Positions 1-64,000 of a stretch of 64,000 bases of DNA are shown piece after piece. Every line of letters begins with the position of its first letter. The stretch's first letter is position 1. The notes under the pieces are model-generated. The model ran no database searches. It was given only the letters and a program-made list of their open reading frames with translations, and had not been told where the DNA came from. A program made the translations under genes and the position numbers. This stretch comes from Jiella mangrovi (GTDB lineage Bacteria; Pseudomonadota; Alphaproteobacteria; Rhizobiales; Rhizobiaceae): assembly GCF_017815135.1 (NCBI RefSeq), contig NZ_JAGJCF010000016.1, positions 62,001-126,000 on the forward strand. The letters run 5' to 3'.

Positions 1-1
1 C

Positions 2-3000
2 ATCACCAATGCCGGAACGATCTCCTCCACGAAGGATCGCGGCATCGACACCGACGACGCCAGCGGTTCCTTTACCCTCGACAATCTTGAGGGCGCGACA
101 CTTTCGGCCGACGACGACGCCTTCCGCATCAAGGATGACGCCGACGTCACCGTGGTGATCAACAATGACGGCACCATCACCTCCGACACCGGCCAGGCGA
201 TCGACTTCGGCAAGCTGGAATCGGCCGATGCCTCCGTCACCATCAACAATGGCGCCACCGGCGTGATCGAAGCCCTCGACAACGACGCGATCCGCCCCGG
301 CTCCGGCACGATCGTGATCGACAATGCCGGGCTGATCGACGCGACCGCCGGCACCGACCGCGGCATCAATGTCGAGAACTACACCTCGATCGTCTCGCTG
401 ATCATCACCAACGAGGAAGGCGGCACGATCAAGGCGACCGGCGATGCGATCCGCGTCACCGAGGACGACGACGACGCCGACCTCGATGCCGCCACCGGAA
501 CGTTCGTCATCGACAATGCCGGCACCATCGCCTCGACCGGCACGGGCGACGACAGCGGCCAGGCGATCGATCTGAACAATCTCGAATCGCCGTCGATCGG
601 GGCGACGATCATCAATCGCGAGACGGGGGTGATCACCGCCGCCGACGCCGATGCGATCCGCCCGGGCACCAACGGCACCGTTTACAACTCCGGCACGATC
701 TATGGCGGCACGGCCTCCGACGAAGGCAATGACGGCATCGACTTTCAGGACGATACCGGCGGCGTCGTCACCAACACTTCGACGGGCACGATCACCGGCA
801 CCCGCCACGGCATCACCGGCGACGAGGCGGTGACCGTCTATAATGACGGCACGATCACCGGCCTCGCCGGCTCGGGCATCAACATCGACAACGGCATCTA
901 CGATCCAGACAATGACGAGGCCGTCATCGCCTCCAACGGCACGGTGGTCGTCTACAATTCGGGAACCATCACCGGCACCGCCAATGGTGGCGACGGCGAC
1001 GGCATCGATGTCGACGGCCTGCTCTATCTCGAAAACTCCGGCACCATCCAGGCGGTCGGCACCTCGGAAGACCAGATCAACGAGGGCCTTGCGATCGGCG
1101 GCGGCACCATCATCAACACCGAGACCGGCGTCATCACCGGCACCGGCCGCGCCATCACCGTCAATGACAGCGATCTCGGCGACGCGGTGGGCGCAACGAC
1201 GATCACCAATGCCGGCTCGATCGTCGGCGGGACCGACGGGGCGATCAAGATCACCGGCCCCTATGCCGATACATTGACCAACAGCGGCACGATCAGCGGC
1301 GACGTCTGGCTCGGCGCCGGCGACGACACGCTGAACGCCTATACCGGCTCGAGCATCGACGGGACGGTCGACGGCGAGGACGGCGAAGACACCGTCAACC
1401 TCGAGGGAACCGGCACCGGCACCCTGTTCGACACGGTCGATTTCGAGGTTCTCAACGTCAATGGCGGCAGCTGGACGGTCGATACCGACCAGAGCTTTTC
1501 CAGCGGCACGACCATTGCCGACGCGGCGTCGCTTTACGCCGATGCCAACCTCGACAGCGTCGTCACGGTGAACAGCGGCGGCACGCTCGGCGGCACGGGC
1601 ACCGTCTCCGGCCTCGATGTCTCCGGCACGGTCACGCCCGGCGACACTGACGGCGACGTCGCCAGTTTGACCGTCGCCGGCGACGCCGCTTTCCAATCCG
1701 GCTCCACCTACGCCGTCGACATCTCCGGCACGACAGCCGACAGCATCGCCGTTTCAGGCATCGCAACCCTTTCCGGCGGCACGGTCGTCGCCGGCGCTTT
1801 GACCAATCCAGACGCGACCTATGTGATCCTGACCGCAGACGGAGGCGTCACTGGCACCTTCGACGCGGTGACAGCCGACGAGGACTTCCTCTTCCTCGAT
1901 CCCGCCCTCACCTATGCCGCGACCTCAGTATCCCTCGGCCTCGACCGCAACGCGGTGGCCTTCGCCGACCTTGCCGTCAGCGACAACGGCCGCAGCGTCG
2001 CCGCGGCGCTCGACACCGCCGCGTCCGGCGATCTCTACGACGCGCTGCTGGCTCAGACGACGGCCGCCGGTGCCTCACAGGCTTTCCAGCTCGCCTCGGG
2101 CGAAGTCTATGCGGGGATCGGCAGCGCGCTGATCGGCGCCGACCAGGCGAGCGGCGACCTGATCCTCTCGCATCTTCGCTCCATCAAGCCCGGCCAGGCA
2201 TCCGGCCCGGCGGCGGCGCCGCTCGCCTATGACGAGGCGTCCGATGTGGATCGCCGGTTCTCGCGCTTCGGCTACCCGTCCCGGCCAAGCCTCGGCGGCG
2301 TCGAGATCTGGGGCACCGGCTATGGCGACTGGACGGACTATTCCGGCGACGACGTCGCCGATCTCGACACGAAGACCGGCGGCTTCCTGGTCGGTGTCGA
2401 CGGTGCGATCGGCGACTGGACAGTCGGGCTTGCCGGTGGCTACGCCCATACGGACATCGACGCGGACAGCCTGGCGAGCAGCGCCGATGCCGACAGCTAC
2501 CAGATCGCCGTCTATGGCGGCCGCAGCTTCGGCGCCGTCAATCTCGCCTTCGGCGGTTCCTATGCCTACCACGATATCGACGTTTCGCGCCGCGTCGTGT
2601 TTCCGGGCTTTTCGAACGACCTCTCGGCCAGTGTCGATGGCGACAGCGCGCGGCTCTTCGGCGAGGTCTCCTACGACCTCGCTTTAGGCGGCATCGCGGT
2701 CCAGCCCTTCGCCGGCCTCTCCTATACGCATTTCTCCCTCGACGATTTCACCGAGACCGGCGGCTCCGCCGCGCTGGAGAGCGACGGCTACGACCAGAAT
2801 GTCGGGGCATCGACGCTCGGGCTGCGCCTTGCCACGAGCTTTTCGGCCGGCGAAATGACGTTGAAGCCGCGGGCGATGATCGGCTGGCGTCACGGCTTCG
2901 GCGATGTCGACCCGGACGTGACGCTTTCCTTCGCCGATACTGGCGCAGACTTCAGCGTCTCCGGTTCGCCGATCGCCCGCAATGCGGCTCTCGTCGAGGC

Positions 3001-3115
3001 GGGGCTGGACGTCGAGATCGCGCCGAACGCCACGCTCGGCCTCTCCTATCGCGGCAGCTTCGCCAGCGACGCCACCAGCAACGGCGTGACCGGCCGCTTC
3101 GCCGTCAAGTTCTGA
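2..3115 (+). CDS. Autotransporter, 3' part (passenger repeats plus C-terminal beta-barrel)
   Basis: Outer-membrane type V secretion protein whose barrel would export its own passenger to the cell surface. The frame is open from base 2, so the gene begins upstream of the window; 1037 residues are visible. Residues 1 to about 700 are Gly/Asp/Thr-rich, low in Lys and without Cys, with many N-x-G-T-I and I-x-N-x-G motifs typical of a right-handed beta-helix passenger. A block containing GQAID, LES and AIRPG recurs after about 122 residues (near bases 190 and 555). Residues about 763-1037 alternate aromatic and polar residues and end in Phe (GRFAVKF), the signature of an autotransporter barrel recognised by BAM. 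Passenger function (adhesin, protease or other) cannot be told; no catalytic motif was seen. Confidence 0.9.
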   Translation: MTNAGTISSTKDRGIDTDDASGSFTLDNLEGATLSADDDAFRIKDDADVTVVINNDGTITSDTGQAIDFGKLESADASVTINNGATGVIEALDNDAIRPGSGTIVIDNAGLIDATAGTDRGINVENYTSIVSLIITNEEGGTIKATGDAIRVTEDDDDADLDAATGTFVIDNAGTIASTGTGDDSGQAIDLNNLESPSIGATIINRETGVITAADADAIRPGTNGTVYNSGTIYGGTASDEGNDGIDFQDDTGGVVTNTSTGTITGTRHGITGDEAVTVYNDGTITGLAGSGINIDNGIYDPDNDEAVIASNGTVVVYNSGTITGTANGGDGDGIDVDGLLYLENSGTIQAVGTSEDQINEGLAIGGGTIINTETGVITGTGRAITVNDSDLGDAVGATTITNAGSIVGGTDGAIKITGPYADTLTNSGTISGDVWLGAGDDTLNAYTGSSIDGTVDGEDGEDTVNLEGTGTGTLFDTVDFEVLNVNGGSWTVDTDQSFSSGTTIADAASLYADANLDSVVTVNSGGTLGGTGTVSGLDVSGTVTPGDTDGDVASLTVAGDAAFQSGSTYAVDISGTTADSIAVSGIATLSGGTVVAGALTNPDATYVILTADGGVTGTFDAVTADEDFLFLDPALTYAATSVSLGLDRNAVAFADLAVSDNGRSVAAALDTAASGDLYDALLAQTTAAGASQAFQLASGEVYAGIGSALIGADQASGDLILSHLRSIKPGQASGPAAAPLAYDEASDVDRRFSRFGYPSRPSLGGVEIWGTGYGDWTDYSGDDVADLDTKTGGFLVGVDGAIGDWTVGLAGGYAHTDIDADSLASSADADSYQIAVYGGRSFGAVNLAFGGSYAYHDIDVSRRVVFPGFSNDLSASVDGDSARLFGEVSYDLALGGIAVQPFAGLSYTHFSLDDFTETGGSAALESDGYDQNVGASTLGLRLATSFSAGEMTLKPRAMIGWRHGFGDVDPDVTLSFADTGADFSVSGSPIARNAALVEAGLDVEIAPNATLGLSYRGSFASDATSNGVTGRFAVKF

Positions 3116-3317
3116 CAGGGACGGCGGGCCGCCATGAGCACCCCTGCCGGAAGCTGCCGGGGGAAGTCGATAGGGACTTTCGGAAAGGGTGCAAGCGATC
3201 CGCCTTGAGGCCCGATGGCCTGTCGTAACGCTCTGCGGCCGACATGTTTCGACTCCGCTTGCGAGCCCCCGCATCGGCCGATGCAGCGTTGCAGCACGAG
3301 CGACCACACCACCACTT

Positions 3318-3350
3318 CGTCATCCCGGCCCCCGCGCCGGGATCCATTCC
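3318..3350 (+). repeat. REP-like palindromic unit 1
   Basis: Starts CGTCATCCCGG and ends CCGGGATCCATTCC, forming a CCCGG/CCGGG stem. It is an inverted, imperfect copy of the unit at 3449-3480. Units of this sequence type are common between genes of alphaproteobacteria. Confidence 0.6.
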
Positions 3351-3448
3351 AAATCATCGATCCCGTAAGAGCGGCTGACCGCTACCACCTTGTTTCAGCT
3401 ACGGTGAAAGCTTTTTTCCGGTCGAGGGGATAGGTTTTCCACGGCTGA

Positions 3449-3480
3449 GGAATGGGTCCCGGGTCAAGCCCGGGATGACG
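3449..3480 (-). repeat. REP-like palindromic unit 2
   Basis: Reads GGAATGGGTCCCGGG then TCAAGCCCGGGATGACG. The reverse complement matches the unit at 3318-3350, giving an inverted pair about 100 bp apart. The internal stem is CCCGGG/CCCGGG. Confidence 0.6.
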
Positions 3481-3710
3481 AGGCTGAGATGTTGCCGCTC
3501 ATGCTGGTGACGATGTCATCGGACAAGTCGGTGTTTCAGATTCGCGCAGCTGTATATGAGAAACGTGTCGAGACACAGCCGAGACAGCGCTGAATTCCGG
3601 GGGCCTCGCCCGCAATGGCATGGGTGCGGCCAGTCTTCACGACAGTCTCGTCGAACGGCGCATATCGAGTGCCTGACACTTTGGGATCAGGCGTCCGCTT
3701 TTATCGCAAC

Positions 3711-3744
3711 CGTCATGCTCGGGCCCCGTCCCGAGCATCCAGTG
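3711..3744 (+). repeat. REP-like palindromic unit 3
   Basis: CGTCATGCTCGGG followed by CCCGAGCATCC. The perfect 7-bp stem is GCTCGGG (3717-3723) with CCCGAGC (3730-3736). It belongs to the same GTCATnCnCGGG family as units 1 and 2. Confidence 0.55.
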
Positions 3745-3915
3745 CGCTGAGTAAACTTCTGCTTTGTCGAACATTTCTGGATTCGCGGGACAGGGTCCGA
3801 GAATGACGAAGCGTCGAATGGCGCGCCTTCTCGATCGAGTCGTGGCCGGCTCTCGACGATCGTGTCCTGCAGACTGGGTGAAGCCCCGAAAGCGCCGTTG
3901 CCCTACAACGCGAAA

Positions 3916-3939
3916 CAGGCCGCCCTCGCGGGCGGCCTG
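3916..3939 (-). terminator. Hairpin downstream of the TakP-like gene
   Basis: A perfect 10-bp stem CAGGCCGCCC (3916-3925) with GGGCGGCCTG (3930-3939) and loop TCGC, about 60 bp past the stop of the minus-strand gene. On the minus strand it is followed only by TTTCGCGTT, so the U-run is weak. It may act as a terminator or a transcript-end stabiliser. Confidence 0.5.
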
Positions 3940-4000
3940 TCGTCGTCTTCCCTTGAATGTCCATACGGGCCAAATCCGCCCGCCCAGGACGCCTGGATGA

Positions 4001-5497
<1,497 letters not shown>

Positions 5498-6253
5498 ATG
5501 TCCTCTCCCATCCTCGTCGCCGTGCCGGCCGATGTCCACGACCATTCGAACTATCGCTGGCACGCCAGCCCCGACACCTATCTCAAGGCCTTGATCCGCG
5601 TCGCCGGCGCGACCCCCGTCATCGTGCCCGCGCTGACGGACGAGATGGATCTTTCCGTGATCCTCGAACGCGTCGACGGCGTCCTGACGACGGGCGCCGC
5701 CTCGAACGTTCACCCGGAGCGCTTCGGCGTTTCGCCGAGCCCGTCCTTCGAACCCTATGATCGCGATCGTGACCGGCTGACCGAGCGCCTGATCGGCGAA
5801 AGCATCGAGCGCGGCTTGCCGCTTCTCGCCATCTGCCGCGGCCACCAGGAGCTCAACGTCGCCCATCACGGCACGCTGGCGACAGAGATCCAGGAAATCC
5901 CCGGCCGCATGGACCACCGCGCGATCACCCATGAGGACCAGCGCGAGCGCTATGCCACCCGCCACGACGTCGCGGTCACCGAAGGAGGGCTGCTCGCATC
6001 GATCGTCGGCCCGGGGCCGATCCGGGTGAACTCGCTGCACCGCCAGGCCATCGACCGGCTCGGCGACGGTCTGGTCGTGGAGGCCAGCGCCCCGGACGGC
6101 ACGATCGAAGCCGTCTCCGTCGCGGGCGCGAAAGCCTTCGCCCTCGGGCTTCAGTGGCATCCGGAATTCTGGGCGGAAAGCGACGCGCCATCGGCGGCGA
6201 TCTTCGAGGCCTTCGGCGCCGCCTGTCGGGCCTATCGCGAGCAGCGGGGCTGA
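5498..6253 (+). CDS. Class I glutamine amidotransferase-like hydrolase (peptidase C26, PuuD-like)
   Basis: Member of the gamma-glutamyl-gamma-aminobutyrate hydrolase family, which cleaves gamma-glutamyl amides; PuuD acts in putrescine breakdown. At 251 residues it matches the family length. The nucleophile elbow is AICRGHQELNV (Cys113), and the C-terminal QWHPEF supplies the catalytic His. ATG at 5498 is chosen over an in-frame TTG twelve bases upstream because GAAGG lies just before it. It stands alone, divergent from the TakP-like gene, with no glutamylpolyamine synthetase nearby, so the substrate is open. Confidence 0.85.
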   Translation: MSSPILVAVPADVHDHSNYRWHASPDTYLKALIRVAGATPVIVPALTDEMDLSVILERVDGVLTTGAASNVHPERFGVSPSPSFEPYDRDRDRLTERLIGESIERGLPLLAICRGHQELNVAHHGTLATEIQEIPGRMDHRAITHEDQRERYATRHDVAVTEGGLLASIVGPGPIRVNSLHRQAIDRLGDGLVVEASAPDGTIEAVSVAGAKAFALGLQWHPEFWAESDAPSAAIFEAFGAACRAYREQRG

Positions 6254-6284
6254 AGGCGGCGATCGGCAGATACGGGGGACCTCG

Positions 6285-7472
6285 TCAGAGCGTCGACAGT
6301 GCCCCGCCGAGAAGACCGACGCCGATGAAGGTCAGCAGCGCGGCGCCCGAGATTTCGAGCCCGACGCCGACGAGAGCGGCGCGGCGGGCATGGCGCCCCG
6401 CCCGCTCGACCGCGCCTCTGGCGACCACGGCAAGGGTCGCCAGAGCCGAGACCGTGATTGCCGTTCCGGCCGCCATGGCAAAGACCGAGACGAGGCCGCC
6501 GAGATAGAGCTCGTTCAAAAGAGCAAATGTCAGGACGACGATCGCACCCGCGCAGGGCCGCAGGCCGACCGAGGCGATGAGGGCGAGCGCCGTGCGGATC
6601 GTGAGCGGCCGTCGCAGGGTCTCGGGGCTGGCGATATGCTGGCGGCCGCATCCGCAGTCGTCCAACGCTTCCTCGCAGACGACGTCTTTCGGCAACGCCT
6701 CGGCACGCGGCATCAATGGCCCGCGAGCCGATTGGGACGGCGTGGAAAAAGCCAGCGCCCCAACCACGCCGCCGCTATGCACGCGCGGCGCAGGCGACAG
6801 CGCCCAGCGGCGAAGGCCGGGTTGCCATCGTCGCCAGATCTTGGTGACGGCACGCGCAAGCAAAGCGACACCGAACAGGGTGACGAGAGCGTAGGAGGCG
6901 ATTTCCAGCCAGTCGGTGGCATCGCTCATCGCGATCCCGGTGCCGCGCAAGAGATACCAGCCGGCGCCGACGACCAAGATCGCCGTTCCCGCCTGCATGG
7001 CCGAGGACGCGAAGGCCAGCATGATCCCGCGCCTCAGCTCCGCCCGGCTCGCCAGCATGTAGGACGATATCACCGCCTTGCCGTGACCCGGGCCCGCCGC
7101 ATGGAAGACGCCGTAGGCGAACGAGATGCCGACGAGGAAGAGCAACGCGCCCTCATCGGCCTTCAGCCCGACGAGGGCCTTGCGAAGCGCCGAAAAGAAC
7201 TCGCGCTGGCGGGCGGCGATCTCGATGAACAAGGCCGAGAACATGCCGTTGCCAGGCGCCGTGATCGCATCCGAGGTCCCGATGCCGATCGATGATCTGG
7301 CCAATGCCGGCTCTGCCGAAAGCCAGACGAGAACCATCGCCAGACAACAGCCGGCTCCGAGCCGCGCGACACCACTCGCGCCGGGAGCCCCTGCTGCCGA
7401 CGAGCCATGCCCGCCCGCCATGAACCTCGCCGGGCTAGGCGCCTGATCGAAGGTCAGCTCGGGCGCAGGCAT
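6285..7472 (-). CDS. Nickel/cobalt efflux transporter, NicO/RcnA family
   Basis: Inner-membrane Ni2+/Co2+ exporter. The 395-residue protein has a hydrophobic N-terminal region, then the family signature HAAGPGHGKAVISSYML (His124, His130), in which the histidines line the metal path, and several more membrane segments. A hydrophilic central loop carries DDCGCGRQH, a plausible metal-binding stretch in the place where RcnA has a His-rich loop. Its start overlaps the end of the upstream DUF1007 gene by 19 bp, indicating translational coupling. DUF1007 plus NicO is a recurrent pair. Direction and metal (export of Ni/Co) are inferred from the family. Confidence 0.88.
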   Translation of the reverse strand: MPAPELTFDQAPSPARFMAGGHGSSAAGAPGASGVARLGAGCCLAMVLVWLSAEPALARSSIGIGTSDAITAPGNGMFSALFIEIAARQREFFSALRKALVGLKADEGALLFLVGISFAYGVFHAAGPGHGKAVISSYMLASRAELRRGIMLAFASSAMQAGTAILVVGAGWYLLRGTGIAMSDATDWLEIASYALVTLFGVALLARAVTKIWRRWQPGLRRWALSPAPRVHSGGVVGALAFSTPSQSARGPLMPRAEALPKDVVCEEALDDCGCGRQHIASPETLRRPLTIRTALALIASVGLRPCAGAIVVLTFALLNELYLGGLVSVFAMAAGTAITVSALATLAVVARGAVERAGRHARRAALVGVGLEISGAALLTFIGVGLLGGALSTL

Positions 7473-8128
7473 GCGACCTCCAGCCTCGTTGCGAGAATGT
7501 CGGCATAGGCGTTCGCCTGGTCCTGCGGCACCTCTTCATCGGTGCCGAGGCCGGCGATCGTGTTCATCCACTGCTTGGCCGCATCATCCTCGTCGGGGAC
7601 GTTCAGCTTCTTGGTGCAACCGGCCGGCAGGTCGATCAGCTGGAAATCATCGGCGTTCTTGAAGTCGAAGGCGACGAAGAAACTGTCGTCGAAATTCGAC
7701 ACCTTGACCTTGTGCTGCGTCAGGTCGATCGGCTCCTTCACCGGCATCTCGAAGAAGAAGATCAGCTGGCCGTTCTCGAAGAGCGTGTGGAGTTTGGTCG
7801 GCGCCACGAGCTTGACGTCCTCGCTGCCGATCTCGGCGAAGGTATAGAAATTCCACTCGGCGATCGACTGGCGCACCGTCTCGCCGACGGCGTCGAGTTC
7901 GTCCGGATCGAGAATACCGTTGGCGTTAGCGTCGAAATCCACGACGACCGAGGAGGAGAACAACTCGTCCATCCGCCAGACGTTACGAATGGCGGTGAAC
8001 TGGCCTTTCGCGTTGCCGACGATCTCGACATGGGGTTCGACGAAGACATGCGGATGGGCGAAGGCGACCGCCGGCATGGCGATCAGACCACCGAGGCTCG
8101 CAAAAAATGCCCCAAGACGATTTCCCAC
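7454..8128 (-). CDS. DUF1007 family periplasmic protein, NicO partner
   Basis: Exported protein of unknown biochemistry that accompanies NicO-type transporters. I place the start at the GTG at 8128, giving 224 residues: GGGGAG lies five bases upstream and it leaves a compact signal peptide (GNRLGAFF... ending VAFA), followed directly by HPHVFVEPHVEI. That His-rich mature N-terminus could bind metal. The frame is open further upstream to 8164. An acidic D-x-N-x-NG-x-LD stretch (DFDANANGILDPDE) resembles an EF-hand-like calcium loop. Cotranscribed with the NicO gene, which it overlaps. A metallochaperone or accessory role is inference. Confidence 0.85.
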   Translation of the reverse strand: MGNRLGAFFASLGGLIAMPAVAFAHPHVFVEPHVEIVGNAKGQFTAIRNVWRMDELFSSSVVVDFDANANGILDPDELDAVGETVRQSIAEWNFYTFAEIGSEDVKLVAPTKLHTLFENGQLIFFFEMPVKEPIDLTQHKVKVSNFDDSFFVAFDFKNADDFQLIDLPAGCTKKLNVPDEDDAAKQWMNTIAGLGTDEEVPQDQANAYADILATRLEVACLRPS

Positions 8129-8177
8129 CGGCACTCCCCTCTCTGCATCCCCGGAAGATGCCAAAGCCGAGAAGAAT

Positions 8178-8198
8178 GGCCGAAGTTTGAATTCGGCC
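8178..8198. promoter_or_regulatory. Inverted repeat upstream of DUF1007/NicO operon
   Basis: Perfect 7-bp dyad GGCCGAA (8178-8184) and TTCGGCC (8192-8198), separated by GTTTGAA, about 50 bp upstream of the chosen DUF1007 start on the minus strand. Position suits an operator or leader hairpin. It does not resemble the G-tract RcnR operator, and no regulator gene is adjacent. Confidence 0.35.
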
Positions 8199-8286
8199 GC
8201 TCTTCGCGGTGAGTTATCGAGGAAAGCTTGCGCCGGGCAAAAACCGGCTGACGGCGAGAGATCGACCTGCGACGGGCCTTCTCGAG

Positions 8287-8381
8287 CATCGGTCCGAAAA
8301 TCGGATTCGATTTTCGGAAAGCACGGCGCGGTGATTCAAGAAGTCAGAGCGTCCTTTGTGCGTCCATTCGCACGAACGCCC
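8287..8381 (-). repeat. Dispersed ~95-bp intergenic repeat, copy A
   Basis: The reverse complement of this stretch matches 43541-43635 with only about eight differences by eye, sharing GACGCACAAAGGACGCTCT, TTGAATCACCGC and GTGCTTTCCGAAAATC. It carries an internal CGAAAATC/GATTTTCG dyad. It ends just beyond the stop codon of the L,D-transpeptidase gene, so it may serve as its transcript end. Confidence 0.65.
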
Positions 8382-8383
8382 AT

Positions 8384-8896
8384 CTAGCGCTCGACATAGA
8401 CCTGCGCGCCGACATGAACGCGCTCGTAGAGATCCTTGACGTCGGCGTTTCGCATGCGGAAGCAGCCCGAGGAGGCGGCGCGGCCGATCGAACGGGGCGA
8501 GTTCGTCCCGTGAATGCGATAGGTCGACCAGCCGAGATTGATCGCCCGCTGGCCGAGCGGATTCTTCGGGCCGGGGCCGACGAACTGCGGCAGGCTGGGA
8601 TTCTTCGCCCGCATGTCCGGCGTCGGGATCCAGGTCGGCTTCGGCCGTTTCATCGAAATCCAGCTCGTGCCGAACCACTGCTCGCTCGGCTTGCCGACGG
8701 CGATGTCATATTGTAGCGCCCGACCGTTGCCGGTCAGGAGATAGAGCTTTCGCTCCGAGGTCTTGATGACGATCGAGCCAGGGGCGCCCGCCGCGTCGAT
8801 GGTGGTTTCGCGTGGCCCGCTTTTGGCGAGCACCGGTGCTGCGGCCGCCGTCGAAAGGGCGAGGGCAAGGATGGCGGAGGCGAGAAACTGACGCAT
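8384..8896 (-). CDS. L,D-transpeptidase (YkuD/ErfK family)
   Basis: Periplasmic enzyme that forms 3-3 crosslinks in peptidoglycan or attaches proteins to it. The 170-residue product has a signal peptide (MRQFLASAILALALSTAAAA, cleavage near VLAKS). The YkuD active-site motif is present: YRIHGTNSPRSIGRAASSGCFRM, with catalytic His in IHGT and nucleophile Cys in SSGCFRM (S/T-x-G-C-x-R). ATG 8896 is chosen because it begins a clean signal peptide; a GTG 18 bases upstream is possible. It is monocistronic, with the dispersed repeat at its 3' end. Such short single-domain proteins are usually present in many copies in Hyphomicrobiales. Confidence 0.92.
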   Translation of the reverse strand: MRQFLASAILALALSTAAAAPVLAKSGPRETTIDAAGAPGSIVIKTSERKLYLLTGNGRALQYDIAVGKPSEQWFGTSWISMKRPKPTWIPTPDMRAKNPSLPQFVGPGPKNPLGQRAINLGWSTYRIHGTNSPRSIGRAASSGCFRMRNADVKDLYERVHVGAQVYVER

Positions 8897-9119
8897 GAAA
8901 CAACTCTGGCACACTCGAACTGAACGCCGCGTTAAACGACGGCACCCAGCCGGAATTCAGCCATGTTTTCGCAATGCCTTCAATCGCCGCCGGATCCCTC
9001 CCCCGCTTTTGATCGTCACGTGATGCCGGGAAGAGACGGCGGTCCGGCTTCGTGCACGATCGCCTCGTCGCTGCAACAGCATCGGCTTGCCCACACACCT
9101 AATGGCGTGACGGCCGCGC

Positions 9120-9530
9120 CTACTCGATCTTCGCCATGGCCAGCGGCACGGCGAATTCCTCGCACCAGATCCAGACCTCGTCATAGGCGGCGACATCGAG
9201 CCTTGCGGGAACGTCGTAGGACTGCCCGCCATTGTCGGCTTTGAGCGGGCCCATCAGCGTCGCCGGGTCGTAGCCGGCCTTGCCGAGGGCGATCTTCGGG
9301 TCCGGGGCACCGTCGAAGGAAAAATCCGGGCCGAAGCGCAGAACTGTCCGGTTCCCCTCACGCTCGATGATGACGCTGCCCGAGACCGCATGACCGCTGG
9401 CACCGGCAAAGCGCCCGCTCTTCAGCGTCTCGGCAAAGCTTGCGCCTGCCCCGGAACCGACGATGAATGTTGCTATGACACCCGCTGCGGCGGTACGTGA
9501 TAGACGATGGCGAAATGTCGAGACCATCAC
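9120..9530 (-). CDS. DM13 domain protein, exported
   Basis: A 136-residue secreted protein. An N-terminal signal peptide (RTAAAGVIATFIVGSGAGASFA) is followed by one DM13 domain: G-x-F-x-G-x-x-x-H-x-V-S-G near the start, a central LRFGPDFSFDGAPDPK, and a C-terminal YDEVWIWCEEFAVPLA containing the conserved single Cys. DM13 domains are proposed redox or electron-transfer modules from domain analysis; direct biochemical proof is sparse. The gene precedes nothing obviously linked; the LysR gene upstream on the same strand ends about 90 bp away. Confidence 0.8.
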   Translation of the reverse strand: MMVSTFRHRLSRTAAAGVIATFIVGSGAGASFAETLKSGRFAGASGHAVSGSVIIEREGNRTVLRFGPDFSFDGAPDPKIALGKAGYDPATLMGPLKADNGGQSYDVPARLDVAAYDEVWIWCEEFAVPLAMAKIE

Positions 9531-9620
9531 GATGTTGCTCCTGACCTTGTTGCCCCAAGGTCAGATTCGCATCTCGGCTGCTTTTTGAAACAGGGTCGGC
9601 GTGTTTTTTAGGGGCCGCGT

Positions 9621-10586
9621 TCAGGCGACGCGGTCAGATTGCGCCGGCTCGGTTTCGCCGGATTTCCGTGGCGCCTCGCCCATCTGGCGCCGGTTGCACT
9701 TCTTGAACCACTCGGCGAGGAAATCGACGAAGACGCGCACCCGCGCCGGCAGGTGGCGGCGATGGGGGAACACCGCATAGATGCCCGCCTCGCTCGACAT
9801 GTATTCGTCGAGCACCGTCACCAGCCGGCCGTTCTCCAGATCCTCGCGCACGACGAAGGACGGGCTGAGCGCAAAGCCGAGACCGGCAAGCGCGGCGGCC
9901 CGCACCGTGACCGGGCTATTGGCCGTGAACTGGCCGGACACGGCGACGGCGATCTGCTCCAGGCTCTGGGGATCCCTGAACATCCAGTTGGAAAACATGC
10001 GGGAATTGGAATCGATCACCGCCGGATAGTCGACGATGTCGCTGGGATGAGTCGGGCGGCCGAGCCGTTCGACGAGATCGGGGCTGGCGACGATGACGAA
10101 ATCGAGCGAGGCGAGGCGCCGGGCGATCATCGCCGAATCGTTCAGCCGCGTCATGCGGATGGCGACGTCGAAGCCTTCCTCGACCAGATTGACGAAATTG
10201 TCGTCGAGATGGATGTCGAGCGCGATCTCGGGAAAGGCCTTGGCGAAATCGACGAGGCTGTGGCCGAGTTCGGCATCGCCGAAGGTGCGCGCTGCCGAAA
10301 CGCGGATGCGGCCCTTGGCCTCGCCGGTCGCCTCGCGAGCCTCCTCGTTCAAACTTTCGAGATCGGACAGAATCACGCCCGCCCGCCTGACATAGACCTC
10401 GCCGGCGGCGGTCAATGCGATCTGGCGAGTCGTGCGATTGATCAGGAGGACGCCCAGCTCGTCCTCGAGCTCGCGCACATATTTCGACAGGAGCGCCTTC
10501 GAGCGCCCGGTCTTGCGGGCCGCGGCCGAAAAGCCCTCATTCTCGATGACGGCGAGAAAGGCCCGCATTCTGGTCAGTGTGTCCAT
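9621..10586 (-). CDS. LysR family transcriptional regulator
   Basis: DNA-binding regulator of 321 residues, normal LysR length. The N-terminal winged helix-turn-helix is MDTLTRMRAFLAVIENEGFSAAARKTGRSKALLSKYVRELE..., followed by RTTRQIALTAAGEVY; the remainder is a periplasmic-binding-like effector domain. The start at 10586 gives this canonical N-terminus although the frame stays open upstream. It is divergent from the ornithine decarboxylase gene with 526 bp between, so it could regulate that gene, itself, or neither. The CrgA-like beginning resembles many small-aromatic or stress responsive LysR proteins, but no inducer can be inferred. Confidence 0.92.
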   Translation of the reverse strand: MDTLTRMRAFLAVIENEGFSAAARKTGRSKALLSKYVRELEDELGVLLINRTTRQIALTAAGEVYVRRAGVILSDLESLNEEAREATGEAKGRIRVSAARTFGDAELGHSLVDFAKAFPEIALDIHLDDNFVNLVEEGFDVAIRMTRLNDSAMIARRLASLDFVIVASPDLVERLGRPTHPSDIVDYPAVIDSNSRMFSNWMFRDPQSLEQIAVAVSGQFTANSPVTVRAAALAGLGFALSPSFVVREDLENGRLVTVLDEYMSSEAGIYAVFPHRRHLPARVRVFVDFLAEWFKKCNRRQMGEAPRKSGETEPAQSDRVA

Positions 10587-10739
10587 GGCGTAAAGCTTGC
10601 TCCAACCTGACCCGATGTGGCGGCGTTGCCGCAGCCGTCTCCCTTCCTTCAACGCCAGCGTCAAAAAATCAACCAGGGGCGGCTTTGGGTCTTGTGTATG
10701 ACGAAAACTCGGCATACATCGCCGCTTGCCCCATGTCGC

Positions 10740-11100
10740 ACGTGCCTGTGGGCGTCCACCGGTCCTCAGATGCGAGGGTAGCCGGTACGGTACCTGGACG
10801 TAACACACCCAGTCGATTTCGCGAGCCGCGCGATGTCGAGGACGCCTTGAAGCAACGACGGTCCGGGCCTTTCTGGTCTCTCCTGGTCTCCAAAGCCGGG
10901 AATACTGCAGAGGCACACCATCCTTGCCTGAAGTGCGGCGGGTTCAAGCCCTCCAAGCCATGGCAGACGAAAGCGGAATGCTCGCGTTTTGTCGCGCGGG
11001 TTTCCGACCAAGTCGCGTCGCGAAACTGCGTCTTCCGTTAGGCCTCAAGCCGCTCGGGAGCGAGTTCGCGCACGCTCCCTGTCGACCCTTTTCTGGTCCC
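10740..11100 (+). ncRNA. Candidate speF-type leader RNA of ornithine decarboxylase
   Basis: The decarboxylase has an unusually long upstream region. In alphaproteobacteria orthologous genes are preceded by the speF motif, a structured RNA found by comparative genomics with unknown mechanism. Visible structure includes a CGCGAGCCGCGCG-type hairpin around 10818-10836, a GGTCTCC-AAAGCCGG element near 10890, and a perfect 7-bp hairpin GGGAGCG (11056-11062)/CGCTCCC (11073-11079) followed by CCCTTTTC just before the start codon, which could be an attenuator or ribosome-site sequestrator. Assignment rests on gene context and length; the covariance model was not run, and boundaries are approximate. 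Confidence 0.55.
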
Positions 11101-11112
11101 GCGGAGGCACCC

Positions 11113-12246
11113 ATGGTCACCCAGCGCATCAGCGACTTCCTCGCCACCCGCCGTCCCGACGGCCCCTGCCTCGTCGTCGATCTCGACGTCGTCGAGGAGA
11201 ACTTCCGCGCCTTCCGGCGCGCGCTTCCCGACTCCGCGATCTTCTACGCGGTGAAGGCCAATCCGGCCCCGGAGATCCTCAAGCTTCTGGCCTCGCTCGG
11301 CTCGAACTTCGACTGCGCCTCGGTCGCCGAGATCGAGATGGCGCTCGACGCCGGCGTGACGCCGCAGCGCATCTCCTACGGCAACACCATCAAGAAGGAG
11401 CGCGACGTCGCCAAAGCCCATGCGCTCGGCGTCTCGCTCTTTGCCGTCGACTGCGTCGAGGAGGTCGAGAAGATCGCGCGTTCGGCCCCAGGCGCCCGCG
11501 TCTTCTGCCGCGTCCTCACCAATGGCGAGGGCGCCGAGTGGCCGCTGTCGCGCAAGTTCGGCTGCGTTCCGGCGATGGCGGTCGACGTCCTCGTCGCGGC
11601 GAACCGGCTCGGCCTCAAGGCGACCGGCGTCTCCTTCCATGTCGGCTCGCAGCAGACCGACACCAATGCCTGGGACGCGGCGATCGCCGATGCCAAGTTC
11701 GTCTTCGACGCCTTGGCCGAGAAGGGCATTGTCCTCACCCTCGTCAATATGGGCGGCGGTTTCCCGACCCGCTACCTCAAGGACGTTCCGGCCTCGTCCG
11801 CCTATGGCCAGGCGATCTTCCAGAGCCTGACCAAGCATTTCGGCAACCAGCTGCCCGAGACGATCATCGAGCCCGGTCGCGGCATGGTGGGCGACGCCGG
11901 CGTCATCAAGACCGAGGTCGTCCTCGTCTCGAAGAAGTCGGCAACCGACGAGAACCGCTGGGTCTTCCTCGACATCGGCAAGTTCGGCGGTCTCGCCGAG
12001 ACGATGGACGAGGCGATCCGCTATCCGATCGTCACGCCGCGCGACGGCGACGCGATGGAGCCCTGCGTGCTGGCCGGCCCGACCTGCGATTCGGCCGACG
12101 TGATGTATGAAAAGACGCCCTACCCGCTGCCGGTCTCGCTGACCGTCGGCGACGAGCTTCTGATCGAGGGCACCGGTGCCTACACGACCACCTACGCCTC
12201 GGTCGCCTTCAACGGCTTCGAGCCGCTCCGGTCCTACGTGATCTGA
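11113..12246 (+). CDS. odc: Ornithine (or lysine/ornithine) decarboxylase, type III fold
   Basis: PLP enzyme converting ornithine to putrescine, the first step of polyamine synthesis. The 377-residue protein has the alanine-racemase-like barrel with PLP lysine in YAVKANPAPE (Lys48), the SFHVGSQQ and NMGGGFP phosphate-binding segments, EPGRGMVG, and the catalytic GPTCDSADV (Cys325, Asp326) donated across the dimer interface. The ATG at 11113 begins the conserved MVTQRISDFLATRRPDGP; the frame is open upstream but lies in the leader RNA. It closely resembles the Agrobacterium ornithine decarboxylase as I recall it. Some relatives also use lysine. A GNAT gene follows 202 bp downstream, possibly a polyamine acetyltransferase. 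Confidence 0.95.
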   Translation: MVTQRISDFLATRRPDGPCLVVDLDVVEENFRAFRRALPDSAIFYAVKANPAPEILKLLASLGSNFDCASVAEIEMALDAGVTPQRISYGNTIKKERDVAKAHALGVSLFAVDCVEEVEKIARSAPGARVFCRVLTNGEGAEWPLSRKFGCVPAMAVDVLVAANRLGLKATGVSFHVGSQQTDTNAWDAAIADAKFVFDALAEKGIVLTLVNMGGGFPTRYLKDVPASSAYGQAIFQSLTKHFGNQLPETIIEPGRGMVGDAGVIKTEVVLVSKKSATDENRWVFLDIGKFGGLAETMDEAIRYPIVTPRDGDAMEPCVLAGPTCDSADVMYEKTPYPLPVSLTVGDELLIEGTGAYTTTYASVAFNGFEPLRSYVI

Positions 12247-12448
12247 GGATGGCGATGACGGCCGCAACCATCATCCGACGACGGGACGGGCGACGAACGC
12301 CCTTCCAGCTCCGGCGCGGAACGCCCCTCTAAGCCCCGGCCCATCGGGGCAATCAGGGGCAAAGGCGCCGGGCCAGTCCGCCCGCGCGCCAGAACCCTCA
12401 CGGCACGCGTCTCATCAACCTCCTCTTTTCCGTTTCCGGGAGGTTTTC

Positions 12449-13042
12449 ATGACCGCATTCGCTTCCGCCACCGCCTTTGCCGACGCCGTCCCCTTCGCCG
12501 CCATCGTCGAGGAGACGGCCGCCCACGTCCCGGCGCGCGAGGCCCTTCTCGACGCCGCCATGGGGCCGGGCCGCACCCGCAAGTCTTCAGAAGCGATCCG
12601 CGCCGGCCGCCTGCCCGCCGAGGGCCTCGCCTTCTCGGCCATGCGCCCGGACGGCTCGCTGGTCGGCACCGTCCGCCTGTGGAATATCACCGCCGGCTCC
12701 AAAGACGGCGCGACCGTCCCCGCCCTCCTCCTCGGCCCCCTCGCCGTCGCCCCCGACACGCAGGGCACCGGCCTCGGCAGCCTGTTGATGCGCCACGCCA
12801 TCGCCGAAGCCGCCGCGCACGGCCACGGCGCGATCATCCTCGTCGGCGACCCGGAATATTACGCCCGCTTCGGATTTTTGGCAGAAAAGACCGCCGGTCT
12901 CGCCATGCCGGGCCCGTTCGAGCCGCGGCGGCTCGTTGCGCTGGAGCTCGTCGAGGGAGCGCTGGACGGCGCGCAGGGTGTCATCGCGCCGACCGGGCGG
13001 TTTGCGCTGGAGGAGACGGCGGCGGTGGGGCTGGCGGCGTGA
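12449..13042 (+). CDS. GNAT family N-acetyltransferase
   Basis: A 197-residue acetyl-CoA dependent acyltransferase. The GNAT core lies at about residues 10-160, with strand LLLGPLAVAPDTQGTGLGSLLMRHAIAEA, a clear acetyl-CoA pyrophosphate loop (Q-x-x-G-x-G/A, here QGTGLGS). ILVGDPEYYARFGF is the shared beta-5/alpha-4 signature of the YhbS-like branch. AGGT precedes the start. It follows ornithine decarboxylase in the same direction, as in related Hyphomicrobiales, but the substrate is unknown; small-molecule amines or protein N-termini are both possible. Confidence 0.88.
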   Translation: MTAFASATAFADAVPFAAIVEETAAHVPAREALLDAAMGPGRTRKSSEAIRAGRLPAEGLAFSAMRPDGSLVGTVRLWNITAGSKDGATVPALLLGPLAVAPDTQGTGLGSLLMRHAIAEAAAHGHGAIILVGDPEYYARFGFLAEKTAGLAMPGPFEPRRLVALELVEGALDGAQGVIAPTGRFALEETAAVGLAA

Positions 13043-13281
13043 CGTGAGCGAGCGACGGCTGGCCTTGGGGATACCGAGGACCAGCCTCGGGGCGTCTGCG
13101 ACAGATTTGTCAATTCTCGTTCATATTTGGCCGGAAGGCGTTCGGCAGGTTTCGACCCAAACAAGACGTTCGAAGGGTGCGCAGCCGGGGACCGTATGGA
13201 GGCTTAGGGGACAGCTTCGAGCGCTCCCTCAATAGGTAATTTCGACCACGCGCGGAGAGACGGATGGCGGTCCGAGCCGCA

Positions 13282-13665
13282 TCACTTGGTAGCCTTCTCA
13301 TGGTCCTCCGCGAACTGGCGTGCGGCAAGCAGGACCGGCATCAGCGCCTCGCCACGATCCGTCAGGCGGTATTCGACCCGGGGCGGCATTTCGCCGAAGT
13401 CCGTCCGCTGGATCAGTCCATCGGCCTCGAGTTCGCGCAGGTGCTGGGTCAGCATTTTCTGCGACACGTCGGGGATGTCACGTAAAAGCTGCCGGCTTCG
13501 CAGCATCTCGTCCGAGTAAAGGCGAAACAGGATCGCCAGCTTCCATCTCCCGCTGATCATCTTGAGGCAGCGGGTCACGTGTGCGACCGCGCCATACGGT
13601 CCAAGGCAGGCGCGGCGATCCTGGTCGCCGACAGGCACCTTTTGGTGCGTTCTTGCAGTGTCCAT
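13282..13665 (-). CDS. HxlR family transcriptional regulator
   Basis: Winged-helix regulator of 127 residues. The conserved N-terminal Cys (VTRCLKMISGRWKLAILF, Cys33), which acts as a redox or electrophile switch in characterised members (HypR, QorR), is present, followed by FSELRRD-like RSRQLLRDIPDVSQKMLTQHLRELEADGLI. ATG 13665 is preceded by AGGAGAG at good spacing. It is divergent from an SDR oxidoreductase with only 45 bp between start codons, so it most likely controls that gene and the downstream VOC gene. An electrophile- or quinone-responsive switch is inference from the Cys and the oxidoreductase neighbour. Confidence 0.92.
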   Translation of the reverse strand: MDTARTHQKVPVGDQDRRACLGPYGAVAHVTRCLKMISGRWKLAILFRLYSDEMLRSRQLLRDIPDVSQKMLTQHLRELEADGLIQRTDFGEMPPRVEYRLTDRGEALMPVLLAARQFAEDHEKATK

Positions 13666-13710
13666 CGCGGCTCTCCTACATCGCGGGCTCACAACAGGAG
13701 ATGCCCGATC

Positions 13711-14520
13711 ATGGATCTACGGCTCGGCAAAAAGATCGCCCTCGTCACCGGAAGCAGCAAGGGCATCGGCGCCGGCATTGCCCGCGGTCTGGCCCGGGAA
13801 GGTGCGACTGTCATCGTGCATGGACGCGATTTTGACAAGGCACGCGTCGTGGCGAAGCAGATCGCGGACGAGGGCGGGACGGCGCATGTGGTGACCGGCG
13901 ACCTCATCGACGACGAACAGGTCGATGCGATGCTGAGGCAAGTGCGGAACGTCGCCGGAGATGTCGAGATCCTCGTCAACAATGCCGGCGGCTCGGGTGG
14001 CGCCTCCGACTGGAGCACGACCGCCCCCGAAGCCTGGGCGGCAAGCTACGATGCGAATGTGCTGGCAGCCGTGCGCATGGCAAAAGCCCTGCTGCCGGCA
14101 ATGCGTCGTAAGCGGTGGGGACGGATCATCAACATCTCCAGCCTTGCCGGTTTGATGCCACCCGCGCGGAACCCGGACTACTCCGCCGCCAAAGCGGCGA
14201 TGCTGGCAATGTCCACGTCCATGGCCAAAGCGGTGGCGGCCGAGGGCGTGACCGTGAACACGGTCTCTCCCGGCACGATCCACAGTGAAAAGCTGGACGG
14301 CAAGTTTCGCGAGGTCGCTGAGAGCAAAGGCCTGGCGCAAGACGCATCTTGGGGCGAGGTCGAGGCCGCGATCCTTCCGCTCTTTGCGCAGGTTCCAGTC
14401 GGACGGGTGGGCACGCTGGACGAGATCGCCGATGCCGTCGCCTTTCTGGCCAGTCCGCGCGCCGCCTACATCACCGGTTCGAACATCCGTCTGGACGGGG
14501 GAATGCTGCCGACGACCTGA
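13711..14520 (+). CDS. SDR family oxidoreductase
   Basis: Classical short-chain dehydrogenase/reductase, 269 residues. The NAD(P)-binding motif TGSSKGIGAGIA lies at residues 14-25, NNAG at the usual place, and the catalytic set is N-S-Y-K: INISSLAG (Ser), PDYSAAKAA (Tyr, Lys). The basic residues in SSKGIG and HGRDFDKA suggest NADPH preference. The start at 13711 follows AACAGGAG by ten bases. Together with the divergent HxlR regulator and the downstream VOC protein (40 bp gap), it forms a small inducible redox cluster. The substrate is unknown; a carbonyl or quinone is plausible. Confidence 0.93.
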   Translation: MDLRLGKKIALVTGSSKGIGAGIARGLAREGATVIVHGRDFDKARVVAKQIADEGGTAHVVTGDLIDDEQVDAMLRQVRNVAGDVEILVNNAGGSGGASDWSTTAPEAWAASYDANVLAAVRMAKALLPAMRRKRWGRIINISSLAGLMPPARNPDYSAAKAAMLAMSTSMAKAVAAEGVTVNTVSPGTIHSEKLDGKFREVAESKGLAQDASWGEVEAAILPLFAQVPVGRVGTLDEIADAVAFLASPRAAYITGSNIRLDGGMLPTT

Positions 14521-14560
14521 AACGAGCGTGTGACGGCCGGAAATCGAAAGGACTGGCAGC

Positions 14561-14944
14561 ATGAGCATCTTTGATCATCTTAGTCTCAGAACCACCCGGC
14601 TTGAAGAGATGCAGCGCTTCTATGAAGCAGCGCTCGCACCCTTGGGCATAGACAGGAAATTCCTCGTCGATCGCCCGGACGGTGGCGTCGCCGGTTTTGG
14701 TCGCGATCGCGTCGAGTTCTTCCTCGGTGCCGTGCAGGGGACGGAGCCCACCCCGGCGCACATCGCCTTTCGCGCTAATGATCGCGAAGAGGTATCGGCC
14801 TTTTACGCGGCCGCCTTGGCTGCTGGCGGCACGGACAACGGCGCACCGGGCATACGCCCGAAATATCACGAAGCCTATTATGCCGCCTTCGTCATCGACC
14901 CGGCTGGAAACAACGTGGAAGCGGTTTTTCAGGGGCCTGCATAA
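14561..14944 (+). CDS. VOC family protein (glyoxalase/dioxygenase superfamily)
   Basis: A 127-residue single-domain protein of the vicinal oxygen chelate fold. It begins MSIFDHLSLRTTRLEEMQRFYEAAL, the usual first beta-alpha-beta unit with a metal-binding His (DHLSL), and ends YYAAFVIDPAGNNVEAVF, the usual last strand with the metal-ligand Glu. A GGC-ending purine-rich site (GAAAGGACTGGCAGC) precedes the start. It is cotranscribed with the SDR gene. Members include lactoylglutathione lyase-like, dioxygenase and resistance proteins, so a role in detoxifying electrophiles with the SDR is inference. Confidence 0.9.
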   Translation: MSIFDHLSLRTTRLEEMQRFYEAALAPLGIDRKFLVDRPDGGVAGFGRDRVEFFLGAVQGTEPTPAHIAFRANDREEVSAFYAAALAAGGTDNGAPGIRPKYHEAYYAAFVIDPAGNNVEAVFQGPA

Positions 14945-15200
14945 GCGGTGGGCTTTCCAGACAATCAGGCCGTCGTGGAGGCACCCAGAGCGAATGCCCG
15001 CTCCGTGACGCATAGCTGCCTTTGGTTAGGGGTACCGCGAATGGCCGCTCTCCATCCATCCCGGTCGTTTGAACTCTCGTTTCTAAAACACTTTCATTGC
15101 ATTCTATCGCAAATTTCTAGGCCCATCCGTTCATCCCGGTTTTGTCTCTCGCGCTCTGGCGGACCGTCGGCTCGGCGCACTTTGTTGCCCTGCGCCTGTC

Positions 15201-15246
15201 GGCCCCCCTCTGTCCTGCCGGACATCTCCCCCACAAGGGGGGAGAT
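15201..15246 (-). repeat. RIME/REP-like element, left copy
   Basis: GGCCCCCCTCTGTCCTGCCG, then GACATCTCCCCCACAAGGGG and GGAGAT. The reverse complement matches 15334-15378 with one difference. It contains its own ATCTCCCCC/GGGGGAGAT dyad. It resembles intergenic mosaic elements known from Rhizobium and relatives. Confidence 0.7.
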
Positions 15247-15333
15247 CAGCCGCTTCGACGGCCTCGGCTTGCCTCCCAACCTTCGCGCCCGACTCACCGT
15301 CTCAAGATGGTCAGATCCAGGCGCGCGAGATCG

Positions 15334-15378
15334 ATCTCCCCCCTCGTGGGGGAGATGTCCGGCAGGACAGAGGGGGGC
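15334..15378 (+). repeat. RIME/REP-like element, right copy
   Basis: Inverted partner of 15201-15246, differing at one base in the loop (CTCGTGG against CTTGTGG). The pair could form a long hairpin and may terminate or stabilise the two convergent transcripts. Confidence 0.7.
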
Positions 15379-15475
15379 GCGAAGGGCGCGACGTCAGCTT
15401 CGACGAGCCGAAATCCTACAGATGCAGTCCCCACTGATCAGCCCCGAAAGCCCAAGCCGACCGATCCGCAGGCTC

Positions 15476-16672
15476 TCACCCATTCATCGGCGCCTGACGC
15501 CCCATCTCTTCGACGAGTGACGCGTCCACATTCGGCAACTCCAGCCACGCCGCCATCCGCCGCAGCTCCGTTAGCAACGCCTCCACCGCATGCGCCGGCG
15601 CGCCCGGTTCGAGGCTCGCCTGCTGAACGACCAGCGTTCCTTTATGCCGGTCGGCCTTGAGATCGACCCGCGCGACGAGGGCGCCGTCGAGGAGGAAGGG
15701 CAGGACGTAATAGCCGTGCTCGCGCTTGTGCTGCGGCGTGTAGATCTCCAGGCGGTAGCGGAAATCGAACAGCCGCTCGGTGCGCGGCCGGTGCCAGATC
15801 AGCGGATCGAAGGGCGAGAGGAGAGCCGCGCCGGCAAGCTTGCGGCCGGCTTTGGCGCTCGCATGGAGATAGGCCTGTTGCGGCCAGCCACGGACCTTGA
15901 CCGGCGTCAGCGTGCCGTCCTCGACGAGCTGCCGAAGCGGCTCGGCCAAATCGGTGGCGGGCAAGCGGTAATAGTCGCGCAGGTCCGCCGCCGTCGCGAT
16001 GCCGAGCGCGCGGGCTGCGAGGGCGAGCAGTTGCCGCTGGGCGTCGACGGGCGCTGGTGTGGGCACCTCCAGCACCTTTCGCGGCAACACACGTTCGGGC
16101 AGGTCGTAGACGCGCTCGAAGCTGCCGCGCCGGTGGGTCGAGGCGACGAGCCCCGCCCAGAACAGCCATTCGAGCGCGTGCTTGGCCTCGCTCCAGACCC
16201 ACATGCCCTTTTCCGTCGCGGCGCCCGCAATGTCGGAAGATGCTAAAGCGCCCTCATTCGCGATGCGTTCGAGCAGCGCGTCGGCCTCGCTTCGCCGCGT
16301 CGTCGCGAAGGGCTCGAGCCGGCCCCAGACGCCCTTGCCGGCCCGCGCCCGCTCCATGCGCCAGCGCAGCAGCGGCTGGCAGTCGACCGGCAGGAGCGAG
16401 GCTTCATGGCCCCAATATTCGAAGAAGCGGCGCGGTCGCTCCACCATGATTTTGTCGAGCAACGAGCGATCGTAGCCGCCGAGGCGCGAGAACAGCGGCA
16501 GATAATGGGCGCGCACGAGAACGTTGACGCTGTCGATCTGGAGGAGGCCAAGGCGGAATATCGTCTGGCGCAGCTTTGCGAGGCTCGCGGTCCCGTCGCG
16601 ATCGAGGCCGTTGAACCCTTGCGCAGTCAGTGCGATCCGCCTTGCCTCCGACGCAGAAATTTCCACCGCCAA
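15476..16672 (-). CDS. ycaQ: Winged-helix DNA glycosylase, YcaQ/AlkX type (HTH_42)
   Basis: Predicted bacterial DNA glycosylase that unhooks interstrand crosslinks and removes alkylated bases. The 398-residue protein has the tandem winged-helix HTH_42 architecture. The catalytic element lies in LGLLQIDSVNVLVRAHYLPLFSRLG: Gln45-Ile46-Asp47, the QxD form characteristic of the YcaQ/AlkX branch, whereas AlkZ from Streptomyces carries QxQ. Other family marks are RRFFEYWGHEASLLPVD and LLSPFDPLIWHRPRTERLFDF. No biosynthetic cluster for a DNA-damaging metabolite is adjacent, so general repair is likely. Activity is inferred from the family and motif. Confidence 0.88.
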   Translation of the reverse strand: MAVEISASEARRIALTAQGFNGLDRDGTASLAKLRQTIFRLGLLQIDSVNVLVRAHYLPLFSRLGGYDRSLLDKIMVERPRRFFEYWGHEASLLPVDCQPLLRWRMERARAGKGVWGRLEPFATTRRSEADALLERIANEGALASSDIAGAATEKGMWVWSEAKHALEWLFWAGLVASTHRRGSFERVYDLPERVLPRKVLEVPTPAPVDAQRQLLALAARALGIATAADLRDYYRLPATDLAEPLRQLVEDGTLTPVKVRGWPQQAYLHASAKAGRKLAGAALLSPFDPLIWHRPRTERLFDFRYRLEIYTPQHKREHGYYVLPFLLDGALVARVDLKADRHKGTLVVQQASLEPGAPAHAVEALLTELRRMAAWLELPNVDASLVEEMGRQAPMNG

Positions 16673-16849
16673 GTCGCCTCCCCCCGTTCCGCGACGCCGT
16701 CCAATAGCGCCCGATGACGCGCCGTTGCGGCCGTCCCGACGAGGTGCCGCGCGTCGGTTTTTCGCAAGCCGGCGTCTTGGCCTCGCCCCGGCCGGCCTAC
16801 CACCTATCCTTCATCGCTGAAAACATCTCAGCCGAGGGAAACATGCCCC

Positions 16850-17464
16850 ATGCTCACCGTCCACAGCCTCGCTTATTCCCGCGCCATGCGCATCGTCTGG
16901 CTGCTCGAGGAGATCGGCCACCCCTATGAGGTCGTCCGCTATGAGCGCACCGAGGCCTATCGCGCGCCGCCTCAGCTGAAAACCATCCATCCGCTCGGCA
17001 AGTCGCCGGTGATCGTCGACGGCGATCTCACTCTCGGCGAGTCGGCGGCGATCCTGCGCTATATCGACGGGCGCTATGGCGATGGCCGGTTCTCGCCGCC
17101 TGTCGGCAGCAATGACGCAGCACTGCATGACGAGTGGCTGGACTATGCCGAGGGCACCCTCGCCCGCCCGATCGCCGCGGCCTTCTGGGCGAAGCGCAAC
17201 GGCACCGATCTCGAGCCGCGCATGGGCGAGGAGCTCGGCACCCATTTCCATTATCTGACCGGGTCGCTCGAGGACCGACCGTATCTGATGGGCCAAGCCC
17301 TCACCCTCGCCGACATCCAGCTTTCCTATCTCCTGGCGATGGCCGAACTCTCCGGCGTCGTCGGCGACTGGCCCGTCGTCACGGACTACTGGCACCGGCT
17401 GCGAGAGACGCCCGCCCTCAAGCGGGCGCTGCAAAAGACCGGGCCGATCATGCCAGCGGCCTGA
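16850..17464 (+). CDS. Glutathione S-transferase family protein
   Basis: A 204-residue cytosolic transferase. The thioredoxin-fold N-terminal domain (about 1-80) starts MLTVHSLAYSRAMRIVWLLEEIGHPYEV and includes the cis-Pro loop GKSPVIVDGDLTLGESAAILRYI, in which E-S binds the glutathione gamma-glutamyl group. Ser10/Arg11 is the likely thiol-activating region (S-x-x-x-R-I-V-W type). The helical C-terminal domain includes LTLADIQLSYLL, the N-capping motif. Fungal-type or beta/theta-like subclass is uncertain. Upstream and downstream genes diverge or converge, so it is a single-gene unit; the electrophile substrate is unknown. Confidence 0.92.
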   Translation: MLTVHSLAYSRAMRIVWLLEEIGHPYEVVRYERTEAYRAPPQLKTIHPLGKSPVIVDGDLTLGESAAILRYIDGRYGDGRFSPPVGSNDAALHDEWLDYAEGTLARPIAAAFWAKRNGTDLEPRMGEELGTHFHYLTGSLEDRPYLMGQALTLADIQLSYLLAMAELSGVVGDWPVVTDYWHRLRETPALKRALQKTGPIMPAA

Positions 17465-17556
17465 ACCGCCCCCGGCACGCTCGGGCTGGCCGCATCAACG
17501 CGAGCTGATCTCCCTCTCCCGGCGGCGATCGCGACCTCGGCGGTCGCGCCTGTCCA

Positions 17557-18651
17557 TCAGGCCCCGGCGTGAATCGCGCCGTCCACCCCGGCGCGCCTCA
17601 GGCCGTGCGCCACCAGCCGGTCGATCACCTGCGGATAGGGCACGCCGCTCGCCGCCATGACCTTGGCGTACATGCTGATGTCGGTGAAGCCGGGAATGGT
17701 GTTGAGCTCGTTGACCAGAAACCGCCCGTCTGGCGTGACGAAGAAGTCGACGCGGGCCATGCCATCGCAGCCGAGCGCCCGGAAGGCCCGCGCCGCGAAA
17801 TCCTTCAGCGTCGCCTCGACCGTCTCGGGAAGCTCGGCCGGCACGATCAGAGCGGCGCCAGCGGCGTCGACGTATTTGGCGTCGTAGCTGTAGAAGCCGT
17901 GCATCTCCGCCGGCACGATCTCGCCCGGCCGCGAGACGAACAGGCTGCCGTCGGGATTTTCGAGCACGGCGAATTCGATCTCGCGCCCGGCGACGAACTC
18001 CTCGGCGAGGAGTTTGCGATCGTGCCGGAAACCTTCTTCGCAGGCGCCGGCCAGCTCCTGCGACGCGGAGACCCTGCTGACCCCGACGGAGGAGCCCTGT
18101 CGCGCCGGCTTGATGAAGACCGGCAGGCCGAGCTCGGCTTCCAGTGCGGCAAAGCTCGGCGGCGCGTCGGCTCGGATCGTCATCCACCGCGCCACCGGAA
18201 TGCCGGCGTCGCGAAGCAGCCGCTTGGCGATGTCCTTGTCGAGGGCCGTCGCGGAGCCGAGGATACCGCAGCCGGCAAGCGGCACCATTGCCACCTCGCA
18301 CAGCCCCTGCGCGGCCCCGTCCTCGCCGGGCAGACCGTGCAGGACCGGGAAGACCACGTCGATCTTCGCCAGCGGCCGCGCCGAGCCATGCTCGTCAATG
18401 CCGATTGCCCGCCCGCGCCCGCCCGGCATCAGGCAGAGTTCGGTGCCATGGGCGGGCGTTGCGAGCCGGCCGTCCTCGAAGCTCGAGATGAGCCAGCGCC
18501 CATCACGCGTCACGAAGACCGGAACCGGGTCGTATTGCGCCGGATCGAGTGCCTCCATGACGTTCTGAGCCGAGCGGAGCGAGACCTCGTGCTCGGGAGA
18601 GCGCCCACCGAACAGGACGGCGATCCTCAGGCGGTCTGGCGTCGATGACAT
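17557..18651 (-). CDS. ddl: D-alanine--D-alanine ligase
   Basis: Cytoplasmic ATP-grasp enzyme making the D-Ala-D-Ala dipeptide of peptidoglycan precursors. The 364 residues fit the longer DdlA type. Landmarks are VLFGGRSPEHEVSLRSAQNV (N-terminal domain), HGLPGEDGAAQGLCE, DKDIAKRLLRDAGIPVARW, FIKPARQGSSVGVSRV (ATP-grasp lysine and serine loop), CDGMARVDFFVTPDGRFLVNELNTIPGFTDISMY (metal ligands E and N). It is not next to mur/fts genes, so the organism may carry another ddl in the cell-division cluster. MFS efflux lies 92 bp upstream on the same strand. Confidence 0.95.
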   Translation of the reverse strand: MSSTPDRLRIAVLFGGRSPEHEVSLRSAQNVMEALDPAQYDPVPVFVTRDGRWLISSFEDGRLATPAHGTELCLMPGGRGRAIGIDEHGSARPLAKIDVVFPVLHGLPGEDGAAQGLCEVAMVPLAGCGILGSATALDKDIAKRLLRDAGIPVARWMTIRADAPPSFAALEAELGLPVFIKPARQGSSVGVSRVSASQELAGACEEGFRHDRKLLAEEFVAGREIEFAVLENPDGSLFVSRPGEIVPAEMHGFYSYDAKYVDAAGAALIVPAELPETVEATLKDFAARAFRALGCDGMARVDFFVTPDGRFLVNELNTIPGFTDISMYAKVMAASGVPYPQVIDRLVAHGLRRAGVDGAIHAGA

Positions 18652-18743
18652 GGCGGCTCTCCTCTTGTCGTCGGCGCGCGCCGTCGCGGTGGCGCCGGGC
18701 CGAGGTTATCGGCGGCTTTGGCGAAACGCGACCAGGAAACCCG

Positions 18744-20078
18744 TCATCCGGACAATTCTTCGGCGCGGTCCTCGGCCGTTCCCCTGCCCCGGCCCTCGCG
18801 GATCAGCGACGGCGCGGGCACCTCCGGCAGGGGCTCGGGCTCGGCCAGATGCGGATGGCTCCGATAGACGAGATAGGAGCCGATGGCGACGAGGCCGAGG
18901 CCCGGAATGACGATCTGCGTCGCCAGGACCGGCTCTCCGATCAGGGCGCAGATCACTCCGCCGAGGAGGCCGGAGCCCATCTGAATGAAGCCCATCATCG
19001 CGGACGCTGCGCCCGCCATATGCGGGAACGGCGCCAGAGCGGCGGTGGTCATGGCAGGCATGACGAGCGCGATGCCGAAGGCATAGAAGGCAACCGGCGC
19101 CATGATCGACAGGTAGGTGATCGGCAGGAACTGGATCGAGACGGCCATTGCCGCCGCGCCGATGCCGATCAGGGCAAGACCGACCGGGACTAGGCGAAAG
19201 GCGCCGAAACGCGCCATCAGGAACCGCGCCGCGACGGAACCGGACAGGTAGCTGCCCGACTGGGCCAGCATGCCGATGCCGTATTGCGTCGGCGTCAGTC
19301 CGGCGACGTCGATCAGAACGAAGGGCAGAACCGTCGCAAGCGTATAGAGCGCGCCGACCGAGCCGGCCACGGTCAGGCTCGTCGCCAGAAAATGGCGGTT
19401 CGTGGAAAGCTCGCCATAGGCCTTCAGAATGGCCTTCGGCCGGATCCGCGACGGGTCCGGAATGATCGTCTCGCGCATCGCGCCGACTGTCACGGCGATC
19501 ACCGCCAGGCCGAATCCGGCCATCATCAGGAACAGCGAGTACCAGCCCGAAAGTTCAAGCATCAACCCGCCGATCGTCGGCGACACCGCCGGGCCGATGG
19601 CCAGAATGATGCCGATCGTGTTCATGATTCGCGAAGAGGTCTCGCCGACGAACTGATCGCGAACGATCGCCCGGGCCGTCGCAACGCCGACCGATGCGCC
19701 GATGCCCTGCAACAGACGCGCCGCGACGAGAAGGTCGATGGTGGGGGCGAAGACAGCCAGCATCGAGCCCGCGAGATAGATCACCATGAAGACAATGGTC
19801 GTGATCCGCCTGCCGAAGGCGTCGGACAGCGGCCCGCAGATGAGCTGGGTGAAGGCGAAACCGGCGAAATAGACCGCCAGCGAGAGCTTGACCAAGGCTT
19901 CGGTCGTGCCGAACTCGAGCACCAGCGTCGGCATCGCGGGCGTATAGAGCGCCAGAGAAATCGGCCCGATGGCGACGAGGCATCCGCCGATCAGGCTGGT
20001 CCGCCTCTCGGACATGCGGCGGTCTGTCGATGGTGGCGCGGACACGGGGGGTTCCCTGGGGCGGGTGGCGACATTCAC
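18744..20078 (-). CDS. Bcr/CflA family multidrug efflux MFS transporter
   Basis: Inner-membrane proton-driven drug exporter, 444 residues with about twelve membrane segments. Family marks are an N-terminal LALYTPAMPTLVLEFGTTEALVKLSLAVYFAGFAFTQLICGPLSDAFGRR (MFS motif A, G-x-L-S-D-x-x-G-R-R), RLLQGIGASVGVATARAIVRD (TM4, Bcr/CflA type with the motif-B arginine) and GPAVSPTIGG (motif C region). The MarR gene 308 bp upstream on the same strand is its likely repressor, and a perfect 10-bp dyad lies between them. Substrates cannot be predicted. Confidence 0.93.
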   Translation of the reverse strand: MNVATRPREPPVSAPPSTDRRMSERRTSLIGGCLVAIGPISLALYTPAMPTLVLEFGTTEALVKLSLAVYFAGFAFTQLICGPLSDAFGRRITTIVFMVIYLAGSMLAVFAPTIDLLVAARLLQGIGASVGVATARAIVRDQFVGETSSRIMNTIGIILAIGPAVSPTIGGLMLELSGWYSLFLMMAGFGLAVIAVTVGAMRETIIPDPSRIRPKAILKAYGELSTNRHFLATSLTVAGSVGALYTLATVLPFVLIDVAGLTPTQYGIGMLAQSGSYLSGSVAARFLMARFGAFRLVPVGLALIGIGAAAMAVSIQFLPITYLSIMAPVAFYAFGIALVMPAMTTAALAPFPHMAGAASAMMGFIQMGSGLLGGVICALIGEPVLATQIVIPGLGLVAIGSYLVYRSHPHLAEPEPLPEVPAPSLIREGRGRGTAEDRAEELSG

Positions 20079-20386
20079 CCTTCCTTATGGGATTCTGATC
20101 CGACGCGAAAGCACAGTGGCTCGCAGCGATCGAGCGGGGCGCGCTGACTTCGCCTGTCGGACCGGCCGGTGCTCGATGGCACGCGCGGCGCTCGGCAGCC
20201 GGTAATCGAGAATGCTTCGGACTTGATATGAAGTCCGAAGGAGCCGGTCCATCGGTCGCGCCGCTCCGAGATCAGACCAACGCCGCGTGCTGAGCGCCCG
20301 TGACCGCCATCATGCCAGGCACCCGGGCCTCTTCGTTACGGCCGGCAGCCCTCGCGGCGATGAGCCACGAGGATCTGCGGATGCGT
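20079..20386. other. Intergenic region between marR-like and MFS genes
   Basis: 308 bases upstream of the MFS start and downstream of the MarR stop on the minus strand. It contains the perfect dyad at 20215-20240 and otherwise no gene. The MFS promoter is expected here. Confidence 0.45.
20215..20240. promoter_or_regulatory. Perfect 10-bp dyad, candidate operator or hairpin
   Basis: CTTCGGACTT (20215-20224), loop GATATG, AAGTCCGAAG (20231-20240). It lies about 137 bp upstream of the MFS start and about 147 bp past the MarR stop. Size and symmetry suit a MarR dimer site, but the hairpin could also end the marR transcript; no U-run follows on the minus strand. Confidence 0.45.
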
Positions 20387-20905
20387 TCAAAGGCTGCGAT
20401 ACATTCCGGTCTCGGATCGCGCAGCGTCGCTCGGCACGGAGAACTTGCCCTCGCCGATGGTCTGCAGGTCGGCCGTCAGATTCTGCCGGATCCGAATCAG
20501 GAGATTGTTGACGACCTGACGCTCCTCGTCGCTGAAACCGCCGACCAGCTTCTCGTACATGCTATTGGCAAGCGGCTCGATCTCTTCGAACACGGACGTC
20601 GCTGCGTCCGTCGTGCTGACGACTTTCGCGCGCCGGTCGTTCTTGTCCACGGCGCGCTGGACAAGCCCGCGCCCCTCGAGCCGGTCGAGATAAGCCGACA
20701 TCGTCATCGGCTCGACCCCCATGCGCTCGGCAAGAACCGCCTGACGCGAGCCCTCGAAACGCCAGACGTAAATCAACGCCCGGATTTCGCCTGGCGTGAG
20801 CGTGAGGCCCGCCTCGACGACGGCCCTTTCGAATTCCTGTCGAAACAGGCGGGCAACGTCGACCAACAGGAAACCGAGGGAATTGCTCGAGGCTAATTTT
20901 TGCAT
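20387..20905 (-). CDS. MarR family transcriptional regulator
   Basis: Homodimeric winged-helix repressor, 172 residues. The core lies at about residues 15-150: LTPGEIRALIYVWRFEGSRQAVLAERMGVEPMTMSAYLDRLEGRGLVQRAVDKNDRRAKVVSTTDAA, with the recognition helix at EPMTMSAYLDRLE and the wing DKNDRRAK. The C-terminal tail (SVPSDAARSETGMYRSL) is longer than in minimal members. It sits upstream of, and in line with, the Bcr/CflA efflux gene, the standard arrangement for a drug-responsive repressor. The ligand is unknown. Confidence 0.93.
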   Translation of the reverse strand: MQKLASSNSLGFLLVDVARLFRQEFERAVVEAGLTLTPGEIRALIYVWRFEGSRQAVLAERMGVEPMTMSAYLDRLEGRGLVQRAVDKNDRRAKVVSTTDAATSVFEEIEPLANSMYEKLVGGFSDEERQVVNNLLIRIRQNLTADLQTIGEGKFSVPSDAARSETGMYRSL

Positions 20906-21171
20906 TTATCGACCTTCAATCGACGGATTTAGCCAGTGTGTCGCAACTGACTCTTGAACAGCGTGTACCACGGCCGTCATACACCTACGGCAGTCCTGAC
21001 GCATTACTTTCACAGTCAATTAACGCCTCAATGCGTCGTTATGACACACGGTTTTGCGGCCAATTCAAAGATGATCTTTACAGTAGATTTTAGCATACGC
21101 TGGAATTCGGTTGTAGATGCATCAATAATCAGCCGCCTAAAAGAAAAAACAGCCGCCCCAATTACAGGTAG

Positions 21172-21197
21172 CGACTGTTTCAGTCGATTCGTTTTTT
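21172..21197 (+). terminator. Intrinsic terminator with no annotated upstream gene
   Basis: CGACTG (21172-21177), loop TTT, CAGTCG (21181-21186), then ATTCGTTTTTT. The T-run is on the plus strand, but both flanking genes are on the minus strand, so an unannotated plus-strand transcript is implied. Confidence 0.6.
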
Positions 21198-21269
21198 AAT
21201 GCTGCCCGGAAGCAGAAAACAACGACACGCTCTCAAGCCGTATGGAGCCGGAGGCTATCCGTCTTGTCT

Positions 21270-21285
21270 TGGAATGATCATTCCA
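21270..21285. promoter_or_regulatory. Perfect 16-bp palindrome TGGAATGATCATTCCA
   Basis: An uninterrupted palindrome 31-46 bp past the malate synthase stop. It lacks a loop so is a poor terminator; a protein-binding site is possible but no regulator can be named. Confidence 0.3.
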
Positions 21286-21315
21286 GGCAGCCCCCGTCCG
21301 CTCCTCGTTGCCGGA

Positions 21316-23487
21316 TCACGCCGACTGGGAAGCCTTCTTCTCGAGCCGCCGGCGGTGCAGCGTGGGTTCGGTATAGCCCGATGGCTGTTCCCGCCCCTCG
21401 AACACCAGATCGCAGGCGGCCTTGAACGCGATCGATTCATCGAAGCGGCCGGCCATCTTCTCGTAATTCGGATCACCCGCATTCTGCGCATCGACCTTGG
21501 CCGCCATCTCCTTCATGGCCTCCATCACCTCGTCGTTGGACACGACACCGTGATGCAGCCAGTTGGCGATGTGCTGGGACGAGATTCGGCAGGTCGCCCT
21601 GTCTTCCATCAGCCCAACATCGTTGATGTCGGGAACCGTGGAACAGCCGATACCCTGGTCGATCCACCGCACGACGTAACCGAGAATGCCCTGCGCATTG
21701 TTGCGGATCTCGGCCTGGATCTGCTCCTCGGGCCAGTTGGCACGGTTGGCGAGCGGGATCGTCAGGATGTCGGCGAGCAAGGCCCGGCCGCCCTTGGCCG
21801 CGATGGACTCCTGCCAGGCCAGGACATCGACGCGGTGATAGTGGGTCGCGTGGAGCGTTGCCGCCGTCGGGCTCGGCACCCATGCGCAGTTGGCGCCGGC
21901 CTGCGGGTGTCCGACCTTCTGGGACAGCATGTCGTTCATCTTGGCGGGCGCCGCCCACATGCCCTTGCCGATCTGCGCCTTGCCGCGGAAGCCGCAGGCG
22001 AGCCCGACATCGACGTTCCAGTTCTCGTAGGCGTTGATCCAGGTGCGGTCCTTCATCACCGTCTTGCGCACCATGGGCCCGGCTTCCATGGAGGTATGGA
22101 TCTCGTCGCCGGTGCGGTCGAGGAAGCCGGTGTTGATGAAGAACACCCGGTTCTTCGCCGCACGGATGCACTCCTTGAGGTTGACCGTGGTGCGGCGCTC
22201 CTCGTCCATGATCCCCATCTTCAGCGTATAGCGATCGAGACCGAGCGCATCCTCGACGCGGGCGAAGATCTCGCTCGAAAACGCCACCTCGGCAGGTCCA
22301 TGCATCTTCGGCTTGACGATGTAGACCGAGCGCGCGCGCGAATTGCGCATGCCGCCGGTCTTCTTCAGGTCGTGCATGGCGATCATCGACGTGATCATCG
22401 CGTCCATGATGCCTTCAGGGGCATCCGATCCGTCGGACAGCTTTATCGCCGGATTGGTCATGAGGTGGCCGACATTGCGGATCAGCAGAAGCGAACGGCC
22501 CGGGACCGTGAAACTCGTGCCGTTGGGGCTGAGATATTCGCGGTCAGGATTGAGCCGCCTTGTGACCGTTTCGCCGCCCTTGGTGAAACTCTCCGAAAGA
22601 TCGCCCTTCATCAAACCGAGCCAGTTGCGATAGACGGCCGTCTTGTCCTCGGCATCGACGGCGGCGATCGAGTCTTCGCAGTCGCAGATCGTCGAGACCG
22701 CCGATTCCATGAGAACGTCCGCCACCTTGGAGCGGTCGTTCTTGCCGATCCGGTGCGACGCGTCGATCGTCACCTCGACGTGAAGGCCATTGTGCTTCAG
22801 GAGCACGGCGGTCGGCGCCGCCGCCTCGCCGCGATAGCCGGCAAAGGCCAGCGGGTTCTTCAGCCGCGCCTTCTTGCCGTCGCCATAAGTCGCGACCAGC
22901 GTCTCGCCATCCACCGAATAGGCTTCGACATCGATATGGGAAATCCGGTCCAGCGGCGCGACGCCGTCGAGGAAGCCCTTGGCCCAGGAGACGACGCGCG
23001 CGCCGCGGGCGCGGTCGTAGCCCGAGCCCTCCGGCGCGTCGCCCATGGCGTCGGTGCCGTACAATGCGTCGTAAAGCGAGCCCCAGCGGGCATTGGCCGC
23101 GTTCAGCGTGTAGCGGGCGTTCATCAGCGGCACGACGAGCTGCGGGCCCGGCACCAGCGCGATCTCGGGATCGACATTCTCGGTCTCGATCCGGAAGTCG
23201 GGGCCTTCGGGCACGAGATAGCCGATCTCACGCAGAAAGGCCTGATAGTCCTTCATGTCGATCGTCTTGCCGCGATGGTCGCGATGCCAGGCGTCGATCT
23301 CGGACTGCATCCGCTCGCGCTCTTGAAGCAGCGAACGATTCTGCGGCGCCAGCGAGTTCATGATGTCCGAAAAGCTCGACCAGAAGGCCTCCGGCTCGAC
23401 GCCTGTGCCGGGCAGCGCCTCCTCGTCGATGAAGCGCTTCAGCTCGTCTGCGACCTTCAGGCCGTGAACCTCGATCAATTCGGGCAT
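21316..23487 (-). CDS. glcB: Malate synthase G
   Basis: Condenses glyoxylate with acetyl-CoA to malate, the second step of the glyoxylate bypass and of glycolate use. At 723 residues it matches the monomeric G isoform. It begins [29 protein letters not shown]. The TIM-barrel core shows [17 protein letters not shown] (catalytic Asp/Glu and metal region), [37 protein letters not shown] (catalytic Arg), [22 protein letters not shown] and [14 protein letters not shown] precedes the ATG at 23487. It is divergent from a CrbS-like sensor kinase; no isocitrate lyase gene is in the window. Confidence 0.97.
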
Positions 23488-23732
23488 CCCTGTCCTCCAA
23501 CGGTGCGTTCCTTGCGGGAAATCGGGCACAGATGCCTCGAAGTCAATCGGAGGGCGAGCTTATGGATCGCGAAACTCTGGCCGAACTCCTTCCCTATCCG
23601 TCGGCGTCTTCTGGACTTTTCACACTTTCATTCGGCCGGATCGCGCGGTTCCGCGACAGGACGTGCCGGCCCTTGCACCACGGGTCCAGCTGAGCGAACG
23701 TGGCAAGAATTTGATGCCACGGGCTTTTTCGC

Positions 23733-26700
23733 GTGGCGCCTGGCCAAGGGTTCGCGCGTTTGCAAAGCGGTCTCATCGCCCTCGTGGCGATCGCTTATCT
23801 CCTCTGTCTCTTCGCCGTTGCCTGGTGGGGCGACAGGCGCGCGTCGCGGCGTCCGGCAAATGCCAGCCGGCCGGCCGTCTACGCCCTGTCGCTGGCGGTC
23901 TACTGCACATCTTGGACATTTCTCGGCTCGGTCGGCGTCGCGGCGCATCAGGGCTTTGCGTTTCTCGCCATCTATCTCGGCCCGATCCTGGTCTTTCTCT
24001 TCGCGCCCGGCTTCATCGAGCGGATCGTGCGCCACGCCAAGGCGGAGAAGATCACCACCGTCGCCGACTTCATCGGCTCGCGCTACGGCAAGAGCCCGGC
24101 CGTGGCGGCTCTGGCGACCGTCATCGCACTCGTCGGCACGGTCCCCTACATCTCGCTCCAGCTGAAGGCGATCTCGACCAGCGTCGCGACCCTGGTCTTC
24201 CACTACCGGCCAAATCTCGCCGTCCCGCCGCTGTTCGGCGATCTCGCCTTGCTGATCACCACCGTTCTGGGACTGTTCGCGATCCTGTTCGGCACCCGCC
24301 ATGCCGACGCCACCGAGCATCAGGACGGGCTCGTCCTGGCCGTGGCGATGGAATCGCTCATCAAGCTCGGCGCGTTCCTCGCCGTCGGCATCTGGACCAC
24401 CTTCTTCCTGTTCGAGCCATCGGAGCTGTGGGACGCTGCGATGGCCAGCACAGCGGTGAAAGGCGCCTTCACGACACCGCTCGCCGGCTCCTTCTTCGCC
24501 AGTCTCGGCCTCTCTGCGCTGGTGATCCTGCTGTTGCCGCGGCAGTTCCACATGACCGTCGTGGAAAACCGCACACGCGGCGAAATCCGCCGCGCACGAT
24601 GGCTGTTCCCGATCTACCTGGTCGCCATCAACCTCTTCGTCGCGCCGATCGCCGCCGCAGGCCTCATTCGCCTCGGCCCGCAATTCGACGCCGATCTCTA
24701 CGTGCTCGCCCTGCCGCTTTCCGCCGGCGCCGACCTTCTGGCGATCGTGGCTTTCGTCGGAGGACTTTCGGCGGCGACGGCAATGGTCATCGTCGCGACA
24801 GTCGCGCTGGCGATCATGATCTCCAACGATCTCGTCCTTCCGGTCCTTTTGAACCGGCGAGGAAGAAGGCCGGAAAGCCCCGGCGACGAAACCCGGCTGA
24901 TCCTGAAGGTCCGCCGCTCGGCGATCCTTCTCATCGTCTTTTTCGGCTACGTCTATTACCGCTTCGCCGGCGATGGCTCCGGCCTTGCCTCGATCGGCCT
25001 TCTCTCCTTCGCCGCAATCGCGCAGCTCGCGCCGGCGCTGTTTGCCGGCCTTTACTGGAAACGCGCCAACGCCAGAGGCGCGATTGCGGGCCTTTCGTCC
25101 GGGATCACGGTCTGGGCTCTCACGCTCCTGTTTCCCGCCCTTGGCCTCACGCTGCCCGTTTCCGCAGCCTTCTTCGGCGCCGATCGGCAGCAGGCCCTCG
25201 ACCCGCTCCTCGTCGGTGTGGTTCTCAGCCTGTCCGTCAATTGCGTCGGTCTCTTCGCCGGCTCCCTCAGCCGCCAGTCGCGGCCGCTCGAGCGCATTCA
25301 GGCCGCCGTCTTTGCCGGGCGTGACGGCTTTGCGCCGGCGCCCGGCCGGCGCATGCGCACGGATGTGCGCGTCGCGGACCTCAAGAGCACGATCGCCCGC
25401 TATCTCGGCGCCCAGCGGACGGATCGCGCCTTTGCCGCCTTCGCGCGCGACCACGAGGACGTTCTCGACAACGAAGCGGCCGCCGATGGCGCGACGATCA
25501 ACTTCTCCGAACAGCTTCTCGCCTCGGCGATCGGTTCGGCTTCTTCGCGCCTCGTCCTGTCGCTCCTGTTCCAGCGCCACACCGATTCCAGCAAGACCGC
25601 GCTGCAGCTTCTCGACGATGCCTCCGAAGCGCTGCAATACAATCGCGATCTTCTGCGCATCGCTCTCGATCAGGTCGATCAGGGCCTTGCCATTTTCGAC
25701 GGCGATTTCTGTCTGACCTTCTGGAACCGCCAGTTCCGCGATCTCGTCGGGCTTTCGGCCGAATTCGGGCAGGTCGGCACGCCGCTGACCGCGGTCTTCG
25801 ACCAGCTCCTGCGCGACGGCGAGATCGACGCGAACGAATATGCGCGAAGCTTCGATCAGCTGACCCGCCCGCCCGCGCAACGGCAGATCGCGCTCTCGCG
25901 CTCCGGCCGCACCTTCGAGCTGCGCGTCAACACCATGCCGGACGGCGGGCTCGTCGCCACCGTCTCCGACATGACCGAGCGCGTCCGCAGGGCCGCTGCC
26001 TTGAGGGAAATCAACGAGACGCTGGAAGAGCGCGTGCGCCAACGCACGGCAGAGCTGACAGCTGCCAACCGGCAGCTCGCCGAGGCGCGGCAGGCGGCGG
26101 AGGCCGCGAATCTTTCCAAGACCCGGTTTCTCGCCGCCGCCGGCCACGACATCCTGCAGCCGCTCAACGCCGCAAGGCTCTACGTCTCGGCGCTCGAGCA
26201 GCGCCATGCCCACTCTCCGGGCGCCGATCTCGCCGGCAATATAGGCTCGTCGCTGGAAGCGGTGGAGGCGATCATCGGCGCCGTCCTCGACATATCGCGG
26301 CTCGATGCGGGGGGCATGCAGGTCAAGCTCGCCGAGTTCCAGCTGCAGCCGCTGCTCCGGCAGATCGAGACGGATCTGAGGCCGCTCGCCGAGGAGAAAG
26401 GCCTGTCGCTGCGCTTCGTCGGCACCAGCGTCGCGGTCCGGTCCGATCGCAACCTGTTGCGCCGCCTGATTCAGAACCTCGTCTCCAATGCGGTCAAATA
26501 CACCAAGCGCGGCAAGATCGTCGTCGGTGTCAGACGGCGCTGCGACGGCCAGATCGAACTCGAGGTGGCCGACAGCGGGATCGGCATTCCCGACGACAAG
26601 CTGCAGACGATCTACGAGGAATTCGTCCGGCTCGACGAGGGCACACGGGCGGCAAGCGGCCTCGGCCTTGGCCTCTCCATCGTCGACCGGATCGCCAGGG

Positions 26701-27224
26701 TCCTCGACCACCCCTTGTCCGCGCGCTCTCGCCATGGCCGGGGCACGTCGTTCCGCATCGGCCTTCCGCGCGCCGCGCCGGGCGCGATCGCCCTGCCCGC
26801 ATCGGCATCGCCGCGCAATCAGATCGGCCTTGCCGTCACCGGCACGCGGGTCCTTTGCATCGACAACGACGCTGCCATTCGCGACGGGATGAAGGTGCTT
26901 CTCTCCGGCTGGGGTTGCCGGGTCGAGGCTTTCGCCTCGGCGCAGGATGCGCTCTTGGCTCTCAAAGCGTCCGATTTCGCACCGCAGATCGCCCTCGTCG
27001 ACTATCATCTGGACGGTGGCACGGATGGCCTCGTGGCCATCGCCGAGCTGCGGCGCGGGCTCGACCAGGGTCTCGTCGCCATCCTGATCACCGCCGACCG
27101 GTCGGTCAACGTCCGCGAACAGGCGCTCGCAATCGGCGTTCAGGTGCTGACGAAACCGTTGAAGCCAGCCTCGCTTCGCGCCGCCATGGCGAGCGTCATT
27201 CAGCGCCTCGAAGCTGCGGAATAG
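23733..27224 (+). CDS. Transporter-like hybrid sensor histidine kinase, CrbS-like
   Basis: 1163-residue inner-membrane sensor. Residues about 10-500 form a sodium:solute symporter (SLC5-like) domain with some 12-13 membrane segments. A PAS-like segment follows (about 640-740), then a coiled coil (LEERVRQRTAELTAANRQLAEARQAAEAA). The HisKA domain carries FLAAAGHDILQPLNAARL (phospho-acceptor His805). HATPase_c shows the N box (QNLVSNAVKYT), ADSGIGIP and GLGLGLSIV. A C-terminal receiver has Asp1090 in LVDYHLDG and the Lys of LTKPLK. The architecture and H-box match CrbS/NahK-type kinases, of which CrbS controls acetyl-CoA synthetase. GTG 23733 is uncertain; TTG 23760 would give a more usual N-terminus. 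It converges on a LuxR-type regulator, its probable partner. Confidence 0.93.
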   Translation: MAPGQGFARLQSGLIALVAIAYLLCLFAVAWWGDRRASRRPANASRPAVYALSLAVYCTSWTFLGSVGVAAHQGFAFLAIYLGPILVFLFAPGFIERIVRHAKAEKITTVADFIGSRYGKSPAVAALATVIALVGTVPYISLQLKAISTSVATLVFHYRPNLAVPPLFGDLALLITTVLGLFAILFGTRHADATEHQDGLVLAVAMESLIKLGAFLAVGIWTTFFLFEPSELWDAAMASTAVKGAFTTPLAGSFFASLGLSALVILLLPRQFHMTVVENRTRGEIRRARWLFPIYLVAINLFVAPIAAAGLIRLGPQFDADLYVLALPLSAGADLLAIVAFVGGLSAATAMVIVATVALAIMISNDLVLPVLLNRRGRRPESPGDETRLILKVRRSAILLIVFFGYVYYRFAGDGSGLASIGLLSFAAIAQLAPALFAGLYWKRANARGAIAGLSSGITVWALTLLFPALGLTLPVSAAFFGADRQQALDPLLVGVVLSLSVNCVGLFAGSLSRQSRPLERIQAAVFAGRDGFAPAPGRRMRTDVRVADLKSTIARYLGAQRTDRAFAAFARDHEDVLDNEAAADGATINFSEQLLASAIGSASSRLVLSLLFQRHTDSSKTALQLLDDASEALQYNRDLLRIALDQVDQGLAIFDGDFCLTFWNRQFRDLVGLSAEFGQVGTPLTAVFDQLLRDGEIDANEYARSFDQLTRPPAQRQIALSRSGRTFELRVNTMPDGGLVATVSDMTERVRRAAALREINETLEERVRQRTAELTAANRQLAEARQAAEAANLSKTRFLAAAGHDILQPLNAARLYVSALEQRHAHSPGADLAGNIGSSLEAVEAIIGAVLDISRLDAGGMQVKLAEFQLQPLLRQIETDLRPLAEEKGLSLRFVGTSVAVRSDRNLLRRLIQNLVSNAVKYTKRGKIVVGVRRRCDGQIELEVADSGIGIPDDKLQTIYEEFVRLDEGTRAASGLGLGLSIVDRIARVLDHPLSARSRHGRGTSFRIGLPRAAPGAIALPASASPRNQIGLAVTGTRVLCIDNDAAIRDGMKVLLSGWGCRVEAFASAQDALLALKASDFAPQIALVDYHLDGGTDGLVAIAELRRGLDQGLVAILITADRSVNVREQALAIGVQVLTKPLKPASLRAAMASVIQRLEAAE

Positions 27225-27255
27225 CCGAGGGAACCCGGGGCTGCCGTCACCAAGC

Positions 27256-27912
27256 TCAGCTGGCGAAGCCCCGTTCGGGGTCGATGCCGAGCTTTCCGAG
27301 CTGGATCACCGCCTGGGTCCGGCTGTCGACGCCCAGTTTGAGCAGAACGGCCGAGACATGGGCCTTGATCGTCGGTTCGGAGACCCTGAGTTCGTAGGCG
27401 ATCTGCTTGTTGAGGAGACCGCGGCCGAGCATCGAAAGGACCTTGGTCTGCTGCGGGGTCAGGGTCTTCATCCGCGCGATCAGATCCGCGACCTCCTGGT
27501 CGCCAGGCGTATCGAGAGAAACATCCTTGGGCAGCCAGACATCGCCGGAGAGCAGGGTCTCGACGGCCTCCCTGATCTCGTCGAAGCCCGCCGATTTCGG
27601 AATGAATCCCGAGGCCCCGAGATCGAGCGCACGCGCGATGATCTGGCTGTCTTCGCTGGCCGAGACGATGGCGATCGGCACCGAGGGATGTTCGGCGCGA
27701 AGCAGGACCAGCCCGGACAGGCCGCTGGTGCCCGGCATGGCGAGATCGAGCAGAAGCAGGTCGGCATCGCCGTGTTTCTCGAGCGCGGCCGCGGCCTCGC
27801 CGAAATCCGCCGCCTCGACGATCTCAGCGCCCTGCGGAAGCGACAGGAGGATCTCCTTCAGTGCTCCGCGAAACAGCGGGTGATCGTCGGCGACGATGAA
27901 AAGCGGGCGCAT
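27256..27912 (-). CDS. LuxR/NarL-type response regulator, CrbR/ErdR-like
   Basis: 218-residue two-component regulator. The N-terminal receiver has acidic pair Asp9-Asp10 (IVADDHPLFR), phospho-acceptor Asp56 (LLLLDLAMPG) and the conserved Lys in GFIPKSA. The C-terminal GerE HTH is LTPQQTKVLSMLGRGLLNKQIAYELRVSEPTIKAHVSAVLLKLGV. ATG 27912 gives the canonical start. It converges tail to tail with the hybrid kinase 31 bp away, so the two probably form one system, as CrbS with CrbR or ErcS' with ErdR. Targets would include acs-like acetate genes and possibly the adjacent glcB; this is inference. Confidence 0.93.
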   Translation of the reverse strand: MRPLFIVADDHPLFRGALKEILLSLPQGAEIVEAADFGEAAAALEKHGDADLLLLDLAMPGTSGLSGLVLLRAEHPSVPIAIVSASEDSQIIARALDLGASGFIPKSAGFDEIREAVETLLSGDVWLPKDVSLDTPGDQEVADLIARMKTLTPQQTKVLSMLGRGLLNKQIAYELRVSEPTIKAHVSAVLLKLGVDSRTQAVIQLGKLGIDPERGFAS

Positions 27913-28127
27913 CGGCCTCTCTTGATGAGTGTTCGCGGGGTGAATTTCGAACGCGTCAATCGGCAAGCCGTCACCCTACAGCGACTGAAAATGGAAAAGC
28001 TCATGCCCGGCGAGCTTTACAGAATTGACCGTTGCGTTGCCAAGCCGCCGCACGGAAGACGCGCAACAAAACCAGGCGGGATGCGAAAGCCGCGCTGCCT
28101 CATGCCCCGAGGCCGCCACGCAGACCT

Positions 28128-28889
28128 TCAGGCTTTTTCGTGCACCGGCGCCTGAGTCATGGCGATCGGCGAGCGCAGATGGAGATAACGCGGATCGAAC
28201 TCCCCGAGCTTGGCGAGACCGCTCCAGTCCCGGATCTTCATCCGCGAACGCTCCCGATCGACGAGGCCCTTCAACCGCATGTCCCGCAACACGCGATTGA
28301 CGGTAACGACGGTCAGACCGAGCGCGTCGGCAAGCTCGTGCTGGGTCAGCGGAAGACGGTAGACGTAGTCCGGGGCGAGACCGACCGCCCGCATGCGCAT
28401 GGCGAGCTCGCACAGAAGATGGGCCGTCCGGCTGTGGCCGGAGAGACGCCCGAGCCCGACGATCCATTCGCGGAAGATCGCCCCGTCGATCAGCGTTTCG
28501 CGCCAGAGCGCGGCAGCGACCCGCGGCCGGCTCTTGCACAGCTCCCAAACCGCCTCGTGCGGAACGAAGCCGATCCGGCTCTGCGTCGTCGCCGCAAAGC
28601 TGTGATCCATGTAGTTCATGTGCAGGCTGTGAAGGTCGGGAATATCGCCGGACACGTGGAAGGCGATGATCTGGCGCTTGCCGTCGAGGGTGTGCCTGTA
28701 GCGATAGGTGAAGCCGTCGATGAGGACGCAGCAATTGGTGACGTATTGGCCCTCGGAGACGATATCGATCCCCGCGTCGATTTCGCGGACCGTCACCGGC
28801 AGCTTCAAGAGAGCGGCCTCGTCGTCCGCATCGACATCAGCCACCAGCTTCAATCGCTTCAAGAGAATGGTGTGGGCGGTCCTGTCCAA
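28128..28889 (-). CDS. Crp/Fnr family transcriptional regulator
   Basis: 253-residue regulator. A cyclic-nucleotide-binding-like barrel fills residues about 10-130 (GQYVTNCCVLIDGFTYRYRHTLDGKRQIIAFHVSGDIPDLHS), and the C-terminal Crp HTH is LPLTQHELADALGLTVVTVNRVLRDMRLKGLVDRERSRMKIRDW. The N-terminal Cys cluster that holds the Fe-S centre of Fnr is absent, and the canonical cAMP-contact pattern of Crp is not evident, so it is probably neither an oxygen sensor nor a true CRP. Many such proteins of unknown signal occur in Hyphomicrobiales. It stands between the response regulator and a universal stress protein on the same strand. Confidence 0.92.
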   Translation of the reverse strand: MDRTAHTILLKRLKLVADVDADDEAALLKLPVTVREIDAGIDIVSEGQYVTNCCVLIDGFTYRYRHTLDGKRQIIAFHVSGDIPDLHSLHMNYMDHSFAATTQSRIGFVPHEAVWELCKSRPRVAAALWRETLIDGAIFREWIVGLGRLSGHSRTAHLLCELAMRMRAVGLAPDYVYRLPLTQHELADALGLTVVTVNRVLRDMRLKGLVDRERSRMKIRDWSGLAKLGEFDPRYLHLRSPIAMTQAPVHEKA

Positions 28890-29172
28890 ACGGTTTCTCC
28901 AGCTTGATCTTCCGGCAAACGTCAGACGCTGCCGTCGCCCGGCCCTGGCATGGTCTCCGATTCTTTCGGATTCAGACGGGCGATTGGGGCCAAAGGCGTC
29001 AGCGCGCCGTTGACGTTGTCACCATAGGACATCGAATCGAGCGAAGGAAAGCGCCCTGGACGTGTCGCGTCCCGATTCGGCTGTCGCGGTGAACCGGCGT
29101 CTCTCGCCGCCCGCAGCCGCGGCTCGACCATCCGTTGCCCTGATGCCCGCGGCAGCGAGGCGCTCGCGAAGC

Positions 29173-30078
29173 TCAGTGCGCCATGAGAAGCGGTAGCGGA
29201 CAATCGCGGATGAGCTGGCGTGTCACCCCGCCGAAGAGGTATTCGCGCAGACGGGAGTGACCGTAGGCGCCGGCCACGATCAGCTCGGCGCCGACGGCCT
29301 TTGCCTCTTTGATCAGGCCCTCGGCGGGATCCTTCCATACCGGCAATTCCCGGATCTCCACAGCAACACCGTGGCGCGCGAGATGCCGGGCCATGTCGTT
29401 TATAGGCTCGACACGGCGCTCTTCGCGGGCTCCGTCCTCGGCGATGCTTGCCAGGATGACCGAGGCGGAGCGCTCCAGGAACGGCAACGCGGCAGCGATC
29501 GCCCGGGCACATTCGGGCGTTTCCCGAAAGCCGATCAGGATGGTCGAGGGCAGCGAAGCAAGCCGCGTCGCATCGTCCGGCACGAGAATGATCGGCGATC
29601 GCGCCTCGAACAGGATCGCCTCGAAGGGCTGCATGTCATGCGCCTCGACGACCGTCGACCGCGCCTGGATCGCGAGATCGGCAACCCCGCACTGGCGAAT
29701 GATGGCCGCGCAGAGCTCGCCGAGCGCACCCTGCGACCGGCGCAACTCCCAGGAAGGCGCAAGCCGCTCAAGTCTCACCCGGAGCGCCGTCTCGGCCTCG
29801 CTGCCAACCGTTTCGGCCTGCCGCCAAAATTCCGCCGCCAGCGCCTTGGCGCCCGGCGAGGTGGCCAGGATCGGTGTCGGAATGGGGTTGAGGAAGTGGC
29901 AGTCGAGGTGAGCCCCGAAGGCGGTCGCCAGCGTTTCGCCATAGGCGATGGCGCATTCGTCGCGGGGCAATCCCGACAGGAAAACCGCGATATCGGCAAT
30001 GCTGGTGCCACCGGATCCGGCGACTGCGGGAGACTTGTCGGGCTCTGTGAAGGTGGTGGGCGATGACTTGGCGACCAT
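29173..30078 (-). CDS. Universal stress protein, UspA family (tandem-length)
   Basis: 301-residue cytosolic stress protein, about twice the single-domain length, so two Usp folds are likely. The second domain ends with the ATP-binding signature: GAYGHSRLREYLFGGVTRQLIRDCPLPLLMAH (G-x2-G-x9-G-x-T). The first domain (about 25-170) is degenerate, lacking a clear signature. The N-terminal 25 residues are Ser/Thr/Pro-rich. It is divergent from a small membrane protein. Neighbouring Crp-like and LuxR regulators suggest a stress or stationary-phase block, but no direct link is visible. Confidence 0.9.
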   Translation of the reverse strand: MVAKSSPTTFTEPDKSPAVAGSGGTSIADIAVFLSGLPRDECAIAYGETLATAFGAHLDCHFLNPIPTPILATSPGAKALAAEFWRQAETVGSEAETALRVRLERLAPSWELRRSQGALGELCAAIIRQCGVADLAIQARSTVVEAHDMQPFEAILFEARSPIILVPDDATRLASLPSTILIGFRETPECARAIAAALPFLERSASVILASIAEDGAREERRVEPINDMARHLARHGVAVEIRELPVWKDPAEGLIKEAKAVGAELIVAGAYGHSRLREYLFGGVTRQLIRDCPLPLLMAH

Positions 30079-30310
30079 GACCGGAGTTCCCTTGCGTTGA
30101 AAACCGAGCCCGCCAAAGCCTTTGTCGAAGGCCGGCGGTCCGATCGGGATGATGAACCCGACATTCGGACCTTTTTAGAACGGGCGCGCCGGGCATCCCG
30201 AAAAGCCGGGCCTTGGCTTATGGACGATGATCGGGCAGTTCTATCCCTCATTCAACCGATCCATGCTGCGTGCGCCGTGCCGCGATGGATCGTCATGGGA
30301 TAGCTGGCTC

Positions 30311-30601
30311 ATGTATCTCCTGTTTCGAGCCGTCGGCCTACTCGTTCTTGCCGTCGGAGTCGTCTTCGCCGTCGGCGACATTGCCCGCTCGCTTGCGGAC
30401 GAGACCACCCGGCTAATCTCCGTCGATCAGGCGCTCGCCTCGATGGGGCTCATTCTCGCCAACGCCGCGCCGGACAGTCGCACGGTCGCGGTCATCGGCT
30501 CGTGGTCGATGTCGATCACCTGCGGCGGGATCGGGTTTGTCCTCCTGCTTCTCGGCCATCGCGGCCGGCGGCGGGAGCCGGCCATCCGCCGCAATCCGTG
30601 A
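30311..30601 (+). CDS. Small inner-membrane protein of unknown function
   Basis: A 96-residue protein with two membrane segments: residues about 2-22 ([22 protein letters not shown]) and about 66-83 ([19 protein letters not shown]), separated by a hydrophilic stretch starting [10 protein letters not shown] and ending with a basic tail ([12 protein letters not shown]). The pattern, MYL-x-FR start with a D-x-A-R-S-I/L-A-D loop, is familiar from short conserved proteins of Hyphomicrobiales without a known role. ATG 30311 is chosen to begin at the membrane segment. It is divergent from the universal stress protein gene; the msrA remnant follows 64 bp downstream. Confidence 0.65.
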
Positions 30602-30665
30602 TCGGCATCTCAGGCTTTATGCCTTGATGGCGCCTTCGGCCCGACCGAACTAACGCCTTGGCCAG

Positions 30666-30947
30666 ATGATCCCGCGCGGCGATGCCCAGTATCGCTCCGG
30701 CATCCATACGACGTCCGACGATCAGGCCGAGGCCGCGAACGCCTCGAAGGAGCGGCATCAGGAGGCGTTGCGCAAGGCCGGCCACAGGGGCGCGATCACC
30801 GCCGAGATCCTGTCCGATCCGGAAGTCTACTACGCGGAGGACTATCACCAGCAGTATCTCGCCAAGAATCCCCGCGGCTACTGCGGCGGCGGCGGCGGCA
30901 CCGGCGTGGCATGCCCCATCGGCATTCAGGGCGTGCCCGCCGAGTGA
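30666..30947 (+). pseudogene. msrA: msrA remnant (C-terminal part of peptide methionine sulfoxide reductase A)
   Basis: The 93 codons read [31 protein letters not shown] and GTGVACPIG, which is the C-terminal half of MsrA, including the substrate-binding region and resolving-cysteine tail. MsrA is normally about 170-220 residues and its catalytic GCFWG motif lies near the N-terminus; that half is missing. In frame, a TAA at 30651 closes the sequence upstream, and the preceding bases belong to an unrelated gene. Another frame just upstream reads GPTEL (about 30638-30652), like the D-P-T-x-L of MsrA, so a frameshift plus deletion is possible. It is unlikely to be active. Confidence 0.8.
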
Positions 30948-31172
30948 GCACGGCGCGCCCGCTTTGGGCAGACGCGGAGCGGAAGGCCGGCGAGCGATGC
31001 TTTTCACAGCCCGATCGCCCGGATCCATCTGATTTTACTTCATTTGGGCCGCGCCCCATGCAAAGCTGCCGATCGGTTCGGGTATCGTCGTTCCAGCCCG
31101 GCCTTCGCTGTCCGGGCGTCGGCCGATACTCGACGACGAACCGCCTATTCGCCAACAGGGATCCTGACATCG

Positions 31173-32168
31173 ATGAAACACTTCCTGGCCGGAATTCTCG
31201 CCGCCACCGTCCTCACCGCGACAGCCGCCTCGGCCGCCGACTTCAAGCCGGCGATCCTCTACGATCTCGGCGGCAAGTTCGACAAATCCTTCAACGAAGG
31301 GGCCTATAACGGCGCCGAGAAGTTCAAGAAGGAGACCGGTACCGAATATCGCGAGTTCGAGATCGTCAACGACGCCCAGCGCGAACAGGCCCTGCGCCGC
31401 TTCGCCCGCGATGGCGCGAGCCCGATCATCTCGGTCGGCTTCTCGCAGGCCGCTGCGCTGGAGGCCGTCGCGAAGGAATATCCGGACACCCAGTTCGCCA
31501 TTATCGATTCCGTCGTCGACCTGCCAAATGTGCGGTCGATCCTGTTCAAGGAAGAGGAAGGCTCGTATCTCGTCGGCATCCTGGCGGCGATGAAATCGGA
31601 GGATGGCAAGGTCGGCTTCGTGGGCGGCATGGACATTCCGCTGATCTCGAAGTTTTCCTGCGGCTACAAGGGCGGCGTGAAGTCGGTCTCCAAGGACGAC
31701 GTCGTCTTCGAGAACATGACCGGCTCGACGGGCGCTGCCTGGAATGATCCGGTGCGCGGCGGCGAACTCGCCAAGGCGCAGATCGACAAGGGCGCCGACG
31801 TCATCTTCCACGCTGCCGGCGGCACCGGTATCGGCGTTCTCCAGGCGGCGGCGGATGCCGGCAAGTTCGGCATCGGCGTCGATTCCAACCAGGACGGTCT
31901 GTTTCCGGGCCACGTCCTGACCTCGATGGTCAAGCGCGTCGACAATGCCGTCTACCAGGCATTCATGGATGCCAAGGACGGCAAATGGACGTCGGGCATC
32001 CAGACGCTCGGTCTCAAGGAGGACGGCGTCGGCTATTCGGTGGACGAATACAACAAGGATCTGATCACGCCCGAGATGAAGGAAGCAGCCGAGAAGGCCA
32101 AGCAGGACATCATCGCCGGCAAGATCAAGGTCCACGACTACACGACCGATTCGATCTGCCCCTACTGA
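31173..32168 (+). CDS. BMP family ABC transporter substrate-binding protein
   Basis: Periplasmic or lipid-anchored receptor of the BmpA/Med/PnrA family, which binds purine nucleosides and related ligands for ABC import. The 331-residue protein has a signal peptide (MKHFLAGILAATVLTATAASA) and family motifs: YDLGGKFDKSFNEGAYNGAEKF, GFSQAAALEAVAKEYPDTQFAIID, EEGSYLVGILAAM, GFVGGMDIPLISKF, GADVIFHAAGGTGIGVLQAA, GIGVDSNQDGLFPGHVLTSMVKRVD. No ATPase or permease genes are adjacent, so the rest of the transporter is elsewhere. A strong intrinsic terminator follows. The ATG at 31173 begins the signal peptide. The nucleoside ligand is inferred from the family. Confidence 0.94.
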   Translation: MKHFLAGILAATVLTATAASAADFKPAILYDLGGKFDKSFNEGAYNGAEKFKKETGTEYREFEIVNDAQREQALRRFARDGASPIISVGFSQAAALEAVAKEYPDTQFAIIDSVVDLPNVRSILFKEEEGSYLVGILAAMKSEDGKVGFVGGMDIPLISKFSCGYKGGVKSVSKDDVVFENMTGSTGAAWNDPVRGGELAKAQIDKGADVIFHAAGGTGIGVLQAAADAGKFGIGVDSNQDGLFPGHVLTSMVKRVDNAVYQAFMDAKDGKWTSGIQTLGLKEDGVGYSVDEYNKDLITPEMKEAAEKAKQDIIAGKIKVHDYTTDSICPY

Positions 32169-32493
32169 CGGAGCTTTCAGGCGAGTCATCCTTGCCTGGA
32201 GACCCGGACTACAATTCAGAGCGTCGCCGGCTTGCCGGCGGCGCTTTTTTCATGAGCTCCTGCAACGCGGTCCAAGCGTCGCAGAAACGGTTGCAAATGA
32301 TATCCTTTTGTCTGGCGTGCTTTCTTTAATTTTTCTCATGATGATCAATCCGACTGAGCATCTACCGAAGAATTTCCCATGATACGATAGTCGAATCACG
32401 GTTGCCTCTTGTGGTCTTCTGCACCTACTCTGCTGAAATCGGCGTCGAAGCCGGGAGGAGACAGCTTCGACCCCGCGAAAACGGGAGGCAATA
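32169..32493. other. Terminator of BMP gene and upstream region of TRAP operon
   Basis: 325 bases. The first part contains the terminator at 32221-32250. The rest (32300-32490) is relatively AT-rich and should hold the promoter of the TRAP gene; no TGTATACA site was seen here, unlike upstream of the oxygenase gene. Confidence 0.5.
32221..32250 (+). terminator. Intrinsic terminator after the BMP-family gene
   Basis: GCGTCGCCGG-CTT-GCCGGCGGCGC forms a stem of about ten pairs with one G-T, followed directly by TTTTTT. It lies 53 bp past the stop codon. Confidence 0.85.
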
Positions 32494-33606
32494 TTGACCA
32501 GCAAACCCATTGATCGCAGAGCATTTCTCGGCCGCTCGGCGCTTATCGGCGGAACCGCTGCGGCCGGTCTGGCTGCGCCGCATGTCGCGCGGGCGCAAGG
32601 CCAGACGACAACATGGCGGGTGCAGACGTCCTGGCCGGGCGGCATCGGGCTCACCACCTTCAAGGACTGGTGCAGCACGATCAAGGAAAAGTCCGGCGGC
32701 GAACTCGAATTCACCGCCTTCGGCGCCAACGACGTCGTCGGCGACTTCCAGCTCTTCGACGCGGTGAAGAACGGCGTGCTCGAAGCGGTGAACCCGTTCA
32801 CCATCTACGCCCAGGGCATCATCCCGGCGGCGGTGTTCCTCACATCCTATCCGCTCGGCCTGCGCAACCCGCACGAGTTCGACACCTTCTATTACGGTCT
32901 CGGCGGCCTCGAAATCGCCCGCGAGCTCTATGCCGCGCAGGGCATGTATTTCGTCGGCCCGATCCAGCACGACGCCAACATCATCCACTCCAAGGTGCCG
33001 ATCCGCTCGATCGACGATTTCCGGGACCGCAAGATGCGCCTGCCGGGCGGCATGGTCGCCGAGGTGTTCCAGGCGCTCGGCGCCAAGACGACGGTGCTGC
33101 CGGGTTCGGAGATCTTCCCGGCACTGGAGAAAGGCACCATCGACGTCGCCGACTTTACCGGCCCGGCCGTCAACTACGCCCTCGGCTTCAGCCAGGTGAC
33201 GAAATACATCTCCATGGGCCCTCCGGGCTTCATGTCGCTCTATCAGCCGGTCGATCTGATGGATCTGACCGTCGGGATGGACGCCTGGAACAAGCTGTCG
33301 CCGCAGATGCAGCAATTCGTCGAGATGGAGACGCATGCCTATTCCGACATGCACCATGCGGCGATCCAGAAGGCCAATCAGGAGGCCTGGAAGAAGTTCG
33401 AGGCCGACGGCACCGAGGTCACCCGCCTCACCCAGGACGACGTCGCCCTGATGACCGAAGTCGCCGTGCCGATCTGGTTCAACTGGGCGAACAAGGACGC
33501 GAACGCTGCGAAGGTGTTCAAGATCCAGCTCGATTACATGCAGTCGGGCTCGCTCGGCTATGTCGATCCGAGCCTCATCGAGGGGCTGGAACTCACCAAC
33601 CTTTGA
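32494..33606 (+). CDS. TRAP transporter solute-binding protein (DctP/TakP family)
   Basis: Periplasmic receptor for the TRAP permease encoded downstream. The 370-residue protein has a Tat signal (DRRAFLGRSALIGG, hydrophobic run, cleavage near VARAQG). Typical features are TTTWRVQTSWPGGIG, LPGGMVAEVFQALGAKTTVLPGSEIFPALEKGTIDVADFTGPAVNYALGF, where the conserved Arg that binds the carboxylate is in KMRLPG. The start is TTG at 32494, preceded by GGGAGG. It belongs to the TakP-like group but is clearly distinct from the paralogue at 4001. Genomic context (Rieske oxygenase and reductase) suggests an aromatic acid ligand, which is inference. Confidence 0.93.
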   Translation: MTSKPIDRRAFLGRSALIGGTAAAGLAAPHVARAQGQTTTWRVQTSWPGGIGLTTFKDWCSTIKEKSGGELEFTAFGANDVVGDFQLFDAVKNGVLEAVNPFTIYAQGIIPAAVFLTSYPLGLRNPHEFDTFYYGLGGLEIARELYAAQGMYFVGPIQHDANIIHSKVPIRSIDDFRDRKMRLPGGMVAEVFQALGAKTTVLPGSEIFPALEKGTIDVADFTGPAVNYALGFSQVTKYISMGPPGFMSLYQPVDLMDLTVGMDAWNKLSPQMQQFVEMETHAYSDMHHAAIQKANQEAWKKFEADGTEVTRLTQDDVALMTEVAVPIWFNWANKDANAAKVFKIQLDYMQSGSLGYVDPSLIEGLELTNL

Positions 33607-33757
33607 GCGCGACCGCTTCGCGCTTTCGCCGATCCGCGCGCCGGCCTGCCCGCATGATCCGCCACGGGAGAAATCCCGTGTGCGGCCGGATCGTGCCGGG
33701 TAACGGGGCTGGCGCGCGCCGCGCCTTACCTTCCTCCGTCATTCAGGACGAAACCCC

Positions 33758-34993
33758 ATGCCGAGTTTGACCTTCGTACTGCCGCACTGGCTGTACTGGG
33801 CGCTGCTCTTCGTCTTCCCGGTCGTCGCCATGGTGCTGGCGCGGCGCGGTCGACGCGAGGGCCCACGCGTTTATTCCCTGCCGCTGGCCTATTTCATCCT
33901 GATCACCGGCGGCATGCTCGGCCTGCATCGGTTCTATCTGAAGAGCATCGCCTGGGGGCTGATCTTCCTGCCGCTGTTTGCGGCCATTCTCTACGCCAAC
34001 GCCCATCAGCGCGACGCCCGCGCGGCCTATTCGGATGCGGCCAACATCGTGCGGGTCTCGAAGGGCACGATCGAACGCGAGGAGCCGCGCCTTGCCGCAG
34101 CCGACGCCTCGCTCGCCGCCCTGCGAGCGCAGGTCGCCGAGGCCGAGGAAGGCTCCTTCACCAAGCGGGCGGCGGAACGCAGGCTCCAGCGCGAGGAACG
34201 GCGGCTCGAAAGCTCGCGCACGCGGCTCGAAGCCGCCCGCAACGATCTTCAGGAGCAGCAGGCGATCGCCGACACATCCGGCGCGAACCGCGACTTCTGG
34301 GAAAGCGTCGCCTTCTTCGCCTTCGTGGCGATCGCCGTCCTGATCGTCGTCGACGCCCTGCTGATGCCCTTCCTCGTTCGCCGCGCCAACCGGCGCCTCG
34401 CAGAGGACGAGACCGCCGACGAGGAGCCCCTGCCAAAGCTCTCCGGCGAATTCGTCAAGGATCGCGCCGCCATCCACGCCGGCCCGACCGGCTGGATCGA
34501 CCGCCTGTCCTTCTATACCGGCGAGTTCGTCTCCTACTGGGCGGTGATCGCCGTCTTCGTCTATTACTACGAAGTCGTCGCCAGATACGTCTTCAATTCG
34601 CCGACCAACTGGGCCCATGAAGGCATGTATCTCATGTTCGGGATGCAGTACCTGATCATGGGCGCCTATGCGATGCTGTCGGAAAGCCATGTGCGCGTCG
34701 ACATCTTCTATGCGCCGCTGTCGCCGCGCCGAAAGGCGCTGGCCGACATTCTCACCTCGGTGTTCTTCTTCATCTTCGCCGGCACGCTTCTCGTCACCGG
34801 CTGGATCTTTGCCGCCGATGCGACGCGGGTGAACGAGGTCTCCTTCACCGAATGGCAGCTCGCCTACTGGCCGTTCAAATGGGCGATCGTCGTCGGCGCC
34901 GCGCTGCTCATCCTGCAGGGCGTCGCCAAGCTCGCCCAGGATTTCCGGACGCTGGCGACCGGCACGCCGCAACCCACCTTGCGGGAGGCCTGA
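33758..34993 (+). CDS. TRAP small permease (DctQ) fused to TM2/coiled-coil N-terminal module
   Basis: Small membrane subunit of the TRAP transporter, but 411 residues instead of the usual 160-200. The N-terminal 100 residues contain three hydrophobic segments and GGMLGLHRFYLKS, a TM2-domain signature. A charged coiled coil follows at about 95-170 (repeated E/R/A, RLQREERRLESSRTRLEAARND), then another membrane segment (about 185-205). From about residue 245 the DctQ domain begins: FVSYWAVIAVFVYYYEVVARYVFNSPTNWAHEGMYLMFGMQYLIMGAYAMLSESHVRVDIFY. The frame is continuous, so this is one polypeptide. It overlaps closely with dctM (3 bp gap). The role of the extra module is unknown. Confidence 0.9.
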   Translation: MPSLTFVLPHWLYWALLFVFPVVAMVLARRGRREGPRVYSLPLAYFILITGGMLGLHRFYLKSIAWGLIFLPLFAAILYANAHQRDARAAYSDAANIVRVSKGTIEREEPRLAAADASLAALRAQVAEAEEGSFTKRAAERRLQREERRLESSRTRLEAARNDLQEQQAIADTSGANRDFWESVAFFAFVAIAVLIVVDALLMPFLVRRANRRLAEDETADEEPLPKLSGEFVKDRAAIHAGPTGWIDRLSFYTGEFVSYWAVIAVFVYYYEVVARYVFNSPTNWAHEGMYLMFGMQYLIMGAYAMLSESHVRVDIFYAPLSPRRKALADILTSVFFFIFAGTLLVTGWIFAADATRVNEVSFTEWQLAYWPFKWAIVVGAALLILQGVAKLAQDFRTLATGTPQPTLREA

Positions 34994-34996
34994 GCC

Positions 34997-36352
34997 ATGG
35001 GTCTCGAAATCGGTATCGGCTGGCTGACGCTGATCATGTTCGGCAGCCTGCTCCTGCTGCTCATGGCCGGGCTGCCGCTCGCCTTCGTCACCGGCGGTCT
35101 CGCCTGCGTCTTCCTCTTCGTCCTCGGCGACTGGCAGACGCTGAACATCGTGCCGTCGCGTATCTTCCCCTTGATGACGAACTACCAGCTCTCGGCGATC
35201 CCGCTCTTCATCTTCATGGCGGCGATGCTGGAGCGGGCCGGCATCATCAACGACATGTTCGACGTCATCTACAAGGTGCTCGGCGGCGTGAAGGGCGGGC
35301 TCGCGGCGGCGACGATCATCGCCTCGACCATCCTTGCCGCGATGGTCGGCGTGATCGGCGCGGCGGTCGTCACCATGGGCATCATCGCCCTGCCCGCCAT
35401 GCTGAAAAGGCACTACAATCCCGAGATCGCCATGGGCTCGATCATGGCCGGCGGCACGCTCGGCATCCTGATCCCGCCGTCGATCCTTGCGATCATCTAC
35501 GCGGTCGTTGCCGAACAGTCGGTGGGCGAGCTGTTCATCGGCGCGGTGTTTCCCGGCCTGCTGCTCTCCGGCCTCTACATCTTCTACGTCGTCGCGCGCT
35601 CCTACATCAATCCGGAGCTCGGCCCGCCGGCGCCATTGGAAGAGCGCATCTCGTTTCGCGAGAAGCTCCACGTGATGTCGAAGATGTCAGCGCCCGTCGC
35701 CCTCATCGTCGTCGTCCTCGGCGTCATCTTCTCTGGCGTCGCGACACCTGTCGAAGCCGCTGGTATCGGCACCTTCGGCGCCTTCATCGTCGCGGCGATC
35801 CACCGCAAGCTCGACTGGCCGACGGTTCAGGGCGCGTGTCTGACGACGCTGAAAGCCACCGCCATGGTCATCTGGATCATGTTCGGCGCGACGATCTTCG
35901 TCGGCCTCTACGTCCTCGAAGGCGGCCAGCAATTCGTCGCCGGCGCCATGCAGGGCATGGGGCTCGGGCCCTGGGGCATCCTGATCTTCATGCAGATCAT
36001 TCTGGTGTTCCTCGGCATGTTCCTCGACTGGGTCGGCATCCTGCTTCTGTGCGTGCCGATCTTCGTGCCGATCATAAAGGGCCTCGGCGCGGCCGCCTTC
36101 GGTCTCGAAAGCGGCGACGATCTCGTCCTGTGGTTCGGCGTTCTCTATCTCGTCAACATGCAGATGAGCTTCCTGTCGCCGCCCTTCGGCTACGCGCTGT
36201 TCTATCTCAGAGGCGTCGCACCGCCGGAAATCCCGATGACCCGGATCTTCAAGGCGGCAATCCCCTTCCTGACAATCCAGGTGATCGGGCTGGTGCTCTG
36301 CATGGTCTTTCCCGAGATCATCACCTGGCTGCCGAACGTAGTCTATGGCTGA
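34997..36352 (+). CDS. dctM: TRAP transporter large permease (DctM)
   Basis: Main transport subunit of the TRAP system, coupling substrate uptake to a sodium gradient. The 451 residues contain about 12-14 membrane segments. Family marks are GGVKGGLAAATIIASTILAAMVGVIGAAVVTMG, MAGGTLGILIPPSILAIIYAVVAEQSVGELFIGAVFPGLLL and LGMFLDWVGILLLCVPIFVPIIKGLG. It starts three bases after the DctQ stop and ends before the hairpin and operators upstream of the oxygenase gene. Together with the receptor at 32494 and the fused DctQ it makes a full transporter. Confidence 0.95.
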   Translation: MGLEIGIGWLTLIMFGSLLLLLMAGLPLAFVTGGLACVFLFVLGDWQTLNIVPSRIFPLMTNYQLSAIPLFIFMAAMLERAGIINDMFDVIYKVLGGVKGGLAAATIIASTILAAMVGVIGAAVVTMGIIALPAMLKRHYNPEIAMGSIMAGGTLGILIPPSILAIIYAVVAEQSVGELFIGAVFPGLLLSGLYIFYVVARSYINPELGPPAPLEERISFREKLHVMSKMSAPVALIVVVLGVIFSGVATPVEAAGIGTFGAFIVAAIHRKLDWPTVQGACLTTLKATAMVIWIMFGATIFVGLYVLEGGQQFVAGAMQGMGLGPWGILIFMQIILVFLGMFLDWVGILLLCVPIFVPIIKGLGAAAFGLESGDDLVLWFGVLYLVNMQMSFLSPPFGYALFYLRGVAPPEIPMTRIFKAAIPFLTIQVIGLVLCMVFPEIITWLPNVVYG

Positions 36353-36379
36353 GACACACCGACGTCTGGTGCCCGGAAT

Positions 36380-36410
36380 CCGGCGGCTCTGATCGCTGCG
36401 AAGCCGCCGG
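36380..36410 (+). terminator. Hairpin after dctM, abutting operator 1
   Basis: CCGGCGGCT (36380-36388) pairs perfectly with AGCCGCCGG (36402-36410) around a 13-base loop, 28 bp past the dctM stop. No U-run follows; the first TGTATACA palindrome starts at the next base. It may be a weak terminator or separate the transporter from the oxygenase transcript. Confidence 0.45.
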
Positions 36411-36420
36411 CTGTATACAG
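36411..36420. promoter_or_regulatory. Palindrome CTGTATACAG, candidate GntR operator 1
   Basis: Perfect 10-bp palindrome containing TGTATACA, the form bound by FadR/FCD-type GntR proteins (nTGT-n-ACAn type). An identical copy lies at 36516-36525. The GntR gene of this locus is at 37603. Confidence 0.6.
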
Positions 36421-36515
36421 ACATGCACCGACGCCGGCATGACGGGAACGGTCGCGGCGGCAACACTGTGATAATTTTGGCCGATTGACACGATTTGAGA
36501 GTGGTTCCACCTTGG

Positions 36516-36525
36516 CTGTATACAG
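36516..36525. promoter_or_regulatory. Palindrome CTGTATACAG, candidate GntR operator 2
   Basis: Identical to 36411-36420 and centred 105 bp away, ten helical turns. It lies 14 bp before the oxygenase start codon, overlapping or adjoining the ribosome site (GGGAGGAAATC), and 26 bp after a TTGACA (36485-36490), a position suited to repression. Confidence 0.6.
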
Positions 36526-36539
36526 CTTGGGAGGAAATC

Positions 36540-37595
36540 ATGCTGGAAAGCCGTTATCCGCTGAATGTCTGGTACGCTGCGGCCTGGGACACGGACATCA
36601 AGCGCGCGCTGTTTCCGCGCACCATCTGCAACAAGAAGATCGTCTTCTACCGCAAGTCAGACGACAGCATCGTCGCCATGGACGACGCCTGCTGGCATCG
36701 CCTGGTTCCCCTCTCCATGGGCAAGCTCGACGGCGACCGGGTAACCTGCGCCTATCACGGGCTGAAATTCGGCCCCGACGGGCGCTGCGTCTTCATGCCC
36801 TCCCAGGAGACGATCAATCCGTCGGCGGCCGTGCGCACCTATCCGGTCGTAGAGAAGCACCGCTTCATCTGGATCTGGATGGGCGATCCGGCCCTCGCCG
36901 ATCCGGCCACCGTCCCCGACCTCCACTGGAACGACGATCCCGACTGGGCGGGCGACGGCGCCTATATCCACGCCAAGGGCGAATACCGCCTCGTCGTCGA
37001 CAATCTGATGGATCTCACCCACGAGACCTTCGTCCATGCCGGCTCGATCGGCAACGACGCCGTCGCCGAAGCGCCCTTCGTGACCACCCATGGCGACCGC
37101 AAGGCCCAGGTGACGCGCTGGATGATCGATGTCGAGGCGCCGCCCTTCTGGGAGATGCAGCTGCAAAAGCCCGGCAATGTCGATCGCTGGCAAATCATCA
37201 ATTTCGAGGCACCGGCGACCATCGCCATCGATGTCGGCGTCGCGCCCCATGGCACCGGTGCCCCCGAAGGCGACCGCAGCCAGGGCGTCAACGGTTTCGT
37301 GCTCAACACGATGACGCCGGAGACCGACAGCACCTGCCATTACTTCTGGTCCTTCGTGCGCAACCATCACCTGACCGAGCAGCGCTGGACGACGATGATC
37401 CGCGAGGGCGTCAAGCGGCTCTTCGGCGAGGACGAGGTGATCTTCGAGGCCCAGCAGAAGGCGATGGAAGCCAATCCCGACAAGGTCTTCTACAATCTCA
37501 ACATCGATTCCGGCTCGATGTGGGCGCGGCGTCTGATCGACCGGATGGTCGCCGAAGAGCGCGGCGAGACGCATATCAGGGAGGCGGCGGAGTAA
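36540..37595 (+). CDS. vanA: Rieske aromatic oxygenase alpha subunit, vanillate O-demethylase (VanA)-like
   Basis: Terminal oxygenase of a two-component Rieske system; VanA demethylates vanillate to protocatechuate and formaldehyde. The 351-residue protein has the Rieske 2Fe-2S motif Cys51-x-His53 ... Cys70-x2-His73 (CWHRLVPLS, CAYHGLKFG) and the mononuclear iron site in VDNLMDLTHETFVHAGSIG (Asp154, Asp158, His161, His166). The VanA-like trait is NVWYAAAW near the start and VFYR-x after it. GGAGG precedes ATG 36540. The reductase (38393) and GntR regulator (37603) follow in line. The substrate may be vanillate or another methoxylated or substituted aromatic acid; context cannot decide. Confidence 0.88.
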   Translation: MLESRYPLNVWYAAAWDTDIKRALFPRTICNKKIVFYRKSDDSIVAMDDACWHRLVPLSMGKLDGDRVTCAYHGLKFGPDGRCVFMPSQETINPSAAVRTYPVVEKHRFIWIWMGDPALADPATVPDLHWNDDPDWAGDGAYIHAKGEYRLVVDNLMDLTHETFVHAGSIGNDAVAEAPFVTTHGDRKAQVTRWMIDVEAPPFWEMQLQKPGNVDRWQIINFEAPATIAIDVGVAPHGTGAPEGDRSQGVNGFVLNTMTPETDSTCHYFWSFVRNHHLTEQRWTTMIREGVKRLFGEDEVIFEAQQKAMEANPDKVFYNLNIDSGSMWARRLIDRMVAEERGETHIREAAE

Positions 37596-37602
37596 TCCCT
37601 TC

Positions 37603-38361
37603 ATGGTCTCGCCGATCACCCTAGCCGAGCGCTCCCAGTCCCAGACCACCAAGGCACTGCTGGCGCTGCGCGATCTTCTCCTGTCGGGACAGATCGCGCC
37701 CGGCGAGCGGCTCTCTGAGCTGCCGCTGGTCGAGCGGCTCGGGGTCTCGCGGACGCCGGTGCGCGCGGCGCTGGCGCAGCTGGCGAGCGAAGGCTTTCTC
37801 GAGCGTCTCGCAGGCGGCGGCTATCAGGTCAAGCCGATCACCGAGGAGGACATCTTCGACGCCATCGAGGTGCGCGGTACGCTTGAGGGCCTCGCCGCAG
37901 CCAAGGCCGCGCGCCGCGTCTCCAAGGGCGCGGACATCGCCCCCTTGCGTTCAGCGCTCGCCAGGATCGAAGACGTTCTCGCCGAGCCGAGCCTCGATCT
38001 CGACCGCTACATTACAGCGAATGGGGCCTTTCACACCGGGCTTTGGGAGCTAGCCGGCAGCACGGTCCTTTCCCGCGAGATCGAGCGGGCGAATGCCCTG
38101 CCCTTTGCCGGGCACAACAGCTTCGTCGAGGCGCAGGGCACGCTCAGCGAGGCCCGCGCGATCCTGACCATCGGCCAGGACCAGCACCGCCAGATCGTCG
38201 AGGCCATCGCGGAGGGGGACGGTCAGCGGGCGGAAAGCGCGGCGCGCGAGCATGCGCGGCTGGCGATCCGCAATCTGCGCCTTGCGACGGCAACGAGCCG
38301 CGCGCTTGAAGATCTGCCCGGCGCTTCGCTGATCGTGCGCGGCGACACCAATGCCGGATGA
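37603..38361 (+). CDS. GntR family regulator, FCD (FadR) subfamily, VanR-like
   Basis: 252-residue regulator. An N-terminal winged HTH (about 10-75: LLALRDLLLSGQIAPGERLSELPLVERLGVSRTPVRAALAQLASEGFLERLAGGGYQV) is followed by an all-helical FCD ligand domain with DIFDAIEVRGTLEGLAAAKAA and the metal-site histidines in NGAFHTGLWELAGS and QDQHRQIVEAIAEGD. It lies seven bases after the oxygenase gene and before the reductase gene, so it belongs to the operon. It probably represses through the two TGTATACA palindromes upstream of the oxygenase; the inducer would be the aromatic substrate or a product. Confidence 0.93.
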   Translation: MVSPITLAERSQSQTTKALLALRDLLLSGQIAPGERLSELPLVERLGVSRTPVRAALAQLASEGFLERLAGGGYQVKPITEEDIFDAIEVRGTLEGLAAAKAARRVSKGADIAPLRSALARIEDVLAEPSLDLDRYITANGAFHTGLWELAGSTVLSREIERANALPFAGHNSFVEAQGTLSEARAILTIGQDQHRQIVEAIAEGDGQRAESAAREHARLAIRNLRLATATSRALEDLPGASLIVRGDTNAG

Positions 38362-38392
38362 GCGGCAGCCGAGCTGCCAGGGAGGATAAGCC

Positions 38393-39370
38393 ATGAAATA
38401 CGACCGCGACTGGGTCGATGCCCGCGTCATCGCTACCAGCGACGTCGCCGAGGACGTCCGCCATTTCGAGATCGTGCCCGATGCCGGACCCGCACCATCC
38501 TGGAGCCCGGGGAGCCACATCAATCTTCAGGTGATGATCGGTGAGCGCACCGATACGCGCAGCTACTCCCTGGTCGGCGAGCCCGACCGTACGGCCTATC
38601 GCATCGCCGTGCGCCGCCAGGCCGAGAGCCGGGGCGGCTCGGCGTATATGTGGAGCCTGAAGCCCGGCGCCCGTGTCAGGATCACCAACGCCAACAACCT
38701 CTTCGAGCTCGATCAGAGCAGCGAGGAATATCTGCTGGTCGCCGGCGGTATCGGCATCACCCCGATCCTCGGAATGGCGCTGACGCTGAAGAAGCGCGGC
38801 GCGCCCATGCGCCTCGTCTATACCGGCCGCAGCCGGGCGGCGATGCCCTTCGTCGATCTGTTGAGCGAGCGGCTTTCGAGTGACCTTGAACTCGCCGTTT
38901 CCAGCGAGGGCCAGAGGCTCGATATCGCGGCCGAGATCGAACGGCTCGGGCCCGATGCCGCGCTCTATATCTGCGGACCGATGCGGCTTCTCGATGCCGC
39001 CCGCAAGGCCTGGGCCGCGGCGGGGCGCCAGCCCCATCGACTGAGATACGAGACCTTCGGCTCCAGCGGTTCCCATGCAGCCGAGGCCTTCTGGGTGAAA
39101 ATTCCCGAGCTTGGCGTCGAAGTGTGCGTGCCGGAAAATCGCACCCTCCTGCAAAGCCTCGAAGAGGCCGGCGTCGGCGTGATCTCCGACTGCCAGCGCG
39201 GCGAATGCGGGCTGTGCGCGCTCGACATCGTCTCGCTCGACGGTGTCGTCGATCATCGCGACGTCTTCTTTTCCGACCAGCAGCGGCAGGAGAATGCGCA
39301 GCTTTGCGCCTGCGTGTCCCGCATATCCGGCGGCGGCGCCGTTCTCAGCGTCGGATACCGGCCCGACTGA
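38393..39370 (+). CDS. vanB: PDR/VanB-type oxidoreductase (FMN, NADH, plant-type 2Fe-2S)
   Basis: Electron donor to the Rieske oxygenase. The 325 residues are arranged as FMN-binding barrel (about 1-100, RSYSLVGEPD), NAD(P)-binding domain (about 105-220, VAGGIGITPILGMALTL, YICGPMRLLDAAR) and C-terminal ferredoxin (CQRGECGLCALDIV with the last Cys in LCACVSR). This FNR-ferredoxin order and length are those of VanB and phthalate dioxygenase reductase. It follows the GntR gene by 31 bp with GGGAGG before its start. Confidence 0.93.
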   Translation: MKYDRDWVDARVIATSDVAEDVRHFEIVPDAGPAPSWSPGSHINLQVMIGERTDTRSYSLVGEPDRTAYRIAVRRQAESRGGSAYMWSLKPGARVRITNANNLFELDQSSEEYLLVAGGIGITPILGMALTLKKRGAPMRLVYTGRSRAAMPFVDLLSERLSSDLELAVSSEGQRLDIAAEIERLGPDAALYICGPMRLLDAARKAWAAAGRQPHRLRYETFGSSGSHAAEAFWVKIPELGVEVCVPENRTLLQSLEEAGVGVISDCQRGECGLCALDIVSLDGVVDHRDVFFSDQQRQENAQLCACVSRISGGGAVLSVGYRPD

Positions 39371-39538
39371 TCCGTCTTTGCGAGACTGCGGTCGGGTCAA
39401 GGGCCGGGCGCAGCTTGAGCTGCGCCGAACTTTTGCCTGCTCGCGAATGGCCAACGGACGATTTCCCCCTATGTGGAGAGCTGCGCTGCGTCGCAGCATC
39501 TTCCGATCGTCAGCTGCCCGAGAGAATTGCCGCAAGAT

Positions 39539-41347
39539 ATGCTGGAGTCCCTCTATGTCCTGATCCTGGTCGGGACCATCCTCATCGTCGTCGCTGCCTT
39601 CTCCAGTCTCCTCGCCTTCCGCTTCGGCGCCCCGCTGCTGCTCCTGTTCCTGTCGATCGGCCTTCTCGCGGGGGTCGACGGCATCGGCATCGATTTCGAC
39701 AATGCCGGCCTTGCCTATTTCGTCGGGACGATCGCCTTGGCGATCATCCTGTTCGATTCCGGGTTCGGAACCCGCATTTCCACCTTCCGCCTCGCGGCGG
39801 CGCCAGCCTTGACGCTGGCGACCTTCGGCGTTCTCGCAACGGCCATCCTCTTCGGCTTGGCGGCGAGTTATCTTCTCGGGCTTTCGCTGGTCGAAGGCTT
39901 GCTGCTCGGCGCAATCGTCGGCTCGACCGACGCCGCCGCCGTTTTCTTTCTCCTGCGGGTCGGCGGAATCACGGTGCGCGAGAGGGTGCGCTCGCTGCTG
40001 GAGATCGAATCCGGCACCAACGATCCGATGGCGATCTTTCTCACCGTCGCTCTCGTCGAGACGATCCGCGCGGGCTCGGGGCTGGAGTCCGTCGGCATCG
40101 ACGTTGCTCTCGGCCTCGTCGGCCAGATGACGATCGGCCTGTTCGGCGGCCTGATGGGCGGCATGATGATCGTCTCGGTGATCCGCCGGCTCGCCATCGA
40201 CCGGGGCCTTCTGCCGATCATCACCCTCGCCCTCGCTCTGTCGGTCTTCGCCGCCGTCGGTGCCGTCGGCGGATCGGGCTTTCTGGCGGTCTATGTCGCC
40301 GGGCTTTACGCCGGCAACGCCAAACTTTCGGGCGGCCCGACGATCAAGCGCTTTCAGGACGGGCTGACCTGGCTCGCCCAGATCGTGATGTTCCTGATCC
40401 TCGGACTTCTCGCGACGCCTTCGCAGTTCGGCGAAATCCTCTGGCAATCCCTGGTCCTTGCCGCGTTCCTGATCTTCATCGCACGCCCCATCGCCGTCTG
40501 GCTCTGCCTCCTGCCCTTCGACTTCCAGCGCCGTGAGATGGCATTCGTCTCATGGGTCGGGCTTCGTGGCGCCGTCTCCATCCTGCTTGCCATCGTGCCG
40601 CTGATCGGCGGGCTCGACGAGTCGCGCCTGTTCTTCAACGCCGCCTTCATCATCGTCCTCGTCTCGCTTCTCGTTCAGGGCTGGACCATCGCCAACGTCG
40701 CGCGGCGTCTCGGTCTCGTGGTGCCACCGCAGACCGGCGCGATCGAAAAGCACGAGCTGGAACTGCCCGGCTCGCCGGACCATGAGCTCCTGTCTTACCG
40801 CGTCGTCGACGGCAGCCCGGTCGCACGCGGCGAGCGCATCCCGCGCTGGGCCCGGCCATCTCTCGTCATCCGCGACGGACGCTCCATGCGCTACCAGTAC
40901 GCCGGCAGGCTGCAGGCAGGCGACTATGTTTTCCTGTTCATCTCGCCGCGCTATCCGCCCCTTCTCGACCGGCTTTTCGCACGCCCCGCCGATCTCAGCC
41001 CCGACGATGCGGAGTTTTTCGGGGAATTCACGGTCGATCCCGCGGCCAATGCCGGCGCGCTCGCCGAGGCCTACGCGATCCCGCTCCAGCCGGAGGAAGC
41101 GGCAATGACGGTCTCCGAGTTGATGATGTCGCGGCTCGGCGGCGAGGCCGACTATGGCGACCGCGTCTCGGCCGCGCCGGTCGAATTGATCGTCCGACAG
41201 GTCGGCCTCGACGGAACCGTCGTCGCCGCCGGGCTGTCGCTCGAGCCCGAGCGCGGCCGCGGCAGTCACATTCCGCTGTTCTTCAGCCGCCGGGATCTCG
41301 TTGCGGGCGTGCGGCGACTGTTCTCGCGACCAGGCAGGCAACCCTGA
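39539..41347 (+). CDS. Potassium/proton antiporter, CPA1 NhaP2/CvrA family
   Basis: 602-residue inner-membrane K+(Na+)/H+ antiporter. Residues about 1-390 form a CPA1 Na_H_Exchanger domain with some 12 membrane segments, with the ion-binding region ESGTNDPMAIFLTVALVE and VGLRGAVSILLAIVPLI. The cytosolic part contains a TrkA-C-like domain (about 405-480: ELELPGSPDHELLSYRVVDGSPVARGERIPRWARPSLVIRDG) and a C-terminal CorC/HlyC-like segment. The start at 39539 opens the first membrane helix (MLESLYVLILVG). It is separate from the aromatic operon (168 bp gap) and helps potassium homeostasis or turgor adaptation, by family inference. Confidence 0.93.
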   Translation: MLESLYVLILVGTILIVVAAFSSLLAFRFGAPLLLLFLSIGLLAGVDGIGIDFDNAGLAYFVGTIALAIILFDSGFGTRISTFRLAAAPALTLATFGVLATAILFGLAASYLLGLSLVEGLLLGAIVGSTDAAAVFFLLRVGGITVRERVRSLLEIESGTNDPMAIFLTVALVETIRAGSGLESVGIDVALGLVGQMTIGLFGGLMGGMMIVSVIRRLAIDRGLLPIITLALALSVFAAVGAVGGSGFLAVYVAGLYAGNAKLSGGPTIKRFQDGLTWLAQIVMFLILGLLATPSQFGEILWQSLVLAAFLIFIARPIAVWLCLLPFDFQRREMAFVSWVGLRGAVSILLAIVPLIGGLDESRLFFNAAFIIVLVSLLVQGWTIANVARRLGLVVPPQTGAIEKHELELPGSPDHELLSYRVVDGSPVARGERIPRWARPSLVIRDGRSMRYQYAGRLQAGDYVFLFISPRYPPLLDRLFARPADLSPDDAEFFGEFTVDPAANAGALAEAYAIPLQPEEAAMTVSELMMSRLGGEADYGDRVSAAPVELIVRQVGLDGTVVAAGLSLEPERGRGSHIPLFFSRRDLVAGVRRLFSRPGRQP

Positions 41348-41494
41348 CGGCGCACTCGAACTTTGCTGACCTGGACGCTGCCACGCCGGAGCGATACGAC
41401 ACGGGCAACGAACAGGCGCGGGCTCGATCGAGCCGATGACGGGCGAAGCCGGCCCGGCAAAAAAATTATCCGCCGCTGACCAAGGAGATATTGC

Positions 41495-42688
41495 GTGACC
41501 ACCTTCAAGACCCTCGACGACGCAGACACGGCTGGCAAGCGGGTGCTTCTGCGCGTCGATCTGAACGTTCCGATGAAGGATGGCGTCGTCACGGACCGGA
41601 CCCGTATCGAACGCGTGCTGCCGACGATTCGGGAGATCGCCGAGAAGGGCGGGCGCGTCATCCTGCTGGCGCATTTCGGCCGGCCCAAGGGCAAACCCAA
41701 TCCCGAAATGTCACTGGCGCCCGTCGCCCCTGTCTTGAGCGAGATGCTCAAACAGCCCGTCGGCTTTGCCGACGACTGCGTCGGACCTGTGGCCGAGGGT
41801 GTCGTTTCGGGGCTGAAGGATGGCAATGTCGTGCTTCTGGAGAACACCCGTTTCCACGAGGGCGAGGAGAAGAACGCCGACGAATTCGTCAACGCCCTCG
41901 CCTCGCTCGGCGACATCTACGTCAATGACGCCTTTTCGGCCGCCCACCGCGCCCATGCCTCGACCGAGGGGCTCGCCCATCACATGCCGTCCTTTGCCGG
42001 ACGCACGATGCAGGCCGAACTCGAAGCCCTCGAAAAGGGGCTCGGACAACCCGAGCGCCCGGTCGCTGCCGTGGTCGGGGGCGCCAAGGTCTCGTCCAAG
42101 ATCGACCTCCTGCAGAACCTCGTCGCCCGTGTCGACGCCCTAGTCATCGGCGGCGGCATGGCCAACACCTTTCTCGCAGCCCAAGGGGTTTCGGTCGGAA
42201 AGTCCCTCTGCGAACACGACCTCGCCGACACGGCGTTGTCGATCGTCAGGGCCGCCGAGGCGGCCGGCTGCACGATCGTCCTGCCGGGCGACGCGGTCGT
42301 CGCGCGCGAATTCAAGGCTGGCGCTGCCAGCAAGACCGTCGATATCGGCAATGTGCCCGAAGACGCGATGATCCTCGATGCCGGGCCGAGAAGCGTCGAG
42401 GCCGTCAACGGCTGGCTCGACAAGGCCAAGACGCTTGTCTGGAACGGCCCGCTCGGCGCCTTCGAGATCGAACCCTTCGACAGGGCGACGGTGGCTGCCG
42501 CCCGGCACGCCGCGGAGCTCACCAAGGCCGGCAGGCTGGTCTCCGTCGCCGGCGGTGGCGACACGGTTGCGGCACTGAACCAGGCTGGCGCCGCCGCCGA
42601 CTTCAGCTATGTTTCCACGGCAGGTGGCGCTTTCCTCGAATGGATGGAAGGAAAGGCCCTCCCCGGCGTCGAGGTTTTGAAGACATGA
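41495..42688 (+). CDS. pgk: Phosphoglycerate kinase
   Basis: Glycolytic and gluconeogenic enzyme exchanging phosphate between 1,3-bisphosphoglycerate and ADP. At 397 residues it is full length. Landmarks are [27 protein letters not shown] (substrate Arg and His region), [38 protein letters not shown], the hinge [26 protein letters not shown] and the nucleotide-binding [11 protein letters not shown]. The start is GTG at 41495 with AAGGAGATATT before it. The next gene overlaps its stop by ATGA. Neither gap nor fba is adjacent, unlike in many related genomes. Confidence 0.97.
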
Positions 42689-43497
42689 CGACACCGCGAA
42701 GTCAGGTTTCCGGCCCCGCTTCGGGGAGCTTCGACGAGTTCACCGGCGATTTCGATCCGGGCGGGCTCGCCGCCTCGTTCAAGACCGGCTTGGTCTCGTG
42801 GCTGCTTCTGCCGGTCTATGTCTGGCAGGGGATAGCGACGCGGCGAAGGGTTTTGCGGATGTTTCCGCCTGCGGGCGCAACGAGCGGCCTCTTCGGCGCG
42901 AAGGACATCAGCGAAGCGGGCGTGAAACTCCTCGTGATCGGCGATTCGTCGGCTGCCGGCGTCGGGGTCGACATGATCGACGACTCGCTGGGGCCCAAGC
43001 TTGCCGAACGCATCGTGGCGCTGACCGGTCTTTCGGTGTTCTGGCGCGCCGCCGGGGCCAACTCGGCCGTATCGGCCGAGATCCGGGACCATGTCGTCCC
43101 CAATCTCGCGCGGGAGGCCTTCACTCACATCGTCCTGATGATCGGCACCAACGACGCCAAGAATTTTCATGGCGCCCGCCGTTTCAAGAAGAGCTTCGGA
43201 AGCCTTCTCTACGCCTTGAAGTCCAAATGGCCCGAAGCGCGCATCGTCTGGTCTCCTCCGGTGGACCTCAAGCGTGTCCCGGCCCTGCCGCGGGGCCTTG
43301 CCCATGTTCTGGAGCTGCGGGCGAGGATCGTCAGGAAGATCGGCGCCAGGCTCTGCGCCGAGCGCGGGGCGATCGTCGCAACCACGCTGCCACGGGTCGA
43401 GCCCGCCGGGTTCTCACGGGACGGCTTCCACGCCTCAGTGGAAGGTTACGCCTATTACGCCAGCCATCTCGTGAACTACGTCATCGGCCGGCGGTAA
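42685..43497 (+). CDS. SGNH/GDSL hydrolase family protein
   Basis: 270-residue serine esterase-like protein. Block I is [13 protein letters not shown] with the nucleophile Ser, block II has the Gly in GANSAVS, block III is [10 protein letters not shown] with the Asn, and block V is [10 protein letters not shown] with the catalytic Asp-x-x-His pair. An N-terminal amphipathic or hydrophobic segment ([23 protein letters not shown]) may tie it to the membrane. Its ATG overlaps the pgk stop (ATGA), so translation is coupled to pgk. Substrate (acyl ester of lipid, sugar or peptide) is unknown. Confidence 0.9.
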
Positions 43498-43997
43498 GTC
43501 GCCGACGAAGCAAAGCATGCCTTTGCCGCGACATTAGAGCGCCGTGCGTCCGAATGGACGCACAAAGGACGCTCTAACTTATTGAATCACCGCATCGTGC
43601 TTTCCGAAAATCAATTCCGATTTTCTGGCCGATGCTGTAGACAGGCGACGGCGAGCTGCACGCAGTCACCAGGGAACAGCTTGCGCCAGAAAGCATCTTG
43701 CCGGCGGCAATTGCAATCATTGCGCGAATGACGTTGCATTCACGGCGCTGCATTGCCGCGGACGGCGACCGGATGCCAAGGTTTTATGTGAGGTGGATCG
43801 CGATGCCGCCGGCTCGCAGCTTTTGGGGCAAGGATCGGCGATCACAAGCCCCGCGCGTTGCGGACGAGACCTGCCCGAAGGCTTGCAACTGATCAATCAA
43901 TCGAGGAAACACGCGGAAAGCAGTTCGGCTCGACCACGGAACCGGGATGCCCGAAAGCAAACCGGGTTCGCGCGATCAGAGCGAGCGATATTGCGCC
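43498..43997. other. Gap holding dispersed repeat copy B
   Basis: 500 bases between the convergent SGNH hydrolase and MucR genes. The left third is the repeat at 43535-43640 (listed separately). The remainder shows no gene or recognised RNA. Confidence 0.5.
43535..43640 (+). repeat. Dispersed ~95-bp intergenic repeat, copy B (with nested hairpin)
   Basis: Outer stem TAGAGCG (43535-43541)/CGCTCTA (43570-43576) encloses a perfect inner hairpin GTGCGTCC (43544-43551)-GAAT-GGACGCAC (43556-43563). The right part (TTGAATCACCGC ... CGAAAATC ... GATTTTC) matches copy A at 8287-8381 in inverse orientation. It is the most intact copy. Confidence 0.7.
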
Positions 43998-44423
43998 TCA
44001 GCGGCCGCGACGGCGCTTGTGGCCGAGGCCCATCTGCTTGGCGAGCCGCGAGCGCGCGGCCGCATAGTTCGGCGCCACCATCGGATAATCCGGTGCCAGA
44101 TCCCACTTCTCGCGGTATTCTTCCGGCGTCAGATTGTAATGCGTCATCAGGTGCCGCTTCAGCGACTTGAATTTCTTTCCGTCCTCCAGACAGATGATAT
44201 AATCGTCTGTCACGGACTTCTTAACGGAGACTGCTGGTTTCGGTTTTTCCGCCTGCGGAGCCGCAGGCACGGTCGTCGTGCGGCCGAGTGCTCCATAAAC
44301 ATCGGCAATCAAGCCGGGGAGTTCCGAAACGGGCAGAGAATTATTGCTCACATAGGCGGCGACGACCTCAGCCGTAAGCTCCATGAGCATCTCGTTGTTG
44401 TCGATTGCCTCGATCTGATCCAA
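43998..44423 (-). CDS. mucR: MucR/Ros family zinc-finger transcriptional regulator
   Basis: Global regulator of Hyphomicrobiales that silences AT-rich promoters and controls exopolysaccharide, motility and cell-cycle genes. The product has the N-terminal [32 protein letters not shown] and the Ros-type zinc finger C-x2-D-x9-H-x3-H ([21 protein letters not shown]), followed by [38 protein letters not shown] set the start at the TTG at 44423 (141 residues, [11 protein letters not shown]), which best matches family length; ATG 44390 would give 130. The C-terminal HKRRRGR is basic. Upstream DNA is AT-rich, fitting autoregulation. Confidence 0.93.
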
Positions 44424-45453
44424 TTTATCACCCGATCGTTGATATGACGGCAGTGCCACAAACAAAATTGCGCGGTCAGTCTGAAAGCACTGCCGACCTT
44501 CAGTGAACGCGCAGGAGCACAAAATCAGTGCTGCGCCATGTCCACCTGTATTTATGCCGATTTACTTGCTGTCAATAGCGTATTTCTGCTTTTTAATGAT
44601 TGTCCCCTAGCAAGGACGGTTTCACCGGCGCAGGACCAAGCAAATTTTATAGAGACTTTGCCGCGAAACGACCGATATCGCGCTCTGCATATCCATAAGT
44701 TCGCTGAGCTGACACAACCAAAAGCTGATATTACCTGAATCCGGCGGGAGAATTCGTGGTTTGAGGTCAGTAGCAGCCATCCATTCACTTGGATTTTACG
44801 AATGGGACGCTGGGAGATTGCTGATCAGGCCGGGGCCGTGTCGACCGAGGCTGTCGTGGCTGGCCTGAAATCCCAGGGATCCGTAGCGTAAGCTTTTCTC
44901 CGGCACCATGGAAACGGCAGGAAGAACTGCACGAACGCAGGTCGGTTCGCCCTCCTCCCCGCCAAGGTCGCGCCCCTGACGTACCACGATAACTGTGGTT
45001 CCCGCGAAGGCAGAAGCTGACAGACCCGCGCGGCTGTCTGCTGATATTGCATCCAGACGCCAAATAGCAGGGGCTGGGACGGGCTTTGCGTTGACGACTG
45101 GACAGCGCACAACGCGGAAACGGAAAAATGAGCTGACCGGCCACCCCGCAGCGGTCAGCCGGTCACGACTTCGACAAGAGCGGACACCCTGGCTCGCGCG
45201 TCTTGCCCCGTCTTGTCGTGTCTTGGCGGTTCGTGCCGTGAGGTGCTGCGTCATCGAGGGCATAAGACGAATTCAGAGTGCCGTCGTCGGATGGCTTTCA
45301 TGCGGGCTCGAGGAAATACCCCGTCAATCGGCGTTTTCAGCAACAATCGGAAAGTCGGCTCTCCGGGCAAGTCCGACCGTCAGGCGCCTGGCGCATCGCA
45401 CGTCCCCCTTGCCCGTTCCCACGGACCTGCGTGACAACGAAGCGGCTTAGCGC
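44424..45453. other. 1-kb gap upstream of mucR, partly AT-rich
   Basis: About 1030 bases. 44520-44760 is strikingly AT-rich for this genome (runs such as TTTTTAATGATTG and AAATTTTATAGAG), a likely mucR promoter and MucR/H-NS-like binding region. 44780-45450 returns to high G+C; several overlapping open frames there (up to 155 codons on the minus strand) show no family features and contradict one another, so none is called. Confidence 0.5.
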
Positions 45454-47121
45454 TCAATCGACGAAGCGAACCTCCGTCAGGGTGAAGCCTTTCGCACGCA
45501 GGGCCCGGCCGAGATCACCGCTCGGATGCTGTCCGGCCTTGTCCGCCGAACGACGGGGCGCCGACACGACGGAGGCAAGAGCAATGCGCGAGGTGATCGT
45601 CTCCTGATCGCCTGCGGCAGCCTTCGTCCCGGCCGCAGCCTTTCTGGAGACGGCGACCACACGCCCGCCCTTGCCCGCGATCACCTCGGCCTCGATCGTG
45701 CTTTTGCGAGGCTCGACCTCGATCAGCTTGGCGGCGGTCCGGCGCGGTGCGGGCGTCTCGCGATAGGATGCGGCGACGAGGCCCGGCTTCGGCACGTCGC
45801 GAGCGGCCACCCTTGGCGCGGCCGGACGGTTCTTCGGAACGACGGCCGCAACCTCATTCTTGTCGCGAGAGGCGAGCGCGTTGATCGCGGCCGCTGCCTC
45901 GTCGCGCTTTTCCACCTTCACGCCACCGTTCAGGAGGACATCGAAATTGGGACGATCCGTCGGCGTCGGAACGGCGTAAGCGAGCTGGCCGCTTGCGAGG
46001 CTCTCCTCCGGCTTTTCGGTCTCGAGTGCGGCCACCAGGGCGCCGACCTCGCTTGTCGCCGGCTCGGCGGCCGGCGTCGGCGCAACGCGCGCTGCGAAAG
46101 TGGGAAGCGGCACACGCGCCATATCGAGGGCAGCGACCTCAGCCGCCGCGGGAGCTGCCGGCGCCGCAGAAGCAGAAGGAGTACCCGTATCGAACGTGTC
46201 GGCGACCTGAACGGAAACGCCGCTCGGCAGATCCCGGCTCGGACGGCGCTGGGGAATGACAGCGGCCACCTGGACGGGATCGCGGGCCGGCGCGGCCCGT
46301 GCGGGCGCCACGGCCGGCGTCGCGACATCGGCCTCGTCCTCGCTCTCGTCGGACGTGTCACCGCTGCCGAAGAGCATGGCGATCAGCGACTTGCCGCCGC
46401 CGGAAGAGCTCGAGGAGCTGGCATTGGCGACCTGGATCTCAGACTGGCTGCGGCGGGACTTGTAGGAGGCGAGCGCCTGGTTGTAGCCCGGCAGCGGCTT
46501 GCCGTCCGATGGAACATGGACCGTTCCGCCATTCGGGAACACGGCGAGCAGCTCGCGCCGGTTCATGCGCGGCCAATGGCGGGCATTGCCGATGTCGAAA
46601 TGAACGAAAGGCGATCCCGAACGCGGATAATAGCCGACGCCGCCAACCTGCATCTTCAGGCCGATCTCGCGCATCTTCTTCAGGGGAACATCGGGAATGT
46701 AGAAGTCGAGCGCACGACCGAGCGTGTGCTGGCTCTGCTTGGCAACGCCGGAGGAGCGCGAGCGAAGCATCGCGTTGGTCGCCGGGGAGCGATAACCGCA
46801 GATCACGTTGATGTAGCCGTTCGAGCCCGACTGCCGGTAGGCTTCCCAGATCAAATCGAGAAGCCGCGGATCCATCGTCGTGGCCTTGGCCTTGCGCCAG
46901 TCGCGCAGGAACCAGTTGATCTTCTTCAGCTGAGACTGGTTGTAGCGGCCGTTCACCTTGTAGGCGAAGGCGCCCTTCTCCTTGGTATGGAGATTGTAGA
47001 ACTTGAGGGTCCGCGTCTCGGCCGAAGCGGCGCTTGCGAAGGCTCCAGACAGCACTGCTGCGACGGCCATGGCGGCTAGACGCACGGCCAAACGCCTTGC
47101 GCCGTCAGTTCGTCCGAACAT
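45454..47121 (-). CDS. DUF882 (YcbK-like, peptidase M15 superfamily) protein with long low-complexity tail
   Basis: 555-residue exported protein. A signal peptide (RLAVRLAAMAVAAVLSGAFASAASA) precedes a DUF882 domain at about residues 35-190: TLKFYNLHTKEKG..., INVICGYRSPATNAMLRSRSSGVAKQSQHTLGRALDFYI and PFVHFDIG, where the His and Asp of SQHTLGRALD and the His of FVHFD are the M15-type zinc ligands. This suggests a peptidoglycan-active metallo-carboxypeptidase. The remaining ~360 residues are Ala/Pro/Val-rich with no domain, likely a periplasmic linker. Related proteins in Hyphomicrobiales have such tails. Activity is inferred. Confidence 0.88.
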   Translation of the reverse strand: MFGRTDGARRLAVRLAAMAVAAVLSGAFASAASAETRTLKFYNLHTKEKGAFAYKVNGRYNQSQLKKINWFLRDWRKAKATTMDPRLLDLIWEAYRQSGSNGYINVICGYRSPATNAMLRSRSSGVAKQSQHTLGRALDFYIPDVPLKKMREIGLKMQVGGVGYYPRSGSPFVHFDIGNARHWPRMNRRELLAVFPNGGTVHVPSDGKPLPGYNQALASYKSRRSQSEIQVANASSSSSSGGGKSLIAMLFGSGDTSDESEDEADVATPAVAPARAAPARDPVQVAAVIPQRRPSRDLPSGVSVQVADTFDTGTPSASAAPAAPAAAEVAALDMARVPLPTFAARVAPTPAAEPATSEVGALVAALETEKPEESLASGQLAYAVPTPTDRPNFDVLLNGGVKVEKRDEAAAAINALASRDKNEVAAVVPKNRPAAPRVAARDVPKPGLVAASYRETPAPRRTAAKLIEVEPRKSTIEAEVIAGKGGRVVAVSRKAAAGTKAAAGDQETITSRIALASVVSAPRRSADKAGQHPSGDLGRALRAKGFTLTEVRFVD

Positions 47122-47443
47122 GCGGCATCCCCCTTCGAATGATGTCCCGCGCCCCCTGTCCCCCGGCGGCGCCCGTTCCGAAAAACGGCTCTTATTTCCT
47201 GAGTGAGCTTGCCCAAGACTGCGGCATGAAAATGACAGCGCGGAACTTTTTCAGTCTTACCCTGCCGAAAAATGGTTAAAGCGGCATTAAGGATACGGCA
47301 ATCCTCGAAGATAGATCCTTGATACAGTTCGGTGATTCGCGCCTGCAGTCCGCCGCGAGCCTGCGTCCCGACAAAGCACGGGGGTGACGCCGCCCGTCAA
47401 GCCCGGGAACAGACTGAGAAATGTCCCCGCGCGGCGAATCGGT
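47122..47443. other. Upstream region of the DUF882 gene
   Basis: 322 bases between two minus-strand genes. It should contain the DUF882 promoter, in the AT-richer part around 47230-47310, plus a degenerate REP-like fragment (GTCAAGCCCGGG) near 47397. No gene seen. Confidence 0.4.
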
Positions 47444-48433
47444 TCACGCCGGAAAATCGATCCGGTCGCGCAGATAGGCTTCCATGCCGTCGAGCGATTT
47501 CTTGCCGACCTCGCTTGGAAATGCCTCGAAGACGTGGACCCCCCCATTGGTCAGGTGCAACTCAGCGGCATTGCCGGCGGCGATCCATCGGGTCGCCATG
47601 AAGACGGTGTCGTCGACGAGCAAATCCCTGGTGCCGCAGCTGAAGCGGGCTGGAGGTAGCCCGCCGAGTTCGGCATAGAGCGGCGAGACCTGTGGATCCT
47701 TCAGGGAATATTCGTCCGGCACCAGACGCAGAACGTATTCCTTCACGTCGTCGGCATTGAGGATCAGGCGCTCCGCGTCGGCCGCGCGTACGCTGGGCGT
47801 CAGGGACAGATCGTAGCAGCCCGCCACGAGCAGCGCCGCGCCGAAGGGACGCAGCTTGTATTCGTCGCGCAGGCGAATGAGCGTCAGAACCGCCAGATGG
47901 GCTCCCGCGGATTCGCCTCCGATCGCCAGAAAGCCGCGCGGCGCCGGCAGATTGCCGTTTGCCAGTGCAATCGCGACATCGACGCAGTCGTCCCGTCCCG
48001 CCGGGAAGGGATGTTCGGGCGCAAGGCGATAGTCCACCGAAACCACCGTCAGACCGGTCGCGTCGGCGAGCCGGCGCAGCCGCGGATCGGACTCCTCGGC
48101 GCTGCCGAAGACCCAGCCCCCGCCGTGAAAATGCAAAAACGTGCCGCGGGTGGCCCCGTCCGTCGGACGGATGATGCGGATCGGGATCTCCCGCCCCGCA
48201 GACCCGATGTGAACATGCGATTCCGCCGCCTTGTCCCGGCGCGCATAGGGAAAGATGCCCTTGCCTTCCTTGCGGGCCTGACGAACCTTGTCGAGCGGCA
48301 GGGACCAGGGGTCGGGCCGCTGGCGTTGCTCGTTGCGAAGCCACTCCGTCAGCTTGACGAGCTCAGGATCGGTGGCATCGGGATCGAATGCTTCAGGGTC
48401 GATCTCCAGTCGTGCCTTTGCCATGCTCATCAT
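47444..48433 (-). CDS. Alpha/beta hydrolase, hormone-sensitive-lipase (HSL) family
   Basis: 329-residue esterase. The oxyanion-hole motif is HFHGGGWVFGSAEESD (HGGGW), the nucleophile elbow is IGGESAGAHLAVL (G-x-S-x-G), the acid is in FSCGTRDLLVDDT (Asp) and the catalytic His is in NGGVHVFEAF. These are the marks of bacterial HSL/family IV esterases acting on short acyl esters. Start codons at 48433, 48430 and 48424 are all possible. It lies downstream of the yjf-like operon on the same strand with a 206-bp gap, so cotranscription is uncertain. Confidence 0.92.
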   Translation of the reverse strand: MMSMAKARLEIDPEAFDPDATDPELVKLTEWLRNEQRQRPDPWSLPLDKVRQARKEGKGIFPYARRDKAAESHVHIGSAGREIPIRIIRPTDGATRGTFLHFHGGGWVFGSAEESDPRLRRLADATGLTVVSVDYRLAPEHPFPAGRDDCVDVAIALANGNLPAPRGFLAIGGESAGAHLAVLTLIRLRDEYKLRPFGAALLVAGCYDLSLTPSVRAADAERLILNADDVKEYVLRLVPDEYSLKDPQVSPLYAELGGLPPARFSCGTRDLLVDDTVFMATRWIAAGNAAELHLTNGGVHVFEAFPSEVGKKSLDGMEAYLRDRIDFPA

Positions 48434-48639
48434 CCTGCCGGTCAGTTGCTGTTACGAGTGAAAGCTAGGCGACCTTCGGCGCCGTGGTAGGGTGTCTCGG
48501 CGAACGCCGTGCATGTGGCGCAAAAGCAGGGGCAGGCGCGGGCCGCGCCGGGGCCGGCTGGTGTGCCGGCGAAGCCCGTCTGGAAGGTGACGCGATAGAC
48601 CGCCGCCTCGCCGCGAACACCGAAGCGAGCATGCTCGCG

Positions 48640-49797
48640 TCACTCCGCGATGATGTGCGGCACGAAACGCGAGAGGTTGCGGGTGATCGGCGAGCGATCC
48701 TCGCGCATTCCGAGACCGCAGGCCCGGTCCCCGACGATCCACGATCCGAGGACGGCATAGGCCCCATCAGCCTCGAAAAGATTCGTCAGGGCCTGCACGA
48801 CATAGCCCTCCTCGCCGTAGGATCCCTCGGTGATCTCGACGCTCTGGCCCTGCTTCAGGACCTCGACATTTTCACCCTCGCGCGAAAACAGCGGCTTGCG
48901 GACGGCATCGCTCAGTGATTTCGCCTGCGGCTCGTCGTCGAAGAAGGCCGGCAGGAGGTTGGGGTGGCCGGCATGGCGATCCCAAAGCATCGGCAGGATG
49001 CCCTTGTTCGACAAAAGCGTCTTCCAGGGCGGTTCGACGATCGTCGCGCCGGCCGTCGACAGATACTTGGCGAAGGGCTCGCGCAGCATGTCTTCCCATG
49101 GATAGAGCTTGAACAGGAGGTCGATCACCCGGTCGTCGGTGTCGGTGAAACGGCCCTGATGGTCGACGCCGATGTCGCGGATGTCGAGAAGTGTGGTCCG
49201 ATGGCCGGCCTGGACAGCGCAGTCCATCAGATAGGCGGCCGTGCCCCGGTCCTCGTCGCTCTCTGTCCAGGCGGCGAAATGGAAGATCGGGTCCCTCGAG
49301 AAAGCCCCGAAGGCTTCGACGAGGCTTTCCTGGATCGAATTGTACTGATCGGCATCTTCCGGCAGCGCGCCGCGCGCGACGTTGTCGGTCAGCCAGTTGT
49401 ACTGGAAATAGGCCGCCTCGAAGATGGAGGTCGGCGTATCGGCGTTGTATTCCAGAAGCTTCGCCGGCCCGGTGCCGTCATAGGCGAGATCGAAACGGCC
49501 GTAGAGATGCCTGTCGCCGCGCTGCCAGGATGCCGCGACGAGGTCGCGCATCTCCTGGGGCACCTTGAGGCGCTCCATCGCCGCCTCGTCGCGCACCACG
49601 TCGGCCACGAGATCCATGCACATGTCGTGGAGTTCCTGGGACGGCGCCTCGATCGCCTCCTCCACCTCGGCGAGCGAAAAGGCATAGGCCGCGTCGTCAA
49701 CCCAGTAGGGCTCGCCATACATTTCGTGGAAGCCGAAGCCGACCGCTTCCGCCGCCTCGCGCCAGTTTTCCCGCTCGGGGATCGCGATCCGTTTCAT
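48640..49797 (-). CDS. yjfC: Glutathionylspermidine synthase-like ATP-grasp protein (YjfC/YgiC)
   Basis: 385-residue ATP-grasp ligase related to the synthetase half of E. coli Gsp, which links glutathione to spermidine. It begins MKRIAIPERENWREAAEAVGFGFHEMYGEPYWVDDAAYAFS, followed by GRFDLAYDGTGPAKLLEYNADTPTSIFEAAYFQYNW (metal and substrate site), LYPWEDMLREPFAKYL, LSNKGILPMLWDRHAGHPNLLPAFF and a C-terminal GSWIVGDRACGLGMREDRSPITRNLSRFVPHII. These are all features of the YgiC/YjfC subgroup, whose substrates are unproven. It is the last gene of the operon from the channel gene; the DUF1190 gene precedes it by 75 bp, as in E. coli yjfM-yjfC and ygiB-ygiC. Confidence 0.93.
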   Translation of the reverse strand: MKRIAIPERENWREAAEAVGFGFHEMYGEPYWVDDAAYAFSLAEVEEAIEAPSQELHDMCMDLVADVVRDEAAMERLKVPQEMRDLVAASWQRGDRHLYGRFDLAYDGTGPAKLLEYNADTPTSIFEAAYFQYNWLTDNVARGALPEDADQYNSIQESLVEAFGAFSRDPIFHFAAWTESDEDRGTAAYLMDCAVQAGHRTTLLDIRDIGVDHQGRFTDTDDRVIDLLFKLYPWEDMLREPFAKYLSTAGATIVEPPWKTLLSNKGILPMLWDRHAGHPNLLPAFFDDEPQAKSLSDAVRKPLFSREGENVEVLKQGQSVEITEGSYGEEGYVVQALTNLFEADGAYAVLGSWIVGDRACGLGMREDRSPITRNLSRFVPHIIAE

Positions 49798-49872
49798 CGA
49801 AACGCGCCCTCCGCGACGAACTTGCGGCCCGGCGCAAGGCCGCCCTCGGCCGCAGCCGGTCCGGCAGACCGC

Positions 49873-50457
49873 TCACCCACCGAAGAAGCCGCCGCGCGAA
49901 GAGGAACGTCCGCCGAAGCCATAGCGCGAGGCCGTGGTCGTGCCGACATTCACGGGCCGGCTGCTGCGCTGGCCGTTGCTGATCGTCGAGGTGACCGTGT
50001 TGCCGTTGCGGGTGCGATAGATCGGCGTCGAGGAATAGCCGGACGAATAGCGATAGTCGCGATAGGCGGCGTAGTTCGACAGGTTGGCGATGGCCGAGGA
50101 GATCAGATAGCCGGTCATGAACGGCACGAAGAAGCCCGAGCCGGAGCCGCTGGTCTGGCCGACCGAGTTCTGGTCACTGCCGTCGCCGGCCCGAAAGCAT
50201 CTGCCGGCACCGACCTCCGCTTCGCATTCCTGCAGGTTGGCATAGTGAGGCGCGTCGGACAGATGTTTCTGCAGCGCCTGCTGGTATTCCGCCTGGCAGA
50301 TCTCCGCATCGACGCCAGCGTCGGCGCATTGCTGCGGCGTCGAGAACGCCATTTCCTTCGGCGTATCGTCGCCGCAACCCGACAGAACCATGCCGGTGGC
50401 GGCGATGGTTCCGAGCGCGAGAATTGGCGGTGTGCGCCGGGTGAAGCGTCTTGTCAT
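49873..50457 (-). CDS. yjfM: DUF1190 lipoprotein (YjfM/YgiB family)
   Basis: 194-residue predicted lipoprotein: basic N-terminus (MTRRFTRRTPP), hydrophobic run and lipobox LSGC with acylated Cys28. The DUF1190 core carries paired cysteines (QQCADAGVDAEICQAEYQQAL, NLQECEAEVGAGRC) that may form disulfides, then a hydrophobic FVPFMTGYLISSAIANL and a Gly/Ser/Arg-rich tail ending SSSRGGFFGG. GGGAGGTGAGG precedes ATG 50457. It follows the DUF350 gene by 11 bp. Function is unknown; it always travels with YjfC/YgiC-like ATP-grasp genes. Confidence 0.92.
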   Translation of the reverse strand: MTRRFTRRTPPILALGTIAATGMVLSGCGDDTPKEMAFSTPQQCADAGVDAEICQAEYQQALQKHLSDAPHYANLQECEAEVGAGRCFRAGDGSDQNSVGQTSGSGSGFFVPFMTGYLISSAIANLSNYAAYRDYRYSSGYSSTPIYRTRNGNTVTSTISNGQRSSRPVNVGTTTASRYGFGGRSSSRGGFFGG

Positions 50458-50468
50458 CCTCACCTCCC

Positions 50469-50870
50469 TCAGTAGGTCATGCAGGCGGCGTTGAGAATGC
50501 CGACGGCAAGCGCGATGCCGCCGCCCCAAAGACCTGCGGCGATTTCACCGTCGGTGATGCGCTGGTGGAGCCCGGTCATCGTGCGCGAGGCGATGAAGAA
50601 GGCGAGAATCTGCGCCAGAAGACCGATCACCGCCCAGATGATGAAGTCGACGATGCTGAGCGAATTCGCCGCCGCAGAGGCCAGCGGCAGTGAGAAGCCG
50701 AGGATCGCGCCGAGGAACGCCACGACGGCTGCCGTGTTGCCGGCCCGGATCAGGGTGATCTCCTTCTGCGGCGTCAGCGTCGTGTAGATCCATGCGAACA
50801 GGGCGTAGAGCACCAGGCCAAGGATGAAATAGGCGAGAAAGGCCGGCAGGCCGGCGGCATATCCAAACAT
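50469..50870 (-). CDS. yjfL: DUF350 membrane protein (YjfL family)
   Basis: 133-residue inner-membrane protein with four predicted helices: about 8-28 (FLAYFILGLVLYALFAWIYTTL), 43-65 (AGNTAAVVAFLGAILGFSLPLASAA), 75-97 (IVDFIIWAVIGLLAQILAFFIASR) and 110-130 (AAGLWGGGIALAVGILNAACM). The Thr-Pro-x-x-E-x-x-L-I-x-x-G-N motif after helix 1 is the DUF350 signature. It sits between the DUF2491 and DUF1190 genes as in E. coli. Biochemical role unknown. Confidence 0.92.
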   Translation of the reverse strand: MFGYAAGLPAFLAYFILGLVLYALFAWIYTTLTPQKEITLIRAGNTAAVVAFLGAILGFSLPLASAAANSLSIVDFIIWAVIGLLAQILAFFIASRTMTGLHQRITDGEIAAGLWGGGIALAVGILNAACMTY

Positions 50871-50974
50871 TCAAGTCCCTCTCGATGCGCGGAGCTTTTC
50901 GCCCCATGGTGTGTCGTCGCCCCCGTTCCGCGAGGCTTTCCGCCACTTGCAACTCGGCAGCGGATCGGTCGTCC

Positions 50975-51637
50975 TCACACGCGCCTGACATCGGCCGGCG
51001 ATAGCCCATAGCCGAGTAGGAACGCCACCGCGCCGCCCTCGCGGCTGGCCCGTTCGGCGATATCGCGCTCGATATTGAGGAGCAGCATCTCCTGCGTCGC
51101 GCCGAGCGGCCGCGCATAGAGCATGCAGGTCTGATGGATCTGGCGTACCCGCTCCCCGTCATCGACGTCCTCGACGAATTCCACGAGTTGGGCGCGTCCC
51201 GAGCCCTCGCCCCAGTAGCGCTGGAAGATCAGGCCGTCGGCATCGTAGGTCGGCTGGCCGATCAGGCCCGAGGGCCCCGCCCAGCGGTCCCATTCGGCGC
51301 GATCGGCCGGCACGACGCTGTCCCAGGCGGAATAAAGGCTGATGTCGGTTATGGCGTCGCCCGGCTTGCCGCTGGCCGAGAGCGTCTGCAGGAGACGGTC
51401 GTCTTCGTCGTAATAGCGCGACAGGACCGTCTCGCCGTCGAGCCGCGCCTCGCCATAGGCGACGACGATGAAATTGCCGCCTTCGGGCAGCTCCATGCCG
51501 GGTGAGGTTCCGGCCGCGTCGGCCTGCAACGCCAGCGTGTCGATCTCGATCGCGCCGCCGAGCGCGACGCCGAGCGGCCCGCGCTCCACCGGAAGATCGG
51601 CCGACTTGTCCTTGCCACCGAACAGCGAGAAGATCAT
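50975..51637 (-). CDS. yjfK: DUF2491 family protein (YjfK)
   Basis: 220-residue soluble protein beginning MIFSLFGGKDKSADLPVERGPLGVALGGAIEIDTLALQ, then a beta-rich body with NFIVVAYGEARLDGETVLSRYYDEDDRLLQTLS and LIFQRYWGEGSGRAQLVEFVEDVDDGERVRQIHQTCMLYAR, features of DUF2491. No signal peptide, so cytosolic. Its start overlaps the stop of the channel gene by four bases (ATGA), showing translational coupling, and the DUF350 gene follows after 104 bp. Function unknown; the family is known mainly from this gene neighbourhood. Confidence 0.92.
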   Translation of the reverse strand: MIFSLFGGKDKSADLPVERGPLGVALGGAIEIDTLALQADAAGTSPGMELPEGGNFIVVAYGEARLDGETVLSRYYDEDDRLLQTLSASGKPGDAITDISLYSAWDSVVPADRAEWDRWAGPSGLIGQPTYDADGLIFQRYWGEGSGRAQLVEFVEDVDDGERVRQIHQTCMLYARPLGATQEMLLLNIERDIAERASREGGAVAFLLGYGLSPADVRRV

Positions 51638-52692
51638 GCGCTTGTCCTCGCGAACGCTTCCCAGGCGATGGCGCCGGGATCCAGCCTCTGGTCGGCGATG
51701 TAGTAGAGAACGTCGCCGGAACGAATCTCCATCGTGTCCTTGCAGTTGAGATCGACATTTCCGTGACGGGCCATGCCGACGACGGTCACGGCGTGGCGTC
51801 GGCGCATGGCGTGAAGCGCCGTCTCGTAGTTGAAGCTCGTCGTGCCGTCCGGAACCGTCACCGAATAGGCGGTGTCCTGCGTTCCGGCGGACAGAAGCAG
51901 ATTGGCGATGACCGAGGATCCGGGGTCTTTCGCCGCACGGACCATCAGCTCAGACGAGAGCGACGTCACCGCTTCGATCTGCGGATTCTGCCGATGCAGG
52001 ATCGTTGCCGTCGATTCGAAGTCGAAATAGGCGACGACATGAGCCTTTTCACAGGTCGCCGATGCGACGAGAGCGGCCGCCAGAGTCTCGTCGTCGGTTT
52101 CGCCGCGCACGATGATCGAGCGCGCATTCGCCCCGCCGGCCCGCTCCAGCCCGACCGGATCGGCCAGCCGCTCGACGCGGACATAGTCGATCTTGTCGGG
52201 CATGGGATTTTCTTCGAGATCCTTGGAGATCAGCACTGTCAGCGCTTCGCCGGCAGCGCGTTCGGCGACGATCAGCCCGAGCAGCCGCTGCGTCGCCGCC
52301 TCGTGCCAGCCCATGACGATGTCGTGCCCCGACCGGTCGCCAAAATTGCCCAGCCCCTTCATCCGGCCTCTCCAGCTGTTGCTCACCGCCGACAGGAGCT
52401 TGCCCAGGACGGCGGTGAAAATCGCGATCGCGCCAGGCAGAACGAAGAAGGCGGCAATCAGCCGCCCCGCCCCGGTCTGAGGCGACAGGTCACCGTAACC
52501 CACCGTCGTCGCGGTGACGACGTAGTAGTAGACGAAATCGACCGGCCTTGCGACGAAGTCGCTCTCGCCGACAACCATCAGGAGTAGCCAACTTGTCAGG
52601 AAATGGCCGATTGCGAGCCCGGCGATCGCTCCCCATGTGAGTTCGGCAAGGGCGACGTAGAAGCGACGCAGATAGGACGAGAACAGTGGCAC
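51634..52692 (-). CDS. Potassium channel with RCK/TrkA-N domain, in yjf operon
   Basis: 352-residue two-helix K+ channel. Membrane helices flank a pore loop with the selectivity filter TVGYGD (ATTVGYGDLSPQTGAG, about residues 62-77). The cytosolic part from about residue 110 is a TrkA-N/RCK Rossmann-like domain (HDIVMGWHEAATQRLLGLIVAER) and a C-terminal TrkA-C-like segment (TVVGMARHGNVDLN... SGDVLYYIADQ). The Gly-rich nucleotide loop is altered (MGWHEA rather than G-x-G-x-x-G), so ligand binding may differ. It is first in the minus-strand operon and divergent from yjfI. This gene is not part of the E. coli yjf set. Confidence 0.93.
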   Translation of the reverse strand: MPLFSSYLRRFYVALAELTWGAIAGLAIGHFLTSWLLLMVVGESDFVARPVDFVYYYVVTATTVGYGDLSPQTGAGRLIAAFFVLPGAIAIFTAVLGKLLSAVSNSWRGRMKGLGNFGDRSGHDIVMGWHEAATQRLLGLIVAERAAGEALTVLISKDLEENPMPDKIDYVRVERLADPVGLERAGGANARSIIVRGETDDETLAAALVASATCEKAHVVAYFDFESTATILHRQNPQIEAVTSLSSELMVRAAKDPGSSVIANLLLSAGTQDTAYSVTVPDGTTSFNYETALHAMRRRHAVTVVGMARHGNVDLNCKDTMEIRSGDVLYYIADQRLDPGAIAWEAFARTSA

Positions 52693-52840
52693 GAGTGATC
52701 CGGTTCAGTCGATTTGTGGCCTCACGCGGCCGAATTTCCCTGGCGTCGATCCTGGCCGCCAACGGTGCGAATCCGTTTGGACAGGCCTTTCGTCGTGATG
52801 TAGAACCCCAACCCGAACCTTGGCAACCGAGGGATACCCC

Positions 52841-53272
52841 GTGCAAAAGTGGAATCTAGCCAGCCTGACGGAGCTTTTCGCGTCAGACCCGGAGGCGCTC
52901 GGCGATGTCGACGTCACCGTCGTCGAGACGGGCGACGTGATCCGCGTGACACTGAAGGAGAAAGGCGATCTGGACGTCCTCGTCGCCGCCGGCGGCGACC
53001 AGGTGCTCGCCAGCGTGATCCTGGCGCCGGCCGATACCATCCCGCATCGCGAGGCGTTCGAACGGATGATCCTGTCGACGCACAAGCTCGTGCCGCTATC
53101 GACCTTCGGCATCGTCACAATCGACGAAACCGAGTATTATGAGCTGTTCGGCTCGCTGTCGGCCATGTCGAGCGCAGCCGAGATGGTCGAGGAAGTCGCG
53201 GTGCTCGCCACCAACGCAGTCGACGCGGCCAACATGATCGAGGACTGGAAGAAGCGGGAGAACGGGCAATGA
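52841..53272 (+). CDS. yjfI: DUF2170 family protein (YjfI)
   Basis: 143-residue soluble acidic protein: MQKWNLASLTELFASDPEALGDVDVTVVETGDVIRVTLKEKGDLDVLVAAGGDQVLASVILAPADTIPHREAFERMILSTHK, the DUF2170 pattern. GTG 52841 is chosen because GAGGG lies eight bases upstream; an in-frame TTG at 52820 is weaker. Its stop overlaps the start of the PspA-family gene (ATGA). Function unknown; paired with a PspA-family protein as in E. coli yjfI-yjfJ. Confidence 0.92.
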   Translation: MQKWNLASLTELFASDPEALGDVDVTVVETGDVIRVTLKEKGDLDVLVAAGGDQVLASVILAPADTIPHREAFERMILSTHKLVPLSTFGIVTIDETEYYELFGSLSAMSSAAEMVEEVAVLATNAVDAANMIEDWKKRENGQ

Positions 53273-54015
53273 GCGTCTGGAACAAGCTGTTCACTGCCGT
53301 TCGCGGCGGCGTCAACGAGGCTGCGGAAGGCGTCGCCGACACGCAGGCGCTGCGCATTCTCGACCAGGAAATCCGCGACGCGGAAAACGCGCTGCGCCGC
53401 GCCCGCTCGGATCTTGCCGGCATCATGGCCTCCAACAAGTCGCTGCAGCGCCGGGTCGCCGAAGCGCGGGACAAGGAGCGCAAGGACACCGAAAGCACCC
53501 GCGCCGCGCTGCAGGCCGGCCGCGAGGACCTCGCCCGGGGCCTTGCCGAGCGCATCTCCAAGACGCGGACCGAGGCGAGCCGCGACGAAGCCGAGCTCGA
53601 ACGCCTCAACCAGCGCCAGCAGCAGATGATCAAGGCGGTGCAGGACACCGAGCAGCGCATTCAGCAGATGCGCCGCGAGGTCGAGAACGTGAAGGCCAAC
53701 GAGTCGCTGATCAAGGCGCAGTCGGCGATCGCGACCACCCAGTCCGGCGTCAACTCCAAGCTCGGCAATGCGATGGATTCGCTCGAGCGCATCCGCAAGA
53801 AGCAGGAGATGACCCAGGGCCGTCTCGAAGCCGGCGAAGAGCTCGCGGCGCTGGAATCGGGCTCGGATCTCGACCGACAGCTGCTAGCTGCCGGGATCGG
53901 CGGCCAATCGCAATCGGCCGACGACGTGCTCGCCCAGATCATGGGCACCCCGTCCTCGCCGTCGATTTCCGGGCCGAAGGATCACCCTGCCCTCGACCGG
54001 CCGAGAAACAGCTGA
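53269..54015 (+). CDS. yjfJ: PspA/IM30 family protein (YjfJ)
   Basis: 248-residue member of the PspA/Vipp1/ESCRT-III superfamily, which forms membrane-binding oligomers that protect the cytoplasmic membrane. It begins MSVWNKLFTAVRGGVNEAAEGVADTQALRILDQEIRDAENALRRARSDLAGIMASNKSLQRRV, then a long coiled coil through about residue 200 (many E/R/K/A heptads) and a Ser-rich tail. The amphipathic helix-0 of PspA is partly retained at the N-terminus (VWNKLFTAVRGGV). No PspF, PspB or PspC genes are nearby. It ends in a strong terminator and is coupled to yjfI. Confidence 0.94.
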   Translation: MSVWNKLFTAVRGGVNEAAEGVADTQALRILDQEIRDAENALRRARSDLAGIMASNKSLQRRVAEARDKERKDTESTRAALQAGREDLARGLAERISKTRTEASRDEAELERLNQRQQQMIKAVQDTEQRIQQMRREVENVKANESLIKAQSAIATTQSGVNSKLGNAMDSLERIRKKQEMTQGRLEAGEELAALESGSDLDRQLLAAGIGGQSQSADDVLAQIMGTPSSPSISGPKDHPALDRPRNS

Positions 54016-54070
54016 TCGCACCTGCCTGACATTCGGCCGCGCTCCTCCGGCGCGGCCACGCCCATTCCCA

Positions 54071-54102
54071 GCCCCGGCCTCAGCGCCGGGGCATTGTTTT
54101 TT
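54071..54102 (+). terminator. Intrinsic terminator after the PspA-family gene
   Basis: GCCCCGGC (54071-54078), loop CTCAGC, GCCGGGGC (54085-54092), then ATTGTTTTTT. It closes the yjfI-yjfJ transcript 55 bp past the stop, just before the next gene's start. Confidence 0.85.
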
Positions 54103-54116
54103 CGGTTTGCAGCTCC

Positions 54117-54974
54117 GTGCCCCCAATCCCCACGCTTCTCGCCGGCATCCTCTTCACCCTCGCGGCCGGTACGGCCTTCGCGGTCCAGGATTCGATCGGC
54201 AAGCACCTGACGACTCTCGTTCCGCTGATCCAGGTTCTTTGGGGCCGCTACATCTTCCAGACCCTGATCATGGCCATCGCCCTGACGGCAACGCGCGGCC
54301 CGTCCTTTCTCAAGACCCGGCATCCGGTCCTGCAGCTCCTTCGGGGCATGTGCCTGCTCGCCGCGACGTCGCTGATGTACTGGGCGCTCACTTACGTGCC
54401 GCTCGCAGACGCCACGGCCGTGATCTTTTTCGCGCCGATCCTCGTCACCGTCTTGTCGGTCGTCGTCCTCAAGGAGACGATCGGCATCCACCGGATCGGC
54501 GCCATCATCGCGGGCTTCGTCGGCATGCTGGTCATCCTGAGGCCGGGCCTTGCAACCATCGAGCCGCATCTGTTTCTCGTCGTCGGCGCGGCGGCGTTCA
54601 ACGCCTGCTATCTTTTGTTGACCCGCCGGCTCTCCGGGCGCGAGGACAGCGCCGCGACGATGTTCAACACCACGGCGCCAGGCGCCGTCATCCTCACCTT
54701 TATGGTCATTCCGCTCTGGCAGACGCCAAGCCCGACTGCCGTCGCCTTCATGGCTGCGATCGGCCTCACGGGCTCGGCCGCGCACTTCTTTCTGGTGCGC
54801 GGCTTTTCCTTCGCCCCGGCTTCGCTGCTCTCGCCGTTCCTGTATGTTCAGGTTCTCGCCGCGAGCGTCCTGACCGTCCTCGTCTTCGGCGACCCCTTGC
54901 ATCTGACCACCGCCATCGGCGCGGTGATCCTCGTCGCCTCCGGCCTCTACATCTGGTGGCGCGAGAACCGCTGA
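54117..54974 (+). CDS. EamA/DMT family transporter
   Basis: 285-residue inner-membrane protein with ten predicted helices in two EamA repeats of about 140 residues. The first repeat shows AGTAFAVQDSIGKHL and VPLADATAVIFFAPILVTVLSVVVLKETIGIHRIGAIIAGFVGMLVILRPG; the second ends FAPASLLSPFLYVQVLAASVLTVLVFGDPLHLTTAIGAVILVASGLYIWWRENR. The start is GTG 54117, 15 bp past the terminator, so it needs its own promoter inside or near that region. Substrates of this family are metabolites or drugs; none can be inferred. Confidence 0.92.
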   Translation: MPPIPTLLAGILFTLAAGTAFAVQDSIGKHLTTLVPLIQVLWGRYIFQTLIMAIALTATRGPSFLKTRHPVLQLLRGMCLLAATSLMYWALTYVPLADATAVIFFAPILVTVLSVVVLKETIGIHRIGAIIAGFVGMLVILRPGLATIEPHLFLVVGAAAFNACYLLLTRRLSGREDSAATMFNTTAPGAVILTFMVIPLWQTPSPTAVAFMAAIGLTGSAAHFFLVRGFSFAPASLLSPFLYVQVLAASVLTVLVFGDPLHLTTAIGAVILVASGLYIWWRENR

Positions 54975-54989
54975 GCGCCCGTCATCACA

Positions 54990-55074
54990 GCATCGGCCCG
55001 AAAATCGCTTGATCTCCGGGCCGACGAGAAGACTCGATGCGTTGGTGCGTCGTGGCGGACGCAGGGTGCCCTAG
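54990..55074 (-). repeat. Dispersed intergenic repeat, degenerate copy C
   Basis: GCATCGGCCCGAAAATCG (54990-55007) and TTGGTGCGTCGTGGCGGACGC (from 55042) correspond to the two ends of copies A and B; the middle has diverged or been deleted. It lies just beyond the convergent glgX stop. Confidence 0.45.
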
Positions 55075-57326
55075 ATACGCAGCCGGTCGCTCGCAGAGCG
55101 CGCGAACGCCTCGGAGACATGGGCGTAGGAGCGCCGCGCATCCTCTGAATCGGCCGTGTCGTCCGGCTCGAGGATGAAGACGAGGAACGAGCGCCCCGTC
55201 ACCATGTAATCGGTCCCGAATTCGAAGGGCGCGAGCTCTTCGCGCACGGGCAGATTGGTGTCGATCACGCAGCGCCAGCGCTTGCCGCCGGGTGCTTCCG
55301 GCAGAACGAAGTTCACCACGTCGAAATGCGCATTCATCACGATCAGCATGGTCGCGTCCGTGCCGGGACGCCTGATGCCGGTTTCCTGGGCGCGGCCGTC
55401 GAGGAGGACGCCGAAGCACTTCGCCTCGCCATCGGCCCAGTCGCCATCGACGAACTCCTGCCCGTCCGGCTTCAGCCACGCCACGTCCTTGACGCCGAGT
55501 TCCTCGTCGAAGGTCCCGTGCAGGAACGTGCCGCGGCGCAGCATGGCGAGCGACTGCCGCAGGATGATCAGCTTCTGCACGAATTCCGCCAGCTGGCGGC
55601 TTTCGGGCGTGATCTTCCAGTCGACCCAGCCGATCTCGTTGTCCTGGGCATAGGCGTTGTTGTTGCCGCCCTGGGTGCGGGCGAACTCGTCTCCGGCCAG
55701 GATCATCGGCGTACCGCGCGAGAACAGGAGCGTCGCGAAGAAGTTGCGAAGCTGCCGAAAACGGATCTCGACGATCTCCGGATCGTCCGTCAGGCCTTCT
55801 GCGCCGTAATTGTAGGAGAGGTTGTGCGAATGGCCGTCGCGGTTGTCCTCGCCATTGGCCTCGTTGTGCTTGTCGTTGTAGCTGACAAGATCGTGAAGGG
55901 TGAAGCCGTCATGGGCGGTGATGAAGTTGACCGAAGCCCAGGGTTTGCGGCCCCGGCGATCGAACAGATCGGCTGACGCGGAGAATTTGTTCGCGACCTT
56001 CGGGATCATCCCGTCGTCGCCGCGCCAGAAGGCGCGGATCGTATCGCGATAACCGTCGTTCCATTCCGCCCAGCCCGGCGGAAAGCGGCCGACCTGATAG
56101 CCGCCCGGCCCGCAATCCCAGGGCTCGGCGATCAGCTTCACCTCGGAGAGAAGCGGATCCTGCATGGTGGCGTGCAGAAAGCTCGATTCTTCCGAAAAGC
56201 CGGTCGGTTCGCGTGCGAGAATCGTGGCGAGATCGAAGCGGAAGCCGTCGACGCGCATTTCGCCGGCCCAGTATCGCAACGAGTCCGTCACGAGCTGCAT
56301 CACCCTTGGATGCGACGTGTTGACGGTGTTTCCGGTGCCGGTGTCGTTGATGTAGTAACGCGCGTCGTCCGGCATCAGACGATAGTAGGTGGCGTTGTCG
56401 ATGCCCTTGAAGGAGAGCGTCGGTCCAAGCTCGTTGCCCTCGGCGGTATGATTGTAGACGACGTCGAGAATGACCTCGAGCTTGGCGTGGTGAAAGGCCG
56501 AGACGAGCTCCTTGAACTCGGCGATCGAGTTCGACGCCAGGTAGCGCGGGTCCGGCGCGAAGAAGCCGAGGGAGTTGTAGCCCCAGTAATTGCGCAGGCC
56601 CTTTTCGACGAGATAGCTGTCGTCGACGAAGGCGTGGATTGGCATCAGCTCGACGGAAGTGATGCCGAGGCTGCGAATATAGTCGATCACCTCGGTGGTC
56701 ATCAGCCCCGCGAACTTGCCGCGATCGCGCTCCGCCACGGCCGGATGGCGCATGGTGAAGCCCTTCACATGGGCCTCGTAGAACACCGTCCGGTCCCAGA
56801 AGACGTTGGGCCGGCGCTCGTCGCCCCAGGTGAAGGCCGGATCGACCACCCGGCATTTCGGCACGAAGGGCGCACTGTCGCGCTCGTCGAAGCTGAGGTC
56901 CGCGTCGTCATGGCCGATCGTGTAGCCGAACAGCGCGTGGTCCCACTTCACCTCGCCGATCAGCTGCTTGGCATAGGGATCGATGAGCAGCTTGTTGGGG
57001 TTGAACCGGTGGCCGGCATCCGGCTCGTAAGGCCCATAGACCCGGTAGCCATAGATCTGCCCCGGCCTGACATCCCGCAGATAGCCGTGGAAAATCTCGT
57101 TGGTGTATTCCGGCAGTTCGATCCGCTCGATCTCGCTCTTGCCGTCCGCGTCGAAGAGACAGAGCTCGACCTTGGTCGCATGGGCCGAGAAGATGGCGAA
57201 GTTCACACCGATGCCGTCCCAGGTCGCGCCGAGAGGAAACGGCCGCCCTTCCTGGATTCGGCGAGGACGTACCGCGGTCGGGCCGCGATAGGTCTGGGTC
57301 GTGTTCGGGCGGATTTGGATCGTCAC
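55071..57326 (-). CDS. glgX: Glycogen debranching enzyme GlgX
   Basis: GH13 isoamylase-type enzyme that hydrolyses alpha-1,6 branches of limit dextrins during glycogen breakdown. The 751 residues are arranged as CBM48 (about 25-130, PFPLGATWDGIGVNFAIFSAHATKVELCLFD), the barrel (about 165-580) with VILDVVYNHTAEG, MRVDGFRFDLATIL (nucleophile Asp), LIAEPWDCGPGGYQVGRFP (acid/base Glu) and NFITAHDGFTLHDLVSYNDKHNEANGE (transition-state Asp), and a C-terminal beta domain. It is transcribed alone here; no glgA/B/C/P genes are in the window. A quinone oxidoreductase gene lies upstream on the same strand. Confidence 0.96.
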   Translation of the reverse strand: MTIQIRPNTTQTYRGPTAVRPRRIQEGRPFPLGATWDGIGVNFAIFSAHATKVELCLFDADGKSEIERIELPEYTNEIFHGYLRDVRPGQIYGYRVYGPYEPDAGHRFNPNKLLIDPYAKQLIGEVKWDHALFGYTIGHDDADLSFDERDSAPFVPKCRVVDPAFTWGDERRPNVFWDRTVFYEAHVKGFTMRHPAVAERDRGKFAGLMTTEVIDYIRSLGITSVELMPIHAFVDDSYLVEKGLRNYWGYNSLGFFAPDPRYLASNSIAEFKELVSAFHHAKLEVILDVVYNHTAEGNELGPTLSFKGIDNATYYRLMPDDARYYINDTGTGNTVNTSHPRVMQLVTDSLRYWAGEMRVDGFRFDLATILAREPTGFSEESSFLHATMQDPLLSEVKLIAEPWDCGPGGYQVGRFPPGWAEWNDGYRDTIRAFWRGDDGMIPKVANKFSASADLFDRRGRKPWASVNFITAHDGFTLHDLVSYNDKHNEANGEDNRDGHSHNLSYNYGAEGLTDDPEIVEIRFRQLRNFFATLLFSRGTPMILAGDEFARTQGGNNNAYAQDNEIGWVDWKITPESRQLAEFVQKLIILRQSLAMLRRGTFLHGTFDEELGVKDVAWLKPDGQEFVDGDWADGEAKCFGVLLDGRAQETGIRRPGTDATMLIVMNAHFDVVNFVLPEAPGGKRWRCVIDTNLPVREELAPFEFGTDYMVTGRSFLVFILEPDDTADSEDARRSYAHVSEAFARSASDRLRI

Positions 57327-57472
57327 GAAGGATTCTCCAGAAGCTGGAAGGGGGACGCACCTTAAGACCGGGAGAACCCACTTGGTTCCCCGGTCACAGG
57401 CATTTCAGAACAAAGTCTTACGCGGTCGGTCACGGCGCCGCCGCTCAGGTGGCGACCTGAAGCGAAAGGCGA

Positions 57473-58447
57473 TCAGATCGTCAGAATGGAGGCGCCGGTC
57501 GTCTTGCGACCCTCGAGGTCGCGATGGGCCTTTTCGGCATCGGCGAGCTTGTACTTCTGGCCGATGGTGATCTTCACCGCGCCCGACGCGATCACGTCGA
57601 AAAGCGCCTTCGCCGAAGCCTCCAGCTCCTCGCGGGTCGCGACATAGCTGAACAGCGTCGGCCGCGTCATGTAGAGCGAGCCCTTCTGGCTCAGGATCTG
57701 CGTATCGACCGGCTCCAGCTTGCCGGACGCCTGGCCGAAACTCGCCCACAGACCGCGCATCCGCAGGCAGTCCAAGCTGCCGGGAAACGTGTCCTTGCCG
57801 ACGGAATCGTAGACCACATCGCATTTGCGGCCGCCGGTGATCTTCTCGACCTCCTTCACGAAGTCGGCCTCACGATAATTGATGACGTGATCGTAGCCGT
57901 TCTTCAGAGCGAGGTCGCATTTTTCCTTCGAGCCGGCGGTTCCGATGACCGTCGCGCCGAGATGCTTGGCCCACTGGCCGGCGATCAGGCCAACGCCACC
58001 AGCAGCCGCGTGGAACAACAGGACCGTGTCGGAATCGACCGGATAGGTGCGACGCAGGAGATATTCGGCGGTCATGCCCTTCAGCATCACGGCCGCCGCC
58101 GTCTCCAGATCGATCGCCTCGGGCACCAGCACCGCCTTCTCGGCAGGCAGCACGATCGTCTCGGCATAGGCGCCGTTGACGCCGTTATAGGCGACCCTGT
58201 CGCCGGTCTTGAAAAGCGTCACGCCCTCGCCGACCGCCGATACGATGCCTGCGCCCTCCTTGCCGAGGACGAAGGGCATCTTCTCCGACTTGTAGAGCCC
58301 GGTGCGGAAATAGACGTCGATGAAATTGATGCCCGCCGCCTTCTGCTCGACGAGGATCTCGCCCTTGCCAGGCTTGCCGGGATCGTAGTCTTCGAAGGAG
58401 AGAACCTCCGGTCCTCCGGTCTCCTTGACGATGATCGCCTTGCTCAT
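57473..58447 (-). CDS. qor: NADPH:quinone oxidoreductase (zeta-crystallin-like MDR)
   Basis: 324-residue medium-chain reductase without zinc ligands. It begins MSKAIIVKETGGPEVLSFEDYDPGKPGKGEILVEQKAAGINFIDVYFRTGLYK. NADPH-binding is shown by LFHAAAGGVGLIAGQWAKHLGATVIGTAGSKEKCDLA (A-A-x-G-G-V-G) and the following lysine. The product would reduce quinones or electrophilic enones in the cytosol by one or two electrons. Length matches E. coli QorA. GGAGACACC precedes the ATG at 58447. Confidence 0.93.
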   Translation of the reverse strand: MSKAIIVKETGGPEVLSFEDYDPGKPGKGEILVEQKAAGINFIDVYFRTGLYKSEKMPFVLGKEGAGIVSAVGEGVTLFKTGDRVAYNGVNGAYAETIVLPAEKAVLVPEAIDLETAAAVMLKGMTAEYLLRRTYPVDSDTVLLFHAAAGGVGLIAGQWAKHLGATVIGTAGSKEKCDLALKNGYDHVINYREADFVKEVEKITGGRKCDVVYDSVGKDTFPGSLDCLRMRGLWASFGQASGKLEPVDTQILSQKGSLYMTRPTLFSYVATREELEASAKALFDVIASGAVKITIGQKYKLADAEKAHRDLEGRKTTGASILTI

Positions 58448-58491
58448 GGCGGTGTCTCCCTGATCTGATCCGGCCGGTCGTTGCCGGCGCG

Positions 58492-59226
58492 TCAATTCGC
58501 GCGCGTTCCCCGCAGCCAATCCTTGAGCTGGAGGACGCCGCCGATCAGAAGGAGATAGAGCCCCGAGGCCACAAGTCCCCACCGAACCCATGGCGAGGCA
58601 TTGAAATTCTGCAGAAGAACCATCATCCCGAACACCGACCAGACCGCGACGACGGCGAGCGTGAGGGGCCTCAGGACACGAACCCGAACAGGATGGACGA
58701 ACTTCACCGGCAGGAAGGTCGCGGCCGCGCAGAGGACGACGAGCGTGAACGCTGCCCATTCCGGCGGGCGGACGGCGAAGAGCGTGAAGACGACGAAGTT
58801 CCAGGCGACGGGAAAGCCGCGGAAGAAGTTGTCCTTCGTCTTCATCCGCATGTCGGCATAGTAGATCGCGCTCGAGATCACGATGAGAGCCGCCGCGACG
58901 AAGGACGACGGACGGCCGATCATGCCCGAAAGATAAAGCGCGACGGCCGGAATGAGCGAATAGGTCGCGTAGTCGATGATCGAATCAAGGAGATCACCCG
59001 ACCAGTTCGGCAGAACCCCTTTCACGTTGACCTTGCGCGCCATTGGCCCGTCGATACCGTCGATGAACAGCGCCAGACCGAGCCACGCGAACATCGCCAC
59101 CCAGCGCTGTTCGGCTGCCGCGATCAGCGACAGGAAGGCCATGAAGGCGCCGCTCGCGGTAAAAAGATGGATCGCGAATGCGCGCCAGCGGTCGGTGCGA
59201 TCATAATCCTCAGTCATATCGGACAT
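58492..59226 (-). CDS. pcs: Phosphatidylcholine synthase
   Basis: Inner-membrane CDP-alcohol phosphotransferase that condenses CDP-diacylglycerol with choline to give phosphatidylcholine and CMP, a pathway special to some host-associated and related bacteria. The 244-residue protein has the Pcs-specific signature D-G-x-D-G-x2-A-R-x12-G-x3-D-x3-D: DGIDGPMARK (Asp56, Asp59, Ala63, Arg64) and GDLLDSIIDY (Gly77, Asp81, Asp85), plus about eight membrane helices. ATG 59226 gives MSDMTEDYDR; ATG 59217 is also possible. It is divergent from the UbiH-like gene. No choline uptake gene is adjacent. Confidence 0.95.
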   Translation of the reverse strand: MSDMTEDYDRTDRWRAFAIHLFTASGAFMAFLSLIAAAEQRWVAMFAWLGLALFIDGIDGPMARKVNVKGVLPNWSGDLLDSIIDYATYSLIPAVALYLSGMIGRPSSFVAAALIVISSAIYYADMRMKTKDNFFRGFPVAWNFVVFTLFAVRPPEWAAFTLVVLCAAATFLPVKFVHPVRVRVLRPLTLAVVAVWSVFGMMVLLQNFNASPWVRWGLVASGLYLLLIGGVLQLKDWLRGTRAN

Positions 59227-59400
59227 AGGCAGGCTGTCTTTCCCAGCGACCGTTTCTTCGTCTTCTTGGCGAACATCGTCCCCCACCATTCGTTCCGGCC
59301 ATTGCCATTGGCTGTAACGGGCGTATCTGCGAAAACCAAGTCGTACATGCACGCATTCGGCAAGCAGCGGCAGAAAATCAGGTGAGCAGGGAGCAGCGCC

Positions 59401-60648
59401 ATGCAACGCAGGCAGATCATCGTCGTCGGCGGCGGGCTTGCCGGGACGGCGACCGCACTGGGCCTCGCCAGAGCGGGTTTCGATACGCTGCTCGCGGCGC
59501 CAGAGCCTCCGGCCGACAAGCGCAGCTCGGCGATCCTCGGCAAGTCGCTCGCCTTCATCGCCGATCTCGGAGTCGTCGAGGCGCTCGGCGAAGCCAAGGC
59601 ACCGCTTGCGGTCATGCGGATCGTCGACGATCTCGGCCGCCTGTTTCGGGCACCGACCGTCGAGTTCAAGGCCAGCGAGACCGGTCTTTCCGCCTTTGGT
59701 ATCAATGCCTTGAACGCAGACATTGGTGCAGCGCTGAAAGCAGTCGCGGAAAAGACCGACAATCTCGAGATCCGCCCCGTTGCCGCCACCGGGCTCACGC
59801 TCGATGACGATCGCGCCGTCGTCACCCTCGCCGATGGAACCGAGATCGCCGCCGACCTCGTCGTCGCTGCCGACGGCCGGCGTTCGGCGATGCGCGAAGC
59901 AGCGGGGATCACGGCCCAGAACTGGAGCTATCCGCAGACCGCCATCGTTCTCAATTTCGAGCATTCGCGCGATCACGGTTCCGTATCGACCGAGTTCCAC
60001 ACCCGAACCGGGCCGTTCACCCAGGTTCCGCTGCCCGGCCGCCATTCCTCGCTGGTCTGGGTCGAGGATCCGAAGCTCGCCGCGCTCTACATCGACCTGA
60101 AGCCGGACAAGCTCTCGACGACCATTGCCGAAAAACTGCACTGGATCCTCGGAGACGTCTCGGCGGATGGGCCCATTGCCCGCTATCCGCTCGGCGGCAG
60201 CCGCGTCGATCGCTTGACCGCAAAACGGCTGGCTCTCGTCGGCGAAGCCGCCCACGCCTTCCCGCCGATCGGCGCACAGGGGCTCAATCTCGGCCTCCGC
60301 GATGCCGAGGCTTTGGTCAATCTCGCCTCCCAGTCGCTCGATGATCCCGGCTCGCGCCTGATGCTGTCGCGCTACGAGGCCGCTCGGCGCGGGGACGTGA
60401 TCTCTCGTACGGCCGGGGTCGACGTCCTCAATCGCTCGCTGCTCATGGATTTCCTGCCGGGCCAGATCGCCCGCAGCGGGACGATGGCGGCGATGGGGCT
60501 GGTCGCGCCCTTGCGGCAATTCGCGATGCGCGAGGGGCTGGTGCCCGGTGCAGGCCTCACCGGCCTGCCACACTCAGTTCGAAAATGGATGGGTGGGCAC
60601 GAGGCCGGTCGAGATGGCGTAGAGGAGCAGGGTTACGGTCGTCACTGA
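59401..60648 (+). CDS. UbiH/COQ6-family FAD-dependent hydroxylase
   Basis: 415-residue flavoprotein monooxygenase of the ubiquinone-ring hydroxylase family. The N-terminal FAD motif is IIVVGGGLAGTATALGLARAGFDTLL, the central D-G motif is DLVVAADGRRSAMREAAGI, and the C-terminal FAD loop is LALVGEAAHAFPPIGAQGLNLGLRDAEALVNLA, including the UbiH/COQ6 signature A-H-x-x-P-P-I-G-A-Q-G-L-N-L-G-x-x-D. In alphaproteobacteria such proteins include UbiL-like hydroxylases; which ring position is hydroxylated cannot be told. The last 25 codons overlap the convergent AEC transporter gene by 75 bp; that tail lies beyond the family core. Confidence 0.92.
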   Translation: MQRRQIIVVGGGLAGTATALGLARAGFDTLLAAPEPPADKRSSAILGKSLAFIADLGVVEALGEAKAPLAVMRIVDDLGRLFRAPTVEFKASETGLSAFGINALNADIGAALKAVAEKTDNLEIRPVAATGLTLDDDRAVVTLADGTEIAADLVVAADGRRSAMREAAGITAQNWSYPQTAIVLNFEHSRDHGSVSTEFHTRTGPFTQVPLPGRHSSLVWVEDPKLAALYIDLKPDKLSTTIAEKLHWILGDVSADGPIARYPLGGSRVDRLTAKRLALVGEAAHAFPPIGAQGLNLGLRDAEALVNLASQSLDDPGSRLMLSRYEAARRGDVISRTAGVDVLNRSLLMDFLPGQIARSGTMAAMGLVAPLRQFAMREGLVPGAGLTGLPHSVRKWMGGHEAGRDGVEEQGYGRH

Positions 60649-61539
60649 GATGACGGTGGTGACCAGCACCACAGCCGAAGCCCGCTCGACCCAGACTTCG
60701 TATTGCTGAGCAATCACGAAGACGTTGGTCGCGGTCGGAAGGCTTGCCAGGAGCATGGCGCAGCCGACCCAGACCGGATCGAACGGTCCCGCCAGCACGA
60801 GAACCAGCCACACGACGATCGGATGCAGGATCAGCTTGATCGGAACGATGGTGAAGAGCTCGGGCGGAACCCGCTTCAACGGCCTCAGCGCCAGCGTGAC
60901 ACCCATGGCGAACAGGGCGCAGGGCGCCGCCGCCCCGGCCAGCAGTTCCAGCGAGCGTTCGATCGGACCGGGCGGCTGAAGCTTGAGCACCGCCCCCAGG
61001 ACACCGACGATCGTCGCGATGATGAAGGGATGGGTGAAGATCTTGATCGCGACCTGCCGGACCATCGCCGGCGCTGACAGCTTTTCGCCACCGCCCAGTG
61101 CCATGAGAAGCGGCGCCATGACGAAATGCAGGACGCTGTCGAAGCAGAAGATCAGCGCCACCGGCACGGCGGCCTGCGGCCCGAGCGCGACGAGCGCGAT
61201 GCCCGGGCCCATATAGCCGATATTTCCATAAGCGCCGGCCAGCCCCTGGATCGTCGATGCCGGCACGTCGCCGCGACTGCGAAGAAGCGCCACGGCGAAA
61301 CCGACCACGAAAATGACGAAGGTGGCGAGCGTCGTCGAGGCGATGAAGCCGACGCTCGCCAGTTTCTCCACTGGCGTCTTCGACAGAAGCTGGAAGAACA
61401 GCGCCGGAAGCGCGATATAGATGACGAAGACGTTGAGCCAGGCCAGCCCACCGATCGGATGAGGCGCCAGCCTTCCGGCGGCGAAGCCAAGGGCAATCAG
61501 GCCGAAGAACGGCGATATCAGCCCGATGATTTCGATCAT
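60574..61539 (-). CDS. AEC family transporter
   Basis: 321-residue inner-membrane protein of the auxin-efflux-carrier family, with about ten helices. It begins MIEIIGLISPFFGLIALGFAAGRLAPHPIGGLAWLNVFVIYIALPALFFQLLSKTP, and LAGAYGNIGYMGPGIALVALG is the conserved N-G/IGY-M-G helix. Bacterial members export or import small carboxylates such as malate or malonate; the substrate here is unknown. It ends inside the 3' end of the UbiH-like gene (75-bp convergent overlap) and is divergent from hspQ. Confidence 0.93.
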   Translation of the reverse strand: MIEIIGLISPFFGLIALGFAAGRLAPHPIGGLAWLNVFVIYIALPALFFQLLSKTPVEKLASVGFIASTTLATFVIFVVGFAVALLRSRGDVPASTIQGLAGAYGNIGYMGPGIALVALGPQAAVPVALIFCFDSVLHFVMAPLLMALGGGEKLSAPAMVRQVAIKIFTHPFIIATIVGVLGAVLKLQPPGPIERSLELLAGAAAPCALFAMGVTLALRPLKRVPPELFTIVPIKLILHPIVVWLVLVLAGPFDPVWVGCAMLLASLPTATNVFVIAQQYEVWVERASAVVLVTTVISVTTVTLLLYAISTGLVPTHPFSN

Positions 61540-61645
61540 CGGATCGATCCAATCTTAATCGCTGTCATGCTAGAACGCGAAATGGTGACGGGGCCTGAGA
61601 TGCCCGTTCGAAGGATGGCTGCGGCCCGCCCGTGGTAATGGAGAC

Positions 61646-61978
61646 ATGACGGCTATGCAAACCGCCCGCTTTTATATTGGCCAGATCGTCCGCCATCGCA
61701 TGTTTCCGTTTCGCGGCGTGATCTTCGACGTCGATCCGGAGTTCGACAACACCGAGGAATGGTACGAGTCGATCCCGGCCGGCGTGCGCCCGCGCAAGGA
61801 CCAGCCGTTTTACCACCTGTTCGCGGAAAACGCCGAGAGCGAATACATCGCCTATGTTTCGGAGCAGAACCTCGTCCCCGACGAAACCGGGGCGCCGGTG
61901 CGGCATCCCGAGGTGGGCGAGATGTTCGTCGGACCGATCGATGGCGCCTATCGGCTGAAGATCGAGAACCGAAACTGA
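61646..61978 (+). CDS. hspQ: Heat shock protein HspQ
   Basis: 110-residue hemimethylated-DNA-binding-like (YccV) fold protein, a Lon protease adaptor in enterobacteria. It has the family core ARFYIGQIVRHRMFPFRGVIFDVDPEFDNTEEWYESIPAGVRPRKDQPFYHLFAENAESEYIAYVSEQNLVPDETGAPVRHPEVGEMF. An ATG at 61646 follows GGAGAC. It has its own 106-bp divergent region with the AEC gene. Adaptor function in alphaproteobacteria is inferred. Confidence 0.96.
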   Translation: MTAMQTARFYIGQIVRHRMFPFRGVIFDVDPEFDNTEEWYESIPAGVRPRKDQPFYHLFAENAESEYIAYVSEQNLVPDETGAPVRHPEVGEMFVGPIDGAYRLKIENRN

Positions 61979-62089
61979 GCTTCGTCGCCAGCGATCAAGC
62001 CCCGAACCGGTCTGGTCACCACCGGACGGCCGTCGTTTTCACGGCGAAGCGATGACGCTCGCTCGCTGCGTTGTATCAGCGGCAAGACG

Positions 62090-62120
62090 AAAAAAACCGG
62101 CGGCCGCATGGACCACCGGT
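62090..62120 (-). terminator. Intrinsic terminator of the IalB-family gene
   Basis: On the minus strand ACCGGTGG pairs with CCGCCGGT (one G-T) around TCCATGCGG, followed by a T-run (A-run at 62090-62096 on the plus strand). It lies about 80 bp past the IalB stop. Confidence 0.7.
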
Positions 62121-62198
62121 CGGATTTTAGACTGAAACGTCAGCACCTTGTCGTCGCAGGCTCAGCCATCGCCCGAGGACGATGCGAGCCCGATTACG

Positions 62199-62855
62199 TC
62201 ACTGAGCCGGGGCACCCGCGTTCTTTGCCGCGTTCTGGGCGTCCTCGAACTTCTTGCGACGCTCCTCGGCCTGCTTCTGCAGCGCGTCGTTCAGTTCCTT
62301 CTGGCGCTCGGCAAGCGCCGACTGATCCTTCGCCGGGCCGTCATAGGCGTCGGTGAAGCCTTTCAGCGTGACCGGGATCGGATTTGCCTGACGCTGGAAG
62401 TTGATCGAGGTGACAACCATCTGGTTGCCCTTCTTCATGCTGTTCACCATGGCGTCGGTCAGTTCCGCCTCGGCGATGCAGCGGTTCGGAAAGCAGACCG
62501 AATAGTTCAGCGTCTGCGGCTGATTGTTGTCGATCTTGACCTGAACACCCGCCGGGATGACGCGACCGGTGGGAACGACGGCCTGGATGACCTTCTGGTT
62601 CACCTTGCCCTTGACGTTGATCAGATTGACGGCGGTGATCAGCTGGCGGGTATCGGCAATCAGCGAGTACTGGGTGTTGCAGATGTCGTTCTCGCCCTGC
62701 TTCGAGCAGACCTTGAACCACTCGGTCGGCATCACCTGTGGGCTCTGCTTGGCATCCTGGGCGTTTGCCAGGGGCGCACCGGCGAGCAGCGTGGCTGCAC
62801 CCACGAGCACGCCTGCAAGCTTGGAGAGCGAAGCGTTCTTCATCCGGTTCTGCAC
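62199..62855 (-). CDS. Invasion-associated locus B (IalB) family protein
   Basis: 218-residue exported protein. A signal peptide (LAGVLVGAATLLAGAPLANA) precedes an IalB domain: PTEWFKVCSKQGENDICNTQYSLIADTRQLITAVNLINVKGKVNQKVIQAVVPTGRVIPAGVQVKIDNNQPQTLNYSVCFPNRCIAEAELTDAMVNSMKKGNQM. The four cysteines (WFKVC, DICN, YSVCFPNRC) likely form two disulfides. A charged C-terminal coil (QSALAERQKELNDALQKQAEERRKKFEDAQNAAKN) follows. The Bartonella namesake promotes erythrocyte invasion, but the family is widespread in free-living Hyphomicrobiales, so virulence is not implied. Confidence 0.92.
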   Translation of the reverse strand: MQNRMKNASLSKLAGVLVGAATLLAGAPLANAQDAKQSPQVMPTEWFKVCSKQGENDICNTQYSLIADTRQLITAVNLINVKGKVNQKVIQAVVPTGRVIPAGVQVKIDNNQPQTLNYSVCFPNRCIAEAELTDAMVNSMKKGNQMVVTSINFQRQANPIPVTLKGFTDAYDGPAKDQSALAERQKELNDALQKQAEERRKKFEDAQNAAKNAGAPAQ

Positions 62856-63187
62856 GGCCTGATGTCCTTTCGGCGCGTTAATTCCAAATCAATGGCGGTT
62901 CCTTAACGAGCCCGGACGTCTTTCGCAAATACGGCGGTTTGAGGGCTCGCACGGGCTGAGGTTATGATACGGGCCGCAGCGTCAGGCGGTGATGGCCATT
63001 ATGGGCACCTCCATGACCGCATCGAGAGGCCGAAGAGATTGCCCCGCATCCCGAAAGGCCGGCGATCCGGCCATTATTTGCCTTGCGTCCGCGCGTGTCT
63101 CGGCTAGCCTGCCGCGGCGCTCGGGTGGCCACTCCGGATATGGATTGACGGGGCTGCGCACCAGGGGCCGAACGTGGGAGAACGATC
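62856..63187. other. Divergent promoter region ialB-like / alcohol dehydrogenase
   Basis: 332 bases between divergent start codons. Only short AT-richer patches (around 62880-62935) stand out, fit for the ialB promoter. No repeat, RNA or small gene could be supported. Confidence 0.4.
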
Positions 63188-64000
63188 TTGACCACCATAC
63201 GCGCCGCCGTCCTCAATGAATCCCCTGTGAATGCGCCTTACGCAAAGACGCGCCCGCTTTCGATCGAGACACTCGATCTGAAAGATCCCGGCCGCGGCGA
63301 GATCCTCGTGCGCGTGAAGGCCGCGGGCCTCTGTCATTCCGACCTGTCCGTCGTCAACGGCGCCAGACCCCGGCCGGTGCCGATGGCCCTTGGCCACGAG
63401 GCGTCCGGCGTCGTCGAGGCGCTCGGCGAGGGTGTCGACGATCTCGAGGTCGGCGATCACGTCGTGATGGTCTTCGTTCCCTCCTGCGGCCATTGCCTGC
63501 CCTGCGCGGAGGGACGCCCGGCCCTGTGCGAACCCGGCGCGGCGACGAACGGCGCGGGAACGCTGCTCGGCGGCGCAATCCGCCTCACCTATCGCGGCGA
63601 ACCCGTGCATCACCACTTGGGCGTCTCGGCCTTCGCCGAGGCCGCGGTCGTCTCGCGCAACTCGGTCGTGAAGGTCGACAAGGATCTGCCCTTCGAGCAT
63701 GCCGCACTATTCGGCTGCGCGGTCCTCACCGGTGTCGGCGCTGTGGTGAACACCGCCGGCGTGCGCGCCGGCCAGCGGGTCGCCGTCATCGGCCTCGGCG
63801 GCGTCGGGCTGGCGGCGCTTCTCGGCGCAAGGGCGAGCGGCGCCGGCCAGATCATCGCCGTCGATCCGATTGAAGAGAAACGCGCGCTGGCGCTCGAACT
63901 CGGCGCGAGCGAAGCGATCGATCCGCGCGAAGACGGGGCCGACGCCAAGATCAAGGCAATGACGAGCGGCGGCGTCGATGCGGCGATCGAGCTTGCCGGC
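63188..64000 (+). CDS. Zinc-dependent alcohol dehydrogenase, 3' end beyond window
   Basis: First 271 residues of an MDR zinc alcohol dehydrogenase (typically about 370). TTG at 63188 is the likely start (GGGAG eight bases upstream; MTTIRAAVLNES is the family N-terminus). Catalytic zinc ligands are Cys49 (AAGLCHSDLS) and His70-Glu71 (GHEASG); structural zinc cysteines are Cys100, 103, 106 and 114 (SCGHCLPCAEGRPALCEPG). The NAD-binding GLGGVGLAALLGA is followed by VDPIEEKR, where Asp favours NAD. The loop and length point to the class-III-related group of iron-free ADHs. The window ends in the Rossmann domain. Confidence 0.93.
   Translation, partial: MTTIRAAVLNESPVNAPYAKTRPLSIETLDLKDPGRGEILVRVKAAGLCHSDLSVVNGARPRPVPMALGHEASGVVEALGEGVDDLEVGDHVVMVFVPSCGHCLPCAEGRPALCEPGAATNGAGTLLGGAIRLTYRGEPVHHHLGVSAFAEAAVVSRNSVVKVDKDLPFEHAALFGCAVLTGVGAVVNTAGVRAGQRVAVIGLGGVGLAALLGARASGAGQIIAVDPIEEKRALALELGASEAIDPREDGADAKIKAMTSGGVDAAIELAG

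Follow-up and report, generated by a model that had tools for sequence, protein, structure and literature searches.

Gene content and layout

The window is a 64,000-nucleotide stretch of Jiella mangrovi DNA, and its positions 48,640 to 54,015 hold seven genes in two arms that diverge from a 148-bp gap:

48640-49797, minus strand: ATP-grasp acid-amine ligase, YgiC/YjfC family (GSP_synth; Pfam PF03738)
49873-50457, minus strand: DUF1190 lipoprotein, YjfM/YgiB family (Pfam PF06693, 2.8e-27)
50469-50870, minus strand: DUF350 membrane protein, YjfL family (Pfam PF03994, 1e-36)
50975-51637, minus strand: DUF2491 protein, YjfK family, predicted mostly beta (Pfam PF10679, 6.5e-49)
51634-52692, minus strand: potassium channel with an MthK-like RCK domain (Ion_trans_2, 3.5e-13, and MthK match)
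52693-52840, no strand: divergent junction between the arms (from the coordinates of the flanking genes)
52776-52784, plus strand: conserved block TTTGGACAG (7-row junction alignment)
52796-52806, plus strand: second conserved block TGATGTAGAAC (7-row junction alignment)
52841-53272, plus strand: DUF2170 protein, YjfI/BacA family (Pfam PF09938, 3e-38)
53269-54015, plus strand: PspA/IM30 family protein, YjfJ (Pfam PF04012, 1.4e-43)

An earlier, sequence-only reading of this DNA had called the same seven genes, and a Pfam search of the window bears out both its coordinates and its names, each gene matching the expected family. The ATGA overlaps that it described are present, between YjfI and YjfJ at 53269-53272 and between the channel and DUF2491 (yjfK) at 51634-51637, as are the two divergent arms; the order yjfI-J-K-L-M-C that it gave for E. 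coli K-12, without a channel, is also correct. The arrangement is far beyond chance, being repeated in dozens of loci. Demonstrated for this locus are which genes it holds, that the set is conserved and what each part is homologous to; it is almost certainly the seven-gene form of a YjfIJKLMC-type PspA-polyamine module, here laid out in two divergent arms.

By sequence the ATP-grasp gene is a homologue of YgiC and YjfC, a family reported as peptide-spermidine ligases. The match to GSP_synth (1.4e-148) covers the whole profile (1-371 of 371), and the protein is homologous over its full length to E. coli YgiC (48% identity) and YjfC (47%), both of which the E. coli annotation calls peptide--spermidine ligases. 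Because of this resemblance, a polyamine-type product is plausible, out of the glutathione/polyamine-type conjugate that had been suggested. The ligase gives a single match in the J. mangrovi genome. Also encoded there are a carboxy(nor)spermidine decarboxylase and a single protein bearing a domain of the spermine/spermidine synthase type; a search of the same genome for AdoMet decarboxylase found none. YjfJ is 34% identical to its E. coli namesake and the DUF350 protein 45% identical to YjfL, and the N-terminus of the DUF1190 protein contains LSGC, which we take to be a lipobox-like sequence. The biochemistry of five of these families had been called unknown, which overlooks the crystal structure of a YjfI relative (8q8o; PMC10948618) and, for the ATP-grasp family, the solved relatives 7uk6 and 7uk8 together with a reported activity.

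Conservation of the set and the place of the channel

Among 33 loci anchored on DUF2491, 24 contain all six genes other than the channel. The channel is present in 19 of these 24 complete loci, each time adjoining DUF2491, and missing from five; in 13 of the 19 the seven genes all lie on the same strand. Reading frames overlap between channel and DUF2491 in 33 of 64 loci and between YjfI and YjfJ in 28 of 68, with start codons, as for the junctions and palindrome counts below, set by script or picked from script output. Where the set is divergent the ligase gene is seen in either arm, which ties the arms together. All these counts are drawn from related genomes and are not independent events, and the two genome draws overlap, three matches, the J. 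mangrovi genome included, occurring in both. The nine loci outside the 24 are L015-L020, six loci from alphaproteobacteria whose DUF2491 frame is long, and L070-L072. One rhizobial copy (L092) is on a plasmid according to its record. A phage origin was considered and rejected: viral contigs scanned once with the DUF2491 protein, a search that can reach close relatives only, gave no match.

The two arms and the channel thus behave as one conserved set, as the sequence-only reading had proposed, and the check that it had named, conservation of the channel with the set, came out in its favor (19 of 24). Its description of the channel as an addition is better reversed. It is E. coli, whose locus lacks the channel, that is exceptional, and the locus closest to it in the tree carries one; of five branches without a channel, four are paired with a branch that has it, as read from topology alone in a tree of 55 of the 68 loci from which near-identical ones had been removed. 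Conservation in 19 of 24 loci, the frame overlaps in 33 of 64 and this pairing lead us to reject the channel as a late addition or passenger. The channel is a normal member of the set and was probably lost in E. coli.

The channel itself has an MthK-type design. Beyond its Ion_trans_2 match (3.5e-13; TrkA_N reaches just 0.0063, under its cut-off), residues 54-332 match MthK (3rbz, 7.2e-14), and it shares with MthK the pore, the RCK domain, the TVGYGD filter and the GW of the nucleotide loop. The loop sequence MGWHEA had been thought to depart from standard RCK domains. Its aligned counterpart in MthK is CGWSES, so the loop is ordinary; among 38 aligned channel relatives the G is conserved in all and the W in 36. 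The difference from MthK lies at D184, E210 and E212, which we take to be its calcium ligands and which align with R196, Y222 and D224 of the window channel. Across the 38 relatives the D184 column holds D in nine, the E210 column never holds E, and the E212 column holds D or E in 25. Judged from this alignment, the MthK calcium ligands are poorly conserved in the window channel and these relatives.

YjfI, promoter palindromes and the divergent junction

The window YjfI begins at the DUF2170 domain, probably with a GTG start. In 26 relative loci YjfI bears an N-terminal extension, possibly a DNA-binding part, that weakly resembles MazE-like antitoxins and a plasmid repressor. Against PF11455 (MazE-like), three of seven full proteins matched at E<=10, one passing the cut-off, and 12 of 25 extensions matched at E<=1; against the plasmid repressor UrfF the value was 8.8e-4, under that model's cut-off. 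The extension alignment comprised 25 of the 26 loci (L120 excluded). A predicted structure of the extension, of modest confidence (pLDDT 76.8), is helix-extended-helix; compared with solved folds it gave one meaningless match and no other, a search of PDB sequences with the extension profile returned nothing credible, and the UrfF literature yielded nothing useful. The window YjfI has no MazE-like extension, and a search of the J. mangrovi genome with the extension model found no homologue. That model was positive in 6/6 extended genomes, which are no independent control because their sequences formed rows of it, and in 0/10 others, J. mangrovi among them.

The palindrome YACATGTR lies just upstream in 18 of the 26 extended loci versus none of 43 filed as unextended, a number that is truly 42 because L098, the same contig as L014, was misfiled when the script took an inner start. 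The background is 78 in 10,400 random 120-nt stretches from those loci. When YjfI proteins are clustered at 70% identity the palindrome occurs in 6/11 extended versus 0/13 other clusters (these may include the misfiled L098), and at 60% identity in 3/6 versus 0/10. It is absent from eight extended loci, among them L066, L067 and four of L013, L060, L061, L063 and L064; some of the eight bear other palindromes.

The extension and the palindromes are new, and both belong to relatives, neither to the window. As the extension looks DNA-binding and the palindromes often stand at the promoter, YjfI may repress the set in those relatives, linked to PspA and acting at a promoter that the arms share. 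This reading is not directly transferable to the window, whose YjfI lacks the extension and whose genome has no homologue of it. Palindromes at the divergent junction, in some relatives only, are a hint that the arms are co-regulated.

No sigma-70 consensus was found in the window junction. Across seven aligned Aurantimonas, Jiella and Fulvimarina junctions TTTGGACAG is identical in six (L078 deviates) and may be a promoter element, and all seven agree at 10 of the 11 columns of TGATGTAGAAC, conservation that points to a function.

Mechanism, alternatives and known systems

We propose that when the membrane is stressed YjfJ forms polymers on its inner face, and that YjfI, as a dimeric chaperone-like protein, would bind YjfJ and report its state. 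Coupled in translation to DUF2491, the MthK-like channel would release potassium once a cytosolic ligand had bound to its RCK ring. The ligase, of YjfC/YgiC type, would join spermidine to a peptide and so alter free polyamine at the membrane, with DUF350 and the DUF1190 lipoprotein as presumed envelope components. In relatives with an extended YjfI, the protein would repress the set, with TTACATGTAA as its candidate DNA target, until titrated by YjfJ; with the DNA-binding-like domain missing in the window lineage, another regulator would have to act on the junction. The mechanism as a whole we hold tentatively, at somewhat less than even chances, and the seven-gene module together with this mechanism, our best explanation overall, at about even. 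A bolder version, which we think improbable, makes YjfI the missing switch for this family of PspA proteins. As a repressor, it would occupy ACATGT promoter palindromes with its N-terminal half and be titrated by polymerised YjfJ through its chaperone-like half, so that membrane damage would free both arms and start potassium efflux and polyamine conjugation together. The DNA-binding half would then have been lost in E. coli and the window lineage, and in E. coli the channel too.

The alternative that survives best, although we doubt it, is a polyamine-homeostasis circuit in which a polyamine or peptide conjugate gates or blocks the channel and PspA is the membrane-side actuator. The reported action of the ligase family on spermidine fits it, as do the decarboxylase and synthase-type genes of the genome and the distant channel relatives (27-32% identical) that adjoin aminopropyltransferase genes in other phyla, in six of the best 80 of at least 358 channel loci (neighbors Pfam-checked in L129 and L119). 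However, the two acidic pore-mouth residues of MthK correspond to G97 and S101 in the window, and in the 38 relatives to G/A/T and mostly Q/A/S/T; moreover, 28 of the best 80 of at least 358 channel loci lack any partner sought, 24 of these channels being at most 32% identical and four 39-45%. Less likely again is that the set serves chiefly to supply pore-like proteins, which would stiffen the membrane or vent it at high temperature, as passages of PMC12492005 propose for E. coli yjfIJKL as a heat-tolerance operon. There yjfIJKL is strongly up in heat-evolved E. coli, with a promoter deletion predicted as the cause, but the periplasmic YjfI of its low-confidence models contradicts the CesT/ExsC-like crystal structure of BacA (PMC10948618), its own checks leave YjfK unconfirmed as a membrane protein, and the window DUF2491 starts MIFSLFGGKDKS, by eye with no obvious signal peptide.

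It is very unlikely that DUF2491 is a small triphosphate-tunnel-type enzyme whose substrate or product gates the coupled channel. The AlphaFold2 model is confident and mostly beta (mean pLDDT 92.2), it has invariant R, E and Q residues, and several of the weak fold matches that keep recurring are structures that we assign to the triphosphate-tunnel type. Yet no match was confident among the families in the Foldseek and VIA-align match lists, the best values (Z 3.4, Foldseek E 0.016) are within noise, and outer-membrane barrels and avidins score about equally. Least credible is a passenger channel beside a yjf set whose arms are independent operons: divergent transcription, the five complete loci without a channel and the four channels 39-45% identical with no set member found (L095, L096, L101 and L103, among the best 80 of at least 358) would suit it, but it is largely refuted by the kept channel-DUF2491 adjacency, the frame overlaps, the one-directional loci and the ligase gene in either arm.

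We know of no agreed function for the E. coli yjf genes. If, as in our preferred seven-gene reading, the channel is original and was lost by E. coli, work on E. coli only covers an incomplete system. The YjfI extension and the palindromes offer a testable guess at damage sensing and self-control of PspA modules, and, since related channels accompany polyamine enzymes in several phyla, a link between potassium and polyamines can be tested directly.

Compared with known systems, E. coli K-12 yjfIJKLMC has six of the seven genes in the same order, but no channel and on one strand. In the Pseudomonas aeruginosa bac operon, too, a DUF2170 protein precedes one with a PspA domain (BacA/BacB; PMC10948618); NCBIfam BacA spans 206 positions, of which the window YjfI matches just 64-201. 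In that paper's passages on the operon, the other Bac proteins accumulate in a bacA mutant, negative control by BacA is the authors' inference from proteomics, and no spermidine synthase lies in or near the operon. The closest likeness is to the third group of PspA-CesT/Tir operons, with ATP-grasp ligase and potassium channel, in Ravi et al. 2024 (PMC11237479), so that the locus is no undescribed system: section 19 of that paper already has the identical gene set, channel included. The DUF2170 (CesT/Tir)-PspA dyad, the GSP_synth-type ATP-grasp ligase, the potassium channel with a cytosolic ligand-sensing domain (RCK by MthK homology) and, by Pfam, DUF350, the DUF1190 lipoprotein and DUF2491 are common to both. 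The words 'rhomboid' and 'RCK' are absent from its main text, and section 19 and related passages mention neither a divergent split nor a DNA-binding DUF2170 extension; the window set differs from the third group in being split into two divergent arms.

The gene set and its channel

The seven adjacent genes at window positions 48640-54015 are placed and identified as the sequence-only reading had them, as gene coordinates and Pfam families confirm: a GSP_synth-type ATP-grasp ligase, DUF1190 (YjfM), DUF350 (YjfL), DUF2491 (YjfK) and a potassium channel on the minus strand, DUF2170 (YjfI) and PspA (YjfJ) on the plus strand. The ATGA overlaps that it described, between the frames of YjfI and YjfJ and of the channel and DUF2491, are both present. 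The same layout occurs in six relatives labelled Fulvimarina, Aurantimonas or Jiella, whose channels are 58-78% identical to that of the window; the window most likely derives from close to this group. Ravi et al. 2024 (PMC11237479) already describe the set, channel included, so the window locus belongs to a published kind; no further account of the set with a channel was found in the literature searched, whose coverage leaves out most subscription journals. The module is thus real, conserved and already described. The genome assembly (4.93 Mb, 41 contigs) also carries a second, more distant PspA-family gene (57 bits) at G000:C8:72659-73195.

A search for DUF2491 found it in 9 of 289 genomes from the class and in 28 of 398 from the phylum, the window's own genome being counted in both. 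Among 33 DUF2491-anchored loci, all outside that genome, the six families other than the channel are all present in 24, and the channel in 19 of these 24. It adjoins DUF2491 in each case. Thirteen of these loci have all seven genes on one strand, and in the other six the DUF2170-PspA pair is flipped, giving two divergent arms; the ligase gene can lie in either arm. In four loci (L067, L111, L114 and L120) PspA and the channel are separated by a rhomboid-family gene (4/4 tested match PF01694), and the PspA-channel gap is 672-852 bases in 8 of 24 same-strand loci. One rhizobial copy of the module (L092) is on a plasmid, by the title of its sequence record.

In a tree of ligase, PspA and DUF350, the E. 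coli branch pairs, by topology alone, with the channel-bearing locus L057; of the four other branches without a channel, three likewise have a channel-bearing partner. The YjfK proteins of E. coli and L057 share 163 of 219 residues. Based on this pairing and likeness, the channel was most likely lost in E. coli; the earlier description of the channel as an addition is not borne out.

A second sample, anchored on the channel (the best 80 of 358 relatives), is uninformative on how often the channel is absent. In 44 of its loci (one, L098, on the same contig as L014) four or more of the six core genes are present, and a further 28 of the 80 showed no sought partner. One module copy, L131, ends at its contig's edge. 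Counter to a strict link, the channels of L095, L096, L101 and L103 are 39-45% identical to the window's, and none of the set was found nearby. A possible polyamine link outside this set comes from six loci among the same best 80 of 358, where an aminopropyltransferase gene adjoins a channel with 27-32% identity to that of the window.

Aminopropyltransferase genes beside distant channels
L121, L125, L127, L129, L139: same strand, aminopropyltransferase beside channel
L119: opposite strand, aminopropyltransferase beside channel

The identity of the enzyme was checked with Pfam in L129 and L119, and PspA is part of the same run of genes in L129 and L139. In an Endozoicomonas locus (L108:8492-10942), Band-7, NfeD and the channel follow in a row.

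The N-terminal extension of YjfI and the junction

The most useful new lead is that half of YjfI in relatives may bind DNA. In 26 alpha- and gammaproteobacterial loci the DUF2170 frame is extended at its N-terminus by 63-90 residues that share a conserved core, and an alignment of 25 of these extensions contains five invariant columns. At E<=1 the Pfam MazE-like antitoxin model picks up 12 of 25 extensions, and at E<=10 three of seven complete proteins, L013 alone above the cut-off; L104 is a weak match to the NCBIfam model for the plasmid repression protein UrfF (8.8e-4, below cut-off). The extension is modelled as helix-extended-helix (pLDDT 76.8), with no match among solved folds.

The palindrome YACATGTR occurs within 120 bases upstream in 18 of the 26 extended loci, in none of the 43 loci classed as unextended, and in 78 of 10,400 randomly drawn stretches; after clustering at 70% the counts are 6 of 11 extended and 0 of 13 others. 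Ten extended loci have upstream TTACATGTAA-like copies 14 bases apart (two mismatches allowed). Eight lack YACATGTR, including L013, L060, L063, L064, L066 and L067, and some have other palindromes. We infer that extended YjfI may be a DNA-binding repressor.

All four extended proteins tested match the NCBIfam BacA model along most of its 206 positions, start included, though below cut-off, so P. aeruginosa BacA probably bears the extension too. The BacA chain in the solved structure has 146 residues. PMC10948618 places the operon under negative control by BacA; the terms 'DNA-binding' and 'ribbon' are absent from the main text of that paper.

The window's YjfI begins at the DUF2170 domain. 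An extension model that recovers 6/6 extended genomes tested, themselves the source of model rows, had no hit in the window's genome or in two others from its family. At the window junction two blocks are largely conserved among relatives, TTTGGACAG (6/7 rows) and TGATGTAGAAC; rhizobial divergent junctions (L062, L079, L080 and others) have instead an inverted-repeat-like CGAAATTTATTT(C/A)G in 13 of 15 aligned.

Ligase and DUF2491

The window ligase aligns over its full length with YgiC (48% identity) and YjfC (47%), and it has relatives with solved structures (7uk8, 7uk6). Peptide-spermidine ligation is the activity reported for both E. coli proteins (Pederick et al. 2023, as cited in an excerpt of PMC12568646), consistent with their NCBI product names, and a table entry in PMC12506659 lists YgiC as without glutathionylspermidine synthase activity. 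The ligase and DUF1190 proteins (window 48640-50457) resemble YgiC and YgiB slightly more closely than they do YjfC and YjfM; E. coli ygiB-ygiC lies downstream of tolC. Judging from gene content, spermidine is likely supplied in this organism, because its genome encodes a carboxy(nor)spermidine decarboxylase (above model cut-off) and one spermine/spermidine synthase-type domain. AdoMet decarboxylase had no match in the genome.

In heat-evolved E. coli strains yjfIJKL is strongly raised, with a promoter deletion the predicted cause, and membrane pores are suggested for the products (excerpt of PMC12492005). The window DUF2491 is modelled as mostly beta (pLDDT 92.2), with no confident match among solved folds. 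Weak matches (best Z 3.4) repeatedly include several structures that we take to be of triphosphate-tunnel type, which may be noise. In six alphaproteobacterial loci (L015-L020) DUF2491 is the end of a 478-849 aa frame, with DUF350 then following in 5/6; the long N-terminal part matched no Pfam family at E<=0.1 in four frames tested.

The channel sensor domain

MthK is the best solved relative of the window channel (7.2e-14, residues 54-332). The nucleotide loop MGWHEA, earlier taken as odd, aligns with CGWSES of MthK, with its G conserved in all 38 relatives and its W in 36, so that reading is not borne out. The difference from MthK lies at the calcium site (D184, E210 and E212 in MthK), where the window channel has R, Y and D. 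Of the 38 relatives, nine carry D in the first of these columns, none carries E in the second, and 25 carry D or E in the third. With residues so unlike those of MthK, calcium bound as in MthK is probably not the ligand of this channel.
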